Assembly (NCBI RefSeq): GCF_003339525.1
Contig: NZ_CP031124.1
Location: 620,001-684,000, forward strand
Direction: 5' to 3'
DNA from: Ephemeroptericola cinctiostellae
Lineage (GTDB): Bacteria > Pseudomonadota > Gammaproteobacteria > Burkholderiales > Burkholderiaceae
DNA: 64,000 nt
Part shown: positions 1 through 64,000 of the stretch, piece by piece
How positions within the stretch are numbered: position 1 is the stretch's first letter
How the letters are laid out: each line of letters opens with the position of its first letter
Translations under genes and position numbers: made by a program
The notes under the pieces: generated by a model
Told to the model about the DNA's origin: nothing
The model's input: the letters and a program-made list of their open reading frames with translations, nothing else
The model's database searches: none

Positions 1-1248
1 GACGGGATTGAGCAAAGTCACGATGCCCAGACTGGCGAGGACATTTTCACGTGTGCGTTCTGCGTTGGCGGTGATGCCGATCACGCATTTTTCACGTAAG
101 GCAATCATGGCATTCTCCATCGATTTGATCGAGCTGAACAAGGCGAAGCCAAGTACGGGCTCCATGACGTTCAGTTGCAATTGACCTGCTGAGGCGGCGA
201 GGGTGATGGTCACGTCGTTGCCGATGACAAAGAAGGCCGCTTGATTAACCACTTCAGGAATGACGGGGTTGACTTTGCCTGGCATGATGGATGAGCCGGG
301 TTGCAGCTGTGGCAGGTTGATTTCGTTGAAGCCGCAGCGTGGGCCTGAGGCGAGCAGGCGCAAGTCATTGCAGATTTTTGATAATTTAACTGCGGTGCGT
401 TTAATCGTGCCAGACAGTTGCACGTAGGCACCTGTGTCTGAGGTGGCTTCGACGAGGTCAGGGGCAAGGCGCAGTTCGATGTCGGTCAGTTCGGACAAAT
501 ACTTCACGACCAGTTCTGGGTAGCCTGCGGGTGCATTGACCGATGTGCCAATCGCGGTTGCGCCCATATTGACTTCGGTGAGCAGGCGTACGGATGCGTC
601 GATGCGGTCGATTTCTTCTTGTAAATTGGTGGCGAAGCCGTGGAATTCGTCACCCATGCTCATGGGCACTGCGTCTTGTAAATGGGTACGCCCCATTTTA
701 AGCACTTGTGCAAACTCAGTGCCTTTGTTGCTGAATGACTCGACCAGTTTGAGCATGGTGGTGCGGTAGCTGCGCATGCGGTTGATTAACGCGACGCGGA
801 AAGCCGTCGGGTATGCATCATTGGTCGACTGTGAGCAGTTGACGTGATCGTTCGGGCTGATGATGGTGTAGCTGCCTTTGGGGTGGCCGAGGATTTCCAG
901 TGCGACGTTGGCGAGGACTTCGTTGGCGTTCATGTTGGTGGATGTGCCTGCACCACCTTGAATCATGTCGGTGGGGAATTGATCCAAATATTGCCCCGCG
1001 ATTAAACGGTCGCAGGCTTGTAAAATCGCATCGGTGATTTCGGCGGGCAAGACCCCTAAATCACGATTCGCCAATGCCGCGGCTTTTTTGACATAACCAA
1101 AGGCTTGAATCAAATAGGGCTCGTTTGAAATTGGAATGCCCGTGATGTGAAAATTTTCAATGCCACGCAAGGTTTGCACGCCGTAATACATGGCGTCGGT
1201 CAGTTCGCGTTGGCCGAGAAAGTCAGTTTCGATGCGGGTTGTGCTCAT
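1..1248 (-). CDS. aspA: aspartate ammonia-lyase, C-terminus cut by window edge
   Basis: Cytoplasmic enzyme of the fumarase/aspartase superfamily that converts L-aspartate to fumarate and ammonia. About 416 codons are visible, reading leftwards off the window; the family is usually about 470 residues, so only the C-terminal tail is missing. Seen in order: SQSTNDAYPT near residue 140, KMGRTHLQDAVPMSMG near 190, TNMNANEVLANVALE near 100-115, and the superfamily signature GSSIMPGKVNPV near 316, whose flexible loop carries the catalytic serine. SQSTNDAYPT and the DAVPMSMGDEF segment fit aspartase better than fumarase C. The ATG at 1248 has GGAG 8 nt upstream. The gene follows the metallo-hydrolase gene on the same strand after a 92-bp gap holding a perfect hairpin, so co-transcription is uncertain. 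Confidence 0.9.
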   Translation of the reverse strand, partial: MSTTRIETDFLGQRELTDAMYYGVQTLRGIENFHITGIPISNEPYLIQAFGYVKKAAALANRDLGVLPAEITDAILQACDRLIAGQYLDQFPTDMIQGGAGTSTNMNANEVLANVALEILGHPKGSYTIISPNDHVNCSQSTNDAYPTAFRVALINRMRSYRTTMLKLVESFSNKGTEFAQVLKMGRTHLQDAVPMSMGDEFHGFATNLQEEIDRIDASVRLLTEVNMGATAIGTSVNAPAGYPELVVKYLSELTDIELRLAPDLVEATSDTGAYVQLSGTIKRTAVKLSKICNDLRLLASGPRCGFNEINLPQLQPGSSIMPGKVNPVIPEVVNQAAFFVIGNDVTITLAASAGQLQLNVMEPVLGFALFSSIKSMENAMIALREKCVIGITANAERTRENVLASLGIVTLLNPV

Positions 1249-1280
1249 CTTTTATCTCCGTGTGTGGTTTGTATTTTAGT

Positions 1281-1305
1281 ATGGTGTGGGTCTGGCCCAC
1301 ACCAT
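1281..1305. repeat. perfect 10-bp inverted repeat between hydrolase gene and aspA
   Basis: ATGGTGTGGG and its exact complement flank a 5-nt loop. Neither side has a long U-run, so it may be a weak terminator or an mRNA-stabilising hairpin between the two leftward genes. Confidence 0.5.
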
Positions 1306-1340
1306 TGATTTTACGTGAGCGCGTGCAGTGGGTAAAGGGT

Positions 1341-2336
1341 TTATTTCACCGTGGATTGGTATTTCACCGCATTCCAATCATAACCCGTGCCCATCGTGCG
1401 CACATAGCCCAACCCTGGGAATGGAATGTGTGCACCACCAATCAGCCAGTTGTTTTTCGCGGCTTGGGCTAAAATGTGTTCGCGGGTGGCAATCGCTTGT
1501 TTTTGGTCAAAATCGTATTCAAACGCAATTTTTGGATTGTTCAATTGCATCTGATTGCTGTGCACCAAGTCGCCCCAAAACACTGCGGTTTGACCTTCTG
1601 AGTCAAATTGATACACCGTGTGGCCTGGGGTGTGCCCATACGCCGCAATCGACTTCACTCCTGGAAATAAGGTTGCACCCGCTTTGAATGTTTTCAAACG
1701 TTGACTGGCTTTATACGGCGCAACGGCTTTTTGCTCCATCAAAAATATGCCTTGCATTTCTTTCGGTGCTTTTGCGGTTTGCTCGGCACTCAACCAATAC
1801 GCCGCTTCTTTTTCATCGACATACACCGTCGCATTGTTGTACAGCGCATTGCCTTGTGCGTCGCTGATGCCGCAGCCGTGGTCGGGGTGGAAATGCGTGA
1901 TGAGAATCGCATCCACATCGCTCGGTGCATAGCCCGCTTGACGCAGATTGTCTTTCAACTCGCCCATGGCGGGAAAACATTGAGAGCCGCCCGCATCCAC
2001 CATAATCAACTGTGTGCCCGTGTCAATCAGATAAGCGTTGACCGAATCCTCAATGCCGCGTGGCGTGTAATCGTGCGTATTTTTCCAGTTGTTTTCAACG
2101 TCCTCTGGGCGAATGCCCTTAAAGAAAGAGGCAGGTAAAGTTGCCACACCATCATACAGTGCGGTGATGTTCATTTCCCCCAATTTAAAGCGGAAAAATC
2201 CTGGTGCTTGGGCTTTGTGTGCGGATGTTGTTGCAACCGTATCTTGCGCCCAAGCACCCACAGGGCCTGTGAGTGCCACTGCACCGATGATGGACAAGGG
2301 GATTTTTTTGAGTAAATTGCGGATCGAGTGATTCAT
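1341..2336 (-). CDS. periplasmic MBL-fold metallo-hydrolase
   Basis: A 331-residue protein of the metallo-beta-lactamase superfamily. Residues 1-30 form a signal peptide (basic start, hydrophobic stretch, AWA cleavage site), so it should act in the periplasm. The zinc-binding motif HFHPDH lies at 148-153, preceded by the usual DAGG turn (114-117); further histidines occur in GHTPGHT and near the C-terminal GGAHIPFPG. The family includes lactonases, hydrolases and glyoxalase II-like enzymes; this architecture (signal peptide plus about 300 residues) is common for uncharacterised proteobacterial MBL hydrolases, and no substrate can be named. It is divergent from the XRE-cupin regulator at 2449, which may control it (inference from position). 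Confidence 0.85.
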   Translation of the reverse strand: MNHSIRNLLKKIPLSIIGAVALTGPVGAWAQDTVATTSAHKAQAPGFFRFKLGEMNITALYDGVATLPASFFKGIRPEDVENNWKNTHDYTPRGIEDSVNAYLIDTGTQLIMVDAGGSQCFPAMGELKDNLRQAGYAPSDVDAILITHFHPDHGCGISDAQGNALYNNATVYVDEKEAAYWLSAEQTAKAPKEMQGIFLMEQKAVAPYKASQRLKTFKAGATLFPGVKSIAAYGHTPGHTVYQFDSEGQTAVFWGDLVHSNQMQLNNPKIAFEYDFDQKQAIATREHILAQAAKNNWLIGGAHIPFPGLGYVRTMGTGYDWNAVKYQSTVK

Positions 2337-2411
2337 TTGATTTTCCTAATCTAAAAATATGACGGCATGTCATGCGGCGATTGTAGGCGCATCGCTCGAT
2401 AAAATATACAC

Positions 2412-2417
2412 TATAAT
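2412..2417 (+). promoter_or_regulatory. -10 box of the XRE-cupin regulator gene
   Basis: A perfect TATAAT lies 32 nt before the regulator's ATG, with an AGAGG ribosome-binding site between them. No good -35 hexamer is visible, as expected if activation is needed. An imperfect palindrome (ATGAC, 5 nt, GTCAT) sits at about 2359-2373 in the divergent spacer and could be an operator. Confidence 0.45.
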
Positions 2418-2448
2418 GTCATAAATCCACTAAAGAGGAAAAAATCAA

Positions 2449-3006
2449 ATGTCTAACTTTGATTACATCGGTCACTTCATCCGCGCCTATCGTCGTTCCA
2501 ACAACATGAGTTTAGAAACCTTGGCGGCGCAATCGGGCGTGAGCAAATCCATGATTGCCAGCATGGAAAGCGGCCAAAAAGTGCCGACCATTGCTGTTTT
2601 GGCCAAACTGGCACACGCCATGTCGATGGAGTTGGCCGATTTGGTCAGCCCACCGAATGCATCGCACAAAGTGCAAATTTTTGAGCCAACTGTTGCGAAT
2701 AAATTCAGCAAGAATAACTCACTTGTGACCTTTCATCGTGTCATGCCCAATATTGCAGGTTTTGCAACCGAGTTTTATCGGTTTTATTTTGAGTCCTTTG
2801 GCAAGACAGATTTTTTAAGCAACCATGCGGGTGTGTTCAAACATTTATGGCTTGAAAAAGGTCAAATAAAAATACATTTGGGCTACGAGGATGTGGTTTT
2901 AAAGGCAGGTCAAATGGTGCGTTTCGCCGCCAGCAGCCCACACCGCTATGAATGCAGCAGTGGCGAGTTGGCGAGTGGTGTGTTTTATGTTGAGAAGGAA
3001 TATTGA
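2449..3006 (+). CDS. XRE-family transcriptional regulator with C-terminal cupin domain
   Basis: A 185-residue DNA-binding protein. Residues about 8-65 form a lambda-repressor-like helix-turn-helix (SLETLAAQSGVSKSMIASMESGQ is typical). Residues about 110-182 look like a small cupin barrel, with WLEKGQIKIHLG and the C-terminal AASSPHRYECSSG. HTH plus cupin regulators usually sense a small ligand and repress neighbouring metabolic or detoxification genes. It is divergent from the MBL hydrolase gene, the most likely target. The ribosome-binding site AGAGGA precedes the ATG. It converges with the AraC-family gene, whose stop is 25 bp away. Confidence 0.85.
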   Translation: MSNFDYIGHFIRAYRRSNNMSLETLAAQSGVSKSMIASMESGQKVPTIAVLAKLAHAMSMELADLVSPPNASHKVQIFEPTVANKFSKNNSLVTFHRVMPNIAGFATEFYRFYFESFGKTDFLSNHAGVFKHLWLEKGQIKIHLGYEDVVLKAGQMVRFAASSPHRYECSSGELASGVFYVEKEY

Positions 3007-3030
3007 GGCTGGTTGTGTCGCGCCCCGACC

Positions 3031-3897
3031 CTATGGGCGGGTTGAGTTGTGCTGGATGCGAAACTGTTTCGGTGTGGATTGTGTGTGTTTTTTGAACAAT
3101 TTAACAAAATTACTGACCTCATCAAAAGACAGCACATCGCCAATCGACTGAATCGGCAGCGTGGTGTGCACCAATAAGCGCTTGGCTTCTAAAACAAGGC
3201 GGTCGGTAATCAGTGATTTTGCCGAAGCATTGACCATTTGTAAGCACAGGCGATTGAGGGTTTTGTGCGACAAGCCCATTTGGTCGGCATAAAAACCGAT
3301 TTGATGCTCTGTCTCAAAATGACTTTCGAGCAACAGTCGAAAACGTTTGAAGCGAGCGGCTCTGATTTCATCTGCATCCACTTTAAAAGCAAACAACTCA
3401 TCCGCTAAACGCAAGCGCACAAGCAAGGCATTCAACTGATGGCGCAGCAACGTATTGACTTCGGTTCTGTGGCCATTCAAATGCGTATCGTCGCTCATGG
3501 TGCGCAAATGATTGATGCAGGCGTTGAGCAATGGCGCGTTCAATGAAAATGACGTGGGCAGTTGATACAGAATTTCTTCTTCTTTGCTGTGGCTCAACAG
3601 CAGATTGGGGCTGAACAACAGCACCCAGCCATCCCAATCCAATGAGTTGGAGAATTGATGAATTTGATTGGGTTTAATCAAAAGACAATCATGGGCATGA
3701 CAGTGATGGGTGGCACTGTCCACGGCATGAATCAGGTCGCCTTTTGTCACCACAAACATCATGTAAAACAAAGCCCGTTGGGTGTGCGCAACGGTGTCGT
3801 TGAGTCGATGCTTGAACACCGCCATTGGCAAGACTTCAATGTCCAATAGATACGATGCGGGCGGGTCAAATGAGATGGGAATGACGGCGTTGCTCAT
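3031..3897 (-). CDS. AraC-family transcriptional regulator
   Basis: A 288-residue regulator. The N-terminal half looks like a cupin-type ligand domain (HHCHAHDCLLIKPNQIHQF is typical of AraC sensors). The C-terminal 100 residues carry the two helix-turn-helix units, including IGFYADQMGLSHKTLNRLC and the conserved IGDVLSFDEVSNFVKLFKKHTQSTPKQFR. The start was placed at the ATG at 3897, 28 codons inside the longest frame, because AAGGAC lies 8 nt upstream and the extra N-terminal residues are Cys-rich and unlike the family. It is divergent from the MoaF-like gene at 4028, a plausible target; the effector is unknown. Confidence 0.85.
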   Translation of the reverse strand: MSNAVIPISFDPPASYLLDIEVLPMAVFKHRLNDTVAHTQRALFYMMFVVTKGDLIHAVDSATHHCHAHDCLLIKPNQIHQFSNSLDWDGWVLLFSPNLLLSHSKEEEILYQLPTSFSLNAPLLNACINHLRTMSDDTHLNGHRTEVNTLLRHQLNALLVRLRLADELFAFKVDADEIRAARFKRFRLLLESHFETEHQIGFYADQMGLSHKTLNRLCLQMVNASAKSLITDRLVLEAKRLLVHTTLPIQSIGDVLSFDEVSNFVKLFKKHTQSTPKQFRIQHNSTRP

Positions 3898-4027
3898 GGG
3901 GCATGTCCTTTTTTTACCATTTTTACACAGTTTTTGACCTGTGCAAACATTTGTTGTGCAGGCACAATACACACACTTCAAGGTGAGGTTAGGCTGAAGT
4001 CATCGTCAATCTTTAAAAGGACATATC

Positions 4028-4342
4028 ATGCAAAAAATTCAAGTGGTGGGTCGAAAATTCAAAGCGGATTTTGGGGGTGAGTTTGTTTTTCAACTCGATT
4101 TTCACAGCGACACACAAATGACCTATGCGCCCATTTTGGCCAATGGTTTTGGCGAAGCAGAAACCGTCAAAACCACAATGGTCGAAATCCGACCCAATGT
4201 CTATATGGTGTATTGGAAAGAAAAATCCAACACCACCGTCGTGCATGTCGAGGACTTTGAAAATGGTGTGGTGCACACCAATATCACGGTCAATCAAGAC
4301 GTTTTTTTAAATCTTAGCGGCACTTTAACGGCAATTGAGTGA
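4028..4342 (+). CDS. small MoaF-like protein (lipocalin-type fold)
   Basis: A 104-residue protein with strong AAGGAC ribosome-binding site and ATG. The sequence (GRKFKADFGGEFVFQLDF near the start, VYMVYWKEKSNTTVVHVEDFENG in the middle, a final FLNLSGTLTAIE) matches the MoaF/MoaF-related domain, a small beta-barrel found as a stand-alone protein in many proteobacteria. MoaF was named from a monoamine-metabolism locus; no enzymatic role is established and a ligand-binding role is inferred. It is cytoplasmic, as no signal peptide is seen. The divergent AraC regulator and the NTF2-like gene downstream suggest a small inducible ligand-handling group. Confidence 0.65.
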   Translation: MQKIQVVGRKFKADFGGEFVFQLDFHSDTQMTYAPILANGFGEAETVKTTMVEIRPNVYMVYWKEKSNTTVVHVEDFENGVVHTNITVNQDVFLNLSGTLTAIE

Positions 4343-4377
4343 ATATAAACCTCTGCGCAGTCCTTTTCGAGCAGACA

Positions 4378-4404
4378 GGATCCAGTGGGGTGCGCAGCGC
4401 ACCG
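4378..4404. repeat. fragment of the dispersed inverted-repeat family
   Basis: The stretch starting with the 12-mer ATCCAGTGGGGT and containing GCGCAGCGCAC matches, in reverse orientation, the right-hand internal part of the full element at 38563-38677 (GTGCGCTTTGCGCCCCACTGG on the other strand). Only this portion is present, without terminal repeats, so it reads as a decayed copy. Confidence 0.5.
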
Positions 4405-4446
4405 TCCGCTTTTGATGTTGTTGAAGTCGTCAACACAAAAGAATTT

Positions 4447-4552
4447 ATGAAAACAGCCGCGCAACTCGTCACGGTGTTCATATGGGCACACCGTTGCCAT
4501 CAATGTCAGCGCCCAAGCCCCACAACACCATCAACCACGCAAGGAAATCAAA
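4447..4552 (+). other. possible frameshifted leader or signal-peptide segment upstream of the NTF2-like gene
   Basis: An ATG at 4447 opens a Lys-containing, hydrophobic start (MKTAAQLVTVFIW). From about 4485 a signal-peptide-like tail (TVAINVSAQAPQ) continues in the frame of the gene at 4553. A single-base indel would join them into a secreted precursor. The gene nonetheless has its own good ribosome-binding site, so this may be chance. Nothing else is recognised between 4405 and 4552. Confidence 0.3.
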
Positions 4553-5332
4553 ATGGAAAACGCCTCAACCAAACAAGTCGCCATCAACGCAGTCAACGCG
4601 TTTTTTAAAGACTACGATGTCGAAGGCATCAAAGCATATTTTGCCCAAGACTACATTCAACACAATCCGCACGTCCCAACTGGGATTGAGCCTGTGATTG
4701 GCTTCGCGCCATTGCTCAAACAAGCGGGCACGACCACGCAAAACCACCGCCTCTTTGTCGATGGCGACCTTGTGGTCATGCACAACACCTACAACAACGC
4801 CGAAGCATTTGGCGCGAAACAAGTCGTGACGTTTGACATTTTCCGCATAGCCAACGGCAAAGTCGCCGAGCATTGGGACGCGATTAACCCATGGGCCGAC
4901 AAAACCGCCAGCGGTCGCACACAAGTGGACGGCCCGACGCAAGTGGTTGACTTGGACAAAACGCAAGCCAATAAAACCTTGGTGAAAAATTTCGTCGATG
5001 ATGTTTTATTTGGCAAAGCCCCACAAAAAATCACCGATTACATCAGCACAACTGAGTATCACCAGCACAATGTCGGTATCAAAGACGGCTTGGGTGGTTT
5101 GAATGAAGCCATCGGTCAGTTGATTGCCGCCAACAACATGTTTAAATACAACAAAGTCCACAAAGTATTGGGCGAAGGTAATTTTGTATTGACCGTCAGC
5201 GAAGGCGAATGGAGCGGCAAACCTCAAGCGTTCTACGATTTGTTCCGCGTTGAGAGCGGTAAAATCGTCGAGCATTGGGACGTGGTGCAAGAAATTCCAG
5301 CGCAAATGGCGCACAGCAATGGCATGTTTTAA
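4553..5332 (+). CDS. tandem NTF2-like (SnoaL-type) protein
   Basis: A 259-residue protein made of two consecutive NTF2-like domains (residues about 5-125 and 140-259). Both halves end in the same pattern, FDIFRIANGKVAEHWD and YDLFRVESGKIVEHWD, and each carries a histidine-rich first helix region (YIQHNPH; YHQHN), so the gene arose by internal duplication. SnoaL-like proteins bind small hydrophobic ligands and some are polyketide cyclases, but most copies like this have unknown function. ATG with AAGGA 7 nt upstream. An upstream open stretch could once have encoded a signal peptide. A bidirectional terminator follows 18 bp after the stop. Confidence 0.8.
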   Translation: MENASTKQVAINAVNAFFKDYDVEGIKAYFAQDYIQHNPHVPTGIEPVIGFAPLLKQAGTTTQNHRLFVDGDLVVMHNTYNNAEAFGAKQVVTFDIFRIANGKVAEHWDAINPWADKTASGRTQVDGPTQVVDLDKTQANKTLVKNFVDDVLFGKAPQKITDYISTTEYHQHNVGIKDGLGGLNEAIGQLIAANNMFKYNKVHKVLGEGNFVLTVSEGEWSGKPQAFYDLFRVESGKIVEHWDVVQEIPAQMAHSNGMF

Positions 5333-5350
5333 AATGCAACACCGTTTAAC

Positions 5351-5385
5351 ATGTAAAAAACGCCCATTTTGGGCGTTTTTTACAT
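5351..5385. terminator. bidirectional intrinsic terminator
   Basis: A perfect 15-bp stem (ATGTAAAAAACGCCC and its complement) with the loop ATTTT. Its A- and T-runs let it stop transcription of both the NTF2-like gene (+) and ltrA (-). Confidence 0.85.
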
Positions 5386-5421
5386 GGAAACCCGTAATCC
5401 ACGTCGTTTTGATTGGCGACA

Positions 5422-5453
5422 AACCCCGCTATTCGCTGCGCTCATGGCGGGTT
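5422..5453. repeat. REP-like imperfect palindrome overlapping the ltrA stop codon
   Basis: AACCCCGC and GCGGGTT arms enclose TATTCGCTGCGCTCATG. The ltrA stop lies within the left arm at 5429-5431, so this palindrome encodes the last residues of LtrA (VTRHERSE). Confidence 0.35.
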
Positions 5454-6577
5454 ACGAGTTGCTCAACCACCACAAAAATCACCAGAGTTGAACAAACCAA
5501 AATCAACGAAAGGTATGCGGGCGTTGCCAATGTCAGCAGCCCGACCGCCAACATCGCAGCAATCCCCAGCGCGTGCCGTTTGGAATCAAGCGACAACACG
5601 CTGTGCGAATACCATGCTTGCGTCAACAAAAACACAATCGAGCCGCCGACCAATAACGTGCTCAAAGCCACAGACGGCGCGGCGTGTGGATGGGCAATCA
5701 CGATTTCATTCGCCACCGCTATCGCGACCAGCCCTGCCACTAAAAACATCGTGGTCAATACGGTTTTGCGGCTGACCAACAGCGGATTGTCGGTTTGTTT
5801 TTGATGCTGGTCGCTCAATTCGTGCGCCCGCCCCAAAAACATCAACGCCCACAGCGCAATGCTGCCGACCAAGGCAAACGCGCCCGTCAGCGCAGTCATC
5901 AGCGTCATCGACGACGCGGCAATCGCCGTGCCCGTCGTGAGCACAGTTTCGCCCAGCGCGATGATTAAAAACAAACGACACCGCTCCAACATGCGGCTGG
6001 CATCAAATGGTTTGCCCACTGATTGCAATCGCCGCGTCGGAAAAGGATGCGCCAACCATGTACCGACAAGGTCAATCATAATCGCCGCCGCCCACCACCA
6101 CAAGCGGCTGTCGGCATCGACCATCGCGCCGAGCACCCACAACGGCGCAGTGGCTGCAAACCAATACAGCACGCGCGTAAAATGTTCGGCATAAAACGCC
6201 TCTTGCGCCGACACAATACTCCACACCGTGCGCCCCAAGTGAATGCCCAACAAGCACACGACAAACACCCAGCCCGACTCAGCAAACGCCCATGTGATGG
6301 ACGCATTCAAAAACAAGCCCAACAGCATTACCGCCAACATCATCCCGCGCGTCGACGCTTGTTCGGCGCAGGTCATGGTCGCCGCCCAACTGGTGTACGA
6401 CCAAACCGTCAAAATCGCCAACAGCATCACCAGCGTTTCCGCCGCGCTGTGCCACGACAAATGCGCCAACAAATGATGCGAAAGTTGCGAGATGCCAAAC
6501 ACAAAAACGAGGTCAAAAAACAATTCTAACGGCGTGATTTCGTATTCTTGGCTGTCAAGTTCAGACGATTGGCTCAT
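5429..6577 (-). CDS. ltrA: low temperature requirement protein A family membrane protein
   Basis: A 382-residue polytopic inner-membrane protein of the LtrA family. It opens with the family hallmark ELFFDLVFVFGISQLSHHL (residues 18-36) and then shows about ten hydrophobic segments. The FALVGSIALWALMFLGRAHE and LGETVLTTG segments are also typical. The family is named after a Listeria locus needed for growth in the cold; its biochemical role is unknown. ATG has AGGAG 8 nt upstream, and a TATAAT at about 6612-6617 on the same strand is the likely -10 box. The C-terminus is encoded by a REP-like palindrome. It stands alone in its transcription unit. Confidence 0.85.
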   Translation of the reverse strand: MSQSSELDSQEYEITPLELFFDLVFVFGISQLSHHLLAHLSWHSAAETLVMLLAILTVWSYTSWAATMTCAEQASTRGMMLAVMLLGLFLNASITWAFAESGWVFVVCLLGIHLGRTVWSIVSAQEAFYAEHFTRVLYWFAATAPLWVLGAMVDADSRLWWWAAAIMIDLVGTWLAHPFPTRRLQSVGKPFDASRMLERCRLFLIIALGETVLTTGTAIAASSMTLMTALTGAFALVGSIALWALMFLGRAHELSDQHQKQTDNPLLVSRKTVLTTMFLVAGLVAIAVANEIVIAHPHAAPSVALSTLLVGGSIVFLLTQAWYSHSVLSLDSKRHALGIAAMLAVGLLTLATPAYLSLILVCSTLVIFVVVEQLVTRHERSE

Positions 6578-6593
6578 GCGTACTCCTGTTTCA

Positions 6594-6701
6594 AAAGTTC
6601 AAAATAATGGACGCATTATACCGAATCGTTTTTGGCTCATATAAATCGGTCGCCATACGGGCGATTTGCCCGCCCGCGCCGAGAATCAAAACGTTCAACA
6701 T
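6594..6701 (-). pseudogene. relic of an NAD(P)-binding (SDR/NmrA-like) gene
   Basis: From the ATG at 6701 (AGAGG upstream) a 35-codon frame reads MLNVLILGAGGQIAR followed by unrelated residues and a stop. This is the Rossmann-fold start (VLILGAGGQIAR) of atypical short-chain dehydrogenases. Homology appears to end after about 20 residues; the rest of the frame runs into the ltrA promoter. A full-length gene would be about 210 codons, so this is a 5' remnant left by deletion. Confidence 0.6.
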
Positions 6702-6752
6702 ATGGAAACCTCTAAAAATCGCTTTCAAAAAAAGTAATGCCGCTTCAATCAG

Positions 6753-6870
6753 CCACTCCGTCATTCCCGCGTGCTGTTAGCGGGAATCCAGTCAAACGCG
6801 AAGCGTTTGTTTACCTTTACTCATCAAGGGGTTCAGGTGTGCTTTGCGCCGCGCGGGAATGACGGAGTGG
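6753..6870. repeat. dispersed inverted-repeat element, copy A
   Basis: A 118-bp element bounded by perfect 19-bp terminal inverted repeats (CCACTCCGTCATTCCCGCG and its complement). The left end continues into an ATTCCC...GGGAAT palindrome followed by TCCAGTC, an internal AAACGCGAAGCGTTT hairpin and TGCTTTGCGCC. The same layout recurs at 38563-38677. It encodes nothing and lies between ltrA and the aldo/keto reductase gene. Confidence 0.8.
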
Positions 6871-6922
6871 ATTATTGAGGCGCGTGGGTTCTGTTGAAAT
6901 CAATGAATAGAAGTCACCATAT

Positions 6923-7969
<1,047 letters not shown>

Positions 7970-8030
7970 TTAGATGGTAAAATCCGCATAAACTTGTGAG
8001 TTTAACTCATCAATCAACAGGGATTTAACC

Positions 8031-8930
8031 ATGTCACGCGAAAATTTCAACGACCTCGCCGCGTTTGCAACCGTTGCCCGCCACGGCAGTTTTACCCGCG
8101 CTGCTGCGCAAATCGGCGTGTCGCCATCGGCCTTGAGCCATACAATGCGCGCCCTTGAGGGCAGATTGGGCGTGCGTTTGCTCGCGCGTAGCACGCGCAG
8201 CGTCTCGTTGACCGAAGCAGGCGAGCGTTTGTTTTTGACCATCGCACCGCGCTTTGAAGAAATTGAAACCGAGTTGATGGGTTTGCGCGAATCGCAAGGC
8301 AAACCTGCGGGCACGGTGCGCATCAATGCATCGGAGCATGTCGCGCATGCAATTATTTGGCCGAAATTGGCCAAACTGCTGCCCGATTACCCAGACATCA
8401 AAATCGAGATGACGATTGAGCACAAATTAGTCGACATTGTCGCCGAGCGTTACGACATCGGCGTGCGCTTGGGTGACCAAGTGCCCAAAGACATGATTGC
8501 GGTCAAAATCTCAGCAGGCTTGCGCATGATAGTCGTCGGCTCGCCGAGTTATTTTGCCAACCATCCACCACCACAAAACCCAAGCAACTTAAGCCAACAC
8601 ACCTGCATCAACCTGCGCCTGCCCACTTACGGTGGTTTGTACGCATGGGAATTTGAAAAAAACGGCCGCAAAACTCAAATTCATGTCCAAGGTCAATTGA
8701 TATTCAACGCCATGCCCACCATTCTCAACGCCGCCCTGTCTGGCTTTGGCTTGGCATACGTGGCACAAGAAATGGCGCAACCCTACCTTGAGCAAGGGCT
8801 TTTAATCAGCGCGTTAGACGATTGGTGTCCGACTTTTGCGGGCTATCATTTGTACTATCCGAGCCGCCGCCAATCATCGCCTGCGTTTAATTTGGTGATT
8901 GAGGCGTTGCGTTTGGGTGAGGCGAATTGA
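8031..8930 (+). CDS. LysR-family transcriptional regulator
   Basis: A 299-residue LysR-type regulator. The winged helix-turn-helix occupies residues 1-65 (FNDLAAFATVARHGSFTRAA, then VSPSALSHTMRALEGRLGVRLLARSTRSVSLTEAG). The rest is the substrate-binding-like effector domain, with RINASEHVAHAIIWPKLAKLLPDYP and LSGFGLAYVAQEM typical of the AaeR/DsdC-like branch. It is divergent from the aldo/keto reductase gene (112-bp spacer) and 63 bp ahead of the alkene reductase gene, so both reductases are plausible targets. A candidate -10 (TAAAAT) lies near 7977. The inducer is unknown. Confidence 0.9.
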   Translation: MSRENFNDLAAFATVARHGSFTRAAAQIGVSPSALSHTMRALEGRLGVRLLARSTRSVSLTEAGERLFLTIAPRFEEIETELMGLRESQGKPAGTVRINASEHVAHAIIWPKLAKLLPDYPDIKIEMTIEHKLVDIVAERYDIGVRLGDQVPKDMIAVKISAGLRMIVVGSPSYFANHPPPQNPSNLSQHTCINLRLPTYGGLYAWEFEKNGRKTQIHVQGQLIFNAMPTILNAALSGFGLAYVAQEMAQPYLEQGLLISALDDWCPTFAGYHLYYPSRRQSSPAFNLVIEALRLGEAN

Positions 8931-8993
8931 TGCGCTGTCTGCGCCAAAAATTAATCCGTGCTATCGTAACACTTCAATAAAAAAAGGAATCCC

Positions 8994-10088
8994 ATGAGCA
9001 CCACACACTTATCACACCTGTTTCAACCGCTGCATGCTGGCGCAAACACACTCAACAACCGCATTTTAATGGCACCGCTCACGCGTGCACGTTCTGACAG
9101 CAGCCACGTGCCCAACGCCATGATGGCGGAATACTATGCGCAACGCGCGAGTGCCGGTTTGATCATCACCGAATGCACGATGGTTGCGCCGAACACATCG
9201 GCGTTTGCCACTGAGGCAGGGATTTACAACGACGCGCAAATCGCAGGCTGGAAACTCGTGACCGACGCGGTACACGCCAAAGGTGGCAAAATTTTCTTGC
9301 AAATTTGGCACGCGGGTCGCGCGGCGCATCCGTTGTTGAACGGCGGCACAGAACCCGTTGCGCCAAGCGCATTGGCGATTGATGACGAAGTGCACACGCC
9401 CGAAGGCAAAAAAGCGCAAGTCGTACCGCATGAGTTGAACGCGGACGAATTGCCCGCCATCGTTGCTGCGTTTGTAAAAGCCGCCAACAACGCAATGGCC
9501 GCTGGTTTTGACGGCGTTGAAGTGCACGCGGCGAATGGTTATTTGTTGGACGAATTTTTGCGTGATGGCGCGAACAAACGCACCGACAATTATGGTGGCT
9601 CGATGGAAAATCGCGCCCGTTTGTTAAGCGAAGTCTTAACCGCAGTGTCCGCCGCCATTGGCAGCGACCGCGTCGGCGTGCGCCTTTCACCGCTGAACAG
9701 TTACAACAGCATGGTGGACAGCGACCCAATCGGCTTAATCACCTATTTGGCTCAGCACCTCAACCAATTTAACTTGGCGTATTTACATGTCATGCGCTCG
9801 GACTTTTTTCAAGCGCAAACAGGCGACGTGATGACCCCCGCTCGTGCGCATTTCAAAGGTGTTTTGATTGGCAATATGGGTTACAGCGCGGCAGAATCCG
9901 AGCAAGCGATTAACGAAGGCAAACTCGATGCGGTGGCGTTTGGCACAGGGTTTTTGGCCAATCCTGACCTGCCTGCACGTTTTAAAACAGGCGCGGATTT
10001 GAATGCACCCAATCCTGCGACGTTTTATACCGCAGGCGCAGCGGGTTATACCGATTATCCTGAATTAGAGACGGAGGCGGCCTCATAA
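8994..10088 (+). CDS. nemA: alkene reductase, Old Yellow Enzyme family
   Basis: A 364-residue FMN-dependent ene-reductase of the NemA/OYE family. The FMN-binding start NRILMAPLTRARSD lies at about 21-34, QIWHAGRAAHP near 103, the substrate-binding His/Asn pair sits in VHAANGYLLDEFLRDGANKR near 178-196, and the C-terminal phosphate-binding IGNMGY and AFGTGFLANPDLP are present. Such enzymes reduce activated C=C bonds and nitro compounds such as N-ethylmaleimide. It follows the LysR gene on the same strand with its own AAAGGA ribosome-binding site; regulation by that LysR protein is inferred. Exact substrate unknown. Confidence 0.9.
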   Translation: MSTTHLSHLFQPLHAGANTLNNRILMAPLTRARSDSSHVPNAMMAEYYAQRASAGLIITECTMVAPNTSAFATEAGIYNDAQIAGWKLVTDAVHAKGGKIFLQIWHAGRAAHPLLNGGTEPVAPSALAIDDEVHTPEGKKAQVVPHELNADELPAIVAAFVKAANNAMAAGFDGVEVHAANGYLLDEFLRDGANKRTDNYGGSMENRARLLSEVLTAVSAAIGSDRVGVRLSPLNSYNSMVDSDPIGLITYLAQHLNQFNLAYLHVMRSDFFQAQTGDVMTPARAHFKGVLIGNMGYSAAESEQAINEGKLDAVAFGTGFLANPDLPARFKTGADLNAPNPATFYTAGAAGYTDYPELETEAAS

Positions 10089-10129
10089 TCACAAAGTAAA
10101 ATCCTGCTTTGTGCTTGGTTGAATGCGAA

Positions 10130-10158
10130 ATGTTTGAGCGGGACATCCGCTCAAACAT
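10130..10158. repeat. perfect 12-bp hairpin downstream of nemA
   Basis: ATGTTTGAGCGG, loop GACAT, and the exact complement. It lies 42 bp after the nemA stop without a strong U-run, so it may be an RNA-stabilising or weak termination structure. A smaller stem (CACAAAG...CTTTGTG) lies just before it at about 10090-10114. Nothing else is recognised in 10159-10295. Confidence 0.55.
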
Positions 10159-10295
10159 CCATGAAACCCAAAAAACACAAACCCACACAAACCAACACAT
10201 CGGATTGAGTGTGGGTTTCATCATCGTTTGAAACAGCTCGACGAAGTGGTTTTGTCAGGTGATTCGGTATAAAAGCGGCGTGTAAGAAGCCGTAT

Positions 10296-10332
10296 GTAAA
10301 AAGCAGCGTGTTCACACCCGCTGCTTTTTTAC
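10296..10332. terminator. bidirectional intrinsic terminator
   Basis: Stem GTAAAAAGCAGCG with CGCTGCTTTTTTAC around the loop TGTTCACACC. A- and T-runs on each side let it serve both nemA (+) and the corA operon (-). Confidence 0.75.
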
Positions 10333-10369
10333 AAAAAGATTTGCCCTGCAACCGTTTCAAGTTAAAAAA

Positions 10370-11476
10370 TTATTGTTTTTTCGGCTTCTCACTGGCTGCA
10401 TTGAGCAGGGCGGTGACACTTGAATCACCGCGCCCAACCAAGCGGCGGTAGCGGAAATAATACAACAGGCCGCCTGTGACCATGAACATGCCGCCCATCA
10501 TCCACCAAAAGCCATTCGGATTGTGTAAACCCGGAATGACATCGAAATTCATGCCATAAATCCCCGTGAGCAGGGTTAATGGTGCAAAAATTGCCGATAA
10601 AATCGCCAGAAAACGCAGGTTTTCATTGGTTTGATGCGCCGTGGCGGAGAAATGTAATTCAACGGCGGATTTGAGGGCCTCCTCTAAACGCGCCGCGTGA
10701 CTTTGGACGCGCGTCACATGCTCCATCAAATCATTCATGCGCACCATCATCATGTCGCGCCGCGATTGCGGCTCGCTGGTGTTTATGATGGATTGTTTAT
10801 CGAGGTATTCATCCCGCAGCTCTTGTAAGGCATCCAGCTGCTCCTCGCATAAATTGTCCAGCTGATGCAATGCCAAACGCTCATCCAGCAACTGAGACCA
10901 ATTGTTAAAACGGTGATTGCCTTGCAGCAATAAGTTTTGCCATAAATCAATTCTGCGTGTCAGCGGAATGCGCAGCTCCAAATATTTATCAACCAAAGCA
11001 TTCAATATGCGCAACATCAAGTCCAACGGCGTGGTGGGCAAACGAATGCCGCGTGGCACATCCGTATTGGTGATGCGCTGACGCACGCCATTGAATGTCT
11101 GGCTGTCCGTTTCACGTACAGTGATCAACATGTTTTTAAACAAAACAAACGCCACCGGTGCGGTGGTCAACGCCGCAAGATCAAGCGTCACCGTATCGTT
11201 GTGGCGACTGAGCAATTTGCGGAAAATTAAAAACTCATACTCGTGAGTGAGGTCAAAATACGATGGATGTTGCGCATTGAGCATGTCTGTGAGGTGAAAA
11301 TCATTGATGCGACATTGTGTGCGTTCAAAAAGTTGATTTTGCCATGCTTGCGGGTCGCGCGCGATGTCTTCACGCATCACATCCACCCACATGAAATCAT
11401 GCGGCGAATGTTCACCCTCATTGAGCTGCTTCACCGTTGTTTCGTGCGCCACATTGTTGAAAACGAAAATATCCAT
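10370..11476 (-). CDS. corA: CorA-family magnesium/divalent-cation channel
   Basis: A 368-residue CorA-type protein. The long N-terminal cytoplasmic part has the expected acidic and helical character, with RVQSHAARLEEALKSAVELHFSATAHQTNENLRFLAILSAI leading into the first membrane helix (split here by description: coiled stalk at about 255-285). The selectivity motif GMN occurs in TGIYGMNF, followed by the second membrane helix (FWWMMGGMFMVTGGLLYYF) and a basic C-terminus. CorA forms pentamers for Mg2+ (also Co2+ or Ni2+) uptake. It is the last gene of a leftward group DUF3800-hemB-gloA-corA; the start is 3 nt after the gloA stop, indicating co-transcription. Confidence 0.9.
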   Translation of the reverse strand: MDIFVFNNVAHETTVKQLNEGEHSPHDFMWVDVMREDIARDPQAWQNQLFERTQCRINDFHLTDMLNAQHPSYFDLTHEYEFLIFRKLLSRHNDTVTLDLAALTTAPVAFVLFKNMLITVRETDSQTFNGVRQRITNTDVPRGIRLPTTPLDLMLRILNALVDKYLELRIPLTRRIDLWQNLLLQGNHRFNNWSQLLDERLALHQLDNLCEEQLDALQELRDEYLDKQSIINTSEPQSRRDMMMVRMNDLMEHVTRVQSHAARLEEALKSAVELHFSATAHQTNENLRFLAILSAIFAPLTLLTGIYGMNFDVIPGLHNPNGFWWMMGGMFMVTGGLLYYFRYRRLVGRGDSSVTALLNAASEKPKKQ

Positions 11477-11479
11477 GAT

Positions 11480-11884
11480 TTAGAGCACGTCTTTGGTGTG
11501 AAAGTTGTCTTCAATCAACTCAATTTTATAACCATCGGGATCTTCGACAAAGGCAATCACCGTCGTTCCACCCATCACAGGCCCGGCCTCGCGGCTGATG
11601 TTCCCACCCGCAGCCCGAATGCGTTCACACGCCGCTGCCACATCAGGCACCGCCAAAGCAATGTGACCGTAGGCCGTACCCAACTCATACGTGTTCACGC
11701 CATAGTTATAGGTCAATTCAATCACCGCTTGCTCGGACTCATCGGCATAACCGACGAACGCCAAGGTGTATTTAAACTCAGGATTGTCGCGCGTGCGCAG
11801 CAAGGTCATGCCCAAAATATTCGTGTAAAAATCAATTGAGCGTTGCAAATCGCCCACGCGCAACATCGTATGTAACATCCGCAT
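11480..11884 (-). CDS. gloA: lactoylglutathione lyase (glyoxalase I)
   Basis: A 134-residue vicinal-oxygen-chelate enzyme that isomerises the hemithioacetal of methylglyoxal and glutathione to S-lactoylglutathione. The four metal ligands are visible: His5 in [10 protein letters not shown], Glu in AVIELTYN, His in YGHIALAV and Glu in [23 protein letters not shown] and [15 protein letters not shown] are family signatures; the length matches bacterial GloA (about 130-135). It lies between hemB (9-nt gap) and corA (3-nt gap) in one leftward operon. Confidence 0.93.
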
Positions 11885-11893
11885 GTGAAATCC

Positions 11894-12919
<1,026 letters not shown>

Positions 12920-13609
12920 TTAATATGCAATGTTTTCGTTAAATTGTATTTCAGGAGGCGAACAGAAAAACAGTTTTTTGTGTTGGCAGCTCGTTAAAGC
13001 ATCGATGGTGAGGTTGTTGTGTTCGTGTTTTGCCCAGCAAAGTGATGCGAGAATATCTGCTGCTTGGATGCCAAGAGAGCTTTTGCTGTCGTATGGGCTC
13101 GTGTTTAGCATGGCTGGTGTGCCTAAGTTGTTTAATGAGGCTTTTTCCAACAACATTTGTTCAAGGTACTGGTGCAGTGAGTGCTTATAAGAGGTTTTAA
13201 TCGAACGAGCATCGGGCAGAAAATCAATCGTGCGACAGCGGGACATGACTTCAAGCAGCAATAATTTGGTCATGTAATTGTATAAGCCGTTTGGATTGTT
13301 CTGAAAGGCGATGTTAACCTTTTCCTTGTTCACTGTGATGGCTTTAAACTGCGTGTCTAGGCATTTGCTTTGTAGTTTAATCAAGGCTTCGACGAAGGCC
13401 TTGCGCTCGATGGACGATAGTTCGACAGATTTCAACTCATTATTTAGTGGACGTTTGCGGTTCTTGTAAATACCGCGAACGATGCGTTCAAGATGATGAT
13501 GTTGATGGGCTGGAATGATTATGGCTGCTAAGGTTAAAAATCGACTGGAACCGTTTTCTAATTGCCAGCCAAGGTCACCGCTTTCGTCCAAATAAATGTG
13601 TGCGTGCAT
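12920..13609 (-). CDS. DUF3800 domain protein
   Basis: A 229-residue protein of the DUF3800 family, which spans the whole length. The family hallmarks are the N-terminal YLDESGD (residues 6-12) and the C-terminal LGIQAADILASL (179-190); acidic residues D8, D134 and D185 could form an RNase H-like active site, but that fold and any nuclease activity are inferred, not shown. DUF3800 genes have scattered distribution, often near mobile or defence genes, and several conserved structured RNAs have been reported next to them. Here the ATG at 13609 lies only 27 nt after the U-run of a terminator that ends a promoter-driven RNA (13636-13775). No ribosome-binding site is obvious. The gene is more AT-rich than hemB, which follows 9 nt later. 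Confidence 0.8.
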   Translation of the reverse strand: MHAHIYLDESGDLGWQLENGSSRFLTLAAIIIPAHQHHHLERIVRGIYKNRKRPLNNELKSVELSSIERKAFVEALIKLQSKCLDTQFKAITVNKEKVNIAFQNNPNGLYNYMTKLLLLEVMSRCRTIDFLPDARSIKTSYKHSLHQYLEQMLLEKASLNNLGTPAMLNTSPYDSKSSLGIQAADILASLCWAKHEHNNLTIDALTSCQHKKLFFCSPPEIQFNENIAY

Positions 13610-13635
13610 TATTGAGTTTTGAGTATTGCGGTCAT

Positions 13636-13666
13636 AAAAAAACGGCTTCTATGAAGAAGCCGTTTT
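13636..13666 (-). terminator. intrinsic terminator in front of the DUF3800 gene
   Basis: On the minus strand, AAAACGGCTTCT, loop TCAT, AGAAGCCGTTTT, then a run of seven U (13642-13636). The 12-bp stem plus U-run points leftwards only; the other side lacks a U-run. It ends the candidate RNA and would have to be read through to transcribe the DUF3800-hemB operon from the promoter at 13782-13810. Confidence 0.85.
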
Positions 13667-13775
13667 CAAAAGAATTGGTGCTCAGGTTTGACGCACTTCG
13701 AGTACGCTTACGATTATGACGGCATTTGTCGCAAAATGGCTGAGCGTTTGATTACTTACACCAAACCGTCACTAC
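13636..13775 (-). ncRNA. candidate structured RNA upstream of DUF3800 gene
   Basis: A transcript of about 140 nt is predicted from the consensus promoter at 13782-13810 to the terminator at 13636-13666. It has no usable reading frame (the only ATGs give 2-3 codons). Self-complementary segments include GACGG (13770-13766) with CCGTC (13722-13718), GGTTTGGTG (13767-13759) with the complement ending in CAAACC (13693-13685), GCTCAG (13745-13740) with CTGAGC (13685-13680), and GCGTACT/AGTGCGT (13707-13691) allowing G-U pairs. Some pairings exclude each other, so a pseudoknot or a switch is possible. Known background: several DUF3800-associated RNA motifs have been found by comparative genomics, function unknown. 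Whether this is one of them, an antitoxin-like RNA or a regulatory leader is open. It lacks the SRP RNA core, so it is not 4.5S RNA. Confidence 0.6.
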
Positions 13776-13781
13776 GCATTG

Positions 13782-13810
13782 ATTATAAGAAAAGTCATTT
13801 TGTTTGTCAA
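13782..13810 (-). promoter_or_regulatory. perfect consensus sigma70 promoter
   Basis: On the minus strand TTGACA (13810-13805), exactly 17 nt, TATAAT (13787-13782). It begins 5 bp after the ffh stop codon and fires leftwards into the candidate RNA. Two perfect hexamers with optimal spacing predict very strong, constitutive transcription, expected start near 13775. Confidence 0.85.
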
Positions 13811-13815
13811 CACAA

Positions 13816-15210
13816 TTAAAACGGCATTTTCCCGCCGCCACCCATCATATTCTTAATCCCCTTCATCCCACCCATCATTTTCATCATTTTACCCATGCCA
13901 CCGCCTTGAAATTTCTTCATCATGTCGCGCATTTGTTCGTACTGCTTGAGCATTTTGTTGACTTCTTGTACGTGCAAGCCCGCGCCTTGGGCGATGCGGC
14001 GTTTGCGGCTGGCTTTGATGAGGTCGGGTTTGGCGCGTTCGAGTGGGGTCATTGAGTTGATGATGCCTTCGGTGCGGCGCAGTTGTTGTTCGGCTTTGTC
14101 CATGTCCATGTTGGCTGCGCCTTGGGTCATTTGGCTGGGCAGTTTGTCCATGAGGGTGGCGACGCCGCCCATTTTCTTCATTTGCGCGAGTTGCTCTTTG
14201 AAGTCGTTCAAGTCAAAGCTTTTGCCTGATTTAATTTTTTTGGCGAGGGCGTGTGCTTGCTCCATGTCGACGTTTTTGTGCGCTTCTTCAACGAGCGATA
14301 CGATGTCGCCCATGCCAAGGATGCGTTGTGCCATGCGGTCGGGATGGAAAGGTTCGAGGCCACCGATTTTTTCAGACATGCCGACAAATTTAATCGGTTT
14401 GCCTGTGACGTGGCGCACGGAGAGGGCTGCGCCGCCGCGTGAGTCACCGTCGAGTTTGGTCAGCACCACGCCTGTGAGCGGTAATGCGTCATTGAAGGCT
14501 TTGGCGGTGTTGACGGCATCTTGACCCGCCATCGCATCAACCACAAACAATGTTTCAATCGGTTTGAGTTGTGCGTGCAACGCAGAAATCTCATTCATCA
14601 TGGCTTCATCAATGCCAAGACGACCTGCGGTGTCGACTAAAAGGACATCTATATAGTGTTTGCGCGCGTAGTCTAGCGCAGCAGCGGCAATGTCGAGCGG
14701 CTTTTGATCGGGCGTTGATGGGAAAAACTCTGCGCCTGCTTGACCTGTGACGCTTTTGAGCTGTTCAATTGCGGCGGGGCGATACACGTCGCATGAAACG
14801 GTCATGACTTTTTTCTTTTGCTCAACGAGGCGTTTGGCGAGTTTACCGACGGTGGTGGTTTTACCTGCACCTTGCAGACCTGCCATGAGGATGATGGCGG
14901 GCGGGGTGGTGGCAAGATTGAGTTCGACGGCGCGTGCGTCGTATTCGCCGCCGATGAGGTTGACCAGTTCGCTGTGAACGATGCCGACGAGGGCTTGACC
15001 TGGCGTGAGGCTGCTGATGACTTCTTCACCAAGGGATTTTTCTTTGATGTTGGCGACGAATTCACGTACGACGGGCAGGGCAACGTCTGCTTCGAGCAAG
15101 GCCATGCGCACTTCGCGCAACATTTCGGCGGTGTTTTCTTCGGTCAGGCGCGCTTGACCGCGCATGGTTTTGATGATTTTACTAAATCGGTTGCTTAGAT
15201 TGTCGAGCAT
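13816..15210 (-). CDS. ffh: signal recognition particle protein Ffh
   Basis: A 464-residue SRP54-type GTPase that binds signal peptides of nascent membrane proteins with 4.5S RNA and delivers ribosomes to FtsY. N domain at 1-85, then the G domain with GLQGAGKTTTVGKLAKRL (P-loop), VDTAGRLGID, TKLDGDSRGGAAL and GKPIKFVGMSEK. The M domain from about 300 ends in the Met/Gly-rich tail (MMKKFQGGGMGKMMKMMGGM). The start at 15210 is chosen because the next residues, MLDNLSNRFSK, match the family; the longer frame adds 19 unrelated residues. It is divergent from the ccsA-like gene, and its stop abuts the strong promoter of the candidate RNA. Confidence 0.96.
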   Translation of the reverse strand: MLDNLSNRFSKIIKTMRGQARLTEENTAEMLREVRMALLEADVALPVVREFVANIKEKSLGEEVISSLTPGQALVGIVHSELVNLIGGEYDARAVELNLATTPPAIILMAGLQGAGKTTTVGKLAKRLVEQKKKVMTVSCDVYRPAAIEQLKSVTGQAGAEFFPSTPDQKPLDIAAAALDYARKHYIDVLLVDTAGRLGIDEAMMNEISALHAQLKPIETLFVVDAMAGQDAVNTAKAFNDALPLTGVVLTKLDGDSRGGAALSVRHVTGKPIKFVGMSEKIGGLEPFHPDRMAQRILGMGDIVSLVEEAHKNVDMEQAHALAKKIKSGKSFDLNDFKEQLAQMKKMGGVATLMDKLPSQMTQGAANMDMDKAEQQLRRTEGIINSMTPLERAKPDLIKASRKRRIAQGAGLHVQEVNKMLKQYEQMRDMMKKFQGGGMGKMMKMMGGMKGIKNMMGGGGKMPF

Positions 15211-15336
15211 GGTGTCTGTCCTGCGAATGGTATAAAATGAGAGCGGGCATTGCGAGCCATTCTTCAATGGCGTATGCTGTACTTCTATTTCCAGCCGCTC
15301 ATTGGGCGTGGCTGAACTTTAAAGATTACTCTGAAT

Positions 15337-15921
15337 ATGAATCAAACGTTATTGTACCTCGCACGATCGCTTTTAGGGGCTTTGCTGTTGGCTGGTGTGT
15401 GCAGTGCGCCGAGTATTGCATTGGCCACAGATGCAGTTGCGGTTGCATTGCCGCCTGTTGGGGTTTTGCCCTTCATTCATATTGCGATTGCGATCGCCAC
15501 GACTTTTGCTTTTGTGACGGCGTTCGGTGTGGCGATTTTGTTGTGGGTGCAAACGCGTCGCTTGCATGACATTCGCGGCGGTCAAGGTGCGTCGAGTTGG
15601 TTGGATCGTGTGCCGCCTGTGTTGTCGTTGGAGCGCATTTTGTTTCGTGTGTTGTGGATTGGCTTTGTGTTATTGAGTGTGCTGGTGTTGTCGGGGATGT
15701 TTTTTGGAGAGCAGGTTTGGGGGCGCCCCTTGGTGCTCAGCCATAAAGTGGTCTTTACGACTTTGGCGTGGGCATTGTTTGGTGTGTTGCTGGCAGGGCG
15801 TTCATTGGCGGGTTGGCGTGGCTTGACTGCGGTGCGCGCAACTATTTTTGGCTTTGCGCTCTTGTTTTTGGCGTATGCGGGCACACATTTTGTAATGGAT
15901 GTTGTGTTAAAGCGTCAATGA
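15337..15921 (+). CDS. short CcsA/YpjD-type cytochrome c assembly family membrane protein
   Basis: A 194-residue inner-membrane protein with about five membrane helices. Its C-terminal 130 residues match the conserved end of the CcsA/YpjD (CorE-like) family that usually sits next to ffh: HIAIAIATTFAFVTAFGVAILLW, LSLERILFRVLWIGFVLL, LSHKVVFTTLAWALFG and GWRGLTAVRATIFGFALLFLAY. Typical members have about 270 residues and eight helices; here about 80 N-terminal residues are missing and cannot fit in the 126 bp between the divergent ffh start and this ATG. An N-terminal hydrophobic segment resembling a signal sequence replaces them. It is therefore a shortened version; whether it is functional is unclear. 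Confidence 0.7.
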   Translation: MNQTLLYLARSLLGALLLAGVCSAPSIALATDAVAVALPPVGVLPFIHIAIAIATTFAFVTAFGVAILLWVQTRRLHDIRGGQGASSWLDRVPPVLSLERILFRVLWIGFVLLSVLVLSGMFFGEQVWGRPLVLSHKVVFTTLAWALFGVLLAGRSLAGWRGLTAVRATIFGFALLFLAYAGTHFVMDVVLKRQ

Positions 15922-15946
15922 CGTTAATGCGAATTGAGGTGTGAAA

Positions 15947-16240
15947 ATGAAATTGTTGGTGATTTTGGTCGTACTGTTTGTCGTGGCTTATGCGTTATGG
16001 CAGAAATGGCAACGGATTCCACCGCAAACGAAGCAGTTATGGGGTGCCATATTTGGCATGGCTGGCGCAATGCGTCAAGCCAAAAAACAGGCCAAGCAAA
16101 ATGGTGGTTTTCCTGTTGAGACGCCTGTGACAAACCGCGGCCTGATGTTGCCGTGCACGACGTGTGGTTTGCATGTGCCACAAAGTGAAGGGGTGTTGGT
16201 GAGCGGTCGATTCTATTGTTCTGCCGAGCATGTCAAATGA
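15947..16240 (+). CDS. PP0621-family small protein
   Basis: A 97-residue protein with an N-terminal membrane anchor (LLVILVVLFVVAYALW) and a C-terminal zinc-ribbon-like end, LPCTTCGLHVPQSEGVL then GRFYCSAEH, with the three cysteines typical of the PP0621 family. Function unknown. The ATG at 15947 is chosen over the GTG two codons earlier because GAGGTG lies 8 nt upstream. Its stop overlaps the ampD start (ATGA), so the two are translationally coupled; such proteins commonly neighbour ampD in betaproteobacteria. Confidence 0.75.
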   Translation: MKLLVILVVLFVVAYALWQKWQRIPPQTKQLWGAIFGMAGAMRQAKKQAKQNGGFPVETPVTNRGLMLPCTTCGLHVPQSEGVLVSGRFYCSAEHVK

Positions 16241-16815
16241 CGGCTTCATTGCTTGAAATAAAAGTGGATGGTTGGGCGAGTACTGTTCGTTGCTTGCCGT
16301 CGCCTAACTTTGATGCGCGCCCTGATGGGATGCCTATTGATTTGTTGGTCATACATAACATCAGTTTGCCGCCAAGCCAGTTTGGCGGCGATTGGATTGA
16401 TGATTTGTTTCTTAATAGGCTCGATCCTTTGGCTCACCCCTATTTTGAAGCGATCCATACCTTTAAAGTGTCATCGCACTTCTTAATTAAGCGCGATGGC
16501 GGCGTCACCCAATACGTGTCATGCAACGATCGAGCGTGGCATGCGGGCGCATCGTGCTGGCGTGATCGCACGCGATGCAATGACTTTGCCATTGGCATCG
16601 AACTCGAAGGGGATGACTTCAGCCCGTTCGCTAATGCGCAGTATGCTTCGCTTGGTGTGTTGACTGATGCGATTCGCAAGCGCTACCCAAGCATTCAAGG
16701 AGTTGCGGGCCATAGCGAAATCTCTCCAGGCCGTAAAACGGATCCAGGCGATCACTTTGATTGGTTACGCTATATAAGTGAGTCGCAAATCCAAAAAAGC
16801 TGGCGCACTAAATAA
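16237..16815 (+). CDS. ampD: 1,6-anhydro-N-acetylmuramyl-L-alanine amidase AmpD
   Basis: A 192-residue cytoplasmic zinc amidase that removes peptides from anhydro-muropeptides during peptidoglycan recycling and thereby keeps ampC-type induction low. Zinc ligands appear as His40 in LLVIHNISLPP, the His of VAGHSEISPGRKTDPG and the following Asp; the substrate-binding SSHFLIKRDGGVTQYV and WHAGASCWRDR are family signatures. The start at 16237 overlaps the preceding stop by 4 nt and yields the usual AmpD N-terminus; a longer frame from 16216 lacks support. It is the last gene before the rRNA operon. Confidence 0.92.
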   Translation: MTASLLEIKVDGWASTVRCLPSPNFDARPDGMPIDLLVIHNISLPPSQFGGDWIDDLFLNRLDPLAHPYFEAIHTFKVSSHFLIKRDGGVTQYVSCNDRAWHAGASCWRDRTRCNDFAIGIELEGDDFSPFANAQYASLGVLTDAIRKRYPSIQGVAGHSEISPGRKTDPGDHFDWLRYISESQIQKSWRTK

Positions 16816-16838
16816 ATAATGAGGTTTGAAAATACTTG

Positions 16839-16867
16839 TTGACAGTGTAGACGAAAGTGTTCATAAT
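16839..16867 (+). promoter_or_regulatory. rRNA operon promoter P1
   Basis: TTGACA (16839-16844), 17 nt, CATAAT (16862-16867), followed by CTCG. It lies 388 bp before the 16S gene. It is closely similar to P2 at 16969-16997, including the downstream sequence, so the two arose by duplication. Confidence 0.8.
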
Positions 16868-16968
16868 CTCGTTTCTCTGCTGCTGAGGCGGCGAGAAAAA
16901 GCGGTGTGAAGGGTTAGTTGGGCGTTCGAGTTTGTTGTTGATGTTAAAAAATAAACTTAAAAAAATGC

Positions 16969-16997
16969 TTGACGAACTGGTTTGAATGCTTCATAAT
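16969..16997 (+). promoter_or_regulatory. rRNA operon promoter P2
   Basis: TTGACG (16969-16974), 17 nt, CATAAT (16992-16997), again followed by CTCG, and preceded by an A/T-rich stretch that could be an UP element. Tandem promoters are usual for rRNA operons. Confidence 0.8.
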
Positions 16998-17059
16998 CTC
17001 GCTTCTGTGCTGATGACGGTGCAGCGAAAAAGAGCCAAGGTTCTGCTTCGGAAAGACAA

Positions 17060-17101
17060 GATCTTTAAAAATTAACAGCCGATAAGTGTGGGCGTTTGTG
17101 G
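17060..17101 (+). promoter_or_regulatory. rRNA leader: boxA and left arm of the 16S processing stem
   Basis: GATCTTTAAAAA at 17060-17071 resembles the boxA antitermination element. The segment 17079-17101 (starting CCGATAAGTGTGG) pairs with 18814-18836 on the far side of 16S in a stem of 23 positions with two non-complementary sites, the expected RNase III processing site. Confidence 0.7.
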
Positions 17102-17254
17102 TGTAGTCGAGAGCTTAGGTTCTAGACGTTAAACCATAGAGGCTCATACTTGACGAAACAAAGCAATGAGAATGGTGTTAAAGCCATTTGAATTAAAATG
17201 TCAGTCAATACTTGAGTAGCCGTAGCGATACGGCAAATGCGAAAGCAATGAATT

Positions 17255-18801
<1,547 letters not shown>

Positions 18802-18867
18802 GAGATAGAAAAGCCATAAACGTCCACACTTATCGGAATGTTAAACAAAAGAACAGTAAATCCTAAT

Positions 18868-18943
18868 GGGGGATTAGCTCAGCTGGGAGAGCACCTGCTT
18901 TGCAAGCAGGGGGTCGTCGGTTCGATCCCGTCATCCTCCACCA
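18868..18943 (+). tRNA. alaT: tRNA-Ala (anticodon TGC)
   Basis: A 76-nt cloverleaf with acceptor GGGGGAT/ATCCTCC, D-loop AGCTCAGCTGGGAGAGC, anticodon loop CTTTGCAAG, T-loop GGTTCGATCCC and an encoded CCA. It is the first tRNA in the 16S-23S spacer. Confidence 0.97.
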
Positions 18944-18962
18944 AGAATGTTGGATCGAAGAC

Positions 18963-19039
18963 GGGTCTTTAGCTCAGTTGGTTAGAGCACTGTGTTGATA
19001 ACGCAGGGGTCGATGGTTCGAGTCCATCAAGACCCACCA
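18963..19039 (+). tRNA. ileT: tRNA-Ile (anticodon GAT)
   Basis: A 77-nt cloverleaf with acceptor GGGTCTT/AAGACCC, D-loop AGCTCAGTTGGTTAGAGC, anticodon loop TTGATAA, T-loop GGTTCGAGTCC and encoded CCA. It lies second, after tRNA-Ala; the order is the reverse of the common Ile-Ala arrangement. Confidence 0.97.
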
Positions 19040-19184
19040 CATGACTGTTCTTAAAGTATTTATTGTTGTTTAATTTCGACTTGTCTTATTCCAAGTGAAT
19101 CATTAAGTATCCGCATTGACAAGTGCTGATGCTTAATCCTTTACGAAGGATTATAGCGCAAACGCGCTGGCAGCAATGCCCGGC

Positions 19185-19224
19185 TGATCTTTAACAACTA
19201 GAAACCAAGCAAATTTAACAGTGA
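19185..19224 (+). promoter_or_regulatory. spacer boxA and left arm of the 23S processing stem
   Basis: TGATCTTTAACAA (19185-19197) is a good boxA match. The segment 19198-19224 (starting CTAGAAACCAAGCA) pairs with 22429-22453 beyond the 23S gene, forming the RNase III stem for 23S maturation. Confidence 0.7.
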
Positions 19225-19442
19225 TAATATGATGTGTTCAAGGAATTGAATGCATGTTTTAACACGGGTTAGATTGCATCAAAATAAAGTAGTTCTCAAG
19301 AAGTAGTATGAAGAATACGACGTCGATTCAGCAATGAATTGGCACTTGAAATTACGGCAAACAAACCGACACACATACTCATGTAAATGTGTGTGTCAAA
19401 ACTAGTGCGAACACTTTATGACCTGAGCGATCAGAGTTATAA

Positions 19443-22317
<2,875 letters not shown>

Positions 22318-22541
22318 ATAACTGTGGTTGTTCCAGTATAAGCGTCGCACTAATCGATGATCGAAAGATCACGGTTTGTTTGATTGATGTAATTTAACTC
22401 GTTAAAACCCATCCTAATCAGATGGATGTCACTGTAAATATGCTTAGTTTCTAGTCTGTTGGACGAAAGTTCAACAAAAGACGCCCGATTTTATGTTGGC
22501 TGTTTGAGGTTTCAACTACTCATAACAGGCAATGCAGGCTT

Positions 22542-22657
22542 TGCCTGACGACCATAGCAAGTTGGTCCCACTCCTTCCCATCCCGAACAGGACAGTGAAA
22601 CGACTTAGCGCCAATGATAGTGCGGATTCCCGTGTGAAAGTAGGTCATCGTCAGGCT
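22542..22657 (+). rRNA. rrf: 5S ribosomal RNA
   Basis: About 116 nt closed by the stem TGCCTGACGACC and GGTCATCGTCAGGC, with the conserved TCCCATCCCGAACAGG. It is the last gene of the operon and is followed by a terminator. Confidence 0.95.
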
Positions 22658-22666
22658 TTATATACT

Positions 22667-22697
22667 AAACCCCAGCTCTTTGAGCTGGGGTTTTTTT
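22667..22697 (+). terminator. rRNA operon terminator
   Basis: AAACCCCAGCTC, loop TTT, GAGCTGGGGTTT plus further T residues: a 12-bp stem with a U-run starting 10 bp after 5S. Confidence 0.9.
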
Positions 22698-22810
22698 ATG
22701 CGCATTTGAAACCATCAGATGCAACCCAATAAACCATCCATTGGCTGTGTTAGAGTACATGCACGGTGCTTGCTTTGGATTGATGAGGGCTATTCTTGTG
22801 TCCATGCCTG

Positions 22811-22912
22811 CTACAGCAAGCCGTGCTCGACAAGGCTATAAGCAGCATCTCCTTCCGCTGTGATCACGTGGTCGTGTAGGTGGAGGTTCAGGGGATGGAG
22901 TTGGGATTTAAG
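22811..22912 (-). pseudogene. relic of a radC 3' end
   Basis: On the minus strand a 33-codon open stretch ends at TAG (22811-22813). It reads through HPLNLHLHDHVITAEGD and ends SLVEHGLL, the pattern of the C-terminus of RadC/JAB-domain proteins (hydrophobic-x-DH-hydrophobic...SLxExGLL). A stop lies immediately upstream in frame and no start exists, so only the last part of the gene remains. The rest of 22698-23085 shows no gene. Confidence 0.5.
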
Positions 22913-23053
22913 TATTTATAATTCTCAAATGGTGAAATGGATTTTCCCTTGTTGATATTTAAAAGTTGTTTTTTTATCATGGGGTTATCTTCTTATTGAA
23001 TTCTCAATGCAGCGCAACATTTTGCTTGCGCTCAATTCTTGTATAAGACATAA

Positions 23054-23059
23054 TATAAT
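23054..23059 (+). promoter_or_regulatory. -10 box of aceB
   Basis: A perfect TATAAT 26 nt before the aceB start, with AGGAG as ribosome-binding site. No convincing -35 hexamer is seen, so regulated expression is likely. Confidence 0.5.
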
Positions 23060-23085
23060 CAATCTAATCGTTTTAGGAGTTTATT

Positions 23086-24669
23086 ATGCCCATTGCCCTT
23101 CCTGCAGGTATGCAAATCAGTGCTGTTATTTCTGATGCTTATGCTCAGATTTTAACTTTTGATGCTTTGACTTTGGTGGCCGATTTACACCGTGAGTTTT
23201 CTGTTCGGCGCAAGTTTTTGCTGCAAGCGCGTGTTGAGCGTGCGAAGTCGCTGGATGCGGGTGAGCGGCCAGATTTTTTGGCTGCGACGAGTGATGTGCG
23301 CTCAGGCGGTTGGACTGTGGCGCCGATTCCTACTGCGTTGCAATGCCGTCGTGTGGAAATCACGGGGCCTGTTGAACGTAAGATGATCATCAATGCGTTG
23401 AACTCGGGTGCTGATGCTTATATGTCTGATTTTGAGGATTCTAATTCGCCGAGCTGGGATAATCAGGTGCAGGGGCAAATCAATTTGTACGATGCCATTC
23501 GCCGTCAGGTGGATTTTGAAACCAATGGCAAGTTGTATCAATTGAATGATAAAACGGCCACATTGCTGGTGCGTCCACGAGGTTGGCATTTGGATGAGAA
23601 ACATGTGCTGGTCGATGGTGAACGCGTTTCTGGCGGCTTATTTGATTTTGCGTTGTACTTTTTCCACAATGCAAAAGAGTTGTTGGCGCGCGGTGCGGGC
23701 CCCTATTTTTATTTGCCCAAGATGGAAAGCCACCTTGAGGCACGGTTGTGGAATGACGTATTTGTTTTTGCACAAAGTCGTTTGGGAATTCCTAAAGGGA
23801 CGATTAAAGCAACGGTGTTGATTGAAACGATTGTTGCGGCTTTTGAGATGGATGAGATTTTGTATGAATTGCGTGAGCACAGTGCTGGTTTGAATGCGGG
23901 TCGTTGGGATTATATTTTCTCGTGCATTAAGAAGTTTAAAAATGATAAGGATTTTTGCCTTGCGGATCGTTCGCAAGTGACCATGACGGCGCCGTTTATG
24001 CGTGCGTATGCATTGTTGCTGGTGAAAACATGTCATAAACGTGGCGCGCCTGCGATGGGCGGTATGAGTGCTTTGATTCCAAGTAAAACCGATGCCGAGG
24101 CCAATGAAAAAGCATTCACAGGCATTCGCAATGACAAGACCCGTGATGCAAACGATGGTTACGATGGTGGTTGGGTGGCGCATCCTGGTTTGGTGGATGT
24201 GGCGATGGCGGAGTTTGTGAAGGTTTTGGGGGATAAACCAAATCAGTTTGAAAAGCAACGTGATGATGTGAATGTCACCGCTGCTGAATTGTTGGACTTC
24301 AAGCCTGAGGCGCCAATTACAGAGCATGGGTTGCGCAATAACATCAATGTGGGCATTCATTATTTGGCGGCTTGGCTGGCGGGCAATGGTTGTGTGCCCA
24401 TTCATAATTTGATGGAGGATGCGGCGACTGCTGAAATTTCACGCTCTCAGGTCTGGCAGTGGATTCGTTCAGACAAAGGGGTGTTGGATGATGGGCGCAA
24501 GGTCACTGAGGTGTTGGTGCGTGAGATTGTGGCTGAAGAGACCGCCAAGGTGGCTGTGGCTTTGACAGGTTTGGACACTGTGACACGTGCCTCTGAGATT
24601 TTCACAGACATGAGCACACGCGAAGATTTTGTGGAGTTTTTGACTTTGCCGTTGTATGAAGAGTTCTAA
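23086..24669 (+). CDS. aceB: malate synthase A
   Basis: A 527-residue glyoxylate-shunt enzyme that condenses glyoxylate and acetyl-CoA to malate. Key family blocks: [13 protein letters not shown] (acidic catalytic region), [15 protein letters not shown] (catalytic Arg), [38 protein letters not shown] (metal-binding Glu), [11 protein letters not shown], and the C-terminal [46 protein letters not shown]. The length fits isoform A (about 530), not the 720-residue G form. It stands alone between the rRNA operon and the convergent cyd operon, sharing a terminator with the latter. Isocitrate lyase is not in the window. Confidence 0.96.
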
Positions 24670-24720
24670 GGCGGGTTAAAAGTAAGGCTCGCTTTTGTGT
24701 TTCAAGCTTCATGTTTCAAA

Positions 24721-24756
24721 ATAAAAACCTCGCCATTGAGTTGGCGAGGTTTTTAT
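24721..24756. terminator. bidirectional intrinsic terminator
   Basis: A perfect 15-bp stem (ATAAAAACCTCGCCA and complement) with loop TTGAGT between convergent aceB and cydX. Confidence 0.85.
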
Positions 24757-24757
24757 T

Positions 24758-24868
24758 TTAATCGTCGTGATTGCTTGATTTGTCTTGCTGTGACTCCAAC
24801 CACAACGCGTTGGCGATGGCGAATAAAACGGCAAAGCCCAAACCTAAAATCCAAGAGAAATACCACAT
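24758..24868 (-). CDS. cydX: cytochrome bd oxidase small subunit CydX
   Basis: A 36-residue single-helix membrane peptide, MWYFSWILGLGFAVLFAIAN then ALWLES and a polar tail. The MWYFSWILG start is the CydX signature. It stabilises the haem b595/d site of cytochrome bd oxidase. The ATG at 24868 has AAGGA 7 nt upstream and lies 37 bp after the cydB stop; the longer frame to 24958 adds unrelated residues. Confidence 0.92.
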   Translation of the reverse strand: MWYFSWILGLGFAVLFAIANALWLESQQDKSSNHDD

Positions 24869-24905
24869 GGTGATGTCCTTTATAAATGCAATGTAGGTGG
24901 ATGGT

Positions 24906-26042
24906 TTAATACAGCGATTTGTCATTGGCTTGCACGTATTCAACTGTGACTTTGCCACGCATCACGCGATAGGCCCAACTGGTGTAGGTGATGATGATGG
25001 GCACAAAAATCAGTGCACACCAAAACATCACATTTAACGTGTATTTACTGGACGACGCATCCCAGAGGGTCAAGCTCATATCGGGATGAGTCGACGATGG
25101 AAGGACAAATGGGAACAACGCCACACCAGCAGTTAAAATCATGCACGCGACAGAGATTGAGCTGGTGACAAACGCGAATAAGGTTTTGTTCATGGCTTGT
25201 AAAATAAGGGTGCTGAATACCATGACATAAACCCCAATGGGCAGTAACCATGCCATAGGATGGTTTTTGAAGTTACCCAACCATGCGCCAGACAGCTGAC
25301 TCACCGTTTTCATCAATGGGTTGAGTGAACCGTTCAGGTCACCTGTCTGCGTGATGATGAGGCCATTCATTTTTGACACCCAAATGCCTGCGAGGCTAAA
25401 ACAGACCAACAGCACCATGCCGAATAAACGGCTGCTGATTTTGGCGCGATGCTGAATCTCGCCTGATGTGCGATGGGTCAAAAAAGTTGCACCTTGAAGG
25501 GTCAGTAATGACAGGCTGATGAGGCCACACAAAAGGGCAAACGGGTGCAGCAACTCAAAAAATGACCCTGTGTAAAATGAGCGCATGGTGTCATCTAAAT
25601 AGAACGGCAAGCCTAAAAACAGGTTGCCAAAGGCCACGCCAAATAAAACTGAGGGAACCACGCTGCCAAAGCAAATCAAAGCATCCCAGTTTGATCGCCA
25701 GCGGTGGCCGCTGAGCTTCGAACGGTATTCAAAACCCACGGGGCGAAAGAACAAGGCGACCAGCAACAGCAACATGGCCCAATACAAGCCTGAGAACGCA
25801 ATCGAATAGACAAAAGGCCATGCTGCAAATATGGCACCTCCAGCGGTGATGAACCAGACTTGATTGCCGTCCCAATGTGGGGCAATGGTGTTGATGATGG
25901 CGCGCCGTTCCAAATCATTTTTGCCAATGAAGGGCAGTAAAGTCCCGACACCCATGTCATGGCCATCCATGATCGCAAAGCCAATCAATAAAATACCAAT
26001 CAACAGCCACCAAATGAGTTTGAGTGTGTAGTAATCGAACAT
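24906..26042 (-). CDS. cydB: cytochrome bd ubiquinol oxidase subunit II
   Basis: A 378-residue subunit of the quinol oxidase that reduces O2 to water at low oxygen tension. It starts MFDYYTLKLIWWLLIGILL, continues with FAIMDGHDMGVG (close to the family FAVMDGFDLG) and IINTIAPHWDGNQVWFI, and has about eight membrane helices. The ATG at 26042 is preferred over a TTG four codons earlier because GGAG lies 9 nt upstream. It follows cydA by 12 nt and precedes cydX: one operon. Confidence 0.95.
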   Translation of the reverse strand: MFDYYTLKLIWWLLIGILLIGFAIMDGHDMGVGTLLPFIGKNDLERRAIINTIAPHWDGNQVWFITAGGAIFAAWPFVYSIAFSGLYWAMLLLLVALFFRPVGFEYRSKLSGHRWRSNWDALICFGSVVPSVLFGVAFGNLFLGLPFYLDDTMRSFYTGSFFELLHPFALLCGLISLSLLTLQGATFLTHRTSGEIQHRAKISSRLFGMVLLVCFSLAGIWVSKMNGLIITQTGDLNGSLNPLMKTVSQLSGAWLGNFKNHPMAWLLPIGVYVMVFSTLILQAMNKTLFAFVTSSISVACMILTAGVALFPFVLPSSTHPDMSLTLWDASSSKYTLNVMFWCALIFVPIIITYTSWAYRVMRGKVTVEYVQANDKSLY

Positions 26043-26054
26043 GATGTGCTCCAA

Positions 26055-27590
26055 TCAGTGAACAGAGTCGGTTAAGACAGAAGGGCCAAGGCGAGCATAT
26101 TTCACCATCAAATACATTTCGACGATCAAAAGCCCTGTATAAAACACCACAAAGCCAACGAGTGTCGCTAAAACCGTGCCGACCGAATTGTTTGAGGCCG
26201 ATAAATACGTGGGCAACACGCCAAAAACTGTCCATGGTTGGCGGCCATATTCGGCGACAAACCAGCCCACCATGATGGCAATCCACGGCATGGGCAGCCA
26301 CAGCAGGCACAATTTAAGAAACCCACGGTGGTTGGTCATGCGGTTTTTTGCACTCAACCAGAATGCAGTGAGGAAAATGGCTAAAAATGAGAACCCTAGA
26401 AAAACCATGATGCGGAAAGACCAAAACATGGGGGCGACTTTGGGCACGGTGTCATGAGCCGCTTGATCCAGCATGGCGGGTGTGGCTTGCTTGAGGTCGC
26501 TGGCATAGCGTTTGACCAGCAAACCGTAACCCATGTCTTTTTCATTTTGCGAAAAAATGACTTTGGCTTGCATGTCATTTGGGTTTTTGCGCATGGCCTC
26601 CAGTGCGATCACGGCTTTGACACCATTCTCAACACGGATGCGGTTGGCGGCGCGGATGTCTTTGATGCCCATGATCGGTGTGTCAAATGAGCGCGTGCCA
26701 ATGATGCCCATGAGATAAGGGATTTCGATCTCAAAATCATTTTTTTGTTCCGCTTCATTTGGAAATGCAATCAAAGCCAAACCTGCGGGCGCAGGCTGTG
26801 TTTCCCACATCGCCTCAATCGCCGCCATTTTGGATTGCTGTGCTTCGTTCACGGTGTAGCCTGACTCATCGCCAAGGACGATCACGGACAATGAGGAGGC
26901 GAGGCCAAATGCTGCAGCAATGCGAAATGAGCGTTTGGCAAAGGCAATGTGTTTGTTCTTGAGCATGTAGTACGATGAAATCGCCAGCACAAACATCGCG
27001 CCCGTCACGTAACCTGCAGACAGCATGTGGACAAATTTATTTTGAGCCGTCGGGTTAAAAACAATGGCTGAAAAACTGTCCAACTCCATGCGCATGGTGA
27101 TGGGGTTAAAATGCGAACCCACGGGGTCTTGCATCCAGCCGTTGGCAATCAAAATCAACAGTGCGGACAAATTGGTCGCTAAAGCCAAAAATCCCGTGAC
27201 CGCCAAGTGCTGTACTTTTGACAAACGTGTCCAGCCAAAGAAAAACAAACCAAACATGGTGGATTCTAAGAAAAAAGCCAGCAAGCCTTCAATCGCCAAA
27301 GGTGCGCCAAAGATATCGCCCACATAATGCGCGTAGTAAGCCCAATTCGTTCCGAATTGAAACTCCATCGTGATGCCTGTGGTCACGCCGAGGGCAAAAT
27401 TAATGCCAAATAATTTCCCCCAAAACTTGGTCATGTCTTTGTAAATGGTTTTGCCCGTCATGACGTAGACCGCCTCCATGATGACCAAAATCCACACCAA
27501 ACCCAAGGTCAGTGGGACGAAAATAAAATGAAAAAATGCGGTCGCAGCGAACTGCAGTCGCGCCATATCGACAGCTTGCGCGTCAATCAT
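26055..27590 (-). CDS. cydA: cytochrome bd ubiquinol oxidase subunit I
   Basis: A 511-residue haem-carrying subunit. The haem b595/d ligand His21 lies in ATAFFHFIFVPLTLGL, followed by GINFALGVTTGITMEFQFGTNWAYYAHYVGDIFGAPLAIEG (family block, split by description over residues 63-104) and FVHMLSAGYVTGA, with His as haem b558 ligand. The periplasmic Q loop (about 240-370, rich in charged residues) is long, as in the E. coli type. It is first in cydA-cydB-cydX. An inverted repeat at 27615-27638 in its promoter region may be an operator. Confidence 0.96.
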   Translation of the reverse strand: MIDAQAVDMARLQFAATAFFHFIFVPLTLGLVWILVIMEAVYVMTGKTIYKDMTKFWGKLFGINFALGVTTGITMEFQFGTNWAYYAHYVGDIFGAPLAIEGLLAFFLESTMFGLFFFGWTRLSKVQHLAVTGFLALATNLSALLILIANGWMQDPVGSHFNPITMRMELDSFSAIVFNPTAQNKFVHMLSAGYVTGAMFVLAISSYYMLKNKHIAFAKRSFRIAAAFGLASSLSVIVLGDESGYTVNEAQQSKMAAIEAMWETQPAPAGLALIAFPNEAEQKNDFEIEIPYLMGIIGTRSFDTPIMGIKDIRAANRIRVENGVKAVIALEAMRKNPNDMQAKVIFSQNEKDMGYGLLVKRYASDLKQATPAMLDQAAHDTVPKVAPMFWSFRIMVFLGFSFLAIFLTAFWLSAKNRMTNHRGFLKLCLLWLPMPWIAIMVGWFVAEYGRQPWTVFGVLPTYLSASNNSVGTVLATLVGFVVFYTGLLIVEMYLMVKYARLGPSVLTDSVH

Positions 27591-27614
27591 GAGGTGTTCT
27601 CCCTAAAATATAAG

Positions 27615-27638
27615 ATTCAAATTAAGGTTCATTTGAAT
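27615..27638. promoter_or_regulatory. candidate operator upstream of cydA
   Basis: ATTCAAAT, 8 nt, ATTTGAAT: a perfect inverted repeat 25 bp upstream of the cydA start. An almost perfect palindrome TTGGGCTTAAGCCAA lies further up at about 27732-27746. The GbsR-like regulator nearby or an oxygen regulator could bind; inference only. Confidence 0.45.
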
Positions 27639-27786
27639 GGGGACTGTCTTTGCTCGGTATGAGCATGGATCGCTGATGGACTCAGCGGCATGTTTTTCTC
27701 ATCGGCACCGCGATGATGAACACCAAAACATTGGGCTTAAGCCAATATTCGGCCACTGAATTCAATCAACAACAATAACTTTAATT

Positions 27787-28215
27787 TCAAACCAATTGGA
27801 TCGGGGGCGCACGTGGGTCAGGCCAGCGCCAGTGGTGCGGCATAAAGGACTGGCGCACTGGGCACTGTGGCGTCAGGGGTTGCCTCAAAGCCGCCATGAA
27901 GAACCAAAAAGCAATCAGTAGGCTGAGGGCGGGCAGCGAAAACAGACACCACGGACAGTCGAATGACCATTGTGTGTGAAGCCCATCATTGAGTGCAGGC
28001 GCTGTAATCGCCGAGCCTTTGGTTGTGGAGGCTTGGGGTGAATCACTGTGCCACACGTGTGTCACACCTTGTTGGGTGCACACATCGACCCAATGACCCG
28101 ATGACCTCCTACTGAAATGTGCGGGCAGCAGGGACGATGAGATCATCAGTAACAAGAAAAACACACTCAATGCTTGTTTAAACAGAAGCTGCGGGCGGGC
28201 TAACATGTTTAGCAT
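27787..28215 (-). CDS. DUF2946-like membrane protein
   Basis: A 142-residue protein with an N-terminal hydrophobic signal or anchor (ALSVFFLLLMISSSLLPAHF), a WVDVCTQQGVTHVW segment, and FDCPWCLFSLPALSLLIAFWFF, i.e. the Asp-Cys-Pro-x-Cys pattern plus membrane helix of DUF2946. DUF2946 proteins are common next to metal-import or respiratory genes and their function is unknown; a copper-related role is often guessed. It lies between cydP and cydA on the same strand with about 195 bp before cydA, so it probably belongs to the cytochrome bd region. Assignment rests on the CPWC pattern and context. Confidence 0.6.
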   Translation of the reverse strand: MLNMLARPQLLFKQALSVFFLLLMISSSLLPAHFSRRSSGHWVDVCTQQGVTHVWHSDSPQASTTKGSAITAPALNDGLHTQWSFDCPWCLFSLPALSLLIAFWFFMAALRQPLTPQCPVRQSFMPHHWRWPDPRAPPIQLV

Positions 28216-28265
28216 CCCTTAATGGTGTTGCGTTGTGTTGGGTGATGTCGCATTCAAGATGGCAG

Positions 28266-28490
28266 TCATGGCGTTGTCGACGCAGGTTGAGCCATTGGTC
28301 CACCAGAGCGGGTATAAATTTGCTCGATGTCTTGAGTCGTCACTTTCACTTTGTTGGGGCGAATCAAGCCATACCATAACCCATATAAGACCAGCAGCTT
28401 AATCAATACAATCAGCAACAAATGTTTGCCCAAACGGCGATCCGTTTTGTTGGGCGTTTGAGCCTCTGTTTGTGGCGCGCGCGTGTCCAT
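28266..28490 (-). CDS. cydP: cytochrome oxidase putative small subunit CydP
   Basis: A 74-residue protein with a single membrane helix (HLLLIVLIKLLVLYGLWYG) followed by RPNKVKV. This RRLGKHL...IKLL.LYGLWY...R pattern is that of CydP, a small protein encoded next to cydAB in many proteobacteria. It starts 2 nt after the GbsR-like gene, so both are co-transcribed. Function in oxidase assembly is inferred from the context. Confidence 0.75.
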   Translation of the reverse strand: MDTRAPQTEAQTPNKTDRRLGKHLLLIVLIKLLVLYGLWYGLIRPNKVKVTTQDIEQIYTRSGGPMAQPASTTP

Positions 28491-28492
28491 GT

Positions 28493-29083
28493 TCAGCTGA
28501 CTTTTTCCACGCTTGCTGAGTCCTTGGATGTCGTGCGTGCTTTTTTGAACGTCAGTTTATCGGCCATGGCCAAGACGTTTTTAACTTGCATCCCCAGTTT
28601 CATCAAGCGCACCAATTCTTCGGGTGATAAATTTTGAACCTCACCAAACCATGTGTTGGCCAAATCGAACAAATCGTTCATTTTGCGAATTTGTTCTTGT
28701 GCGTGAATTTCGGCTTCACAACATGGGGCTTCTAAAAGGGCTTGGCGCAACATGGTGGCAGTTGGTTCCACTTCACGGCGGTGGCGTTCTGCAGCCACCG
28801 TGCGGAAGATGTCCCACACATCACCCAAGCTGGAAAAATGCTCGCGGCGGTCACCTGGATTGTGGTGCATTTTCACCAAACGCCAACTTTGTAGCTCTTT
28901 CAGGCCGATGCTCACGTTGGAGCGCGAAAAACCCAGTGATTCAGAGATTTGCTCTGCAACCAGTGGGGTTTCCGAAAGGTACAGCAGGGCATAGATTTGA
29001 CCCACGGTGCGGTTGATGCCCCAGTTGCTGCCCATTTCACCAAAGTGGCTGACAAATTTTTGAGTGATCGGAGGAAGCGTCAT
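28493..29083 (-). CDS. GbsR/MarR-family transcriptional regulator
   Basis: A 196-residue winged-helix regulator of the GbsR branch of the MarR superfamily. NRTVGQIYALLYLSETPLVAEQI (residues 25-47) and ESLGFSRSNVSIGLKELQSWRLV (48-70) form the DNA-binding part, followed by the GDRREHF wing. The C-terminal half is helical and could mediate dimerisation. In many proteobacteria this regulator heads a cytochrome bd cluster, as here (gbsR-cydP-DUF2946-cydAB-X), and probably controls it; the signal is unknown. Inverted repeats upstream (29114-29165) suggest autoregulation. Confidence 0.8.
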   Translation of the reverse strand: MTLPPITQKFVSHFGEMGSNWGINRTVGQIYALLYLSETPLVAEQISESLGFSRSNVSIGLKELQSWRLVKMHHNPGDRREHFSSLGDVWDIFRTVAAERHRREVEPTATMLRQALLEAPCCEAEIHAQEQIRKMNDLFDLANTWFGEVQNLSPEELVRLMKLGMQVKNVLAMADKLTFKKARTTSKDSASVEKVS

Positions 29084-29113
29084 GGTTGGAATGTCCTTGG
29101 TGATGTTATGGTT

Positions 29114-29165
29114 GTTTTCGTAATTTCATAAATTATTGAAACTTGGAAAATAATAATACGAAAAC
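29114..29165. promoter_or_regulatory. nested inverted repeats upstream of the GbsR-like gene
   Basis: GTTTTCGTA (29114-29122) and TACGAAAAC (29157-29165) form a perfect outer repeat. Inside it, TTTCA, 8 nt, TGAAA forms a second palindrome at about 29124-29141. The AT-rich site lies 31-82 bp upstream of the regulator's start and is a good candidate for autoregulation. The remaining 29166-29300 shows no gene. Confidence 0.5.
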
Positions 29166-29334
29166 AGCAGAAAAGCAATGCTTGTTGCATGTAAAGAAGG
29201 GAGCGGCATTTAAATACAACACCTCAATTAAAAGCAACTGAATTGCTGTTTAAATAAAGATTGAAGCAAAAGTAGGCTCTAAAAAGCCTGCGTGATTCAG
29301 CGTATAATGTTACTTTTGTATAAGGATGGGGCGC

Positions 29335-30288
29335 ATGAAGGCAGCGATAGAAGTCGGGCATGTGGTCAAGCGCTATGGTGATTTGACTGCGCTCAATGAC
29401 GTGAGTTTCAGCATTGAGCAGGGTGAGTTTTTTGGTTTGTTGGGCCCCAATGGGGCGGGCAAGACCACTTTGATTTCCTGCATGGCAGGTTTGGTGCGCC
29501 CGAGCTCAGGGGCGGTGAACATCATGGGCTTTGATGCACACGGGGATTATCAACATGCGCGCCGTCAGTTGGGCATGGTGCCACAAGAGTTGGCGTTTGA
29601 TCCATTTTTCACCGTACGTGACACGTTGCGTTGGCAATCGGGTTATTTTGGACTGAATAAAAACGATGCATGGATTGATGAACTATTGCACCACCTCGGT
29701 TTGAGCGATAAGGCGAATGCCAATATGCGCCAATTGTCGGGTGGGATGAAGCGCCGTGTTTTGGTGGCGCAGGCTTTGGTGCACCGCCCGCCCGTGATGA
29801 TTTTGGATGAACCCACTGCAGGCGTGGACGTTGAGTTGCGGCACACGTTGTGGCAATTCATTTCTCGTTTACACAAAGAGGGGCACACGATTGTGTTGAC
29901 CACGCATTACCTTGAGGAGGCTGAGCAGTTGTGTGGGCGCATTGCCATGTTGAAAAAAGGTGAGCTGATTGCTTTGGATCGCACCAGCACGTTGTTGCAA
30001 CAATTGGCGGGTGTGAAACTGAGCATCAAAGTCTACAACAGCATGTTTGTTGCGGCTTTACCTGCGGATGTGCGTGCGTTGTGCGCTCAAGCTCAAGAAG
30101 TCGAATCACAAAAGAAACTGACATTCACATTGAAAAAAGCCCATCAGGTCGAGCACGTGTTGGCGGCAGTGCGCATGGCGGGCGGTGACATCGAGGATGT
30201 CGCCGTGTCGCAAGCGGATTTAGAAGAGGTGTTCGTGCGCATGATGCAGGCGGATTCTGGGTTGAATGGATTGGGGGGGCACGCATGA
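29335..30288 (+). CDS. ABC-2 type transporter ATP-binding protein
   Basis: A 317-residue ATPase of the NodI/DrrA-like ABC-2 exporters. Walker A GPNGAGKTT near 36-44, signature LSGGMKRRV near 136, Walker B VMILDEPTAGVD near 155, H-loop TTHYLEEAE. The C-terminal 90 residues are the usual extension. The start at 29335 is chosen because AAGGA lies about 7 nt upstream; the ATG at 29326 overlaps that site. A TATAAT at 29303-29308 is the likely -10. The permease gene overlaps by 4 nt. In betaproteobacteria this pair often precedes ibaG-murA; substrate unknown. Confidence 0.9.
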   Translation: MKAAIEVGHVVKRYGDLTALNDVSFSIEQGEFFGLLGPNGAGKTTLISCMAGLVRPSSGAVNIMGFDAHGDYQHARRQLGMVPQELAFDPFFTVRDTLRWQSGYFGLNKNDAWIDELLHHLGLSDKANANMRQLSGGMKRRVLVAQALVHRPPVMILDEPTAGVDVELRHTLWQFISRLHKEGHTIVLTTHYLEEAEQLCGRIAMLKKGELIALDRTSTLLQQLAGVKLSIKVYNSMFVAALPADVRALCAQAQEVESQKKLTFTLKKAHQVEHVLAAVRMAGGDIEDVAVSQADLEEVFVRMMQADSGLNGLGGHA

Positions 30289-31040
30289 TTGGGTTATGGA
30301 CGTTGTTTTTAAAGGAAGTGCGCCGTTTTTGGAATGTGGGCTTTCAAACGGTTGCGGCGCCAGTGATCACGGCTTTGTTGTATTTGATGATTTTTGGTCA
30401 GGTACTACAAGGCCATGTCAAGGTGTATGGCACGATTGACTACGTGAGTTTTCTTGTGCCGGGTTTGGTCATGATGAGTGTGCTGCAAAATGCATTTGCA
30501 AACACATCGTCATCGATGATTCAATCAAAGATCACGGGTAATCTGGTGTTTCTGTTGCTTTCACCACTCACACCCTTGCAAATGTTTGTCGGCTATGTGG
30601 CTGCGGCTGTGGTGCGAGGTGTCGCGGTCGGTTTGGGGGTGATGCTCGCCACTGTGTGGTTTGTCGATATTCAGATCGCGCACATCGGCTGGGTACTTTT
30701 GTTTTTAGTGGCTGGCGCAGCTTTGCTCGGGGCGATGGGTTTGGTGGCGGGCATTTGGGCTGAAAAATTTGATCAGCTCGCTGCATTTCAGAACTTTATC
30801 ATCATGCCCGCGACGTTTTTATCGGGCGTGTTTTATTCGATCGAATCTTTACCGCCATTTTGGCAAAATCTGTCTCATTTCAATCCATTTTTCTATATGA
30901 TAGACGGTTTTAGATATGGCTTTTTTGGTCAGTCTGATGTGCCGTATGGCCGCAGTTTGGCCGTGGTGTTGGTGGCTTTGGCGGCATTGTCTGTTTTGGC
31001 CGTGAGCATGTTGAAGCGTGGCTATAAGCTGCGCCATTAA
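30285..31040 (+). CDS. ABC-2 type transporter permease
   Basis: A 251-residue inner-membrane permease with six hydrophobic segments, of the NodJ/YadH branch: SFLVPGLVMMSVLQNAFANTSSS, FQNFIIMPATFLSGVFYSIESLP and HFNPFFYMIDGFRYGFFG are the family signatures. Its ATG overlaps the ATPase stop (ATGA), so it is translationally coupled, and together they form an exporter of unknown substrate (lipid-linked or polysaccharide molecules are usual). ibaG follows 17 bp later. Confidence 0.9.
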   Translation: MIGLWTLFLKEVRRFWNVGFQTVAAPVITALLYLMIFGQVLQGHVKVYGTIDYVSFLVPGLVMMSVLQNAFANTSSSMIQSKITGNLVFLLLSPLTPLQMFVGYVAAAVVRGVAVGLGVMLATVWFVDIQIAHIGWVLLFLVAGAALLGAMGLVAGIWAEKFDQLAAFQNFIIMPATFLSGVFYSIESLPPFWQNLSHFNPFFYMIDGFRYGFFGQSDVPYGRSLAVVLVALAALSVLAVSMLKRGYKLRH

Positions 31041-31057
31041 ATTTTTTAGAGGGCTTT

Positions 31058-31303
31058 ATGGAACACCCAACCACAGAACAGATCAAAGGTTTTATTCTTG
31101 CGGGGCTTGCTTGCGAGCACCTTGAGGTTGAAGGCGATGGTCGCCATTTTTACGCCACCATTGTGTCATCGACGTTTGAAGGTCAACGCACATTGGTGCG
31201 CCAACGTGCTGTGTACGCGGCACTGGGCGAGCGCATGAAAGAAGAGATTCATGCGTTGTCGATGAAAACCTACACGCCGAGCGAATGGCAAAACCAGCAA
31301 TAA
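31058..31303 (+). CDS. ibaG: BolA-family protein (IbaG-like)
   Basis: An 81-residue BolA/IbaG protein: EQIKGFILAGLACEHLEVEGDGRHF, then the VVS-like FEGQRTLVRQRAVYAALGERM. The usual invariant His is in DGRHFYA. BolA-type proteins work with monothiol glutaredoxins in iron-sulfur cluster handling. IbaG genes typically lie directly upstream of murA, as here. Confidence 0.88.
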   Translation: MEHPTTEQIKGFILAGLACEHLEVEGDGRHFYATIVSSTFEGQRTLVRQRAVYAALGERMKEEIHALSMKTYTPSEWQNQQ

Positions 31304-31383
31304 AAATAGAACGGCGTATCTTTTTTAACATAAAATAGAATCGGGTCGCTCGTCAGCCGTCACACATATTTTTTATAACAAAC

Positions 31384-31409
31384 AAAAAAAGAGGAAGGCC
31401 TCTTTTTTT
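31384..31409 (+). terminator. intrinsic terminator-like hairpin in the murA leader
   Basis: AAAAAAAGAGG, loop AAGG, CCTCTTTTTTT: an 11-bp stem ending in a T-run that stops 3 nt before the murA ribosome-binding site AAGGA. It could end the ABC-ibaG transcript, or act as an attenuator for murA. Confidence 0.65.
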
Positions 31410-31422
31410 GATAAGGACAACC

Positions 31423-32712
31423 ATGGAACAACTTAAAATAACAGGCAACCCCGACATCCGCTTGAACGGTGACATTCGCATTGGTGGCGCAAAAAATGCG
31501 GCTTTACCAATCATGTGCGCCACATTGTTGACGCACGATCCTGTCCAATTGCGTAATGTACCGACTTTGCGCGACATCAACACCACCATGAAGCTTTTGC
31601 GTGAGCTGGGTGTGTCTGTTTCTGAGTTGGAGCACGATAAAGTCACCGTACAGGCTTATGGCACGATCAGCACCAAGGCGACGTATGAGTTGGTGAAAAC
31701 CATGCGCGCATCAATTTTGGTGTTGGGGCCTTTATTGGCTCGTTTTGGTGAGGCATGGGTATCATTGCCAGGTGGCTGCGCAATTGGCGCGCGCCCTGTT
31801 GACCAGCACATCAAAGGTTTTCAAGCAATGGGTGCGCAAATCACCATTGAACATGGTTATATTCATGCCAAAGCCCCAGAAGGTGGGCGCCTGAAAGGTG
31901 CAAGCATCACCACGGACATGATCACTGTGACGGGCACAGAAAATTTGTTGATGGCGGCCGTATTGGCCGATGGTGAAACCGTGCTTGAGAATGCAGCTTG
32001 TGAACCCGAAGTCACCGATTTGGCCAAAATGCTGGTGAGCATGGGTGCAAAAATTGAAGGCATTGGCACGCACCGTTTGGTGATTCAAGGTGTTGAGCAA
32101 TTGCATGGCACGACGCATTCGGTCGTCCCTGATCGCATCGAAGCGGGTACGTTTTTGTGTGCTGTTGCGGCGACGGGAGGCGACATTCGTTTAACCCATG
32201 TGGATCCAAGCATCATGACTTCGGTACTGGATAAATTAACCGAAATGGGCGTTGAGCTTGAATTGGGAGAGAACACCATCCGTGCAAAAATGACGGGTCG
32301 TGCAAAACCTGTGAACCTGTCAACCACTGAATACCCCGGTTTTCCAACCGACATGCAGGCGCAATTCATGGCGGTCAATGCCATCGCCAGTGGCGCATCG
32401 GATGTGACTGAAACTATTTTTGAGAACCGCTTCATGCACGTTCAGGAAATGAACCGTTTGGGCGCGAACATTGTGATTCATGGCAACACGGCGCACACCG
32501 AGGGTGTGGAAGCGGCTGCATTGTCAGGTGCTGTGGTGATGGCGACCGATTTGCGCGCATCGGCGAGCTTGGTCATCCTTGGCATGATCGCGGAAGGCAC
32601 CACAACGGTGGATCGCATTTATCATTTGGATCGTGGATACGAACGCATGGAAGAGAAACTCATGAAAGTGGGGGCGGTGATTGAACGTGTTCGTTCAGCT
32701 GAAGAGGCTTAA
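31423..32712 (+). CDS. murA: UDP-N-acetylglucosamine 1-carboxyvinyltransferase MurA
   Basis: A 429-residue enzyme that transfers enolpyruvate to UDP-GlcNAc, the first committed step of peptidoglycan synthesis. Lys24-Asn25 in GGAKNAALP, the catalytic loop Cys119 in [12 protein letters not shown] (fosfomycin target) and the C-terminal [19 protein letters not shown] are visible. The ATG at 31423 has AAGGAC just upstream; the TTG at 31408 lies inside the terminator-like hairpin and is rejected. It is the usual neighbour of ibaG and hisG; here pckG and yjdM-like genes separate it from hisG. Confidence 0.97.
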
Positions 32713-32740
32713 TCGGCAGCGGTTGTTTCAAGTCCGCTTC

Positions 32741-32781
32741 GCATAAAAAAATCGCAGCTTTAAGCTGCGATTTTTTTATGC
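32741..32781 (+). terminator. murA terminator
   Basis: GCATAAAAAAATCGCAGCTT followed at once by the near-complete complement ending TTTTTTTATGC. About 20 bp of pairing with a very small loop; the T-run suits rightward termination. Confidence 0.85.
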
Positions 32782-33183
32782 GCGATGTCCCGTATAAAAT
32801 AAAAAAGAAGTGTTGTTCTGGTGCTTTGCAATCAATCAATCAATTATTTAATCGAATCAAGTCGTGCTTGCACGCTTGATCGTCGTCGATGTTGAGAATG
32901 AGTGGTTTGAGCGGTCAGTCGAGTCTAAGACCAAGCTCACGAGCGGCTCATGTGCGGTGGTGGATGGTGTTTGATGTGCGGTTATTGAGGGGTGAAAATC
33001 AAAAAATCAAATATTTTGATGTGTATGACCCCGATAATTATTAATGTATTTCAATGAGAAAACAGTATTTTCCAATTGATTTGAGCCCTTCTGAGCGATG
33101 TTGATGCATTTGTCAGGTAAGCGTTAACGCGAGCCATTAGAATGCATCATCAAATTTGATCACTTTTTATAATTGGAGACAGT
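32782..33183 (+). promoter_or_regulatory. 400-bp control region of pckG
   Basis: No gene is seen. Features: a perfect palindrome GCGTTAACGC at 33121-33130, enclosed by TGATGCATT (33102-33110) and AATGCATCA (33141-33149). Runs of AT-rich sequence at 33000-33050 precede it. A TATAAT at 33168-33173 is too close to the start codon to be a normal -10. The palindrome is a candidate operator for carbon-source control of gluconeogenesis. Confidence 0.4.
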
Positions 33184-35019
33184 ATGACTTACACCTCTCA
33201 AGCACCAAACCATGTGCGCCATCAAGCCCTGTTGCAATGGGTCAATGACATGGCGACCCTCATGGCGCCTTCTGCCATTCACTGGTGCGATGGCTCGCAA
33301 GCCGAATACGACGTGCTGTGTGAGCAGTTGGTCGCAGCCGGGACAATGAAACGCTTGAACCCTGCATTACGTCCGAATTCATTTCTTGCGCTCAGCGATC
33401 CGTCTGACGTGGCGCGGGTGGAAGACCGCACCTTTATTTGCAGCCAAAACCAAGACGATGCGGGACCTACCAATAATTGGATGGCGCCAGATGAGATGCG
33501 CGTGACACTCAACCCTTTGTTTAAAGGTTGCATGCGCGGCCGCACGATGTATGTGATTCCTTTTTCAATGGGGCCGCTGGGTTCTGATATTGCCCAGATT
33601 GGGGTGGAGCTGAGCGACAGCCCGTACGTCGTCATCAACATGAAGCTCATGACCCGCATGGGGCGCGCGGTGTATGATGTATTGGGCACTGATGGCGAGT
33701 TTGTGCCGTGCGTACACACCGTTGGCAAGCCATTGGCTGCGGGTGAAAGCGACACGACATCGTGGCCATGTAATCCAGATACGAAATACATTGTGCATTA
33801 CCCAGAAACTCGAGAAATTTGGTCGTATGGCTCAGGCTATGGCGGCAATGCCTTGTTGGGTAAAAAATGCATGGCCTTGCGCATTGCATCGGTCATGGGG
33901 CGCGATCAAGGCTGGTTGGCAGAACACATGTTGATCCTCGGCGTGACCAATCCACAAGGTGTCAAAAAACACGTCGCTGCGGCATTCCCGTCGGCATGTG
34001 GCAAAACCAATTTCGCCATGTTGATTCCACCCGCAGGTTATGAGGGCTGGACGGTCACCACGATTGGCGATGACATTGCATGGATCAAACCCGCTGCAGA
34101 TGGCAAACTGTATGCCATCAATCCAGAAGCGGGGTATTTCGGCGTCGCCCCAGGCACGAACGAGAAAAGCAACCCCAATTGCATGGCTTCACTCACATCC
34201 GACGTGATTTTTACCAATGTGGCCTTAACCGATGACGGTGATGTGTGGTGGGAAGGTTTGAGCAAACAAGCGCCCGCACATTTAATCGATTGGCAGGGCA
34301 AAGACTGGACGCCTGAGGCAGGCCGCCCCGCCGCGCATCCGAACGCACGATTCACCGTGGCCGCAACCAATAACCCTGCGCTTGACCCTGAATGGGACAA
34401 TCCTGCTGGTGTTGCGATTGATGCTTTTATCTTTGGCGGTCGCCGTTCAACCACCGTGCCTTTGGTCACGCAAGCGCGCAATTGGACAGAGGGCGTGTAC
34501 ATGGCGGCAACGATGGGTTCAGAAACCACTGCCGCCGCATTTGGCACGCAAGGCGTGGTGCGTCGTGATCCTTTCGCCATGTTGCCATTCATGGGTTACA
34601 ACATGAGCGATTATTTTGCACATTGGTTGGCTGTTGGCGAGCAGTTGGCCGCACAAGGTGCGACATTGCCCGAGATTTTCTGTGTCAACTGGTTCCGTAA
34701 AAATGCCGAAGGTCAATTCGTATGGCCAGGTTTTGGTGACAACATGCGCGTCCTTGAATGGATGCTGGAAAGAAACGACCCAAATCACAGCGCAGGCACT
34801 GAACATTTCTTTGGCATCAGTCCAAATTACGGCGACATGAACTGGCGCGGCGCGGATTTTAGCCAAACCGCATTTGACAGCGTGATGCGCATGGACAAAG
34901 CCGACTGGCAAGCGGAAATGCAACTGCATGCCGAATTGTTTGAGAAACTGAAATTGCGCATGCCCGCAGCCCTAGAGGAGCACCGTCAAGTGTTGGCCGT
35001 TAAGGTGGATGCGCTCTAA
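33184..35019 (+). CDS. pckG: phosphoenolpyruvate carboxykinase (GTP)
   Basis: A 611-residue cytoplasmic enzyme that converts oxaloacetate and GTP to PEP and CO2 in gluconeogenesis. The GTP-specific family is shown by the nucleotide P-loop [12 protein letters not shown] (about 268-279), the kinase-2-like [27 protein letters not shown] near 118-136, [13 protein letters not shown] near 416-428 and [15 protein letters not shown] near 518. The ATP-type enzyme lacks these. Ribosome-binding site GGAG. Together with aceB it suggests growth on acetate or organic acids. Its placement between murA and hisG is not usual for the cluster. Confidence 0.96.
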
Positions 35020-35035
35020 GCAGAAGACAGAAGAG

Positions 35036-35068
35036 GCAAGTAAACGTTGTATAATAACGTTTACTTGC
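35036..35068. repeat. perfect 13-bp hairpin after pckG with TATAAT in the loop
   Basis: GCAAGTAAACGTT, loop GTATAAT, AACGTTTACTTGC, 16 bp after the pckG stop. No U-run follows. The loop contains a -10-like hexamer, so as DNA it could be an operator straddling a promoter for the next gene. Confidence 0.5.
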
Positions 35069-35185
35069 AGTTCACCATAAACCGATGCGGCCCATGTTAA
35101 AACAGCTTTGAGCCAACGCATTGGCTTCGTTATCGTTTTTGCATCCCTTGCCAGATAAATCACGGCAAAGGATGCCATGTTCATA

Positions 35186-35213
35186 CGGGAAAAGTCATCG
35201 CACTTTTCCCGTG
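35186..35213 (+). repeat. hairpin just upstream of the yjdM-like gene
   Basis: ACGGGAAAAGT, loop CATCGC, ACTTTTCCCGT, followed by GTTATTTT, 18 bp before the start codon. It can be an intrinsic terminator or a leader structure. Confidence 0.55.
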
Positions 35214-35230
35214 TTATTTTAAGGAATTTC

Positions 35231-35569
35231 ATGAGTACATCTCCACTTTGCCCCATTTGCAGCATGCCCAACACCTACCCAGATGGCGATCATTTGGTGT
35301 GCGCCGATTGTGGACATGAATGGTCGGCCGCTGAAACCACGGGCAATGAAGATGGCCCGCGTGTGGTGAAAGACTCAAACGGCAATGTTTTGGTGGACGG
35401 TGATTCCGTCATTTTAATCAAGGACCTCAAGGTCAAAGGCAGCTCCATCGTCATTAAAAAAGGCACCAAAGTCAAAAATATCCGTATCGTCGATGGCGAT
35501 CATGACATTGATTGTAAAGTTGACGGCATGGCCATGTCGCTTAAATCAGAATTCCTGAAAAAAGCCTAA
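35231..35569 (+). CDS. yjdM: zinc-ribbon protein of the YjdM/PhnA family
   Basis: A 112-residue protein. An N-terminal zinc ribbon, CPICSMPNTYPDGDHLVCADCGHEW (four cysteines, residues 7-31 described in two halves CPIC and CADC), is followed by a short beta-rich domain with DSNGNVLVDGDSVILIKDLKVKG. This is the YjdM protein, formerly PhnA; despite old names it is not phosphonoacetate hydrolase, and its role is unknown. ATG preceded by AAGGAA. It stands between pckG and hisG, separated by hairpins on its left. Confidence 0.9.
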   Translation: MSTSPLCPICSMPNTYPDGDHLVCADCGHEWSAAETTGNEDGPRVVKDSNGNVLVDGDSVILIKDLKVKGSSIVIKKGTKVKNIRIVDGDHDIDCKVDGMAMSLKSEFLKKA

Positions 35570-35733
35570 AACCCAAGCTCGAACCATTAATGGGCTCTGA
35601 TCGCAAAAACGTCGCATCCGCCTGATAAATATCCCTTGAAATCAATGTTTCATGGGATAATTTCACTTTTGTGTACTGCACCAATTAGGGTGCTCGTTTA
35701 AACACGTATTTAATGAATTTGAAAGCAAACGTC

Positions 35734-36369
35734 ATGCTGACTTTAGCACTTTCCAAAGGCCGAATTTTCACCGAAACCCTGCCCATGCTGCGCGCGGCAG
35801 GCATTGAAGTGCTCGAAGACCCTGAAAGCTCACGCAAACTGATTTTATCCACCAACGACACGCAGCTGCGCGTCATCATCGTTCGCGCCTCCGACGTCCC
35901 CACGTACGTGCGCTATGGTGCAGCGGACTTTGGTGTGGCGGGTAAAGACACTTTGCTCGAAACTGGATTGGAAGGCCTGTACAGCCCGATCGACCTGCAA
36001 ATCGCCAAATGCCGCATGTCGGTTGCCGTGAAAAATGGTTTTGATTACGCTGAAGCCGTCGGCAGCGGCGCACGCATCCGCGTCGTCACCAAATACGTCG
36101 AAACCGCCAAACAACATTTTGCCGCCAAAGGCATGCACGTCGATTTGATTAAACTCTACGGCTCCATGGAACTCGGCCCGCTGGTTGGCTTGGGCGACGC
36201 GATTGTTGACCTCGTCAGCACGGGCGGCACTTTACGCGCGAATGATCTGGTCGAAGTTGAACATATTTGTGACATTTCATCAAGGTTGATTGTTAATCAG
36301 GCCTCGCTGAAATTGAAAGCGGCGCGGTTAAGGCCGATATTGGCGGCGTTTGAGGCGGCGGCTAAATAA
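35734..36369 (+). CDS. hisG: ATP phosphoribosyltransferase, short form
   Basis: A 211-residue first enzyme of histidine synthesis (ATP plus PRPP). [47 protein letters not shown] (split here as RASDVPTYV and GVAGKD) and [21 protein letters not shown] with the PRPP loop are clear. At about 211 residues it is the short form, which needs the HisZ regulatory subunit; hisZ is not in the window. The start was set at 35734 because [10 protein letters not shown] is the family N-terminus; an ATG 7 codons earlier is possible and neither has a strong ribosome-binding site. No His-rich leader peptide lies upstream. A channel gene follows after 2 nt, separating it from hisD. Confidence 0.95.
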
Positions 36370-36371
36370 TT

Positions 36372-37049
36372 ATGGGGTGTAAAAAACTTTTTGAGATGGT
36401 TTTTGCTTGTTTCTCACCAACGTACGCGACAACTAAATATGTGAAATCAAAACTAATGGCGGAGGATGAAGGAAAGGCAAAAGTGACAAAAAGAATTCAG
36501 TTCTTAAATACGCTGTATTTATTTGCTGTTATTGCTTGGGCGATAATTATCGGTTTGCAATTCAATCAAGAAATTTATAATAACCCTAAATTAAGGCAAG
36601 TATCTCCAATTCAATTTTACGCGGGGTGTTTTGTTATTATAGTATCTAGTTGGTACATGATTTCTCGAGCGTGTGAAATCTTTAGAGCATTTTTAGAAGA
36701 TTCTATAGATAAACTAAATGGCACAGTTTCGAAAACAGGGCTCAAGTATGGTGACCGTTTAGGATTGGCTTTTAAAAGTTACATTGAATTAATGATTGGT
36801 TTTGGTGTTCTTTATTATGTGATGCCCACGTTTCATTTTACAAAATCTTTTACTACCGTTTTTGAGGCTATTTATTTTAGTGGTGTGACTATGGCAACGG
36901 TTGGATATGGTGATTTTAGCCCCAGTTTTTGGTTTACGCAGTTGCTTGTGCTTTTACAAATATTTTGTAGTTTGACGTTAGCTTTAGTGTCTTTTACCGT
37001 TTATACAAGTTTGGCTTTAGCTTTAAGTTCCCAGGCGAACGATAAATAA
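36372..37049 (+). CDS. K+-selective ion channel-like membrane protein
   Basis: A 225-residue membrane protein. Hydrophobic helices at about 45-64, 80-97, 134-151 and 187-219, with a pore helix and the potassium selectivity filter TVGYGD at 176-181 (context GVTMATVGYGDFSPSFW). The N-terminal 40 residues are basic and cytoplasmic. No RCK or other regulatory domain is present. The gene is clearly more AT-rich than the flanking hisG and hisD, has AT-biased codons and no good ribosome-binding site, and starts 2 nt after the hisG stop, so it was probably inserted into the his operon and is expressed with it. K+ flux is the predicted activity; its physiological role is unknown. Confidence 0.8.
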   Translation: MGCKKLFEMVFACFSPTYATTKYVKSKLMAEDEGKAKVTKRIQFLNTLYLFAVIAWAIIIGLQFNQEIYNNPKLRQVSPIQFYAGCFVIIVSSWYMISRACEIFRAFLEDSIDKLNGTVSKTGLKYGDRLGLAFKSYIELMIGFGVLYYVMPTFHFTKSFTTVFEAIYFSGVTMATVGYGDFSPSFWFTQLLVLLQIFCSLTLALVSFTVYTSLALALSSQANDK

Positions 37050-37239
37050 TTTGTTTTGTTTTTTGAAAGCCTGCCGTGCCTCATACCCTGCGTATGTCGC
37101 TTGCTCTGAGCCGTAGGTGAAGCGAAGGTTACATGATGCGCTAAAAACCACGCAATCCGCCGCATTTCTTAAACAACATAAGATTTTTGTACAAACACAC
37201 GGCGCATGGTTTTGCGAATGCGCTCTACATGAGTAATTT
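37050..37239. other. 190-bp non-coding spacer before hisD
   Basis: No gene is recognised. The middle (about 37085-37170) is GC-richer than the channel gene and contains segments such as CTGAGCCGTAGGTGAAGCGAA that look like a repeat or gene relic, but no reading frame carries a recognisable domain. It may mark the right-hand junction of the channel-gene insertion. Confidence 0.3.
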
Positions 37240-38553
37240 ATGACTACCATCAACACCCCCACCCTCCAAACCACCGATTCCGATTTCAACCAACAACTCC
37301 AAACCCGCCTTGCGTTTGATGACAGCACCGATGCGGGGATTCAATCGGCTGTGACCGACATCATTGCGCAAGTGCGTGCGCGTGGCGATGCGGCGGTGGT
37401 TGAGCTGACCAACAAATTTGACCGCATCAATGTCGCGTCAATGGCAGATTTGACCCTCACGCAGGCGGATTTAAAGGCTGCGTTTGACGGTTTGAATGAC
37501 GAGCAACGCACGGCTTTGCAAGCTGCTGCCCATCGCGTGAAAAGTTACCACGAGGCGCAAAATGCTGAGTGTGGTAAAAGTTGGCAATACACCGAAGCCG
37601 ACGGCACGGTGCTCGGGCAAAAGGTCACGCCGCTCGACCGCGTGGGCATTTACGTGCCCGGAGGCAAGGCCGCTTATCCATCGAGTGTGTTGATGAATGC
37701 GATTCCCGCACATGTCGCGGGCGTAAATGAAATCATCATGGTTGTGCCCACGCCCGATGGCGTGCGCAATGCTTTGGTCTTGGCGGCGGCGTATATTGCG
37801 GGCGTGACCACGGTGTTCACGGTTGGTGGTGCACAAGCGGTGGCGGCGTTGGCGTACGGCACAGCGACTGTGCCGCGCGTGGATAAAATCGTCGGTCCAG
37901 GCAATGCCTTTGTCGCCGAAGCCAAACGCCGCGTGTTCGGCCAAGTGGGCATTGACATGATTGCAGGCCCATCCGAAATCCTCATCATTGCCGACGGCAC
38001 GACCAGCCCCGATTGGGTGGCGATGGATTTATTCAGTCAGGCCGAGCACGACGAGCTCGCGCAGTCGATTTTGCTCTGCCCCGATGCCGATTATGTCGCA
38101 CAAGTTCGCGCGTCCATCGACAAATTATTGCCCGACATGCCACGCCGCGGCGTGATTCGCACCTCTTTGGAAAATCGCGGCATGTTGATTGTCACGCGCA
38201 GCATGGATGAAGCGTGCGAGATCAGCAACACCATCGCGCCCGAACATTTGGAAATTTCCGCTGTGAACCCACATGTTTGGGTAGACAAAATCCGCCACGC
38301 GGGTGCAATTTTTATGGGTGCGTACACGAGCGAATCGCTCGGCGATTATTGCGCGGGCCCGAATCATGTGTTGCCCACCAGCGGCACCGCGCGGTTTTCA
38401 TCACCGCTCGGCGTGTACGATTTTCAAAAACGCTCATCCATTATTCACGTGAGTGAAGCGGGCGCACAAACCCTCGGTCAAATCGCCTCAACGCTCGCGC
38501 ATGGCGAAGGCTTGACCGCACATGCGCGGAGTGCGGAAATGCGGTTGAAATAA
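37240..38553 (+). CDS. hisD: histidinol dehydrogenase
   Basis: A 437-residue zinc enzyme that oxidises histidinol to histidine in two NAD+-dependent steps. Family blocks: [23 protein letters not shown] (as [11 protein letters not shown]), [71 protein letters not shown] (Gln and His zinc ligands), APEHLEI and [19 protein letters not shown] (Asp, His). Length is normal. It is part of the his cluster but is cut off from hisC by a repeat, a nitrobindin-like gene and the ATPase/TOPRIM pair. Confidence 0.97.
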
Positions 38554-38562
38554 CATACGCGC

Positions 38563-38677
38563 CATTCCCGCGCAGGCGGGAATCCAGTCAAATGCGCAGC
38601 ATTTGTTGGGTGAAGTTTGGTCAGTTGAAGTCAACGTGCGCTTTGCGCCCCACTGGATTCCCGCCTGCGGGGGAATG
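38563..38677. repeat. dispersed inverted-repeat element, copy B (dRS3-like ends)
   Basis: A 115-bp element, 9 bp after the hisD stop. Its ends are 25-bp inverted repeats with one mismatch. Each end is itself a 20-bp ATTCCC-N8-GGGAAT palindrome (38564-38583 and 38657-38676), the pattern of neisserial dRS3 repeats. The interior has an AAATGCGCAGCATTT hairpin and TGCGCTTTGCGCC, as in copy A at 6753-6870. It is non-coding. Confidence 0.8.
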
Positions 38678-38701
38678 ACGATATTTTAAACAAGGCAAAT
38701 C

Positions 38702-39325
38702 ATGCAAAACAACGACATTTACACCGAACCCAATCCCATTGATTTCAACACCCTCGCCAACCTCGGCCCCCTCGCGCCGATGGCGGGCGTGTGGCAAGGC
38801 ACGCGCGGTTTGGATGTCAAACCCAAAGCCGAAGGGCCGAAAAAACAAGCGTATGTCGAAAACATCACGCTGCAACCCATCGACCCGCAAACCAACGGCC
38901 CGCAACTGTTCTACGGCCTGCGCTACCACACCCACATCACCAAACCCGACAACGTCAAAACCTACCACGACCAAGTCGGCTACTGGCTGTGGGAGCCCGC
39001 CACGCAAACCATCATCCACACCCTCACCATCCCACGCGGACAAATCGTCATGGCCGTCGGTAAAGCCGCGCCCGACGCCCGCACATTTGAACTCATCGCC
39101 ACCAACGACGACGTCAATTTCGGCATCCGCTCTGCCCCGTTTATCGAGGATAATTTCAAAACCGTCGAGTTCCGCATCACCGTCACCATCCACGACGACG
39201 GCACATGGGGCTACGAAGAAGACACCGTGATGATGATTAAAGGGCAAGACGAGCCGTTTCACCACACGGATAAAAACTTGTTGCATAAAGTCGCGGACGC
39301 AACGCCGAATCCGTTGGCAATATAA
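38702..39325 (+). CDS. nitrobindin-like haem-binding beta-barrel protein
   Basis: A 207-residue cytoplasmic protein with the FABP/nitrobindin (THAP4-like, formerly DUF1794) fold. LGPLAPMAGVWQGTRGLD (residues about 21-38) is the characteristic barrel start, followed by GLRYHTHITKPDNVKTYHDQVGYWLWEPA, here read in two parts GLRYHTHI and DQVGYWLWEP, and DGTWGYEEDTVMMIKGQ near the C-terminus. Family members bind ferric haem and may isomerise peroxynitrite. GC content and codon use resemble the his genes. It stands between the repeat element and the ATPase gene, 14 bp upstream of the latter. A longer antisense frame is a shadow. Confidence 0.8.
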   Translation: MQNNDIYTEPNPIDFNTLANLGPLAPMAGVWQGTRGLDVKPKAEGPKKQAYVENITLQPIDPQTNGPQLFYGLRYHTHITKPDNVKTYHDQVGYWLWEPATQTIIHTLTIPRGQIVMAVGKAAPDARTFELIATNDDVNFGIRSAPFIEDNFKTVEFRITVTIHDDGTWGYEEDTVMMIKGQDEPFHHTDKNLLHKVADATPNPLAI

Positions 39326-39339
39326 ATAGGAGAAATATC

Positions 39340-40569
39340 ATGGCTCGAATTGAAGGCTTTCGTGTACAAAACTTTAAAGCATTAAAAGATGTTACTTTAG
39401 GTCGATTGTATAATCAAAAGGATATTGCACCACTGGGTGATATGACTGTTGTGATTGGTAAAAATGGCGTGGGTAAAAGCACGTTGTTTGATGCTTTTGG
39501 TTTTTTGGCGGACTGTTTGATTTTTGATGTTGAAACGGCTTGTGATATGAAACAGCGTGGTGGCTTTGGTCGTTTGCGCTCCAAGGGTAGTAATGATCCG
39601 ATAAAGTTTGATGTTTATTATCGTGAGGCTGGTAATGAACGACCTATTACCTATGAGCTTGAAATTGCATTAGACTCAAGCGGTAGACCGTTTATATCAT
39701 CGGAGGTGCTTCGTCAGCGACGTAAAAATGCATCTCATGGAAGACCTTTTCCTTTTCTTAATTTAAAAAATGGGGTTGGTTCTGTTTGGGCGGGCGAAGA
39801 TGCGCTATCTGACTCAGAGGTTGGTGAAGAAAATAGCAACAGTAGTTCGGTAGAGTTAACCGATTTGCGTCAGCTGGGGATTGCAACATTGGGTACACTC
39901 AAAGAGCATCCAAGGATTAAAAAATTTAGAGACTTCTTAAAAGGTTGGTATTTGTCATATTTTACGCCCGATGCCGCTCGTTCTTTACCAACGGCTGGAC
40001 CGCAAAAACATTTGAATATTCATGGTGACAATCTTGGCAATGTGGTCCAGTTCATGGAGCGCGAGCATAAAGACAAATTTCAAAGTATTTTGAATCGAAT
40101 TGCCAATAAAATCCCTAGTATTACCTCGATTAGTACTGAAGAAACCACGGATAAACGCTTGTTACTCAAATTTGATGATGGCTCAGCACAAGACCCGTTC
40201 TATGCGCAGCAAATGTCAGATGGCACTTTAAAAGTGTTTGCTTATTTATTGATGCTTGAAGACCCATCGCCGCCGCCATTTATTTGCATCGAAGAGCCTG
40301 AAAACGGTTTGTACCATAAATTATTGAATACATTGGTACAGGAGTTTCGTGAGCATGCACAAAATAAAAAAGGTTCACAAGTTTTTGTGACGACGCATCA
40401 GCCCTATTTGGTCGATGGTTTAGCACCTGAAGAGGTTTGGATTTTGGAGAAGCAACTTGATGGTTTCTCCAAAATAACGCGAGTGTCGGACATTCCCAAT
40501 GTTAAAGAGTTGTATGAGCAGGAGTTGCCGCTCGGTGCGTTGTGGTACAGCGATTATCTGGAGGGCTAA
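39340..40569 (+). CDS. AAA/ABC-type ATPase of the OLD/RecF-like group
   Basis: A 409-residue ATPase of the AAA_21/AAA_15 type. It starts IEGFRVQNFKALKDVTL; Walker A GKNGVGKS is at 40-47, the signature-like QQMSDGT at 290-296, Walker B FICIEEPE at 314-321 and the switch His in TTHQPYLVDG at 351-360. An acidic, Ser/Asn-rich linker occurs around 155-172. There is no TOPRIM domain fused, as there would be in OLD or GajA; the TOPRIM-like activity appears to be in the next gene, 2 nt downstream. The pair resembles split OLD systems such as PARIS (AriA). The gene is more AT-rich than hisD and hisC and was probably acquired by transfer into the his operon. Confidence 0.85.
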   Translation: MARIEGFRVQNFKALKDVTLGRLYNQKDIAPLGDMTVVIGKNGVGKSTLFDAFGFLADCLIFDVETACDMKQRGGFGRLRSKGSNDPIKFDVYYREAGNERPITYELEIALDSSGRPFISSEVLRQRRKNASHGRPFPFLNLKNGVGSVWAGEDALSDSEVGEENSNSSSVELTDLRQLGIATLGTLKEHPRIKKFRDFLKGWYLSYFTPDAARSLPTAGPQKHLNIHGDNLGNVVQFMEREHKDKFQSILNRIANKIPSITSISTEETTDKRLLLKFDDGSAQDPFYAQQMSDGTLKVFAYLLMLEDPSPPPFICIEEPENGLYHKLLNTLVQEFREHAQNKKGSQVFVTTHQPYLVDGLAPEEVWILEKQLDGFSKITRVSDIPNVKELYEQELPLGALWYSDYLEG

Positions 40570-40571
40570 TT

Positions 40572-41198
40572 ATGCATATCGAGTTTTTGGTTGAGGATGT
40601 GTCTGGCAAGGTGTTTTTAGAGCATATCCTAGGGAAATTTAATATTGGGACTTATAAGATTCATCCGTATAAAGGGGTGGGGAAACTACCGAAAAAAGGT
40701 TCTAGTGAAAAGTTGTTGACTAAACAACATGGACTGCTTTCAAATTTAAAAAAACTTCTCGAAGGCTATGGCAGGTCTTCGGCGGCGGATGTAGTTTTTG
40801 TTGTTTTTGATTCTGATGATAAAGACCCTGCTTTATTTGAGCGTGAATTGCAGACTTTTTATAGTGGGTTAAATCAACCCGCAGAAGCTATATTTTCTTT
40901 GGCGATAGAGGAAATGGAGGCTTGGTTGTTGGGCGATATGGAGGCGGTTATGGCGGCATACCCCAAAGCCAAAAGTCAAATTATTCAAAAATATCAACAG
41001 GATAGTGTTTGTGGAACTTGGGAGATATTGGCAAGAGCCTTAAATCATAAGCCTGAAAAATTAAAATGGCACGAAGCAGGGGCATTGAAGTCAGAGTGGG
41101 CAGATAAAATCACGCCATTGATGGTCCTTGATAACAATATTTCTCCCAGCTTTATAAAGTTTAGAGATGAACTTACTCGTATGGAGTCTTTAATATGA
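40572..41198 (+). CDS. TOPRIM-like (DUF4276-type) protein, partner of the ATPase
   Basis: A 208-residue protein. MHIEFLVEDVSGKVFLEHIL carries an early glutamate (Glu8), VVFVVFDSDDKDP (74-86) has the Asp-x-Asp-Asp motif and FSLAIEEMEAWLLGDM (108-123) the conserved ExExW element of DUF4276 and related TOPRIM-like families. These acidic residues would bind metal for nucleic-acid cleavage. It starts 2 nt after the ATPase stop and its own stop (TGA, 41196-41198) overlaps the hisC ATG at 41195. DUF4276 membership is recalled from motif pattern, not searched; DUF4435 (AriB) is the main alternative. A nuclease effector controlled by the ATPase is the inferred role. Confidence 0.7.
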   Translation: MHIEFLVEDVSGKVFLEHILGKFNIGTYKIHPYKGVGKLPKKGSSEKLLTKQHGLLSNLKKLLEGYGRSSAADVVFVVFDSDDKDPALFERELQTFYSGLNQPAEAIFSLAIEEMEAWLLGDMEAVMAAYPKAKSQIIQKYQQDSVCGTWEILARALNHKPEKLKWHEAGALKSEWADKITPLMVLDNNISPSFIKFRDELTRMESLI

Positions 41199-42301
41199 TG
41201 GCTAACGCATTATCTTTATTTAACAACATCCGTCCCGAAATCCGCGCGATGTCCGCTTACCATGTCCCCGACGCGAGTGGTTTCATCAAACTCGACGCGA
41301 TGGAGAATCCATACGTGTTGCCTGATGATCTAAAAGCCCAACTCGCACAGCGTTTGGCGGATGTGGCGTTGAATCGTTATCCTGTGCCGACGTACGACGT
41401 GTTGGCGCGGCGGTTGCGCGATTATGCGCAGATTGGCGATGCGTTTGGTTTGATGTTGGGCAATGGCTCGGATGAGTTGATTCATTTGTTGTCGATGGCG
41501 GTGTCAAAGTCTGGTGAAAAAGTCACGATTCTTGCGCCTGCGCCGAGTTTTGTGATGTATCGCATGTCGGCGTTGCTCAATCATGTGAATTATGTTGAGG
41601 TGGATTTGCGCAAAACCGAGCGCGATTTTCAACTCGATGTGCCTGCGATGGTGGCGGCGATTGAGTTGCATCGGCCTGCGCTGGTGTATTTGCCGTTTCC
41701 GAACAATCCGACGGGTTGCGAATTTGACCGCGCGGACATGTTGACGGTGATTGCGGCGGCGCGGGCGGTGAATGCGTTTGCGGTGGTGGATGAGGCGTAT
41801 CAGCCGTTTGCCAATCACACGTGGATGAGCGAGTTGGCGGCGTTTGACAATCTGCTCGTGATGCGCACGGTGTCCAAACTCGGTTTGGCGGGCGTGCGTT
41901 TGGGTTATATGGCGGGGCGTTTGGATGTGATTAGCGAACTCGATAAGGTGCGTCCGCCGTATAATGTCAATGTGTTGACCGAGGCGACGGTGGATTTTGT
42001 GCTCGAACATGTGGCGGTGCTTGACGCGCAAGCGCAGCACATTTGTGCGACTCGTGCTGATTTGCTGGCGGCTTTGCAGCAAATGCGTGGTGTGACGGCG
42101 TTTGACAGCCATGCCAATTTTGTCTTGGCCGAGTTTGAGCGCGATGCGACCGAAGTGTTTGAAGCCCTCAAAGCACGCCATATTTTGGTCAAAAACATGA
42201 GCAAAGCGCACCCGATGCTGGCACAATGCCTGCGGTTGACGGTGGGCTCTGATGCTGAAAACCACAGTTTAATCAACGCTTTAAACGAAATTTTGCTTTA
42301 A
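41195..42301 (+). CDS. hisC: histidinol-phosphate aminotransferase
   Basis: A 368-residue PLP enzyme of fold type I that transaminates imidazole-acetol phosphate. [45 protein letters not shown] and the PLP-lysine block [18 protein letters not shown] are visible. Two ATGs in a row (41195 and 41198); the first overlaps the TOPRIM-like gene's stop as ATGA, so hisC is translationally coupled to a gene that is not part of histidine synthesis. GC rises sharply at this boundary. hisB follows after 14 nt. Confidence 0.96.
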
Positions 42302-42315
42302 AAACAAGGATGAAT

Positions 42316-42915
42316 ATGACCCACCGCACCGCAGAAGTCACCCGAAACACCTCCGAAACCCAAGTGCGCATTGCGCTCAATTTGGATGGCATGGGCGTGG
42401 CCAAACTCAACTCAGGCGTGCCTTTTCTCGATCACATGCTGGATCAAATTGCCCGTCATGGCTTGATTGATTTGGATGTGGTGGCGACGGGCGACACCCA
42501 TATTGACGACCACCATACGGTGGAGGATGTGGGCATCACTTTGGGGCAGGCGATTGCTCAGGCGATTGGTGATAAGCGTGGCTTGACGCGTTATGGTCAT
42601 GCGTATGTGCCGTTGGATGAGGCGTTGTCGCGCGTGGTGATTGATTTTTCGGGGCGGCCTGGGCTGGAGTTTCATGTGCCGTTCACGCGTGCGCGTGTGG
42701 GAAATTTTGATTTGGACTTGTCGATTGAGTTTTTCCGAGGCTTTGTCAATCACGCGGGCGTGAGTTTGCACATTGATAATTTGCGTGGTTTGAATGCGCA
42801 CCATCAAATTGAAACGGTGTTTAAAGCTTTTGGCCGTGCGCTGCGCATGGCGTTGGCGATTGACCCACGCGCACCAGAGGCGATTGCATCGACGAAAGGC
42901 AGTTTGGTCGGCTAA
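42316..42915 (+). CDS. hisB: imidazoleglycerol-phosphate dehydratase
   Basis: A 199-residue monofunctional enzyme (no phosphatase domain). The two metal-binding motifs HHTVED (66-71) and HHQIE (162-166) and [17 protein letters not shown] are present. The start at 42316 is preferred: AAGGA lies 6 nt upstream, whereas the ATG at 42310 would overlap it. Part of hisC-hisB-marC-hisH. Confidence 0.96.
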
Positions 42916-42930
42916 GCTGGCTGGAATATT

Positions 42931-43554
42931 ATGGATGCATTAAAAACTTTTATCGCCTTATTGGCGTTGGTCAATCCAATCGGTGTATTGCCGATGTACA
43001 TCAGTTTGACCCAAGGGCATTCGGCCAAGGAAAATCAACGCACCATCCGTGCGGCGGCGTTGACTGTTGTGGCGGTGGTGACGGTGTGTACGTTGCTGGG
43101 TGAGAAAATCATTGCGTTTTTTGGCATCAGCACTGCGTCGTTGCAGGTGGCGGGTGGTTTGTTGATTTTGTTGATGTCTTTGAATATGTTGAATGCGCAG
43201 ATGGGCGGTGCGCGCACGACGGTTGAGGAGCAGGATGAAGCCGAAAGCAAGGCGACTCTCGGTGTGGTGCCGTTGGGACTGCCATTGCTGACAGGACCTG
43301 GTGCGATCAGCACGGTGATTGTGTATGCGAATAAAGCACAGGGGCCGCGTGATTATGCCGTTTTGATTGGGTGCGGCGTGGCGTTGGCAGCGTTGGTGTG
43401 GTTGACTTTGCAGTTGGCTCAGCCGATTAACCGCATCATGGGGCGCTCGGGCATCAACATTGCGACGCGGATCATGGGCTTGTTGGTGTCTGCGGTGGCG
43501 GTGGAGTTCATTGTTGAGGGATTGAAAACCATGTTGCCTGTTTTGGCGGGTTGA
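42931..43554 (+). CDS. marC: MarC-family integral membrane protein
   Basis: A 207-residue inner-membrane protein with six helices. FIALLALVNPIGVLPMYISLT and PLGLPLLTGPGAISTVIVY are the family's two repeated signatures, with an intervening ARTTVEEQDEAE loop. Function unknown; it is not a multiple-antibiotic-resistance determinant despite the name. Its position between hisB and hisH is standard in betaproteobacteria. Confidence 0.92.
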   Translation: MDALKTFIALLALVNPIGVLPMYISLTQGHSAKENQRTIRAAALTVVAVVTVCTLLGEKIIAFFGISTASLQVAGGLLILLMSLNMLNAQMGGARTTVEEQDEAESKATLGVVPLGLPLLTGPGAISTVIVYANKAQGPRDYAVLIGCGVALAALVWLTLQLAQPINRIMGRSGINIATRIMGLLVSAVAVEFIVEGLKTMLPVLAG

Positions 43555-43637
43555 TTGGGCGGGCTGATCCCGTGGTGGTGTGGTGATGGATCGGTGTACC
43601 GATGTGCGCCGATGCAGTTATTTTTAAGTGAAGACAC

Positions 43638-44288
43638 ATGAGTACAGTAAGCACAGTAGCGATTTTAGATTATGGCATGGGCAATTTGCGCAGTGTGGCG
43701 CAGGCCATGCGCACGGCGGCGCCCGATGTGAATGTCATCATCACGGGTGAACCTGATCAAGTGCGTGCCGCAGATCGTTTGATTTTGCCCGGTCAAGGTG
43801 CGATGCCCGATTGTATGGCGAATTTGCGTTCAAGTGGCTTGTTGGAGGCGCTGAGCGAAGGCGCAAAAAACAAGCCGTTGCTGGGGGTGTGTGTGGGTGA
43901 GCAAATGTTGTTTGGTGCGGCGGAAGAAGGTCGCTCGCATGGTTTGGGTTGGTTGGATGGCTCGGTCGTGCGCTTCCGCTTGGATGATGCCGTCGATCAC
44001 AATGGGGCGCGTTTGAAGGTGCCTCATATGGGCTGGAATCGAGTCAAACAAACGCGTGACCATGCGTTGTGGGCTGGCGTTCCAGATGAGGCGTATTTTT
44101 ATTTTGTGCACAGTTATTATGTGCAGCCCAACGATGAGCTGTTGACCGTTGGCGTGAGCGATTATGGTCATTCATTTACCTGTGCGGTGGCACGTGATAA
44201 TATTTTTGCCACACAGTTTCACCCTGAAAAAAGCGGTGTGTTTGGTTTGCAGGTGTATCGGAATTTTGCAAGCTGGATGCCCAATTAA
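43638..44288 (+). CDS. hisH: imidazole glycerol phosphate synthase, glutaminase subunit HisH
   Basis: A 216-residue class I glutamine amidotransferase that feeds ammonia to HisF. Catalytic Cys85 lies in [11 protein letters not shown], and His195/Glu197 in [22 protein letters not shown] and [11 protein letters not shown] are typical. It acts with HisF, encoded about 1.3 kb downstream. Confidence 0.96.
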
Positions 44289-44373
44289 CTGCGCATGCCT
44301 TGTGCCTTCATTGCATGAAATGAGGCGCGGTGGGCTTTAGCGAGGCTGCTCAGGATGTTTGATTGCGTTTGTT

Positions 44374-44397
44374 TTTATCTTTATCTTTATCTTTATC
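44374..44397 (+). repeat. (TTTATC)4 hexanucleotide repeat upstream of hisA
   Basis: Four exact copies of TTTATC followed by TTAGAAAGTTAGACC and the hisA ATG. A similar but decayed stretch (TTTATCTTTATTTTTTAGAAAGTTCAGT) lies in front of pyrE. Copy-number change would alter the spacing of the hisA 5' region. Confidence 0.75.
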
Positions 44398-44412
44398 TTA
44401 GAAAGTTAGACC

Positions 44413-45153
44413 ATGTTGTTGATTCCAGCAATTGATTTAAAAGATGGCCAATGCGTGCGCTTGCAGCAAGGCGAAATGGATCGTGTGACCGTGTTTTCTG
44501 ATGCGCCCGAACAAATGGCTGCGCATTGGGTGGCACAAGGGGCGCGTCGCTTGCATTTGGTCGATTTGAATGGTGCATTTGCGGGCAAGCCTGTGAACAA
44601 AGCGGCGATTCAAGCGATTTTAAAAACAGTGGGCGATGACATTCCCGTGCAAATCGGTGGCGGCATCCGTGATTTGGAGACCATTGAACGTTACCTTGAC
44701 ATGGGCATCACGTATGTCATCATTGGCACGGCAGCGGTAAAAAACCCTGGCTTTTTACAAGATGCATGCGTTGAGTTCGGTGGTCACATCATCGTGGGGC
44801 TGGATGCAAAAGATGGTAAAGCGGCGACCGATGGTTGGAGCAAAATCACAGGGCACGATGTCGGTGATTTGGCGAAAAAATACGAAGACTATGGGGTGAA
44901 CAGCATCATCTACACCGACATTGGGCGTGATGGCATGTTGCAAGGCATCAACATCGAGGCGACGGTCAAGTTGGCTCAAGCATCGACGATTCCTGTGATT
45001 GCTTCGGGTGGTTTGTCCAATATGGCTGACATTGATGCCTTGTGTGGCGTGGTCGATGAAGGTGTGCAGGGCGTGATTTGCGGTCGTGCGATTTATTCGG
45101 GTGATTTGGACTTTGCCGCCGCGCAACGCCGAGCCGATGAGCTGATTGCTTAG
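44413..45153 (+). CDS. hisA: ProFAR isomerase HisA
   Basis: A 246-residue TIM-barrel enzyme that isomerises phosphoribosylformimino-AICAR phosphate. [16 protein letters not shown] (catalytic Asp8), [34 protein letters not shown] and [16 protein letters not shown] are visible. It begins 124 bp after hisH; a TTTATC repeat lies in that gap. The translation signal is AGAAAG, a weak site. Confidence 0.97.
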
Positions 45154-45155
45154 CC

Positions 45156-45512
45156 ATGTTTACCACTCATTTGGTCTGTGCGTTGCTGTCCCTGATCGTG
45201 GGGGCTTGGCAGTTGATGCAGGCCAAAGGCACGCCGCAGCATAAAACCATTGGGCGGTTTTGGCTCTTGTGCATGGCTGTGACATCACTGTCGTCGTTTT
45301 GGCTGCATGGCGTTGGTTATCGGTGGGGCTGGATTCATGTTTTATCGGTGTGGACGTTGTTTTGCTTGGTTTGCGCTTTGTATTTTGCCCGAACAAAAAA
45401 CATCCGACGTCATCGCAAGTTCGTTGTCGGGGCGTATTGTGGGCTTGTTGGTGCGGGTGTGGCGGCTGTTTTAATGCCGGGGCGTGTGTTGAATGTGTGG
45501 CTTTTTGGATGA
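45156..45512 (+). CDS. DUF2306-type membrane protein
   Basis: A 118-residue protein with four hydrophobic helices: LVCALLSLIVGAWQLM, HKTIGRFWLLCMAVTSLSSFWLH, WIHVLSVWTLFCLVCALYFA and VVGAYCGLVGAGVAAVLMPGR. The pattern of GTPQHKTIGRFW and HRKFVVGAYCGL matches DUF2306, of unknown function. It starts 2 nt after the hisA stop and precedes hisF by 78 bp, so it sits as an extra gene in the his operon. Confidence 0.7.
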   Translation: MFTTHLVCALLSLIVGAWQLMQAKGTPQHKTIGRFWLLCMAVTSLSSFWLHGVGYRWGWIHVLSVWTLFCLVCALYFARTKNIRRHRKFVVGAYCGLVGAGVAAVLMPGRVLNVWLFG

Positions 45513-45590
45513 GCTGTTTCGGTGCAATACGATGTGGAACGGCATGCTCACCTTCTTTGAAATTATTTGTGATGGTCTGTGATTGAAACT

Positions 45591-46361
45591 ATGTTAACAA
45601 AACGCATTATCCCTTGTCTCGATGTGAAAGATGGACGTGTTGTCAAAGGTGTTAATTTTGTCGGCTTGCGCGATGCGGGTGATCCTGTTGAAATCGCTAA
45701 ACGTTATGACGCGCAGGGTGCGGATGAGGTGACCTTCTTGGACATCACGGCGACTTCTGATGACCGCGATTTGATTTTGCACATCATTGAGGCTGTGGCC
45801 GATCAGGTGTTCATTCCGCTCACAGTCGGCGGCGGCGTGCGTGCGGTGGCGGATGTGCGGCGATTGTTAAATGCGGGCGCAGACAAAGTGGGTATTAATT
45901 CAGCCGCGGTGAGCAATCCGCAGTTGGTGGCAGAAGCGGCGAGCAAGTATGGTTCACAGTGCATTGTTGTGGCGATTGATGCCAAGCGTGTGTCGCGCGA
46001 TGGTGAGTTGCCCCGTTGGGAAATTTTCACACATGGTGGTCGCCAACCGACGGGCATTGATGCGGTTGAGTGGGCGGTGAAAATGAATGAACTGGGTGCT
46101 GGGGAGTTGTTGCTGACCAGCATGGACCGTGATGGCACACGCAGCGGCTTTGATTTGGCATTGACCCGCGCGGTGTCGGATGCTGTGAGCATTCCAGTGA
46201 TTGCCTCTGGTGGTGTCGGTGGTTTACAAGATTTGGCCGATGGGATTTTGCAGGGGCATGCCGATGCGGTGTTGGCCGCGAGTATTTTTCACTTTGGGCA
46301 GCACACCGTGCAAGAAGCCAAAACCTTAATGGCTGCACAAGGCATCAGCGTGCGGATGTAA
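45591..46361 (+). CDS. hisF: imidazole glycerol phosphate synthase, cyclase subunit HisF
   Basis: A 256-residue TIM-barrel cyclase that joins with HisH to make IGP and [27 protein letters not shown] (catalytic Asp11), [25 protein letters not shown] split as [10 protein letters not shown] and LLNAGADKV, and [15 protein letters not shown] (catalytic Asp) are present. The ATG at 45591 is chosen over a GTG 4 codons upstream, as [11 protein letters not shown] is the family start. Confidence 0.97.
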
Positions 46362-46429
46362 TTCAGGGATTCATTGAGGTCTAATGAAAAACCGCAAAGG
46401 TTTGTTTTATTTAATAAAAAAGGCGTAAA

Positions 46430-46831
46430 ATGTCAGTCATGTCGAATGTCGTGAATCGAATTGCATGGGATGAAAAAGGTCTGGTGCCCGTGATTGCGCA
46501 AGATGCCAACAGTGGCAATGTGTTGATGTTTGCGTGGATGAACCGTGAGGCACTGGAGCAAACTTTGATCTTGAAACGCGCGGTGTATTTTTCGCGCTCA
46601 CGCAACCGTTTGTGGTTCAAAGGCGAAGAGTCGGGGCATGTGCAGCATGTGAAAGCAGTGCGCATGGATTGTGATCAGGACGTGTTGTTGTTGCTGGTGG
46701 AGCAGGTGGGTGGCATTGCATGCCACACGGGTCGCAACAATTGTTTTTTTGAAGAGTACGATTGGGACAAGCAAGATTGGCATGTGGTGGCGCCTGTCTT
46801 GAAAAATCCTGATGACATTTATAAGTCGTAA
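46430..46831 (+). CDS. hisI: phosphoribosyl-AMP cyclohydrolase
   Basis: A 133-residue monofunctional enzyme. [40 protein letters not shown] and the metal-site [14 protein letters not shown] with [11 protein letters not shown] (Cys ligands) are present. Start has AAGG upstream. hisE follows as a separate gene (44-bp gap), so the two activities are not fused. Confidence 0.95.
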
Positions 46832-46875
46832 CGTGTGCGCATGTCGCACTGTGCGCGTCGTTTAGGAGTTGGATT

Positions 46876-47220
46876 ATGCAACATCGGGTAGATAGTGTCT
46901 TGAGCGAATTGGCGCGAATCATCGAGTCTCGCAAAGGCGGAAACACGGAAGCTTCATATGTGGCTCGGTTGTTCAATAAAGGTGAAGACACCATACTGAA
47001 AAAAGTGGGCGAAGAGTGCACTGAGGTGATCATTGCGGCCAAAGGTGGACATCCTTATCAAATCATTTATGAGACAGCCGACTTGCTATTTCACACCATG
47101 ATCATGTTGTCTCACTATAATCTAAGTTTGGACGATGTGGTTCGTGAGCTGGCGCGTCGTGAAGGCATGTCGGGCTTGGAAGAGAAAGCATCGCGCAACG
47201 AGGCGCCACTTGAGCCATGA
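46876..47220 (+). CDS. hisE: phosphoribosyl-ATP pyrophosphatase
   Basis: A 114-residue MazG-like all-alpha enzyme: [35 protein letters not shown] and [10 protein letters not shown], then [21 protein letters not shown] carry the conserved acidic residues. AGGAG ribosome-binding site. Completes the set hisG, D, C, B, H, A, F, I, E. Confidence 0.95.
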
Positions 47221-47338
47221 CCGTGATGACCTGACGTTTAACGGTGTTTGATCGGTATTTAGTTGGTTGGTGTTTAGTGGGGGTTTTCTCAGTCATTGCT
47301 GAGTCGTGGGTAATTCAATGGAAATTGTAGGAGTGGGC

Positions 47339-47713
47339 ATGGGCGCACATACGGATACTTGTATTTTTTGTAAAATTGTTGCGGGACAGATTCCTGCACG
47401 AAAAGTGTATGAGGACGATGAATTGATTGCTTTTCATGACATCAACCCTGCCGCACCGATCCATCTTCTGATCGTGCCTAAGACGCACATCGAAACATTG
47501 GCTGATGTGCGTCCGGCGGATGAGGCCATTTTAGGGCGCATGATGGCAATAGCGCCACGCTTGGCTTTTGAAAATGGTGCGCCCGCCATGCCTGATGGTG
47601 GTTTGCGCGTCATCATGAATGTCGGTCCTGGCGGTGGGCAAGAGGTGTATCACATCCACTTGCATGTGTTGGCGGGTGAGCCGCCTTGGCGAGGCTTTGC
47701 ACAAGGCATTTAA
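47339..47713 (+). CDS. HIT-family nucleotide-binding protein (HinT-like)
   Basis: A 124-residue histidine-triad protein: CIFCKIVAGQIPARKVYEDD and the triad GQEVYHIHLHVLAG near the C-terminus. It hydrolyses adenosine phosphoramidates in known relatives. The ATG at 47339 has AGGAG 6 nt upstream; the longer frame from 47306 starts in a small CTCAG-CTGAG hairpin and is rejected. It always sits between hisE and tatA in related genomes. Confidence 0.92.
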   Translation: MGAHTDTCIFCKIVAGQIPARKVYEDDELIAFHDINPAAPIHLLIVPKTHIETLADVRPADEAILGRMMAIAPRLAFENGAPAMPDGGLRVIMNVGPGGGQEVYHIHLHVLAGEPPWRGFAQGI

Positions 47714-47779
47714 GCTGGATGTCAATGGGGTGTTTTTTGGATGTACCCGTAGAATTAACTTTTTAATATTGGAATGAAA

Positions 47780-48040
47780 ATGGGCAGTTTTGGCATCATG
47801 CATTGGTTAATCGTCTTGTTGGTTGTGGTTTTGGTGTTTGGCACCAAAAAGCTGCGCAACATGGGCAATGACCTTGGTTCGGCCGTGAAAGGGTTTAAAG
47901 ACGGCATGAAGGGCGAGGACGAAGACACAAACAGCCATGCATCTGTAAACACAGCGCAAGCGGCAAAAGACGTGTCGCTGACGCATCAAGCCGATGGCAA
48001 CAAAGTCATTGATGCGCAAGCACGTGATCGTCAGTCTTAA
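47780..48040 (+). CDS. tatA: Sec-independent translocase subunit TatA
   Basis: An 86-residue protein with one N-terminal helix ([21 protein letters not shown]), the hinge [21 protein letters not shown] amphipathic helix and a polar tail. It builds the pore of the twin-arginine export system. The ATG at 47780 is likely (GGA 8 nt upstream); an ATG two codons earlier is possible. Confidence 0.95.
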
Positions 48041-48056
48041 TCGGTGACCGTGCGCT

Positions 48057-48587
48057 GTGTTTGATTTAGGACTCTCTAAACTCGCCGTGATCGGCGTGGT
48101 CGGTTTGATTGTGCTCGGCCCTGAGCGCTTACCCAAAGTGGCGCGTGTGGCTGGTACGTTATTTGGCCGTGCCCAACGCTATTTGCGCGATGTCAAAGAC
48201 GAGGTGTCGCGTGAAATGTCGTTGGCGGAACTCAAAGACATGGGGCAGTCGGTCAGCGAACAGGTGGCCAGTGTGCAACATGACATCCAGCACACATGGC
48301 GTGAGGCAACGAATGATGTCTCGGGTCATGCCCATGCGATGGTGAACGATTTAAATGTGGGGGCATCGACTTCATATGCGCATGAGGGTGCATTGAACCG
48401 CATGCAGCCTTCATTGGCGCGTCGCACGGGACGGGCGCACTGGTCGGTCAAAACGGGACGCACGCCACAATGGTTTAAACAACACCATCAGATTCGCAGT
48501 CGATTGAGTTCCGAAGCGGCTCGCATGAGTAAACACCGTGCGTATGCCGCACACACGAAGCGAACCAAACCTTCTTTTTTTGAATAA
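48057..48587 (+). CDS. tatB: Sec-independent translocase subunit TatB
   Basis: A 176-residue protein with GTG start: FDLGLSKLAVIGVVGLIVLGP ERLPKVARVAG is the TatB signature (conserved Glu in the helix region, GPERLP). A long basic helical tail follows. It forms the twin-arginine substrate receptor with TatC. 16 nt after tatA. Confidence 0.93.
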   Translation: MFDLGLSKLAVIGVVGLIVLGPERLPKVARVAGTLFGRAQRYLRDVKDEVSREMSLAELKDMGQSVSEQVASVQHDIQHTWREATNDVSGHAHAMVNDLNVGASTSYAHEGALNRMQPSLARRTGRAHWSVKTGRTPQWFKQHHQIRSRLSSEAARMSKHRAYAAHTKRTKPSFFE

Positions 48588-48711
48588 ATCACGTGTCAAT
48601 GGCATGAGGTGTGTCAGATTCAAGCGGGTGAGACGCTGTACACCTCAAGGTTGCTTGGCCATCATCACCCGATCCTATTTATTCTTTGTTATTCCCTCTT
48701 TTTAGCCCTTC

Positions 48712-49500
48712 ATGACCAACACCATCCTCCCTCCACCCAAACCACACGCTGATACCGAAGTTGATTCATTGACGGGGTGGATGTCGCATCTGGTCGAACT
48801 GCGTGAGCGCCTTGTTAAAAGCGCATTGGCGGTGCTGGTGGTGTTTCTTGTCTTGCTGTATTGGCGCAATGACATTTTCACGATGTTTTCCAAACCCATG
48901 ATAGACAGTTTGCCCGAAGGGGCACGCATGATTTCGACGGAAGTGACTTCGAATTTTTTTGTACCGTTGAAATTTGTGCTGTGGGTGTCTTTTGTGCTGG
49001 CTTTACCCGTCGTCTTGCATCAAGTGTGGGCATTTGTGGCACCTGGTTTGTATCAGCATGAGAAACGATTGGTGATTCCCATCATTGCATCCAGCTATGT
49101 TTTGTTTTTGATTGGCTCGACATTTGCTTATTTGTTTGTGTTCCCGACGGTGTTTAAATTTATGGCTGCGCTCACGCCACTTGGGGTGGAAATGGCGACA
49201 GACATTGACAATTATTTGGGCTTTGGTTTGACCATGTTTTTGGCTTTTGGTTTGACTTTTGAAGTGCCTGTGGTGGTGATTGTTTTGGTTCGATTGGGCA
49301 TTGTGACTTTGCCCCAATTGCGCAGCGCGCGCCCCTATGTGATTGTTGGCGCATTCATCGTTGCGGCGGTGGTGACGCCGCCCGATGTGGCTTCTCAGTT
49401 GTTGCTGGCAGTGCCTTTGGTGTTGTTGTATGAAGTGGGTTTGTTTTTTGCCCGCTGGGTGACGCCCAAAGAAGCATCAACAGGGCTGTCCGTTGAGTGA
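48712..49500 (+). CDS. tatC: Sec-independent translocase subunit TatC
   Basis: A 262-residue six-helix membrane protein: MSHLVELRERLVKSALAVLVVF, FKFMAALTPLGVEMATDIDNYLGF (family FPxF-like region FVFPTVFKF) and PPDVASQLLLAVPLVLLYEVGL. It recognises folded proteins with twin-arginine signals. Last gene of the his-tat run; about 124 bp after tatB. Confidence 0.95.
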   Translation: MTNTILPPPKPHADTEVDSLTGWMSHLVELRERLVKSALAVLVVFLVLLYWRNDIFTMFSKPMIDSLPEGARMISTEVTSNFFVPLKFVLWVSFVLALPVVLHQVWAFVAPGLYQHEKRLVIPIIASSYVLFLIGSTFAYLFVFPTVFKFMAALTPLGVEMATDIDNYLGFGLTMFLAFGLTFEVPVVVIVLVRLGIVTLPQLRSARPYVIVGAFIVAAVVTPPDVASQLLLAVPLVLLYEVGLFFARWVTPKEASTGLSVE

Positions 49501-49548
49501 GGTCTGGTTTGATGTTTGGTGTGTTTGAACATGTATTGAGGTCTGGGT

Positions 49549-50094
49549 ATGACATTTGCACTCATATTAAAAGCGGCATCGTTTGCTGCGGAAAAGCACA
49601 AGCAGCAATGGCGCAAAGACCTTGATGGTTCGCCGTACATCAACCACCCATTGGCTGTGGCCGCTTTTTTGACTGAAGTGGGTGGTGTTTCGGATGCGCA
49701 TGTCATCTGCGCTGCATTATTGCATGACACGATTGAGGACACGCAGACCACGGTCGATGAGTTGATCTCACAGTTTGGTGATGCCATAGCCCGCATGGTG
49801 TTGGAGGTCAGCGATGATCCTGCATGGCCAAAAGCGGAGCGCAAGGCTTTACAACTGGCCAAAACGCGCACGCTCAGCCATGAAGCGCATTTGATTAAAT
49901 TGGCCGATAAGTGGTGCAATGTGCGTGACATCATGCATGCAGCGCCAGTGTGTTGGAATGACGCCCAACAAGCCGAATATGTTCATTGGGCGGCGCAAGT
50001 GGTTGATGTGGCGCGCCCTGCCAATGCGGCCATGGCGTTGGCTTTTGATGCGTTGTATGCGCAATTTAAGTTGAATAAAGTGCGGGGAAGTTGA
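49549..50094 (+). CDS. HD-domain phosphohydrolase (small SpoT/Mesh1-like)
   Basis: A 181-residue HD protein. FAAEKHKQQWRKDLDGSPYINHPLAVA (read as KHKQQWRKD and YINHPLAVA), ALLHDTIEDT with the His-Asp pair, and LIKLADKWCNVRDI near 120 are the hydrolase core of the RelA/SpoT family, without synthetase domain. Relatives cleave (p)ppGpp, so this may be a small alarmone hydrolase; other HD substrates are possible. It lies alone after tatC, followed by a 348-bp spacer with repeats. Confidence 0.8.
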   Translation: MTFALILKAASFAAEKHKQQWRKDLDGSPYINHPLAVAAFLTEVGGVSDAHVICAALLHDTIEDTQTTVDELISQFGDAIARMVLEVSDDPAWPKAERKALQLAKTRTLSHEAHLIKLADKWCNVRDIMHAAPVCWNDAQQAEYVHWAAQVVDVARPANAAMALAFDALYAQFKLNKVRGS

Positions 50095-50142
50095 AAAATA
50101 ATGTTTCTCGTCCCTTGAGTTAAAAACTGACTCAGAAACTGC

Positions 50143-50187
50143 ATCAAAAACGGAATCAAAAACGGAATCAAAAACGGAATCAAAAAA
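50143..50187 (+). repeat. ATCAAAAACGGA tandem repeat
   Basis: Three exact 12-bp copies (50143-50178) and a partial fourth. The flanking GATTTATTTT decamer is repeated twice at 50293-50312. No spacers or CRISPR hallmarks. Confidence 0.8.
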
Positions 50188-50442
50188 ATTATCAGGAAAA
50201 CCCTTATAAAAATTGAACACAATCAAGTCAATGATTGGGAACACAAAATGGTTGAGAACACACCTTTACAGTGCTCATCCCTTGAATAAATCGATTTATT
50301 TTGATTTATTTTGATCTGTTTGAATCAGGTGGACTCATTCCACGTTTTTCCAAACCATGAGAGAAAATGAAAAAGGCATGAATCCATTTTTTATGTTTCT
50401 CTGAACACCATTTGTTTATCTTTATTTTTTAGAAAGTTCAGT
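50188..50442. other. AT-rich spacer upstream of pyrE
   Basis: No gene is seen. It holds GATTTATTTT repeats (50293-50312), an imperfect inverted repeat AGAGAAA...TTTCTCT at about 50360-50401, and the TTTATC-like leader with AGAAAG in front of pyrE. A pyrimidine-linked leader control is possible but not shown. Confidence 0.35.
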
Positions 50443-51111
50443 ATGTCTGTTGCACAACAATTCATTCAATTTGCCCTTCAGCAAAACGTTTTGCGTTTTG
50501 GAGCGTTCAAAACCAAAGCAGGTCGTTTGTCACCGTATTTTTTTAATGCGGGTTTGTTTTATGATGGCGCGAGTTTAAACCAGTTGGCGAACAGTTACGC
50601 CGACGTTTTATTGGCCAAACGCGCAGCAGGATTTGAGTTCGATGCTTTATTTGGCCCCGCGTACAAAGGCATCACATTGGCGGCTGCGACGGCGATGGTG
50701 TTGTCACAAAAAGGTGCGAACGTACCTTACGCGTACAATCGCAAAGAAGCAAAAGACCATGGTGAGGGCGGTACTTTGGTTGGGGCGCCATTGGCTGGAC
50801 AGCGCGTGGTCATTGTTGACGATGTGATTTCAGCAGGCACATCGGTGCGTGAGTCGATGGACATGTTGCGTGCAGCGGGTGCGACCCCTGTGGCGGTGTT
50901 AATTGCTCTGGATCGCATGGAAAAGAGTGGCACTGCGGACAATGTGGGCGAGCACTCAGCGGTGCAAAACGTTGAAAAAGAGTATGGCTTACCTGTGTTT
51001 TCCATCGCCAATTTGGCTGATTTGATGGTCTATTTGGATGGCAATGACTCAACTGAGTTGATGGAATATCGCCCGCAAGTGGCGGCGTATCGTGCCAAAT
51101 ATGGTGTTTGA
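50443..51111 (+). CDS. pyrE: orotate phosphoribosyltransferase
   Basis: A 222-residue enzyme of pyrimidine synthesis. FGAFKTKAGRLSPYFFNAG, FGPAYKGITLAAATA, YNRKEAKDHGEGG (active loop) and the PRPP motif VVIVDDVISAGTS are visible. Single-domain bacterial type, usual length (about 214-222). Confidence 0.96.
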   Translation: MSVAQQFIQFALQQNVLRFGAFKTKAGRLSPYFFNAGLFYDGASLNQLANSYADVLLAKRAAGFEFDALFGPAYKGITLAAATAMVLSQKGANVPYAYNRKEAKDHGEGGTLVGAPLAGQRVVIVDDVISAGTSVRESMDMLRAAGATPVAVLIALDRMEKSGTADNVGEHSAVQNVEKEYGLPVFSIANLADLMVYLDGNDSTELMEYRPQVAAYRAKYGV

Positions 51112-51162
51112 TTGTGCTGTACGTTCCAATTGAATCATTCAACTGAATAAATAAAGACCAAC

Positions 51163-51747
51163 ATGTCAAATCATGCCGTCAATATCCTAAAAACAGAACT
51201 GTTGTCCGATAATTGGTACACGTTGAACAACGTCACATTTGAATTGCAAAAAGCCGATGGGACATGGGAAAGGCAATCCCGTGAGGCGTACGATCGAGGC
51301 AATGGGGCGACCATTTTGTTGTTCAATCGTGTTCAGAAGACGGTCATTTTAACCCGTCAGTTCCGCATGCCCACTTATTTGAATGGCAATGATGATGGCC
51401 TGTTGATCGAAACGTGTGCGGGTTTACTTGACCAAGATCATCCTGAAGTGGCGATTAAACGCGAAGCCGAAGAAGAAACGGGTTATCAACTCACACACGT
51501 CAGTAAAGTATTTGAAGCCTACATGTCACCAGGCTCCGTCACGGAGTTGATTCATTTTTTTATCGCGGAGTACGATGGCAGCATGAAGGTCAGCGAAGGT
51601 GGCGGCCACGCGCATGAGCAGGAAAACATCGAGGTGCTTGAGCTGCCTTTTTCTCATGCATTGGCCATGTTGGCCGATGGTCGGATTCGCGATGGAAAAA
51701 CCATCATGCTGTTGCAGTATGCGCAGTTACATGACTTGCTGGGTTAA
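51163..51747 (+). CDS. nudK: NudK-like Nudix hydrolase
   Basis: A 194-residue Nudix protein. The Nudix box is [20 protein letters not shown] with [30 protein letters not shown] at the start and [15 protein letters not shown] match E. coli NudK, which hydrolyses GDP-mannose; ADP-sugar substrates are also possible. glgX starts immediately at the next base, so the two form an operon, suggesting a link to sugar nucleotides and glycogen. Confidence 0.85.
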
Positions 51748-53844
51748 ATGGATGCAAACAATATGGATTTTTTAATTAAAAATGGTCAGCCCAGTCCCCT
51801 TGGTGTCAGCATCGACGATTGGGGCATCAATGTCGCCGTGCTTGCGCCCAACGCAGCGGCGATTTATTTTTGTGTCTTTGATGTCAATGAGCACGAGGTG
51901 GCGCGGGTGCTCTTGCCCGCGCGAACGGGTGATGTGCATCATGTCAGCATCGGTGCGTTGGAGATTCCTTCGGCAGGCTTGTGGTACGGCTTGCGTGCGG
52001 AGGGTGAGTACAACCCCAGCGTGGGTTTGTTTTATGATCCCAATAAACTGTTGGTGGATCCCTACGCGATTGAGTTGAACCGTTCGTTTGTATACGATGA
52101 GGTGTTGTCTGAACCGAAATCGGCGGGTGTTGATACAGCACCTTGGGTGCCGAAAGCCATTTTTCGCCGTGAGCAAGCTGATGAAGGTGCCGGTCAGAAT
52201 GATCAAAGCCACCTGCTGCGGTTTGATGCGATGCACCCCGTATCAACACCACCCCAGTTCATTTATGAGCTGTCGGTCAAAGCATTCACGCAGTTACATC
52301 CCGATGTGCCTGAACATGTGCGCGGTACGGTGGCCGCATTGCGCGAACCATGCGTCATTGAGCACTTGTTGACATTGGGTGTGGACACGCTTGAGCTGAT
52401 GCCGATTGCGGCGTGGGTCAATGAGCGGCATTTGGTTCATTTGGGGTTGCACAATGCATGGGGTTACAATCCCGTGGCGATGATGGCGACTGAGCCACGA
52501 CTGTGTCCAGGTGGCTGGCGTGAGTTGCGTGATACGGTGGCTGCATTGAAAGCGGTTGGCATTCAAGTGATCCTTGATGTTGTGTTCAATCACACGGGTG
52601 AAGGCGATGTATTTGGCCCCATTTTGTCGATGCGTGGTTTGGATAATCGATACTATTACAAACACAATGATGGTTTTCAACTCATCAACGACACAGGGTG
52701 TGGCAATACGATCGCTTGTGAGCGCGAGGGTGTGGTGCAATTGATGATGGACACCATGCGCCATTGGATATTAAAAACCGGGGTGGCGGGCTTTCGCTTT
52801 GATTTGGCAACGGTCATGGGGCGCTTACCGACGGGTTTTAGCAATCAAGCCCCGTTGTTGAGCATGATGAAAAATGACCCCTTGTTGTCTCAGGCGCTGT
52901 TGATTGCCGAGCCGTGGGATGTGGGGCCTGGCGGCTATCAATTGGGGCACTTTCAATCGCCGTGGCTGGAGTGGAATGACAAATACCGCGATGATGTCCG
53001 CCGCTATTGGCAAGGCCAGCCCAATGCGTTGGGCGGCTTGGCCACTCGTTTGTCGGGGTCGAGTGATGTGTTTGCGCACGATGGCCGCACACCCAAAGCC
53101 AGTGTGAATTTTATCGCCGCGCACGATGGGTTTTGCCTGCGGGATGTGGTGTCGTACAGCCACAAGTACAATCAAAACAATGGCGAACAAAACCGCGATG
53201 GCAGCAACGACAACCACAGTTGGAGCCATTGCGTCGAAGGTGAACTGCCTGATGATGCTGATCTTGTGGCCATTCAACAGTTGAAAGACAATCGCATGCA
53301 GGACATTCGTGCGTTGTTGACCATGCTGTTTGTTTCGCAAGGCACGGTGATGTTGACGGCAGGCGATGAGCTGGGTCGGACTCAGCGTGGCAATAACAAT
53401 GCATATGCGCAAGACAATGAAGTCACATGGATTGATTGGGTGAATGCGGATCAATCATTGATTGGATTTGTGGGGGGATTATCTGCCTTGCGTCGGAGTT
53501 TAAGGACGCTGCATTTTGACCACTTCCTCACAGGTCAGATGGAGGGCGATGCGCGTTTGGCCGATGTGCATTGGTGGCGCACCGACGGACAGGAAATGCA
53601 AGTGGGTGATTGGTACAGTGGCAGCCGTTGCCTTGGTCTGTCCTTGTATCACGACGGTGAAAGTGTGTTGTTGTGGTTTAATGCGGGATTCGAGGCTGTT
53701 CCCCTGACTTTACCTGCGCCTCATGCGGGCTGTGAATGGCGATTGGCTTGTGACAGCCATACGGCACAACTGGGCGGCGATGTGGATGAAAAGGCCGCTG
53801 TGTTGGGTGGGCGAAGTGTGCAGGTGTGGTGTGAATTGTGCTGA
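51748..53844 (+). CDS. glgX: glycogen debranching enzyme GlgX
   Basis: A 698-residue GH13 isoamylase-type enzyme that removes alpha-1,6 branches from limit dextrins. The N-terminal CBM48-like part (PSPLGVSIDDWGINVAVLAP), the GH13 core with GVAGFRFDLATVMG (nucleophile Asp), LLIAEPWDVGPGGYQLG (acid/base Glu) and NFIAAHDGFCLRDVVSY (transition-state Asp) are visible, then a C-terminal beta domain. It is directly after nudK and followed by a terminator. No glgABC is in the window. Confidence 0.94.
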   Translation: MDANNMDFLIKNGQPSPLGVSIDDWGINVAVLAPNAAAIYFCVFDVNEHEVARVLLPARTGDVHHVSIGALEIPSAGLWYGLRAEGEYNPSVGLFYDPNKLLVDPYAIELNRSFVYDEVLSEPKSAGVDTAPWVPKAIFRREQADEGAGQNDQSHLLRFDAMHPVSTPPQFIYELSVKAFTQLHPDVPEHVRGTVAALREPCVIEHLLTLGVDTLELMPIAAWVNERHLVHLGLHNAWGYNPVAMMATEPRLCPGGWRELRDTVAALKAVGIQVILDVVFNHTGEGDVFGPILSMRGLDNRYYYKHNDGFQLINDTGCGNTIACEREGVVQLMMDTMRHWILKTGVAGFRFDLATVMGRLPTGFSNQAPLLSMMKNDPLLSQALLIAEPWDVGPGGYQLGHFQSPWLEWNDKYRDDVRRYWQGQPNALGGLATRLSGSSDVFAHDGRTPKASVNFIAAHDGFCLRDVVSYSHKYNQNNGEQNRDGSNDNHSWSHCVEGELPDDADLVAIQQLKDNRMQDIRALLTMLFVSQGTVMLTAGDELGRTQRGNNNAYAQDNEVTWIDWVNADQSLIGFVGGLSALRRSLRTLHFDHFLTGQMEGDARLADVHWWRTDGQEMQVGDWYSGSRCLGLSLYHDGESVLLWFNAGFEAVPLTLPAPHAGCEWRLACDSHTAQLGGDVDEKAAVLGGRSVQVWCELC

Positions 53845-53890
53845 GCTGAGCGAGCATTGAGAAAATGCAGTTGGCTGAGGTTCCGCGCCC

Positions 53891-53924
53891 GATTAAACGC
53901 CACTCAGTTGAGTGGCGTTTAATC
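53891..53924. terminator. bidirectional intrinsic terminator
   Basis: A 15-bp perfect stem GATTAAACGCCACTC with loop AGTT between convergent glgX and the phasin gene. Confidence 0.8.
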
Positions 53925-53962
53925 ATTTGTACTCCGGTTTTTTAGGCCTATTTGTGATTTTA

Positions 53963-54376
53963 CTATTTGCTCAAACGTTTCGCATTTGCTTTCACGCGAC
54001 TGCTGATGGGCTGAAGCCCTTTGTTCATCATGTTGAACTGAGAGGTCAACAGGTTTTGCCCTAAGCTTTGCATTTGTCCCATTGACATGGCTTTTGCGGG
54101 TGAAAAAGGTGTTGGCATTAAGCTCGGAACCATGCGGGTCAGTGCAGAAAACATGCTTTGCTGGGCTTGTACCGATGCCAAGCCCATTGCCCACCATGAC
54201 TCATAAAATGCAGATACTTTTTCAAGGATCATTTTATTGAACTCTGGTTGGTCTTTCCCGTTTGGGCTGTAGCCAGGGGTCATCATTTGGCCGACGCGCT
54301 GGGCGATGACTTGAGGGGTTGATGTGGCGATGTCGAAGGCTTGGCGTTGTAAATGTTGTGCTTTACGGCTGTTCAT
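53963..54376 (-). CDS. phasin-like PHA-granule protein
   Basis: A 137-residue protein: QHLQRQAFDIATSTPQVIAQRV then MILEKVSAFYESWWAMGLAS resembles betaproteobacterial polyhydroxyalkanoate granule-associated phasins, which coat storage granules. Amphipathic helices dominate; no signal peptide. The ATG at 54376 is preferred to the long frame starting at 54472. It converges with glgX and diverges from the nucleoside transporter operon. PHA genes are not in the window. Confidence 0.7.
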   Translation of the reverse strand: MNSRKAQHLQRQAFDIATSTPQVIAQRVGQMMTPGYSPNGKDQPEFNKMILEKVSAFYESWWAMGLASVQAQQSMFSALTRMVPSLMPTPFSPAKAMSMGQMQSLGQNLLTSQFNMMNKGLQPISSRVKANAKRLSK

Positions 54377-54618
54377 GGTGTGGAGTCCTATTGAGGGGGC
54401 TTTATGTGATCCGAGGCCAATAACGTGATTGATGCATAAATGGTTGACATAAAGTGTGTGGTTTATAAGCATCGAGGCAAGCTCTCATTTGAGTGGCTGA
54501 GTGATTATCATGCCATATATAGTCACGTTTTGGTAAAATAGCGTTTTTTAAATGGCATTTGCATGGCAATTGAATGTAAATGCAGCCCTTTATTCTCTTC
54601 TGCGCGACACAATCTCAT

Positions 54619-56178
54619 ATGACTGCACGATTAAAACTCACGGGTATGACCAAAGCGTATGGCCGTATGCGAGCCAATGACGCTGTTTCTCTTGAGGTGA
54701 AACCCGGTGAAATCCATGCGGTGCTGGGCGAGAACGGTGCTGGTAAATCCACATTGATGAAAATGATTTATGGCGTGACCGCCCCAGACCATGGCGTGAT
54801 TGAATGGAACGGTCAGGCGGTGACCATCAAAAGCCCAAAAGATGCACGGGCTTTGGGCATTGGCATGGTGTTCCAGCATTTTTCTTTGTTTGAGACGTTG
54901 ACTGTTGTTGAAAACATTGCTTTGGCGATGGATGGCCACATCCCGATGGATGAGTTGTCCAAGCGCATTGTTGAGGTGTCTGAGCAATATGGTTTACCCA
55001 TTGCACCACAGCGTTTGGTACACCACCTGTCTGTTGGTGAACGTCAGCGGGTTGAAATCGTTCGTTGTCTGTTGCAAAAGCCCAAATTGCTGATCATGGA
55101 TGAGCCCACCTCTGTGTTGACCCCGCAGGCGGTTGAAACCTTGTTTCACACCTTGCGCCAGTTGGCGGCAGAAGGCTGCAGCATTGTGTACATCAGTCAC
55201 AAACTCGATGAAATCCAATCCTTGTGCGACCGTGCGACCGTGTTGCGTCATGGCCAAGTCACGGGTGAATGTTCGCCTAAAAATGAAACAGTGGAACATT
55301 TGGCGCAAATGATGATTGGCCAGACGCTGCCGCAGTTTGAACACCGTCATGGGCCATTGGGCGAAGTGCGTTTGCAGGTGAATCAGTTATCGGTGCAAAC
55401 GGACGATCCTTTTGGGGTGAGCTTGGCGGATGTGAGTTTTTCTGTGCATTCAGGTGAGATTTTGGGCATTGCAGGCATTTCGGGCAATGGGCAAGCCGAG
55501 TTGTTGGCCGCTTTATCGGGTGAGCGCACCAGTGCACCGAGCATGGTGCACATGTTGGGGCAGGATGCAGGGCATTTGCGCCCGATGCATCGCCGTCAGC
55601 TGGGGCTGGGTTTGTGTTTTGTGCCAGAAGAACGCTTGGGTAAAGGGGCGGTGCCTGCGATGAGTTTGGTTGATAACACCTTGCTCACGGCGTATTCCTC
55701 AGAGGAGGGCATGTTGAATAAAGGCATGATGCAAAAGCAAGTGATCCGTGATTTTGCCAAGCGCTGCATCAGCCGCTTCAAAGTCAAATGCGATGGCCCT
55801 GATGCCGTCGCCAGCAGTTTGTCGGGTGGCAATTTGCAAAAATTCATCATGGGTCGTGAAATCATGCTCGCACCCGCCTTGATGGTGGTGGCGCAGCCGA
55901 CGTGGGGGGTGGACGTAGGAGCTGCTGCGTTTTTGCGCCAACAGCTGTTGGATTTGGCTGCACAAGGGGTGGCCATTGTGCTGTTGTCTGAGGAGCTTGA
56001 GGAGATTTTTCAAGTGGCGGATCGCATCGCGGTGTTGGCGCAAGGGCGATTATCACCTGCGGTGATGATTGACAGCACGACACCCGATCAAATTGGCGTG
56101 TGGATGTCGGGCTTGTTTGATGCAGGCACATCCCGTGCGCCATCCGACTCACAGGGGCATCAGGTGAATGTCGCTTGA
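54619..56178 (+). CDS. nucleoside/BMP-type ABC transporter, duplicated ATPase
   Basis: A 519-residue ATPase with two ABC domains. First: VLGENGAGKSTLMKMIYG (near 36-53), LSVGERQRVEIVRCL, LLIMDEPTSVLTP. Second: GISGNGQAELLAALSG near 295, LSGGNLQKFIMGREI, with LMVVAQPTWGVDVG replacing the Walker B Asp-Glu, so this half is degenerate as is usual for this YufO/NupA type. It energises nucleoside uptake. The start at 54619 is preferred to 54580; neither has a good ribosome-binding site. Two permeases and a substrate-binding protein follow. Confidence 0.88.
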   Translation: MTARLKLTGMTKAYGRMRANDAVSLEVKPGEIHAVLGENGAGKSTLMKMIYGVTAPDHGVIEWNGQAVTIKSPKDARALGIGMVFQHFSLFETLTVVENIALAMDGHIPMDELSKRIVEVSEQYGLPIAPQRLVHHLSVGERQRVEIVRCLLQKPKLLIMDEPTSVLTPQAVETLFHTLRQLAAEGCSIVYISHKLDEIQSLCDRATVLRHGQVTGECSPKNETVEHLAQMMIGQTLPQFEHRHGPLGEVRLQVNQLSVQTDDPFGVSLADVSFSVHSGEILGIAGISGNGQAELLAALSGERTSAPSMVHMLGQDAGHLRPMHRRQLGLGLCFVPEERLGKGAVPAMSLVDNTLLTAYSSEEGMLNKGMMQKQVIRDFAKRCISRFKVKCDGPDAVASSLSGGNLQKFIMGREIMLAPALMVVAQPTWGVDVGAAAFLRQQLLDLAAQGVAIVLLSEELEEIFQVADRIAVLAQGRLSPAVMIDSTTPDQIGVWMSGLFDAGTSRAPSDSQGHQVNVA

Positions 56179-56296
56179 TGTCATCGATGCCATCGATGTG
56201 CAAATAAAGTGAATGAGCATAAGTGAATGAACATGGGTGAATGAACATAGGTGGTTGAGGAAAGCATGATTAAAATAACAGCATTGGAAAGACAAC

Positions 56297-57397
56297 ATGG
56301 GTTTATCGTTTAAATTGACACCACGCGACGTGCCGTCGGTCAAAATGCAAGTTTTGGTACCGATTATGGTGACGGCCTTGACGTTGTTGTCTGGTTTGGC
56401 TGTCTTTGTTGCGATTGGTGTGGACGTTGGTGATGCATTCACAGCGTACTTTATTGAGCCATTGTCTACCCTGAATGGGGTGGCGGAATGGTTGCTCAAA
56501 GCTTTGCCTTTGTGTTTGATTGCCTTGGGCTTGGCGGTGGCGTACCGAGCCAATGTGTGGAACATTGGTGCAGAAGGCCAATTGGTCATGGGCGGTGTTT
56601 TTGCCACCAGCACGATGGTGCTGTTGCAGGGCACGGTGCATTCGGGGGTGTTGGCGGTCATCATGGTGTTTGCGGGTGTGTTGGGTGGCATGCTGTGGGC
56701 GGGTTTGGCCGCATGGATGCGCACGCGCTTCAATGCGAATGAAATTTTAACCACTTTGATGTTGGTGTATGTGGCGCAAAGTGTCTTGCAATACGTGCTG
56801 GTGGGCTCCGCCGCTAGCACCGCTGTTTTACAAGATCCGAATGGTGCTGGTTTTCCGCAGTCCGCCACATTTCCGTTGGAGGCCACTTTGCCTTTATTGG
56901 CCTCATGGATGACGCTGTTTGAGGGCACCCGTTTGCATGTGGGGATTTTTCTGTTGTTTTTGATTGTGCCCGCCTTTTGGGTGCTGATGAACAAAAGCTT
57001 CATTGGTTATCAAATGCGTGTGGCGGGTTTAGCACCTGCTGCGGCCAATTATGCGGGGTTTAGTGGAAAGCGTTTGGTGTGGTTGGTGATGCTCATCAGT
57101 GGCGCAATGGCGGGCTTGGCGGGTGCGCTGGAATTGGTCGGACCTGTGGGTCAGTTACAAGACTCTTGGCGGCCTGGCTATGGTTTCACTGCAATCATTG
57201 TGGCTTTTCTTGGGCGTTTGAATCCGATCGGCATTGTGCTGGCATCTTTGTTGATGGCATTGTTGATGCTGGGGGGGGAGGCGTTGCAATTGGCGATGTC
57301 ATTGCCCAAATCGGTCAGCAGTTTGTTTCAAGGCCTGCTGTTGATTTTTCTGTTGGGGGCAGATGTGTTGGTGAACTACCGTGTGAGTAAAAAATAA
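56297..57397 (+). CDS. nucleoside ABC transporter permease (YufP-type)
   Basis: A 366-residue membrane protein with about nine helices. ALPLCLIALGLAVAYRANVWNIGAEGQLVMGG (read as YRANVWNIGAEGQ) and FNANEILTTLMLVYVAQ are the conserved permease loops of the BMP/RbsC superfamily; LVGPVGQLQDSWRPGYGFTAI is also typical. Its stop overlaps the start of the next permease by 1 nt. Confidence 0.9.
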   Translation: MGLSFKLTPRDVPSVKMQVLVPIMVTALTLLSGLAVFVAIGVDVGDAFTAYFIEPLSTLNGVAEWLLKALPLCLIALGLAVAYRANVWNIGAEGQLVMGGVFATSTMVLLQGTVHSGVLAVIMVFAGVLGGMLWAGLAAWMRTRFNANEILTTLMLVYVAQSVLQYVLVGSAASTAVLQDPNGAGFPQSATFPLEATLPLLASWMTLFEGTRLHVGIFLLFLIVPAFWVLMNKSFIGYQMRVAGLAPAAANYAGFSGKRLVWLVMLISGAMAGLAGALELVGPVGQLQDSWRPGYGFTAIIVAFLGRLNPIGIVLASLLMALLMLGGEALQLAMSLPKSVSSLFQGLLLIFLLGADVLVNYRVSKK

Positions 57398-58368
57398 TGG
57401 ACATTTTTTTAACCAGTTTGATTGCCAGCGTGTTGCTCGCCGCCATGCCGTTGGTGTTGGCGGGCATGGGCGAATTGATCACCGAAAAAGCAGGTGTGCT
57501 CAATTTGGGTGTGGAAGGCATGATGTTGATGGGCGCCGTGTCGTCCTTTGCCGTCGCGTTGTGGTCTGGCTCGGCGTGGCTGGGGGTGCTCGCGGGCGTG
57601 TGCGTGGGGATGTTGTTTGCGGCTTTATTTGCCTTTTTAGTGGTGCGTTTATTGACCAATCAAGTGGCAACGGGTTTGGCTTTGACCATTTTGACCACAG
57701 GTTTGTCGGCTTTGCTGGGGATTAAGTTTGTTGGGCAATCTGTGACGGGTTTCACCGCCTTGCCGATTCCTTTTTTAGCCGATGTCCCTGTGCTTGGTGA
57801 GGTGTTTAAGCAATCGTTGTTGGCCTATCTGTCGATTGCATTGGTGGTGTTTTTGGCGTGGTGGTTGTATCACACCCCATCGGGTTTGTTGCTGCGCGCG
57901 GTGGGTGAGTCACCCAATTCAGCCCATGCGATTGGTTTTGATGTGGTCAAGGTGCGTTATGGCGCAACAATTTTGGGGGGTGCGCTGTCGGGGTTAGCGG
58001 GGGCATTCATTTCACTGGTGCAGTTCAAAGCATGGCAAGAGGGCATCACAGGCGGCGTCGGCTGGATTGCGGTGGCTTTGGTGGTGTTTGCAACATGGCA
58101 CCCGAGCCGCTTGATTTTTGGTGCACTCCTGTTTGGCTTGATGCGCTCGATGGGTTTTGCCGTGCAGGCGGCCAATGCTTCGGTGCAAGACATTTTGGAT
58201 CACAGCGCTTCATTCGCAAGTGGTGTGCTTGGGTTTTTGACCAATGCACAGGTGTTGAATGCGCTGCCTTATATGGCCACTGTGGTGATTCTGTGCTGGA
58301 TTTCGCGCGATTGGCAAAAAATTAAATTGAATGCACCCGCATCATTGGGGCAACCTTACAATGGTTGA
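57397..58368 (+). CDS. nucleoside ABC transporter permease (YufQ-type)
   Basis: A 323-residue membrane permease. MPLVLAGMGELITEKAGVLNLGVEGMMLMGA is the diagnostic start (read as ITEKAGVLNLGVEGMM), with LTNQVATGLALTILTTGLS and LRAVGESPNSAHAIGFDV. It pairs with the preceding permease. Confidence 0.9.
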   Translation: MDIFLTSLIASVLLAAMPLVLAGMGELITEKAGVLNLGVEGMMLMGAVSSFAVALWSGSAWLGVLAGVCVGMLFAALFAFLVVRLLTNQVATGLALTILTTGLSALLGIKFVGQSVTGFTALPIPFLADVPVLGEVFKQSLLAYLSIALVVFLAWWLYHTPSGLLLRAVGESPNSAHAIGFDVVKVRYGATILGGALSGLAGAFISLVQFKAWQEGITGGVGWIAVALVVFATWHPSRLIFGALLFGLMRSMGFAVQAANASVQDILDHSASFASGVLGFLTNAQVLNALPYMATVVILCWISRDWQKIKLNAPASLGQPYNG

Positions 58369-58437
58369 TTGAAAATGTGTTGGTGTTCACGCTGTGGATG
58401 TTTTTAAATTTTAAACGTTACTTGAAAGGTAAACGAT

Positions 58438-59577
58438 ATGTTACGTAAAACCCTAAGCTTTGCTGTGGCGACTTTGGCGGCGGCAACTTTAATCGCATGC
58501 GGTGGCAAGAAAGAAGAAAGCAAACCCGCAGCTGCACCCGCAGCCGATGCCAAGCCTGCTGCGGCTGGTGCAAAAGAAGTCAATGTGGGCTTCATCTATG
58601 TGGGCCCTGTCGGTGATGGTGGTTGGACGTTCGCACATGACAATGGTCGGAAAGCGATGATCGAAAATTTAGCCAAAGAGGGCATCACGGTCAAAACCAC
58701 ACAAGTCGAAAGTGTGCCTGAAGGCGCGGATGCAGAGCGTGTGATTCGCGATTTGGTCGCTAAAGGCAACCAAATCGTCTTCACCACATCTTTCGGCTAC
58801 ATGGATTCAACATTGAAAGTGGCTCAGAGCTCACCCAAAACATATTTTTACCATGCGACAGGTTATAAAAACGCGCCCAACATGGGCACTTACGAAGCAC
58901 GCACGTATGAAGGCGCATACTTGGCCGGTGTGACCGCTGGTAAAATGAGTAAAACAGGTGTACTCGGTTTTGTGGCTTCGATTCAGATTCCTGAAGTGAT
59001 TCGTAACATCGATGCCTTCACTTTGGGTGCGCGCAGCGTCAATCCAGCGATCAAAACCAAAGTGGTCTTTACGGGCTCATGGTTTGACATGAACAAAGAA
59101 CGTGCCGCCGCAGAAACTTTGATTGGCCAAGGTGCGGACGTCTTGATGCAAAACACAGACTCGTCAGCCGTGCTTAAAACAGCTGAAGAAAAAGGCAAAA
59201 TGGCGTTCGGCTGGGACTCAGACATGAGTGCCTACGGCCCCAAAGCGGCATTGGCATCGTCGGTCATCAAGTGGGGCGATTTTTATACCAAAGCGGTTAA
59301 AGGCGTGGTGGATGGCAAATTCAACAATGCCAACCAATGGAAAGGCGTTGCAGATGGCTGGGTGGATTTGGTCAGTATGAACGCATCCGTACCCGCAGAT
59401 GTCAAAACGTTTGTTGATGGCAAAAAATCCGAGCTTGCTAAAGGTGGCAAAGTGTTTGTCGGCCCCATCAAAGATCAATCAGGTGCAGAAAAAGTAGCCA
59501 AAGGTGCTGAATTGAGCGATGCCGATTTGAGTAAACTTGACTGGCTGGTCGAAGGTGTTGAAGCGAAATTGAAATAA
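58438..59577 (+). CDS. BMP-family substrate-binding lipoprotein
   Basis: A 379-residue periplasmic receptor. The signal peptide ends in the lipobox LIAC (residues 18-21), followed by an Ala/Lys-rich linker. VGFIYVGPVGDGGWTFAHDNG and NQIVFTTSFGYMDSTLKVA are the BMP (PnrA/Med-like) signatures; TDSSAVLKTAEEKG marks the purine-nucleoside-type pocket. It delivers nucleosides or related ligands to the transporter above. ATG with AAGG upstream; a terminator follows 44 bp after the stop. Confidence 0.92.
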   Translation: MLRKTLSFAVATLAAATLIACGGKKEESKPAAAPAADAKPAAAGAKEVNVGFIYVGPVGDGGWTFAHDNGRKAMIENLAKEGITVKTTQVESVPEGADAERVIRDLVAKGNQIVFTTSFGYMDSTLKVAQSSPKTYFYHATGYKNAPNMGTYEARTYEGAYLAGVTAGKMSKTGVLGFVASIQIPEVIRNIDAFTLGARSVNPAIKTKVVFTGSWFDMNKERAAAETLIGQGADVLMQNTDSSAVLKTAEEKGKMAFGWDSDMSAYGPKAALASSVIKWGDFYTKAVKGVVDGKFNNANQWKGVADGWVDLVSMNASVPADVKTFVDGKKSELAKGGKVFVGPIKDQSGAEKVAKGAELSDADLSKLDWLVEGVEAKLK

Positions 59578-59620
59578 TTGATGTTCATCGTTTAGCCTCA
59601 ATTCATTGCTTGTTCAATGT

Positions 59621-59650
59621 TAAAAAAACCACCGACAGGTGGTTTTTTTA
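59621..59650 (+). terminator. intrinsic terminator after the BMP operon
   Basis: TAAAAAAACCACC, loop GACA, GGTGGTTTTTTTA: 13 bp with a U-run. Confidence 0.85.
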
Positions 59651-59943
59651 TGAGACATCCTTTACCCGTCATTGGCAATTGATGACGCCCGTCGTTGACA
59701 TGCTTGAGGGAATCAACCCCATTCGGGTCATAAAGCATTCAACCGCAAGTGTGCATTGATGGTTTTTAAAGTAGTAAAGCATGTGTTGATGATGCCGTTG
59801 AACTCGAAGCGGATGGACTCACAAGGCATCCATGTGATGCATTCAGGGCAATTGACTTGGCTCAATACTCACACTCAATGCATGGATTTCATGACCCAGC
59901 GCTTTGACGAGGGGCATTGCAATGCCCCTGATTTTTAAAGTGT
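59651..59943. other. gene-free spacer with a 20-bp palindrome
   Basis: No gene is recognised; a 60-codon frame at 59756-59938 has no domain-like pattern. A perfect palindrome AGGGGCATTGCAATGCCCCT at 59910-59929 followed by TGATTTTT could be a terminator for rightward transcripts or the end of the leftward polysaccharide operon. Confidence 0.4.
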
Positions 59944-60726
59944 TCAACCCATGTCAATCTCGGCTTGCTCACACAATGTGCTGTATAACTGTAAGACGGA
60001 TGGAGGGCAGTGTTTTTGTAGGTCATCTAAGGTGACCATTTGGTGATGCCTGTAACTGGGTTTGATGAGGGTTTGTAATGTGGATTCTTTTATTTTCTGT
60101 GCCTCCCAACCCAGAAAGCGCGTGAGTCGGAGCAGCTCTTTTTGAGGGTCAATAAACCAGGAGTCGTAATGGGTCACGACAAAAGATCCTGCGTGCACGT
60201 TATTCAGCAGGTTGCGGTTGTATCGCTCCCATAAATCTAAACCAAAGGGTAAAGAGTTGTTGTTGCGTGCACGAATCGACTGCGCCACTGCGAGAGGATT
60301 GCGCACGCAGATGACATGCTTCATGTCTGGCATTAAAGAGTGCCAAAAAGGCAGAAAAAAACATGTCCGTGGATCTTTCCAGCCCCATGCTTGATGTTTG
60401 TTTTGCTCTGAACTGATTTTTTTACATGTGCTGATTGCTCGGGATCTCAAATCAGACATCGATTCGGCATGCTGCCAATTGTCTGAAAATGTGGGCTCGA
60501 AGTCCCAGCCGCCATGATGCTGTTGCAGTAATGCATTGTGAATCCAAACAATATCCAAATGTTCATAAAAACCATCGGGGTTGTCAGGCTTTGCGGGCAT
60601 GAGTTTTTCTTCAGAGCCAAGCCACAGGCCCGCATGAGCGAGCAGTTGAGTGACCATTGATGTGCCTGATCTGTGCATGCCCGTAATCACTGTTGCGGGT
60701 ACCAATTTGAAGTCTGTGAAAGACAT
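59944..60726 (-). CDS. sulfotransferase family protein
   Basis: A 260-residue enzyme that uses PAPS as donor. The 5'-phosphosulfate loop is in ATVITGMHRSGTSMVTQLL (His18-Ser23), and the 3'-phosphate-binding region in KHVICVRNPLAVAQSIRARN. SYDLWERYNR-like LDLWERYNRNLL and VVTHYDSWF occur further down. The acceptor is unknown; the operon suggests a surface saccharide. Last gene of a leftward operon, 15 nt after the SGNH-like gene. Confidence 0.82.
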   Translation of the reverse strand: MSFTDFKLVPATVITGMHRSGTSMVTQLLAHAGLWLGSEEKLMPAKPDNPDGFYEHLDIVWIHNALLQQHHGGWDFEPTFSDNWQHAESMSDLRSRAISTCKKISSEQNKHQAWGWKDPRTCFFLPFWHSLMPDMKHVICVRNPLAVAQSIRARNNNSLPFGLDLWERYNRNLLNNVHAGSFVVTHYDSWFIDPQKELLRLTRFLGWEAQKIKESTLQTLIKPSYRHHQMVTLDDLQKHCPPSVLQLYSTLCEQAEIDMG

Positions 60727-60741
60727 CTTTTCTCCCTGTTT

Positions 60742-61893
60742 TTACTGCATAGCCCATGCTGCGATGTGATCCGCAATGGTTTTTCGGGTTGCCGTTGTGA
60801 TTGGATGAACTTTATCTGGCAAGTAATCCGTGAGGTTTTGTGATTGAATATTTAAATCAGTGGTTAGATTGAAAAAAGGCAGGTGCCACTGTTGTGCCAG
60901 GCGATAGATTGCGGTGTTGATGTTTGCAATGGAGCCATCATTTCGGCCGCCCGTCCATTCTGTTGGTGGGGTCATGAGAATGAGTGTGGGTTGCGCACCA
61001 CCGTAGCGTGCATGCATATGGTAAATGTCATTGATGATGAGGTTGTAAGCATCAAAAAATTTTGATTTGTCATATGTGACCATGTGACTGTGGCCGAGAT
61101 CTTGCCCTTTAAAATGGCTTGAATCGAGGTTAATGGTCGCCACATCGCCAGTTATTTGTTGAATTTCTCCCGTCCAGAAATCCATTTGAGGGATGCTGGG
61201 CGTTCTTAGTGTGATGTCATCGTTGACCTGCAGTTTGTGATCCTGTGGGAGTTTGATTTTGGTTGTGAAGCCTTTTGTGATGGACAGCACTTCTATGGAC
61301 GATGGGGTTAGCGTGCCCAAAGCACTTTCACGGTCTTTGGGGTTGATGGTTCGGTCGTTGTGCCCGTGATCGATGACAACCACATCGTAAGGCGATTGCT
61401 CCCAAAAAGAGTTAATTCGATATTCGTAACTCATTTGTATGGGATTGGTGGCCTTTTTACACGAGAGGTCATAGCTGCTGCTTCCATCGTCAGGGCGTGC
61501 GGCTTGTATTTTTTCTGAAAGCTCTCGGTAGGTTGCAGACAAGCCTTTGGGGGTGTTCCATGCTTGTGCACAAGACTCATCGACATCCTTTTCAAACCAT
61601 CGGATGTGGCTGCCTGAGAACGCATTGTTCGTCACAGTACAGCCCATGTGTTTACAAAACTGTTCTGGATAGCCGTCAATCCCGACCCCTTGGTGTGGGA
61701 TCGATGTGCCCAGCCACAACACCCGTTTGCCGGACCAATTGATGTGTGGCGGGGGGCTGCTTATGAGCGCGTCATGGGCTGTGGGTGTTTCAATTGCAAA
61801 GCTTGTGTCGTAAGGTAAGGGAATCAATAAAAAAAAGAACAGTCCTTTTTTTGCGCATGATTGGCTGATTGCCCCCAAAATGCTTGATTTCAT
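60742..61893 (-). CDS. SGNH/GDSL-like hydrolase, secreted or membrane-anchored
   Basis: A 383-residue protein. Start at 61893 (AAGGGG upstream) gives a short basic N-terminus and hydrophobic KGLFFFLLIPLPYDTSFA, a signal peptide. KRVLWLGTSIPHQGVGIDGYP resembles SGNH block I with Ser in GTS, and DVVVIDHGHND the block III/GHND element; LILMTPPTEW is a later strand. It may act as an esterase or acyltransferase-type hydrolase on polysaccharide. The catalytic assignment is provisional. Confidence 0.65.
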   Translation of the reverse strand: MKSSILGAISQSCAKKGLFFFLLIPLPYDTSFAIETPTAHDALISSPPPHINWSGKRVLWLGTSIPHQGVGIDGYPEQFCKHMGCTVTNNAFSGSHIRWFEKDVDESCAQAWNTPKGLSATYRELSEKIQAARPDDGSSSYDLSCKKATNPIQMSYEYRINSFWEQSPYDVVVIDHGHNDRTINPKDRESALGTLTPSSIEVLSITKGFTTKIKLPQDHKLQVNDDITLRTPSIPQMDFWTGEIQQITGDVATINLDSSHFKGQDLGHSHMVTYDKSKFFDAYNLIINDIYHMHARYGGAQPTLILMTPPTEWTGGRNDGSIANINTAIYRLAQQWHLPFFNLTTDLNIQSQNLTDYLPDKVHPITTATRKTIADHIAAWAMQ

Positions 61894-61915
61894 TGCATAC
61901 CCCTTGTTTAACAAC

Positions 61916-62791
61916 TTAACGTTTAAGAAAAGCATGCACACGATCTGAATGGTGATCATAAAGTGCATAGTAGGCTTCGACCAGTTCGGGTAGCTGATAG
62001 CGGTATGGGCCACTGTACTTGATTGGTCCATCCGTGGGCTGCTCAAACTTTAAGCCTTGATAATACGCCACTTCTGTGCACTCAAGTTGAAGGTGGGCGT
62101 GCGAATAAGCATTGGATGGCAGTTGAAAAGGTCCCAAATATTCGGGCCGTTTTGCAAGATTCACCTCTGGCTTCGGAAAGCCAAGTTGAGTCACAATGCG
62201 TTTGGCATATTCAATCAACAAGTCATTGACGGGGTGATTCATCACATGGAACAGTTTGCTCACTGACTGGTGCTGTTCAATGAAATCAACAATCGGAATA
62301 GACGTTTCAGCCTCTCTTCGCTTTAACTCAAGCAGCGACTGTTCGGGGACCCCGGTAAAAAATGCTTGGTTATATTCGACACTTAAACAGTTTCTGATGC
62401 AGTCATCGATGCCAATGCCATCGCCCCATGATTGGACAATGCTTTTTAAATGGTAGTCTCCCAAGGGGCCACCCAATGTGCCCCCTTGTAACCTGAGGTA
62501 CATGATCTCAGGGTTGTAGCCCGCATAATAAAGGTTCACTATGGACATGACTTTGTCGCCATATTGTTCACGCAAGCGATTCGTTGTCACAAATTGACAA
62601 GGGTAGTTTGTCGCAACCTGCTGGGCAATGATGACATCCGCAGCTGTTAAGGCTTCTGAATATTCCGCCTCTTGTTCATCTTTGATGAGGTGGACAATGC
62701 CCATTGAGGAAACCTCAATGTCAGGCTGAATTTCTGTCAGCAAGGTCGCAAGTGGACGTGCTTGGCAGTTGGCGAGAATCGCAACTTTCAT
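61916..62791 (-). CDS. WcbI-like polysaccharide biosynthesis protein
   Basis: A 291-residue protein beginning MKVAILANCQARPLATLL, the start of the WcbI family known from capsule clusters, with IVHLIKDEQEAEY, DVIIAQQVATNY and HVMNHPVNDLLIEYAKRI. WcbI is thought to modify capsule sugars, probably an acetyl- or sulfo-type transferase; exact chemistry is uncertain. It lies 8 nt after the nucleotidyltransferase gene and 22 nt before the SGNH-like gene. Confidence 0.7.
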   Translation of the reverse strand: MKVAILANCQARPLATLLTEIQPDIEVSSMGIVHLIKDEQEAEYSEALTAADVIIAQQVATNYPCQFVTTNRLREQYGDKVMSIVNLYYAGYNPEIMYLRLQGGTLGGPLGDYHLKSIVQSWGDGIGIDDCIRNCLSVEYNQAFFTGVPEQSLLELKRREAETSIPIVDFIEQHQSVSKLFHVMNHPVNDLLIEYAKRIVTQLGFPKPEVNLAKRPEYLGPFQLPSNAYSHAHLQLECTEVAYYQGLKFEQPTDGPIKYSGPYRYQLPELVEAYYALYDHHSDRVHAFLKR

Positions 62792-62799
62792 ATGGTGTC

Positions 62800-63534
62800 C
62801 TATTGTTTCAAACCATGACGTAAATAATCATTTAAGTCATCAGGCGTGCCTATGCCATGCATGCTTTTAAATGGAATGTTGTAAATGCCTATTTTTTTAC
62901 CTTCGTTTATGGCGTAGTTGTAAGTGGGGCAGGTATAAAATTCATTATTGACCCGATCATTTTCAACCACCATATCAATGGTCGCATTTACAAAGTCACT
63001 GCCTTTGGTGTAAAAGTAAATGCCAACAGTGGCATACTGTGAAATGACTTTTTTTTCTTTAACTTCAGTCACCAAGCCGTTGTCATCTGTTTTTGCAAAA
63101 GACCACTTTGGATCCTTGTGTTCATCAATGAATGTGAGGATGGAGCCATCAAGGTGACGTTCTTGGCAATCGCTGATGAAATCACCGATGTTGATGTCAA
63201 CAATCTGGTCTGAATTTGCAATTAGTAACGGGGCATCATTGTTAATGTACTTTCGAGCGTACAGCACAGTACATGCAGTTCCTTCGGTTAGCTTTTCAAC
63301 GGGCACAAAAACAGCATTAAATTCTGCTTCGATTTGCTGGACGAGGTCTTTTTCTCTATCCATGTGCTCTTTGCGTGCGATTAAAACATATCGAGCATTT
63401 GGGTGAGCCAAATTCTCTAGCACCCGTGTGATCATCGGCTTTCCAGCAACATCAATAAATGGTTTTGGTTTTTCGTAGCCTGCGCTTGCGAATCGGCTGC
63501 CTTGGCCTGCCATTGGAATTACGATGTTAATCAT
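62800..63534 (-). CDS. sugar-phosphate nucleotidyltransferase-like protein
   Basis: A 244-residue NTP-transferase (Rossmann-like GT-A fold). INIVIPMAGQGSRFASAGYEKPKPFIDVAGK carries the nucleotide loop GQGSRF and substrate lysine (read as PMAGQGSRF, EKPKPF), and ANSDQIVD the metal-binding Asp. It probably activates a sugar or polyol phosphate for the polysaccharide. The start overlaps the cupin stop (ATGA). Confidence 0.82.
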   Translation of the reverse strand: MINIVIPMAGQGSRFASAGYEKPKPFIDVAGKPMITRVLENLAHPNARYVLIARKEHMDREKDLVQQIEAEFNAVFVPVEKLTEGTACTVLYARKYINNDAPLLIANSDQIVDINIGDFISDCQERHLDGSILTFIDEHKDPKWSFAKTDDNGLVTEVKEKKVISQYATVGIYFYTKGSDFVNATIDMVVENDRVNNEFYTCPTYNYAINEGKKIGIYNIPFKSMHGIGTPDDLNDYLRHGLKQ

Positions 63535-63863
63535 TTGTTTAATTCTCCTAAATATTTGTCGTTGTTGGCTCCTGGAAACTTAACCACTGTGCATACTGTG
63601 TTTTCTAAGGCTTCAAAATCGGTTGATTCGCCAGGTTCGATGACAATAATGTCGCCCTTCGAGTATTCTAATCCATTCATTTTTACTCGGCCGCTGACGA
63701 CGACGGTGATTTCAGTTGCTATTTTATGGTAATGCCTGCCTTCAGAGTCACCTTTGAGGTACTCTTTCACCGCGACTTCCACATCATTGGTTGCTAACAA
63801 TGTGGGGGTAAAGTTACCCACAAACCATCCTTTAACCATGTCATTTAGTGTTGCTGTTTTCAT
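63531..63863 (-). CDS. cupin-domain protein
   Basis: A 110-residue single-domain cupin. GRHYHKIATEITVVVSGRVKMNG and GDIIVIEPGEST carry the two cupin motifs. Such small cupins are common in sugar-biosynthesis operons as epimerase or isomerase helpers. It overlaps both neighbours by 4 nt, so tight co-expression is likely. Confidence 0.8.
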   Translation of the reverse strand: MKTATLNDMVKGWFVGNFTPTLLATNDVEVAVKEYLKGDSEGRHYHKIATEITVVVSGRVKMNGLEYSKGDIIVIEPGESTDFEALENTVCTVVKFPGANNDKYLGELNK

Positions 63864-64000
63864 TTTGGAATGTCCAAGTAAGCACGAAGTTCGATCATTT
63901 GTCCCATGTCATTCCAGTCTATGATGTCTGTACCCGTTAGGACTTGATGATCAAGTGTTAATACAAACTCAATAATTGTCGTCATGTGATCTTGATAAAT
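63860..64000 (-). CDS. C-terminal end of an unidentified polysaccharide-operon protein
   Basis: The last 46 codons of a gene running off the right edge, ending MIELRAYLDIPK and overlapping the cupin start by 4 nt (ATGA). The visible part is hydrophilic and helical (DHMTTIIEFVLTLDH) and no domain can be named. Confidence 0.65.
   Translation of the reverse strand: MYQDHMTTIIEFVLTLDHQVLTGTDIIDWNDMGQMIELRAYLDIPK

What the first reader, a model, noticed from the sequence alone, without database searches (positions are those of the whole stretch)
12920..13815. Promoter-RNA-terminator unit in front of a DUF3800 gene, arranged like a type III toxin-antitoxin locus
Seen: a perfect TTGACA-17-TATAAT on the minus strand (13810-13782), about 140 nt without a reading frame but with several long self-complementary segments, an intrinsic terminator (13666-13636), then a DUF3800 gene 27 nt later without an evident ribosome-binding site. 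Known: type III toxin-antitoxin loci have promoter, RNA, terminator, nuclease gene in this order, and conserved RNA motifs of unknown function have been found next to DUF3800 genes by comparative genomics. Inference: the RNA and the DUF3800 protein form one functional unit, with the RNA acting as antitoxin, guide, substrate or leader. Conserved acidic residues (D8, D134, D185) hint at a nuclease.
Basis: partly seen in the sequence, partly recalled or inferred. Interest (0 to 1): 0.8.

Follow-up and report, generated by a model that had tools for sequence, protein, structure and literature searches.

The report
Structured RNA paired with RNase-H-like nuclease
In front of a predicted RNA-cutting enzyme gene this bacterium carries a small folded RNA with its own start and stop signals; related bacteria and viruses keep the two together, so they probably work as a pair, perhaps as an enzyme and its RNA keeper.

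Summary
In detail: a perfect sigma-70 promoter, a roughly 140-nt RNA, a terminator and a DUF3800 gene lie in that order. The RNA is a divergent relative of Rfam's DUF3800-I, below its threshold (27.1 of 44.2 bits). A model built only from other organisms' RNAs finds it as the sole hit in the window and genome. Such RNAs stand directly upstream of 80 of 81 related genes with an open frame; the exception is a contig edge. Stems covary, and the window's subgroup adds a supported pseudoknot. RNA and protein diversify together. The protein has a predicted RNase HII fold. In 11 of 15 more distant loci other DUF3800 RNAs lie downstream on the opposite strand, suggesting action in trans. RNAs also occur with absent or broken genes. 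Best reading: a two-part RNA-nuclease unit working like, but not shown to be, a type III toxin-antitoxin. Function is untested; a published Legionella screen (PMC7811196) counts against DUF3800 being a simple toxin.

The parts
13782..13810 (-). sigma-70-type promoter TTGACA-17-TATAAT
   Evidence: 12/12 consensus, only exact match in the window; promoter-like pairs in front of 30 of 37 related RNAs
13631..13776 (-). structured RNA, divergent DUF3800-I type, pseudoknotted subgroup A; start of transcription inferred from the -10
   Evidence: RF02969 full length 27.1 bits at 13771-13631, E 0.11 over all families; R1 model 27.4 bits, sole hit in window and genome; 85% identical to Hydromonas duriensis against 50% just upstream
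13765..13772 (-). 5' strand of pseudoknot helix (GTGACGGT)
   Evidence: 8/8 pairs with 13723-13716; own-versus-swapped test p = 8e-5 over 9 distinct helices
13716..13723 (-). 3' strand of pseudoknot helix, in the P3 loop (GCCGTCAT)
13676..13763 (-). P1 closing helix, 13763-13760 with 13679-13676; in this RNA a local hairpin of the same strand competes with it
   Evidence: 4/4 pairs; the equivalent P1 covaries at 7 of 7 pairs in group B; competing hairpin in the single-sequence fold
13680..13745 (-). P2 helix, 13745-13740 with 13685-13680
   Evidence: 6/6 pairs; changes on both sides at 3 of 6 pairs in group B
13687..13735 (-). P2' helix, 13735-13732 with 13690-13687, and P3 base CGA/TCG (13731-13729 with 13713-13711)
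   Evidence: 4/4 and 3/3 pairs
13691..13707 (-). P4 hallmark hairpin GCGTAC/GTGCGT (13707-13702 with 13696-13691)
   Evidence: 6/6 pairs; changes on both sides at 4 of 6 pairs in group B
13638..13667 (-). intrinsic terminator stem, U-run following
   Evidence: 13-bp stem in the fold; 31 of 32 aligned positions identical to H. duriensis; terminator-like hairpin in 14 of 16 group A loci
12920..13609 (-). DUF3800 gene, predicted RNase HII-like nuclease

Best explanation
A two-part RNA-protein unit. Shown by comparison: a separately promoted, terminated, structured RNA (DUF3800-I-like core P2, P2', P3, P4, closed by P1, plus a pseudoknot in the window's subgroup) is inherited as a unit with a protein of predicted RNase HII fold. 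Inferred: the RNA is made in excess from its strong promoter, while the nuclease gene after the terminator is made sparingly by read-through or a weak start. The RNA binds the nuclease and holds it inactive. Loss or displacement of the RNA, for example during phage infection or loss of the element, frees the nuclease, which then cuts RNA or RNA/DNA hybrids. It would thus work like a type III toxin-antitoxin built from different parts. The inhibitor direction, the trigger and the substrate are all inferred.
For: RNA directly upstream in 80 of 81 related loci with an open frame; the exception L089 has 15 nt of upstream sequence. RNA and protein distances correlate, r 0.91 over 37 loci, and the two RNA types fall on the two sides of one branch of the protein tree, support 100/99. 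Promoters, and terminator-like hairpins in 14 of 16 group A loci. Elsewhere the RNA is downstream on the opposite strand (11 of 15 more distant loci; no Rfam match in the other 4) or downstream on the same strand (15 stretches), which argues for action in trans. RNA without gene: L108, L149, L153, L154 and 3 of 3 Mycoplasma prophage records examined. RNA beside an interrupted or truncated gene: L010, L123 and L102, L112. RNase HII fold. Occurs on small plasmids, in phages and in viral contigs.
Against: No experiment. In a Legionella pneumophila transposon screen a strain-specific accessory DUF3800 gene was called essential alongside antitoxin genes (PMC7811196, section 7 read), the opposite of what a toxin gene should do; its subfamily and RNA are unknown to me. 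A nuclease that merely needs an RNA cofactor would give the same linkage. L023, a related gene with two stops inside, has no RNA hallmark on its locus. 18 of 21 group B loci show no terminator-like hairpin between RNA and gene. One solo RNA (L166) has only 3 of 6 P4 pairs, so some solo RNAs may be decaying relics.
Confidence: 0.4

Rival explanations
1. RNA as activating cofactor: the DUF3800 nuclease needs the structured RNA to be active, as part of an anti-phage ribonucleoprotein, with or without a target-recognising part.
For: An RNase H-fold nuclease beside a structured RNA. DUF3800 proteins are reported as accessory parts of some type V and VI CRISPR loci (PMC10910872 and PMC12669027, passages read). 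PADLOC candidate-defence model PDC-M04A matches the window protein, P0015 and the L115 protein. Linkage is as strict as an obligate cofactor would give. The P3 tip in group B is variable in sequence and length.
Against: The variable P3 tip is short (7 model columns) and much of it can pair within P3, so there is no long guide-like segment; in group A the P3 loop is used by the pseudoknot. RNAs beside absent or broken genes are not expected to persist, unless they are relics. PDC-M04A did not match P0039 or the L143 and L155 proteins.
Confidence: 0.29
2. Reverse polarity: the RNA is harmful or addictive and the DUF3800 nuclease binds or processes it, so the protein is the antidote.
For: A strain-specific DUF3800 gene was called essential in a Legionella transposon screen (PMC7811196); an RNase HII-like fold could process an RNA.
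Against: RNAs occur with no PF12686 match on the record: 0 of 7 records, and 1 of 4, the one (L163) being a normal pair.
Confidence: 0.1
3. Cis-acting leader: the RNA is the 5' untranslated region of the DUF3800 mRNA and regulates it by attenuation or protein feedback.
For: In groups A and B the RNA is directly upstream on the same strand, hallmark 74-120 nt before the first conserved protein motif; 18 of 21 group B loci have no terminator-like hairpin in between.
Against: DUF3800-V, -VII and -IX RNAs lie downstream on the opposite strand (11 of 11 matches); a third arrangement has gene then RNA; RNAs without a gene.
Confidence: 0.08
4. An ordinary trans-acting base-pairing small RNA that merely sits beside the gene.
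For: Promoter and terminator of its own.
Against: Near-absolute linkage and co-diversification with the gene; conserved multi-helix structure.
Confidence: 0.04

Closest known systems
DUF3800-I RNA (Rfam RF02969; described by Weinberg and colleagues 2017, recalled, paper not held)
   Same: Core P2, P2', P3, P4 with the AAGCG...CG hairpin, terminator, neighbouring DUF3800 gene
   Different: Below the gathering score (27.1 of 44.2 bits); across subgroup A a pseudoknot and a closing P1 are supported in place of the family's 5' hairpin, although in the window a local hairpin can compete
Type III toxin-antitoxin (ToxIN; abstract start in the search listing, PMC8860590)
   Same: Order promoter, RNA, terminator, nuclease gene (the order for type III is recalled)
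   Different: Single RNA without repeats; protein matches RNase HII; no activity known
RNase HII
   Different: A profile of the family matches no PDB sequence at E 10; the gene lies beside a structured RNA
DUF3800 accessory proteins of some type V and VI CRISPR loci (PMC10910872, PMC12669027; passages read)
   Same: DUF3800 with RNase H-type fold
   Different: Here a gene with its own RNA and no such neighbour seen in the annotated or listed loci I looked at; I ran no separate CRISPR search

Membership tests
DUF3800-I RNA, RF02969 | Score at or above the gathering threshold (44.2 bits) | tested here: not met
   27.1 bits, E 0.11 over all families; window, L003, L005 and L009 26-29 bits, E 1.3-4.3 in that search
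DUF3800-I RNA, RF02969 | Core helices P2, P2', P3, P4 and terminator, full-length match | tested here: met
   Model positions 1-115 aligned; R1 hit E 8.5e-6; pairs
DUF3800-I RNA, RF02969 | Separate 5' hairpin before P2 | tested here: inconclusive
   A local hairpin is in the single-sequence fold, but P1 and the pseudoknot are supported across subgroup A
DUF3800-I RNA, RF02969 | Adjacent DUF3800 gene | tested here: met
Type III toxin-antitoxin | Antitoxin RNA made of tandem repeats | tested here: not met
   No repeat in the RNA; the only array, score 31, lies in the spacer at 13610-13628
Type III toxin-antitoxin | Toxin of the ToxN/CptN/TenpN kind (recalled) | tested here: inconclusive
   Only Pfam match up to E 10 is DUF3800 and the structural matches are RNase HII; a family missing from those lists is not excluded
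Type III toxin-antitoxin | Terminator between RNA and nuclease gene | tested here: met
   14 of 16 group A loci
Type III toxin-antitoxin | Protein toxic alone, neutralised by binding the RNA | not testable with these tools
   needs an experiment
Pfam DUF3800 (PF12686) | Score over curated cut-off | tested here: met
   48.1 against 21 bits
RNase HII | RNase HII fold | tested here: met
RNase HII | Sequence similarity to known RNase HII | tested here: not met
   0 PDB sequences at E 10 with the profile of A1
RNA-guided nucleases (TnpB/Cas type) | Variable guide segment in the RNA | tested here: inconclusive
   Only the short P3 tip and a 4-column joint are variable among unpaired runs; commonest-letter share paired 0.80, unpaired 0.72
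PADLOC candidate defence system PDC-M04 | Component A model | tested here: met
   8.7e-13; other components of the system were not tested

The most novel reading that the evidence does not exclude
A new kind of RNA-controlled nuclease: an RNase HII-type enzyme held by a pseudoknotted RNA in a mobile addiction or anti-phage module, with solo copies of the RNA in phages and prophages acting as decoys that disarm host DUF3800 nucleases.
Probability: 0.25. Interest if true: 0.87.

Novelty: new variant of a known kind. Interest (0 to 1): 0.62.

Why it matters
The DUF3800 motifs were, as far as I recall, described without a function, and the paper listings and passages I saw assign none. This locus gives a compact, testable pair: a defined RNA, a confidently modelled RNase HII-like protein and clear predictions. 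If the RNA restrains the nuclease, that would be a new effector fold for RNA-protein toxin-antitoxin or defence systems and would explain the RNA's spread on phages and plasmids. The solo RNAs would become candidate counter-defence elements. The window and three relatives fall below Rfam's threshold, so RNAs of this subgroup are probably under-annotated.

Tried and rejected
Rfam at gathering thresholds misses the RNA. RF02969 over 399 genomes of the order found 1 genome and not the window's own. One search's looser pattern gave 8 stretches, none confirmed by the R1 model, and 4 of the 23 stretches were not confirmed either. BLAST of one group B RNA against phages and E. coli genomes found nothing. 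A profile of the protein found no PDB sequence. My first pseudoknot test misparsed L003 and scored it zero; it was repeated with L003 corrected, rows added and one row per distinct helix. A first guess at terminator arm coordinates was off and gave 8 of 13 pairs; the arms reported come from the fold. I had meant to write that unpaired positions are the most constant; a recount showed the opposite on average (paired 0.80, unpaired 0.72), so the case against a guide is weaker and I moved the odds from 0.42/0.27 to 0.40/0.29. A cis-leader, a guide RNA and a plain base-pairing small RNA were considered and placed as rivals.

Dropped rows and limits: the 81 related loci include near-identical prophage copies; they hold 43 distinct proteins, 42 with RNA. 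Ten more distant loci (below 100 bits) were counted apart there. Ten loci could not be parsed and are not in the 91: L010, L018, L023, L024, L030, L032, L033, L035, L083, L102. Of these, L018 and L102 have the RNA beside a broken gene, L023 has a gene with stops and no RNA hallmark, and L083 begins inside the gene. Structure counts used 28 group B RNAs with a structure drawn from one of them, which favours that structure; the measure 'further pair types' did not beat shuffles (37 against 35.2, 137 of 500). The Mantel p values are the minimum possible with 5000 permutations, and related sequences are not independent. Of the 7 Mycoplasma phage records matched, 3 were fetched. Many stretches are the same contigs as. 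Among the 15 gene-then-RNA stretches, L151, L157 and L159 show open frames of only 90-133 aa; not followed up. L108 has a 13-bit chance-level match to the protein profile on its other strand, without the conserved first motif. Paper searches cover only the held open-licence library; of the 11 papers holding 'DUF3800' 10 were listed, I read passages or a section of six, and saw four only as listings.

Full report
What is there. Reading the minus strand, a perfect TTGACA-17-TATAAT lies at 13810-13782, followed by about 140 nt without a gene, a 13-bp terminator stem ending near 13638, and a 229-codon DUF3800 gene at 13609-12920. The promoter is the only exact match in 64 kb. The locus lies between genes that I recognise by eye from their translations as ffh and hemB (no family search was run on them). 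In Hydromonas duriensis, the closest named relative (75% over residues 1-213), hemB is also downstream but the upstream gene differs. No second DUF3800 match was found in the genome.

The RNA belongs near a known family. Rfam at permissive settings aligns it full length to DUF3800-I at 27.1 bits, below the 44.2-bit threshold, E 0.11 over all 4227 families. Of the four closest relatives fetched, three carry the same sub-threshold match directly upstream of their gene (L003, L005, L009; 26-29 bits, E 1.3-4.3 in that larger search, so not significant one by one). The fourth, L004, shows the hallmark by eye. A covariance model R1, built from 28 group B sequences that include neither the window nor H. 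duriensis, finds the window RNA as its only hit in 64 kb (27.4 bits, E 8.5e-6) and in the whole 2.7-Mb genome (E 3.6e-4); E-values of such models are rough. In 369 genomes of the class it finds two, the own genome and G473, both of which have a related gene.

Conservation. Between the window and H. duriensis the aligned positions of the RNA are 85% identical and of the terminator 97%, against 50% for the 100 nt upstream, 35% for the spacer, 70% for the gene and 79% for hemB. The gene's codon positions are 76, 87 and 43% identical, which indicates purifying selection on the protein.

Linkage. Among 91 parsed DUF3800 loci, 81 score at least 100 bits with the profile of the window's relatives. 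80 of these have the RNA hallmark directly upstream on the same strand; the remaining one, L089, begins 15 nt before the motif. They come from chromosomes, from plasmids of Mycetohabitans, Paraburkholderia, Acinetobacter, Pseudomonas and Thiothrix, from a phage and from viral contigs. Parsing needed an open frame. Of the unparsed loci, L018 and L102 have the RNA with a broken gene, while L023, a related gene with two stops inside, has no RNA hallmark. So no intact related gene was seen without the RNA, but one broken gene was. The 15 more distant loci fetched carry other Rfam motifs, DUF3800-V, -VII or -IX, in 11 cases, one of them (L007, 36.5 of 37.4 bits) just under threshold. In all 11 the RNA lies beyond the gene's 3' end on the opposite strand. 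No Rfam DUF3800 match was found for L031, L033, L034 and L035.

Structure. Group B (28 RNAs): 27 pairs, 94.9% of cells paired against 33-42% when slid by 1-3 columns; 17 pairs change on both sides, and 104 cells are doubly changed against 29 in shuffles. P1 changes on both sides at 7 of 7 pairs. The measure 'further pair types' did not exceed shuffles, and the structure was drawn from one member. Group A, which includes the window, adds a helix between the 5' end and the P3 loop. Its nine distinct sequences, from 19 rows, pair better with their own partner than with swapped partners (17.4 against 13.5, p 8e-5). Row by row, shuffled loops reach the same score in 0.1-6% of cases, leaving out the misparsed L003. 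In the window all six assigned RNA helices pair fully. Against this, the single-sequence fold prefers a local hairpin overlapping P1, so the 5' part may switch or resemble Rfam's 5' hairpin.

Is there a guide? Paired columns of group B are on average more constant than unpaired ones (commonest letter 0.80 against 0.72). The linker GTAAA, the UAA before P4 and the P4 loop are nearly constant. The tip of P3 (0.39-0.54) and a four-column joint (0.39-0.75) are variable. The P3 tip is short, and much of it can pair within P3, so I do not read it as a guide, but a short recognition loop is not excluded.

Co-diversification. RNA and protein distances correlate at r 0.91 (37 loci; 0.90 within each group), and groups A and B are the two sides of one protein-tree branch with support 100/99. 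Related sequences are not independent, so this shows joint inheritance rather than physical contact.

Separate expression. 30 of 37 RNAs have a promoter-like pair of at least 9/12 just upstream, 4.1 expected. 14 of 16 group A loci have a terminator-like hairpin between RNA and gene, but only 3 of 21 group B loci.

RNA without gene. Searching viral contigs for the RNA rather than the gene gave 27 stretches. 25 have DUF3800 coding sequence downstream, counting a short remnant in L123 and a split gene in L112. L127 ends 122 nt on and shows the same start as L123. L108 has none beside the RNA, only a 13-bit chance-level match elsewhere. A second pattern gave 23 stretches, 19 confirmed by R1: 16 with a gene (15 upstream of the RNA, three of these with short frames; L155 downstream) and three without (L149, L153, L154; 103, 84 and 70 bits for RF02969). 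Whole-record searches for PF12686 found none in the 7 records behind L108, L149, L153, L154, L123, L127 and L010. That search also missed the gene remnant in L010, which is 43% identical to the L155 protein, and the virus records may be fragments, so this is not proof of absence. The three Mycoplasma prophage records fetched, of seven matched, have the RNA (98, 91 and 78 bits) and no PF12686 match. Their P4 pairs are 5, 5 and 3 of 6, so the last looks like decay. A Streptococcus satellite phage has RNA, terminator and DUF3800 gene in the window's order.

Interpretation. The varied placement of the RNA speaks for action in trans. The RNA can exist without an intact gene, while an intact related gene without the RNA was not seen. 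This fits an RNA that keeps a nuclease in check, but also a nuclease that is useless without its RNA. The published Legionella result, where a strain-specific DUF3800 gene was called essential next to antitoxin genes (PMC7811196, section 7 read), points the other way. I therefore put the restraining-RNA model at 0.40 and the cofactor model at 0.29.

Compared with the known. It works like a type III toxin-antitoxin by layout only; the repeat feature was tested and not met, and the fold found is RNase HII. It is a relative of DUF3800-I RNA below Rfam's threshold. The elements that I have not seen described are the pseudoknotted subgroup, the near-strict linkage and co-diversification, the specific RNase HII match, and the RNAs without a gene in phages. 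The papers that I saw assign no function (searches; open-licence library only; the original description of the motifs was not held).

Noticed in passing
L164, L165, L166 (Mycoplasma prophages), 2481-2591: DUF3800-I RNA downstream of a replicative helicase gene, with no PF12686 match on the record; in L164 an AbiEii-type gene lies beyond it.
   Followed up: partly
L108:13276-13299 (-): Phage contig with a group B-type RNA beside an ORF that by eye looks like an M15-type peptidase, without DUF3800 beside it.
   Followed up: partly
L153:2899-3045 (-): Solo DUF3800-I RNA between an Abi_2/AbiD gene and a HicB-like antitoxin gene on a viral contig.
   Followed up: partly
L016 (Acinetobacter pittii plasmid pApiA45Pb): A reverse transcriptase gene with a helix-turn-helix gene lies next to the DUF3800 unit; a Pseudomonas gene list also has DUF3800, TIR and reverse transcriptase genes in a row (PMC6722718, passage read).
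   Followed up: no
L015 (Acinetobacter pittii plasmid pIEC338SCOX): The DUF3800 unit sits on a 10.5-kb plasmid that also carries VapBC and blaOXA-72 as annotated.
   Followed up: no
L006, L007, L008, L026, L027, L029: DUF3800-V, -VII and -IX RNAs on the opposite strand abut the gene's stop codon within about 10 nt, as if sharing a two-way terminator.
   Followed up: partly
window 17255-22656: An rRNA operon (16S, two tRNAs, 23S, 5S) on the plus strand.
   Followed up: no
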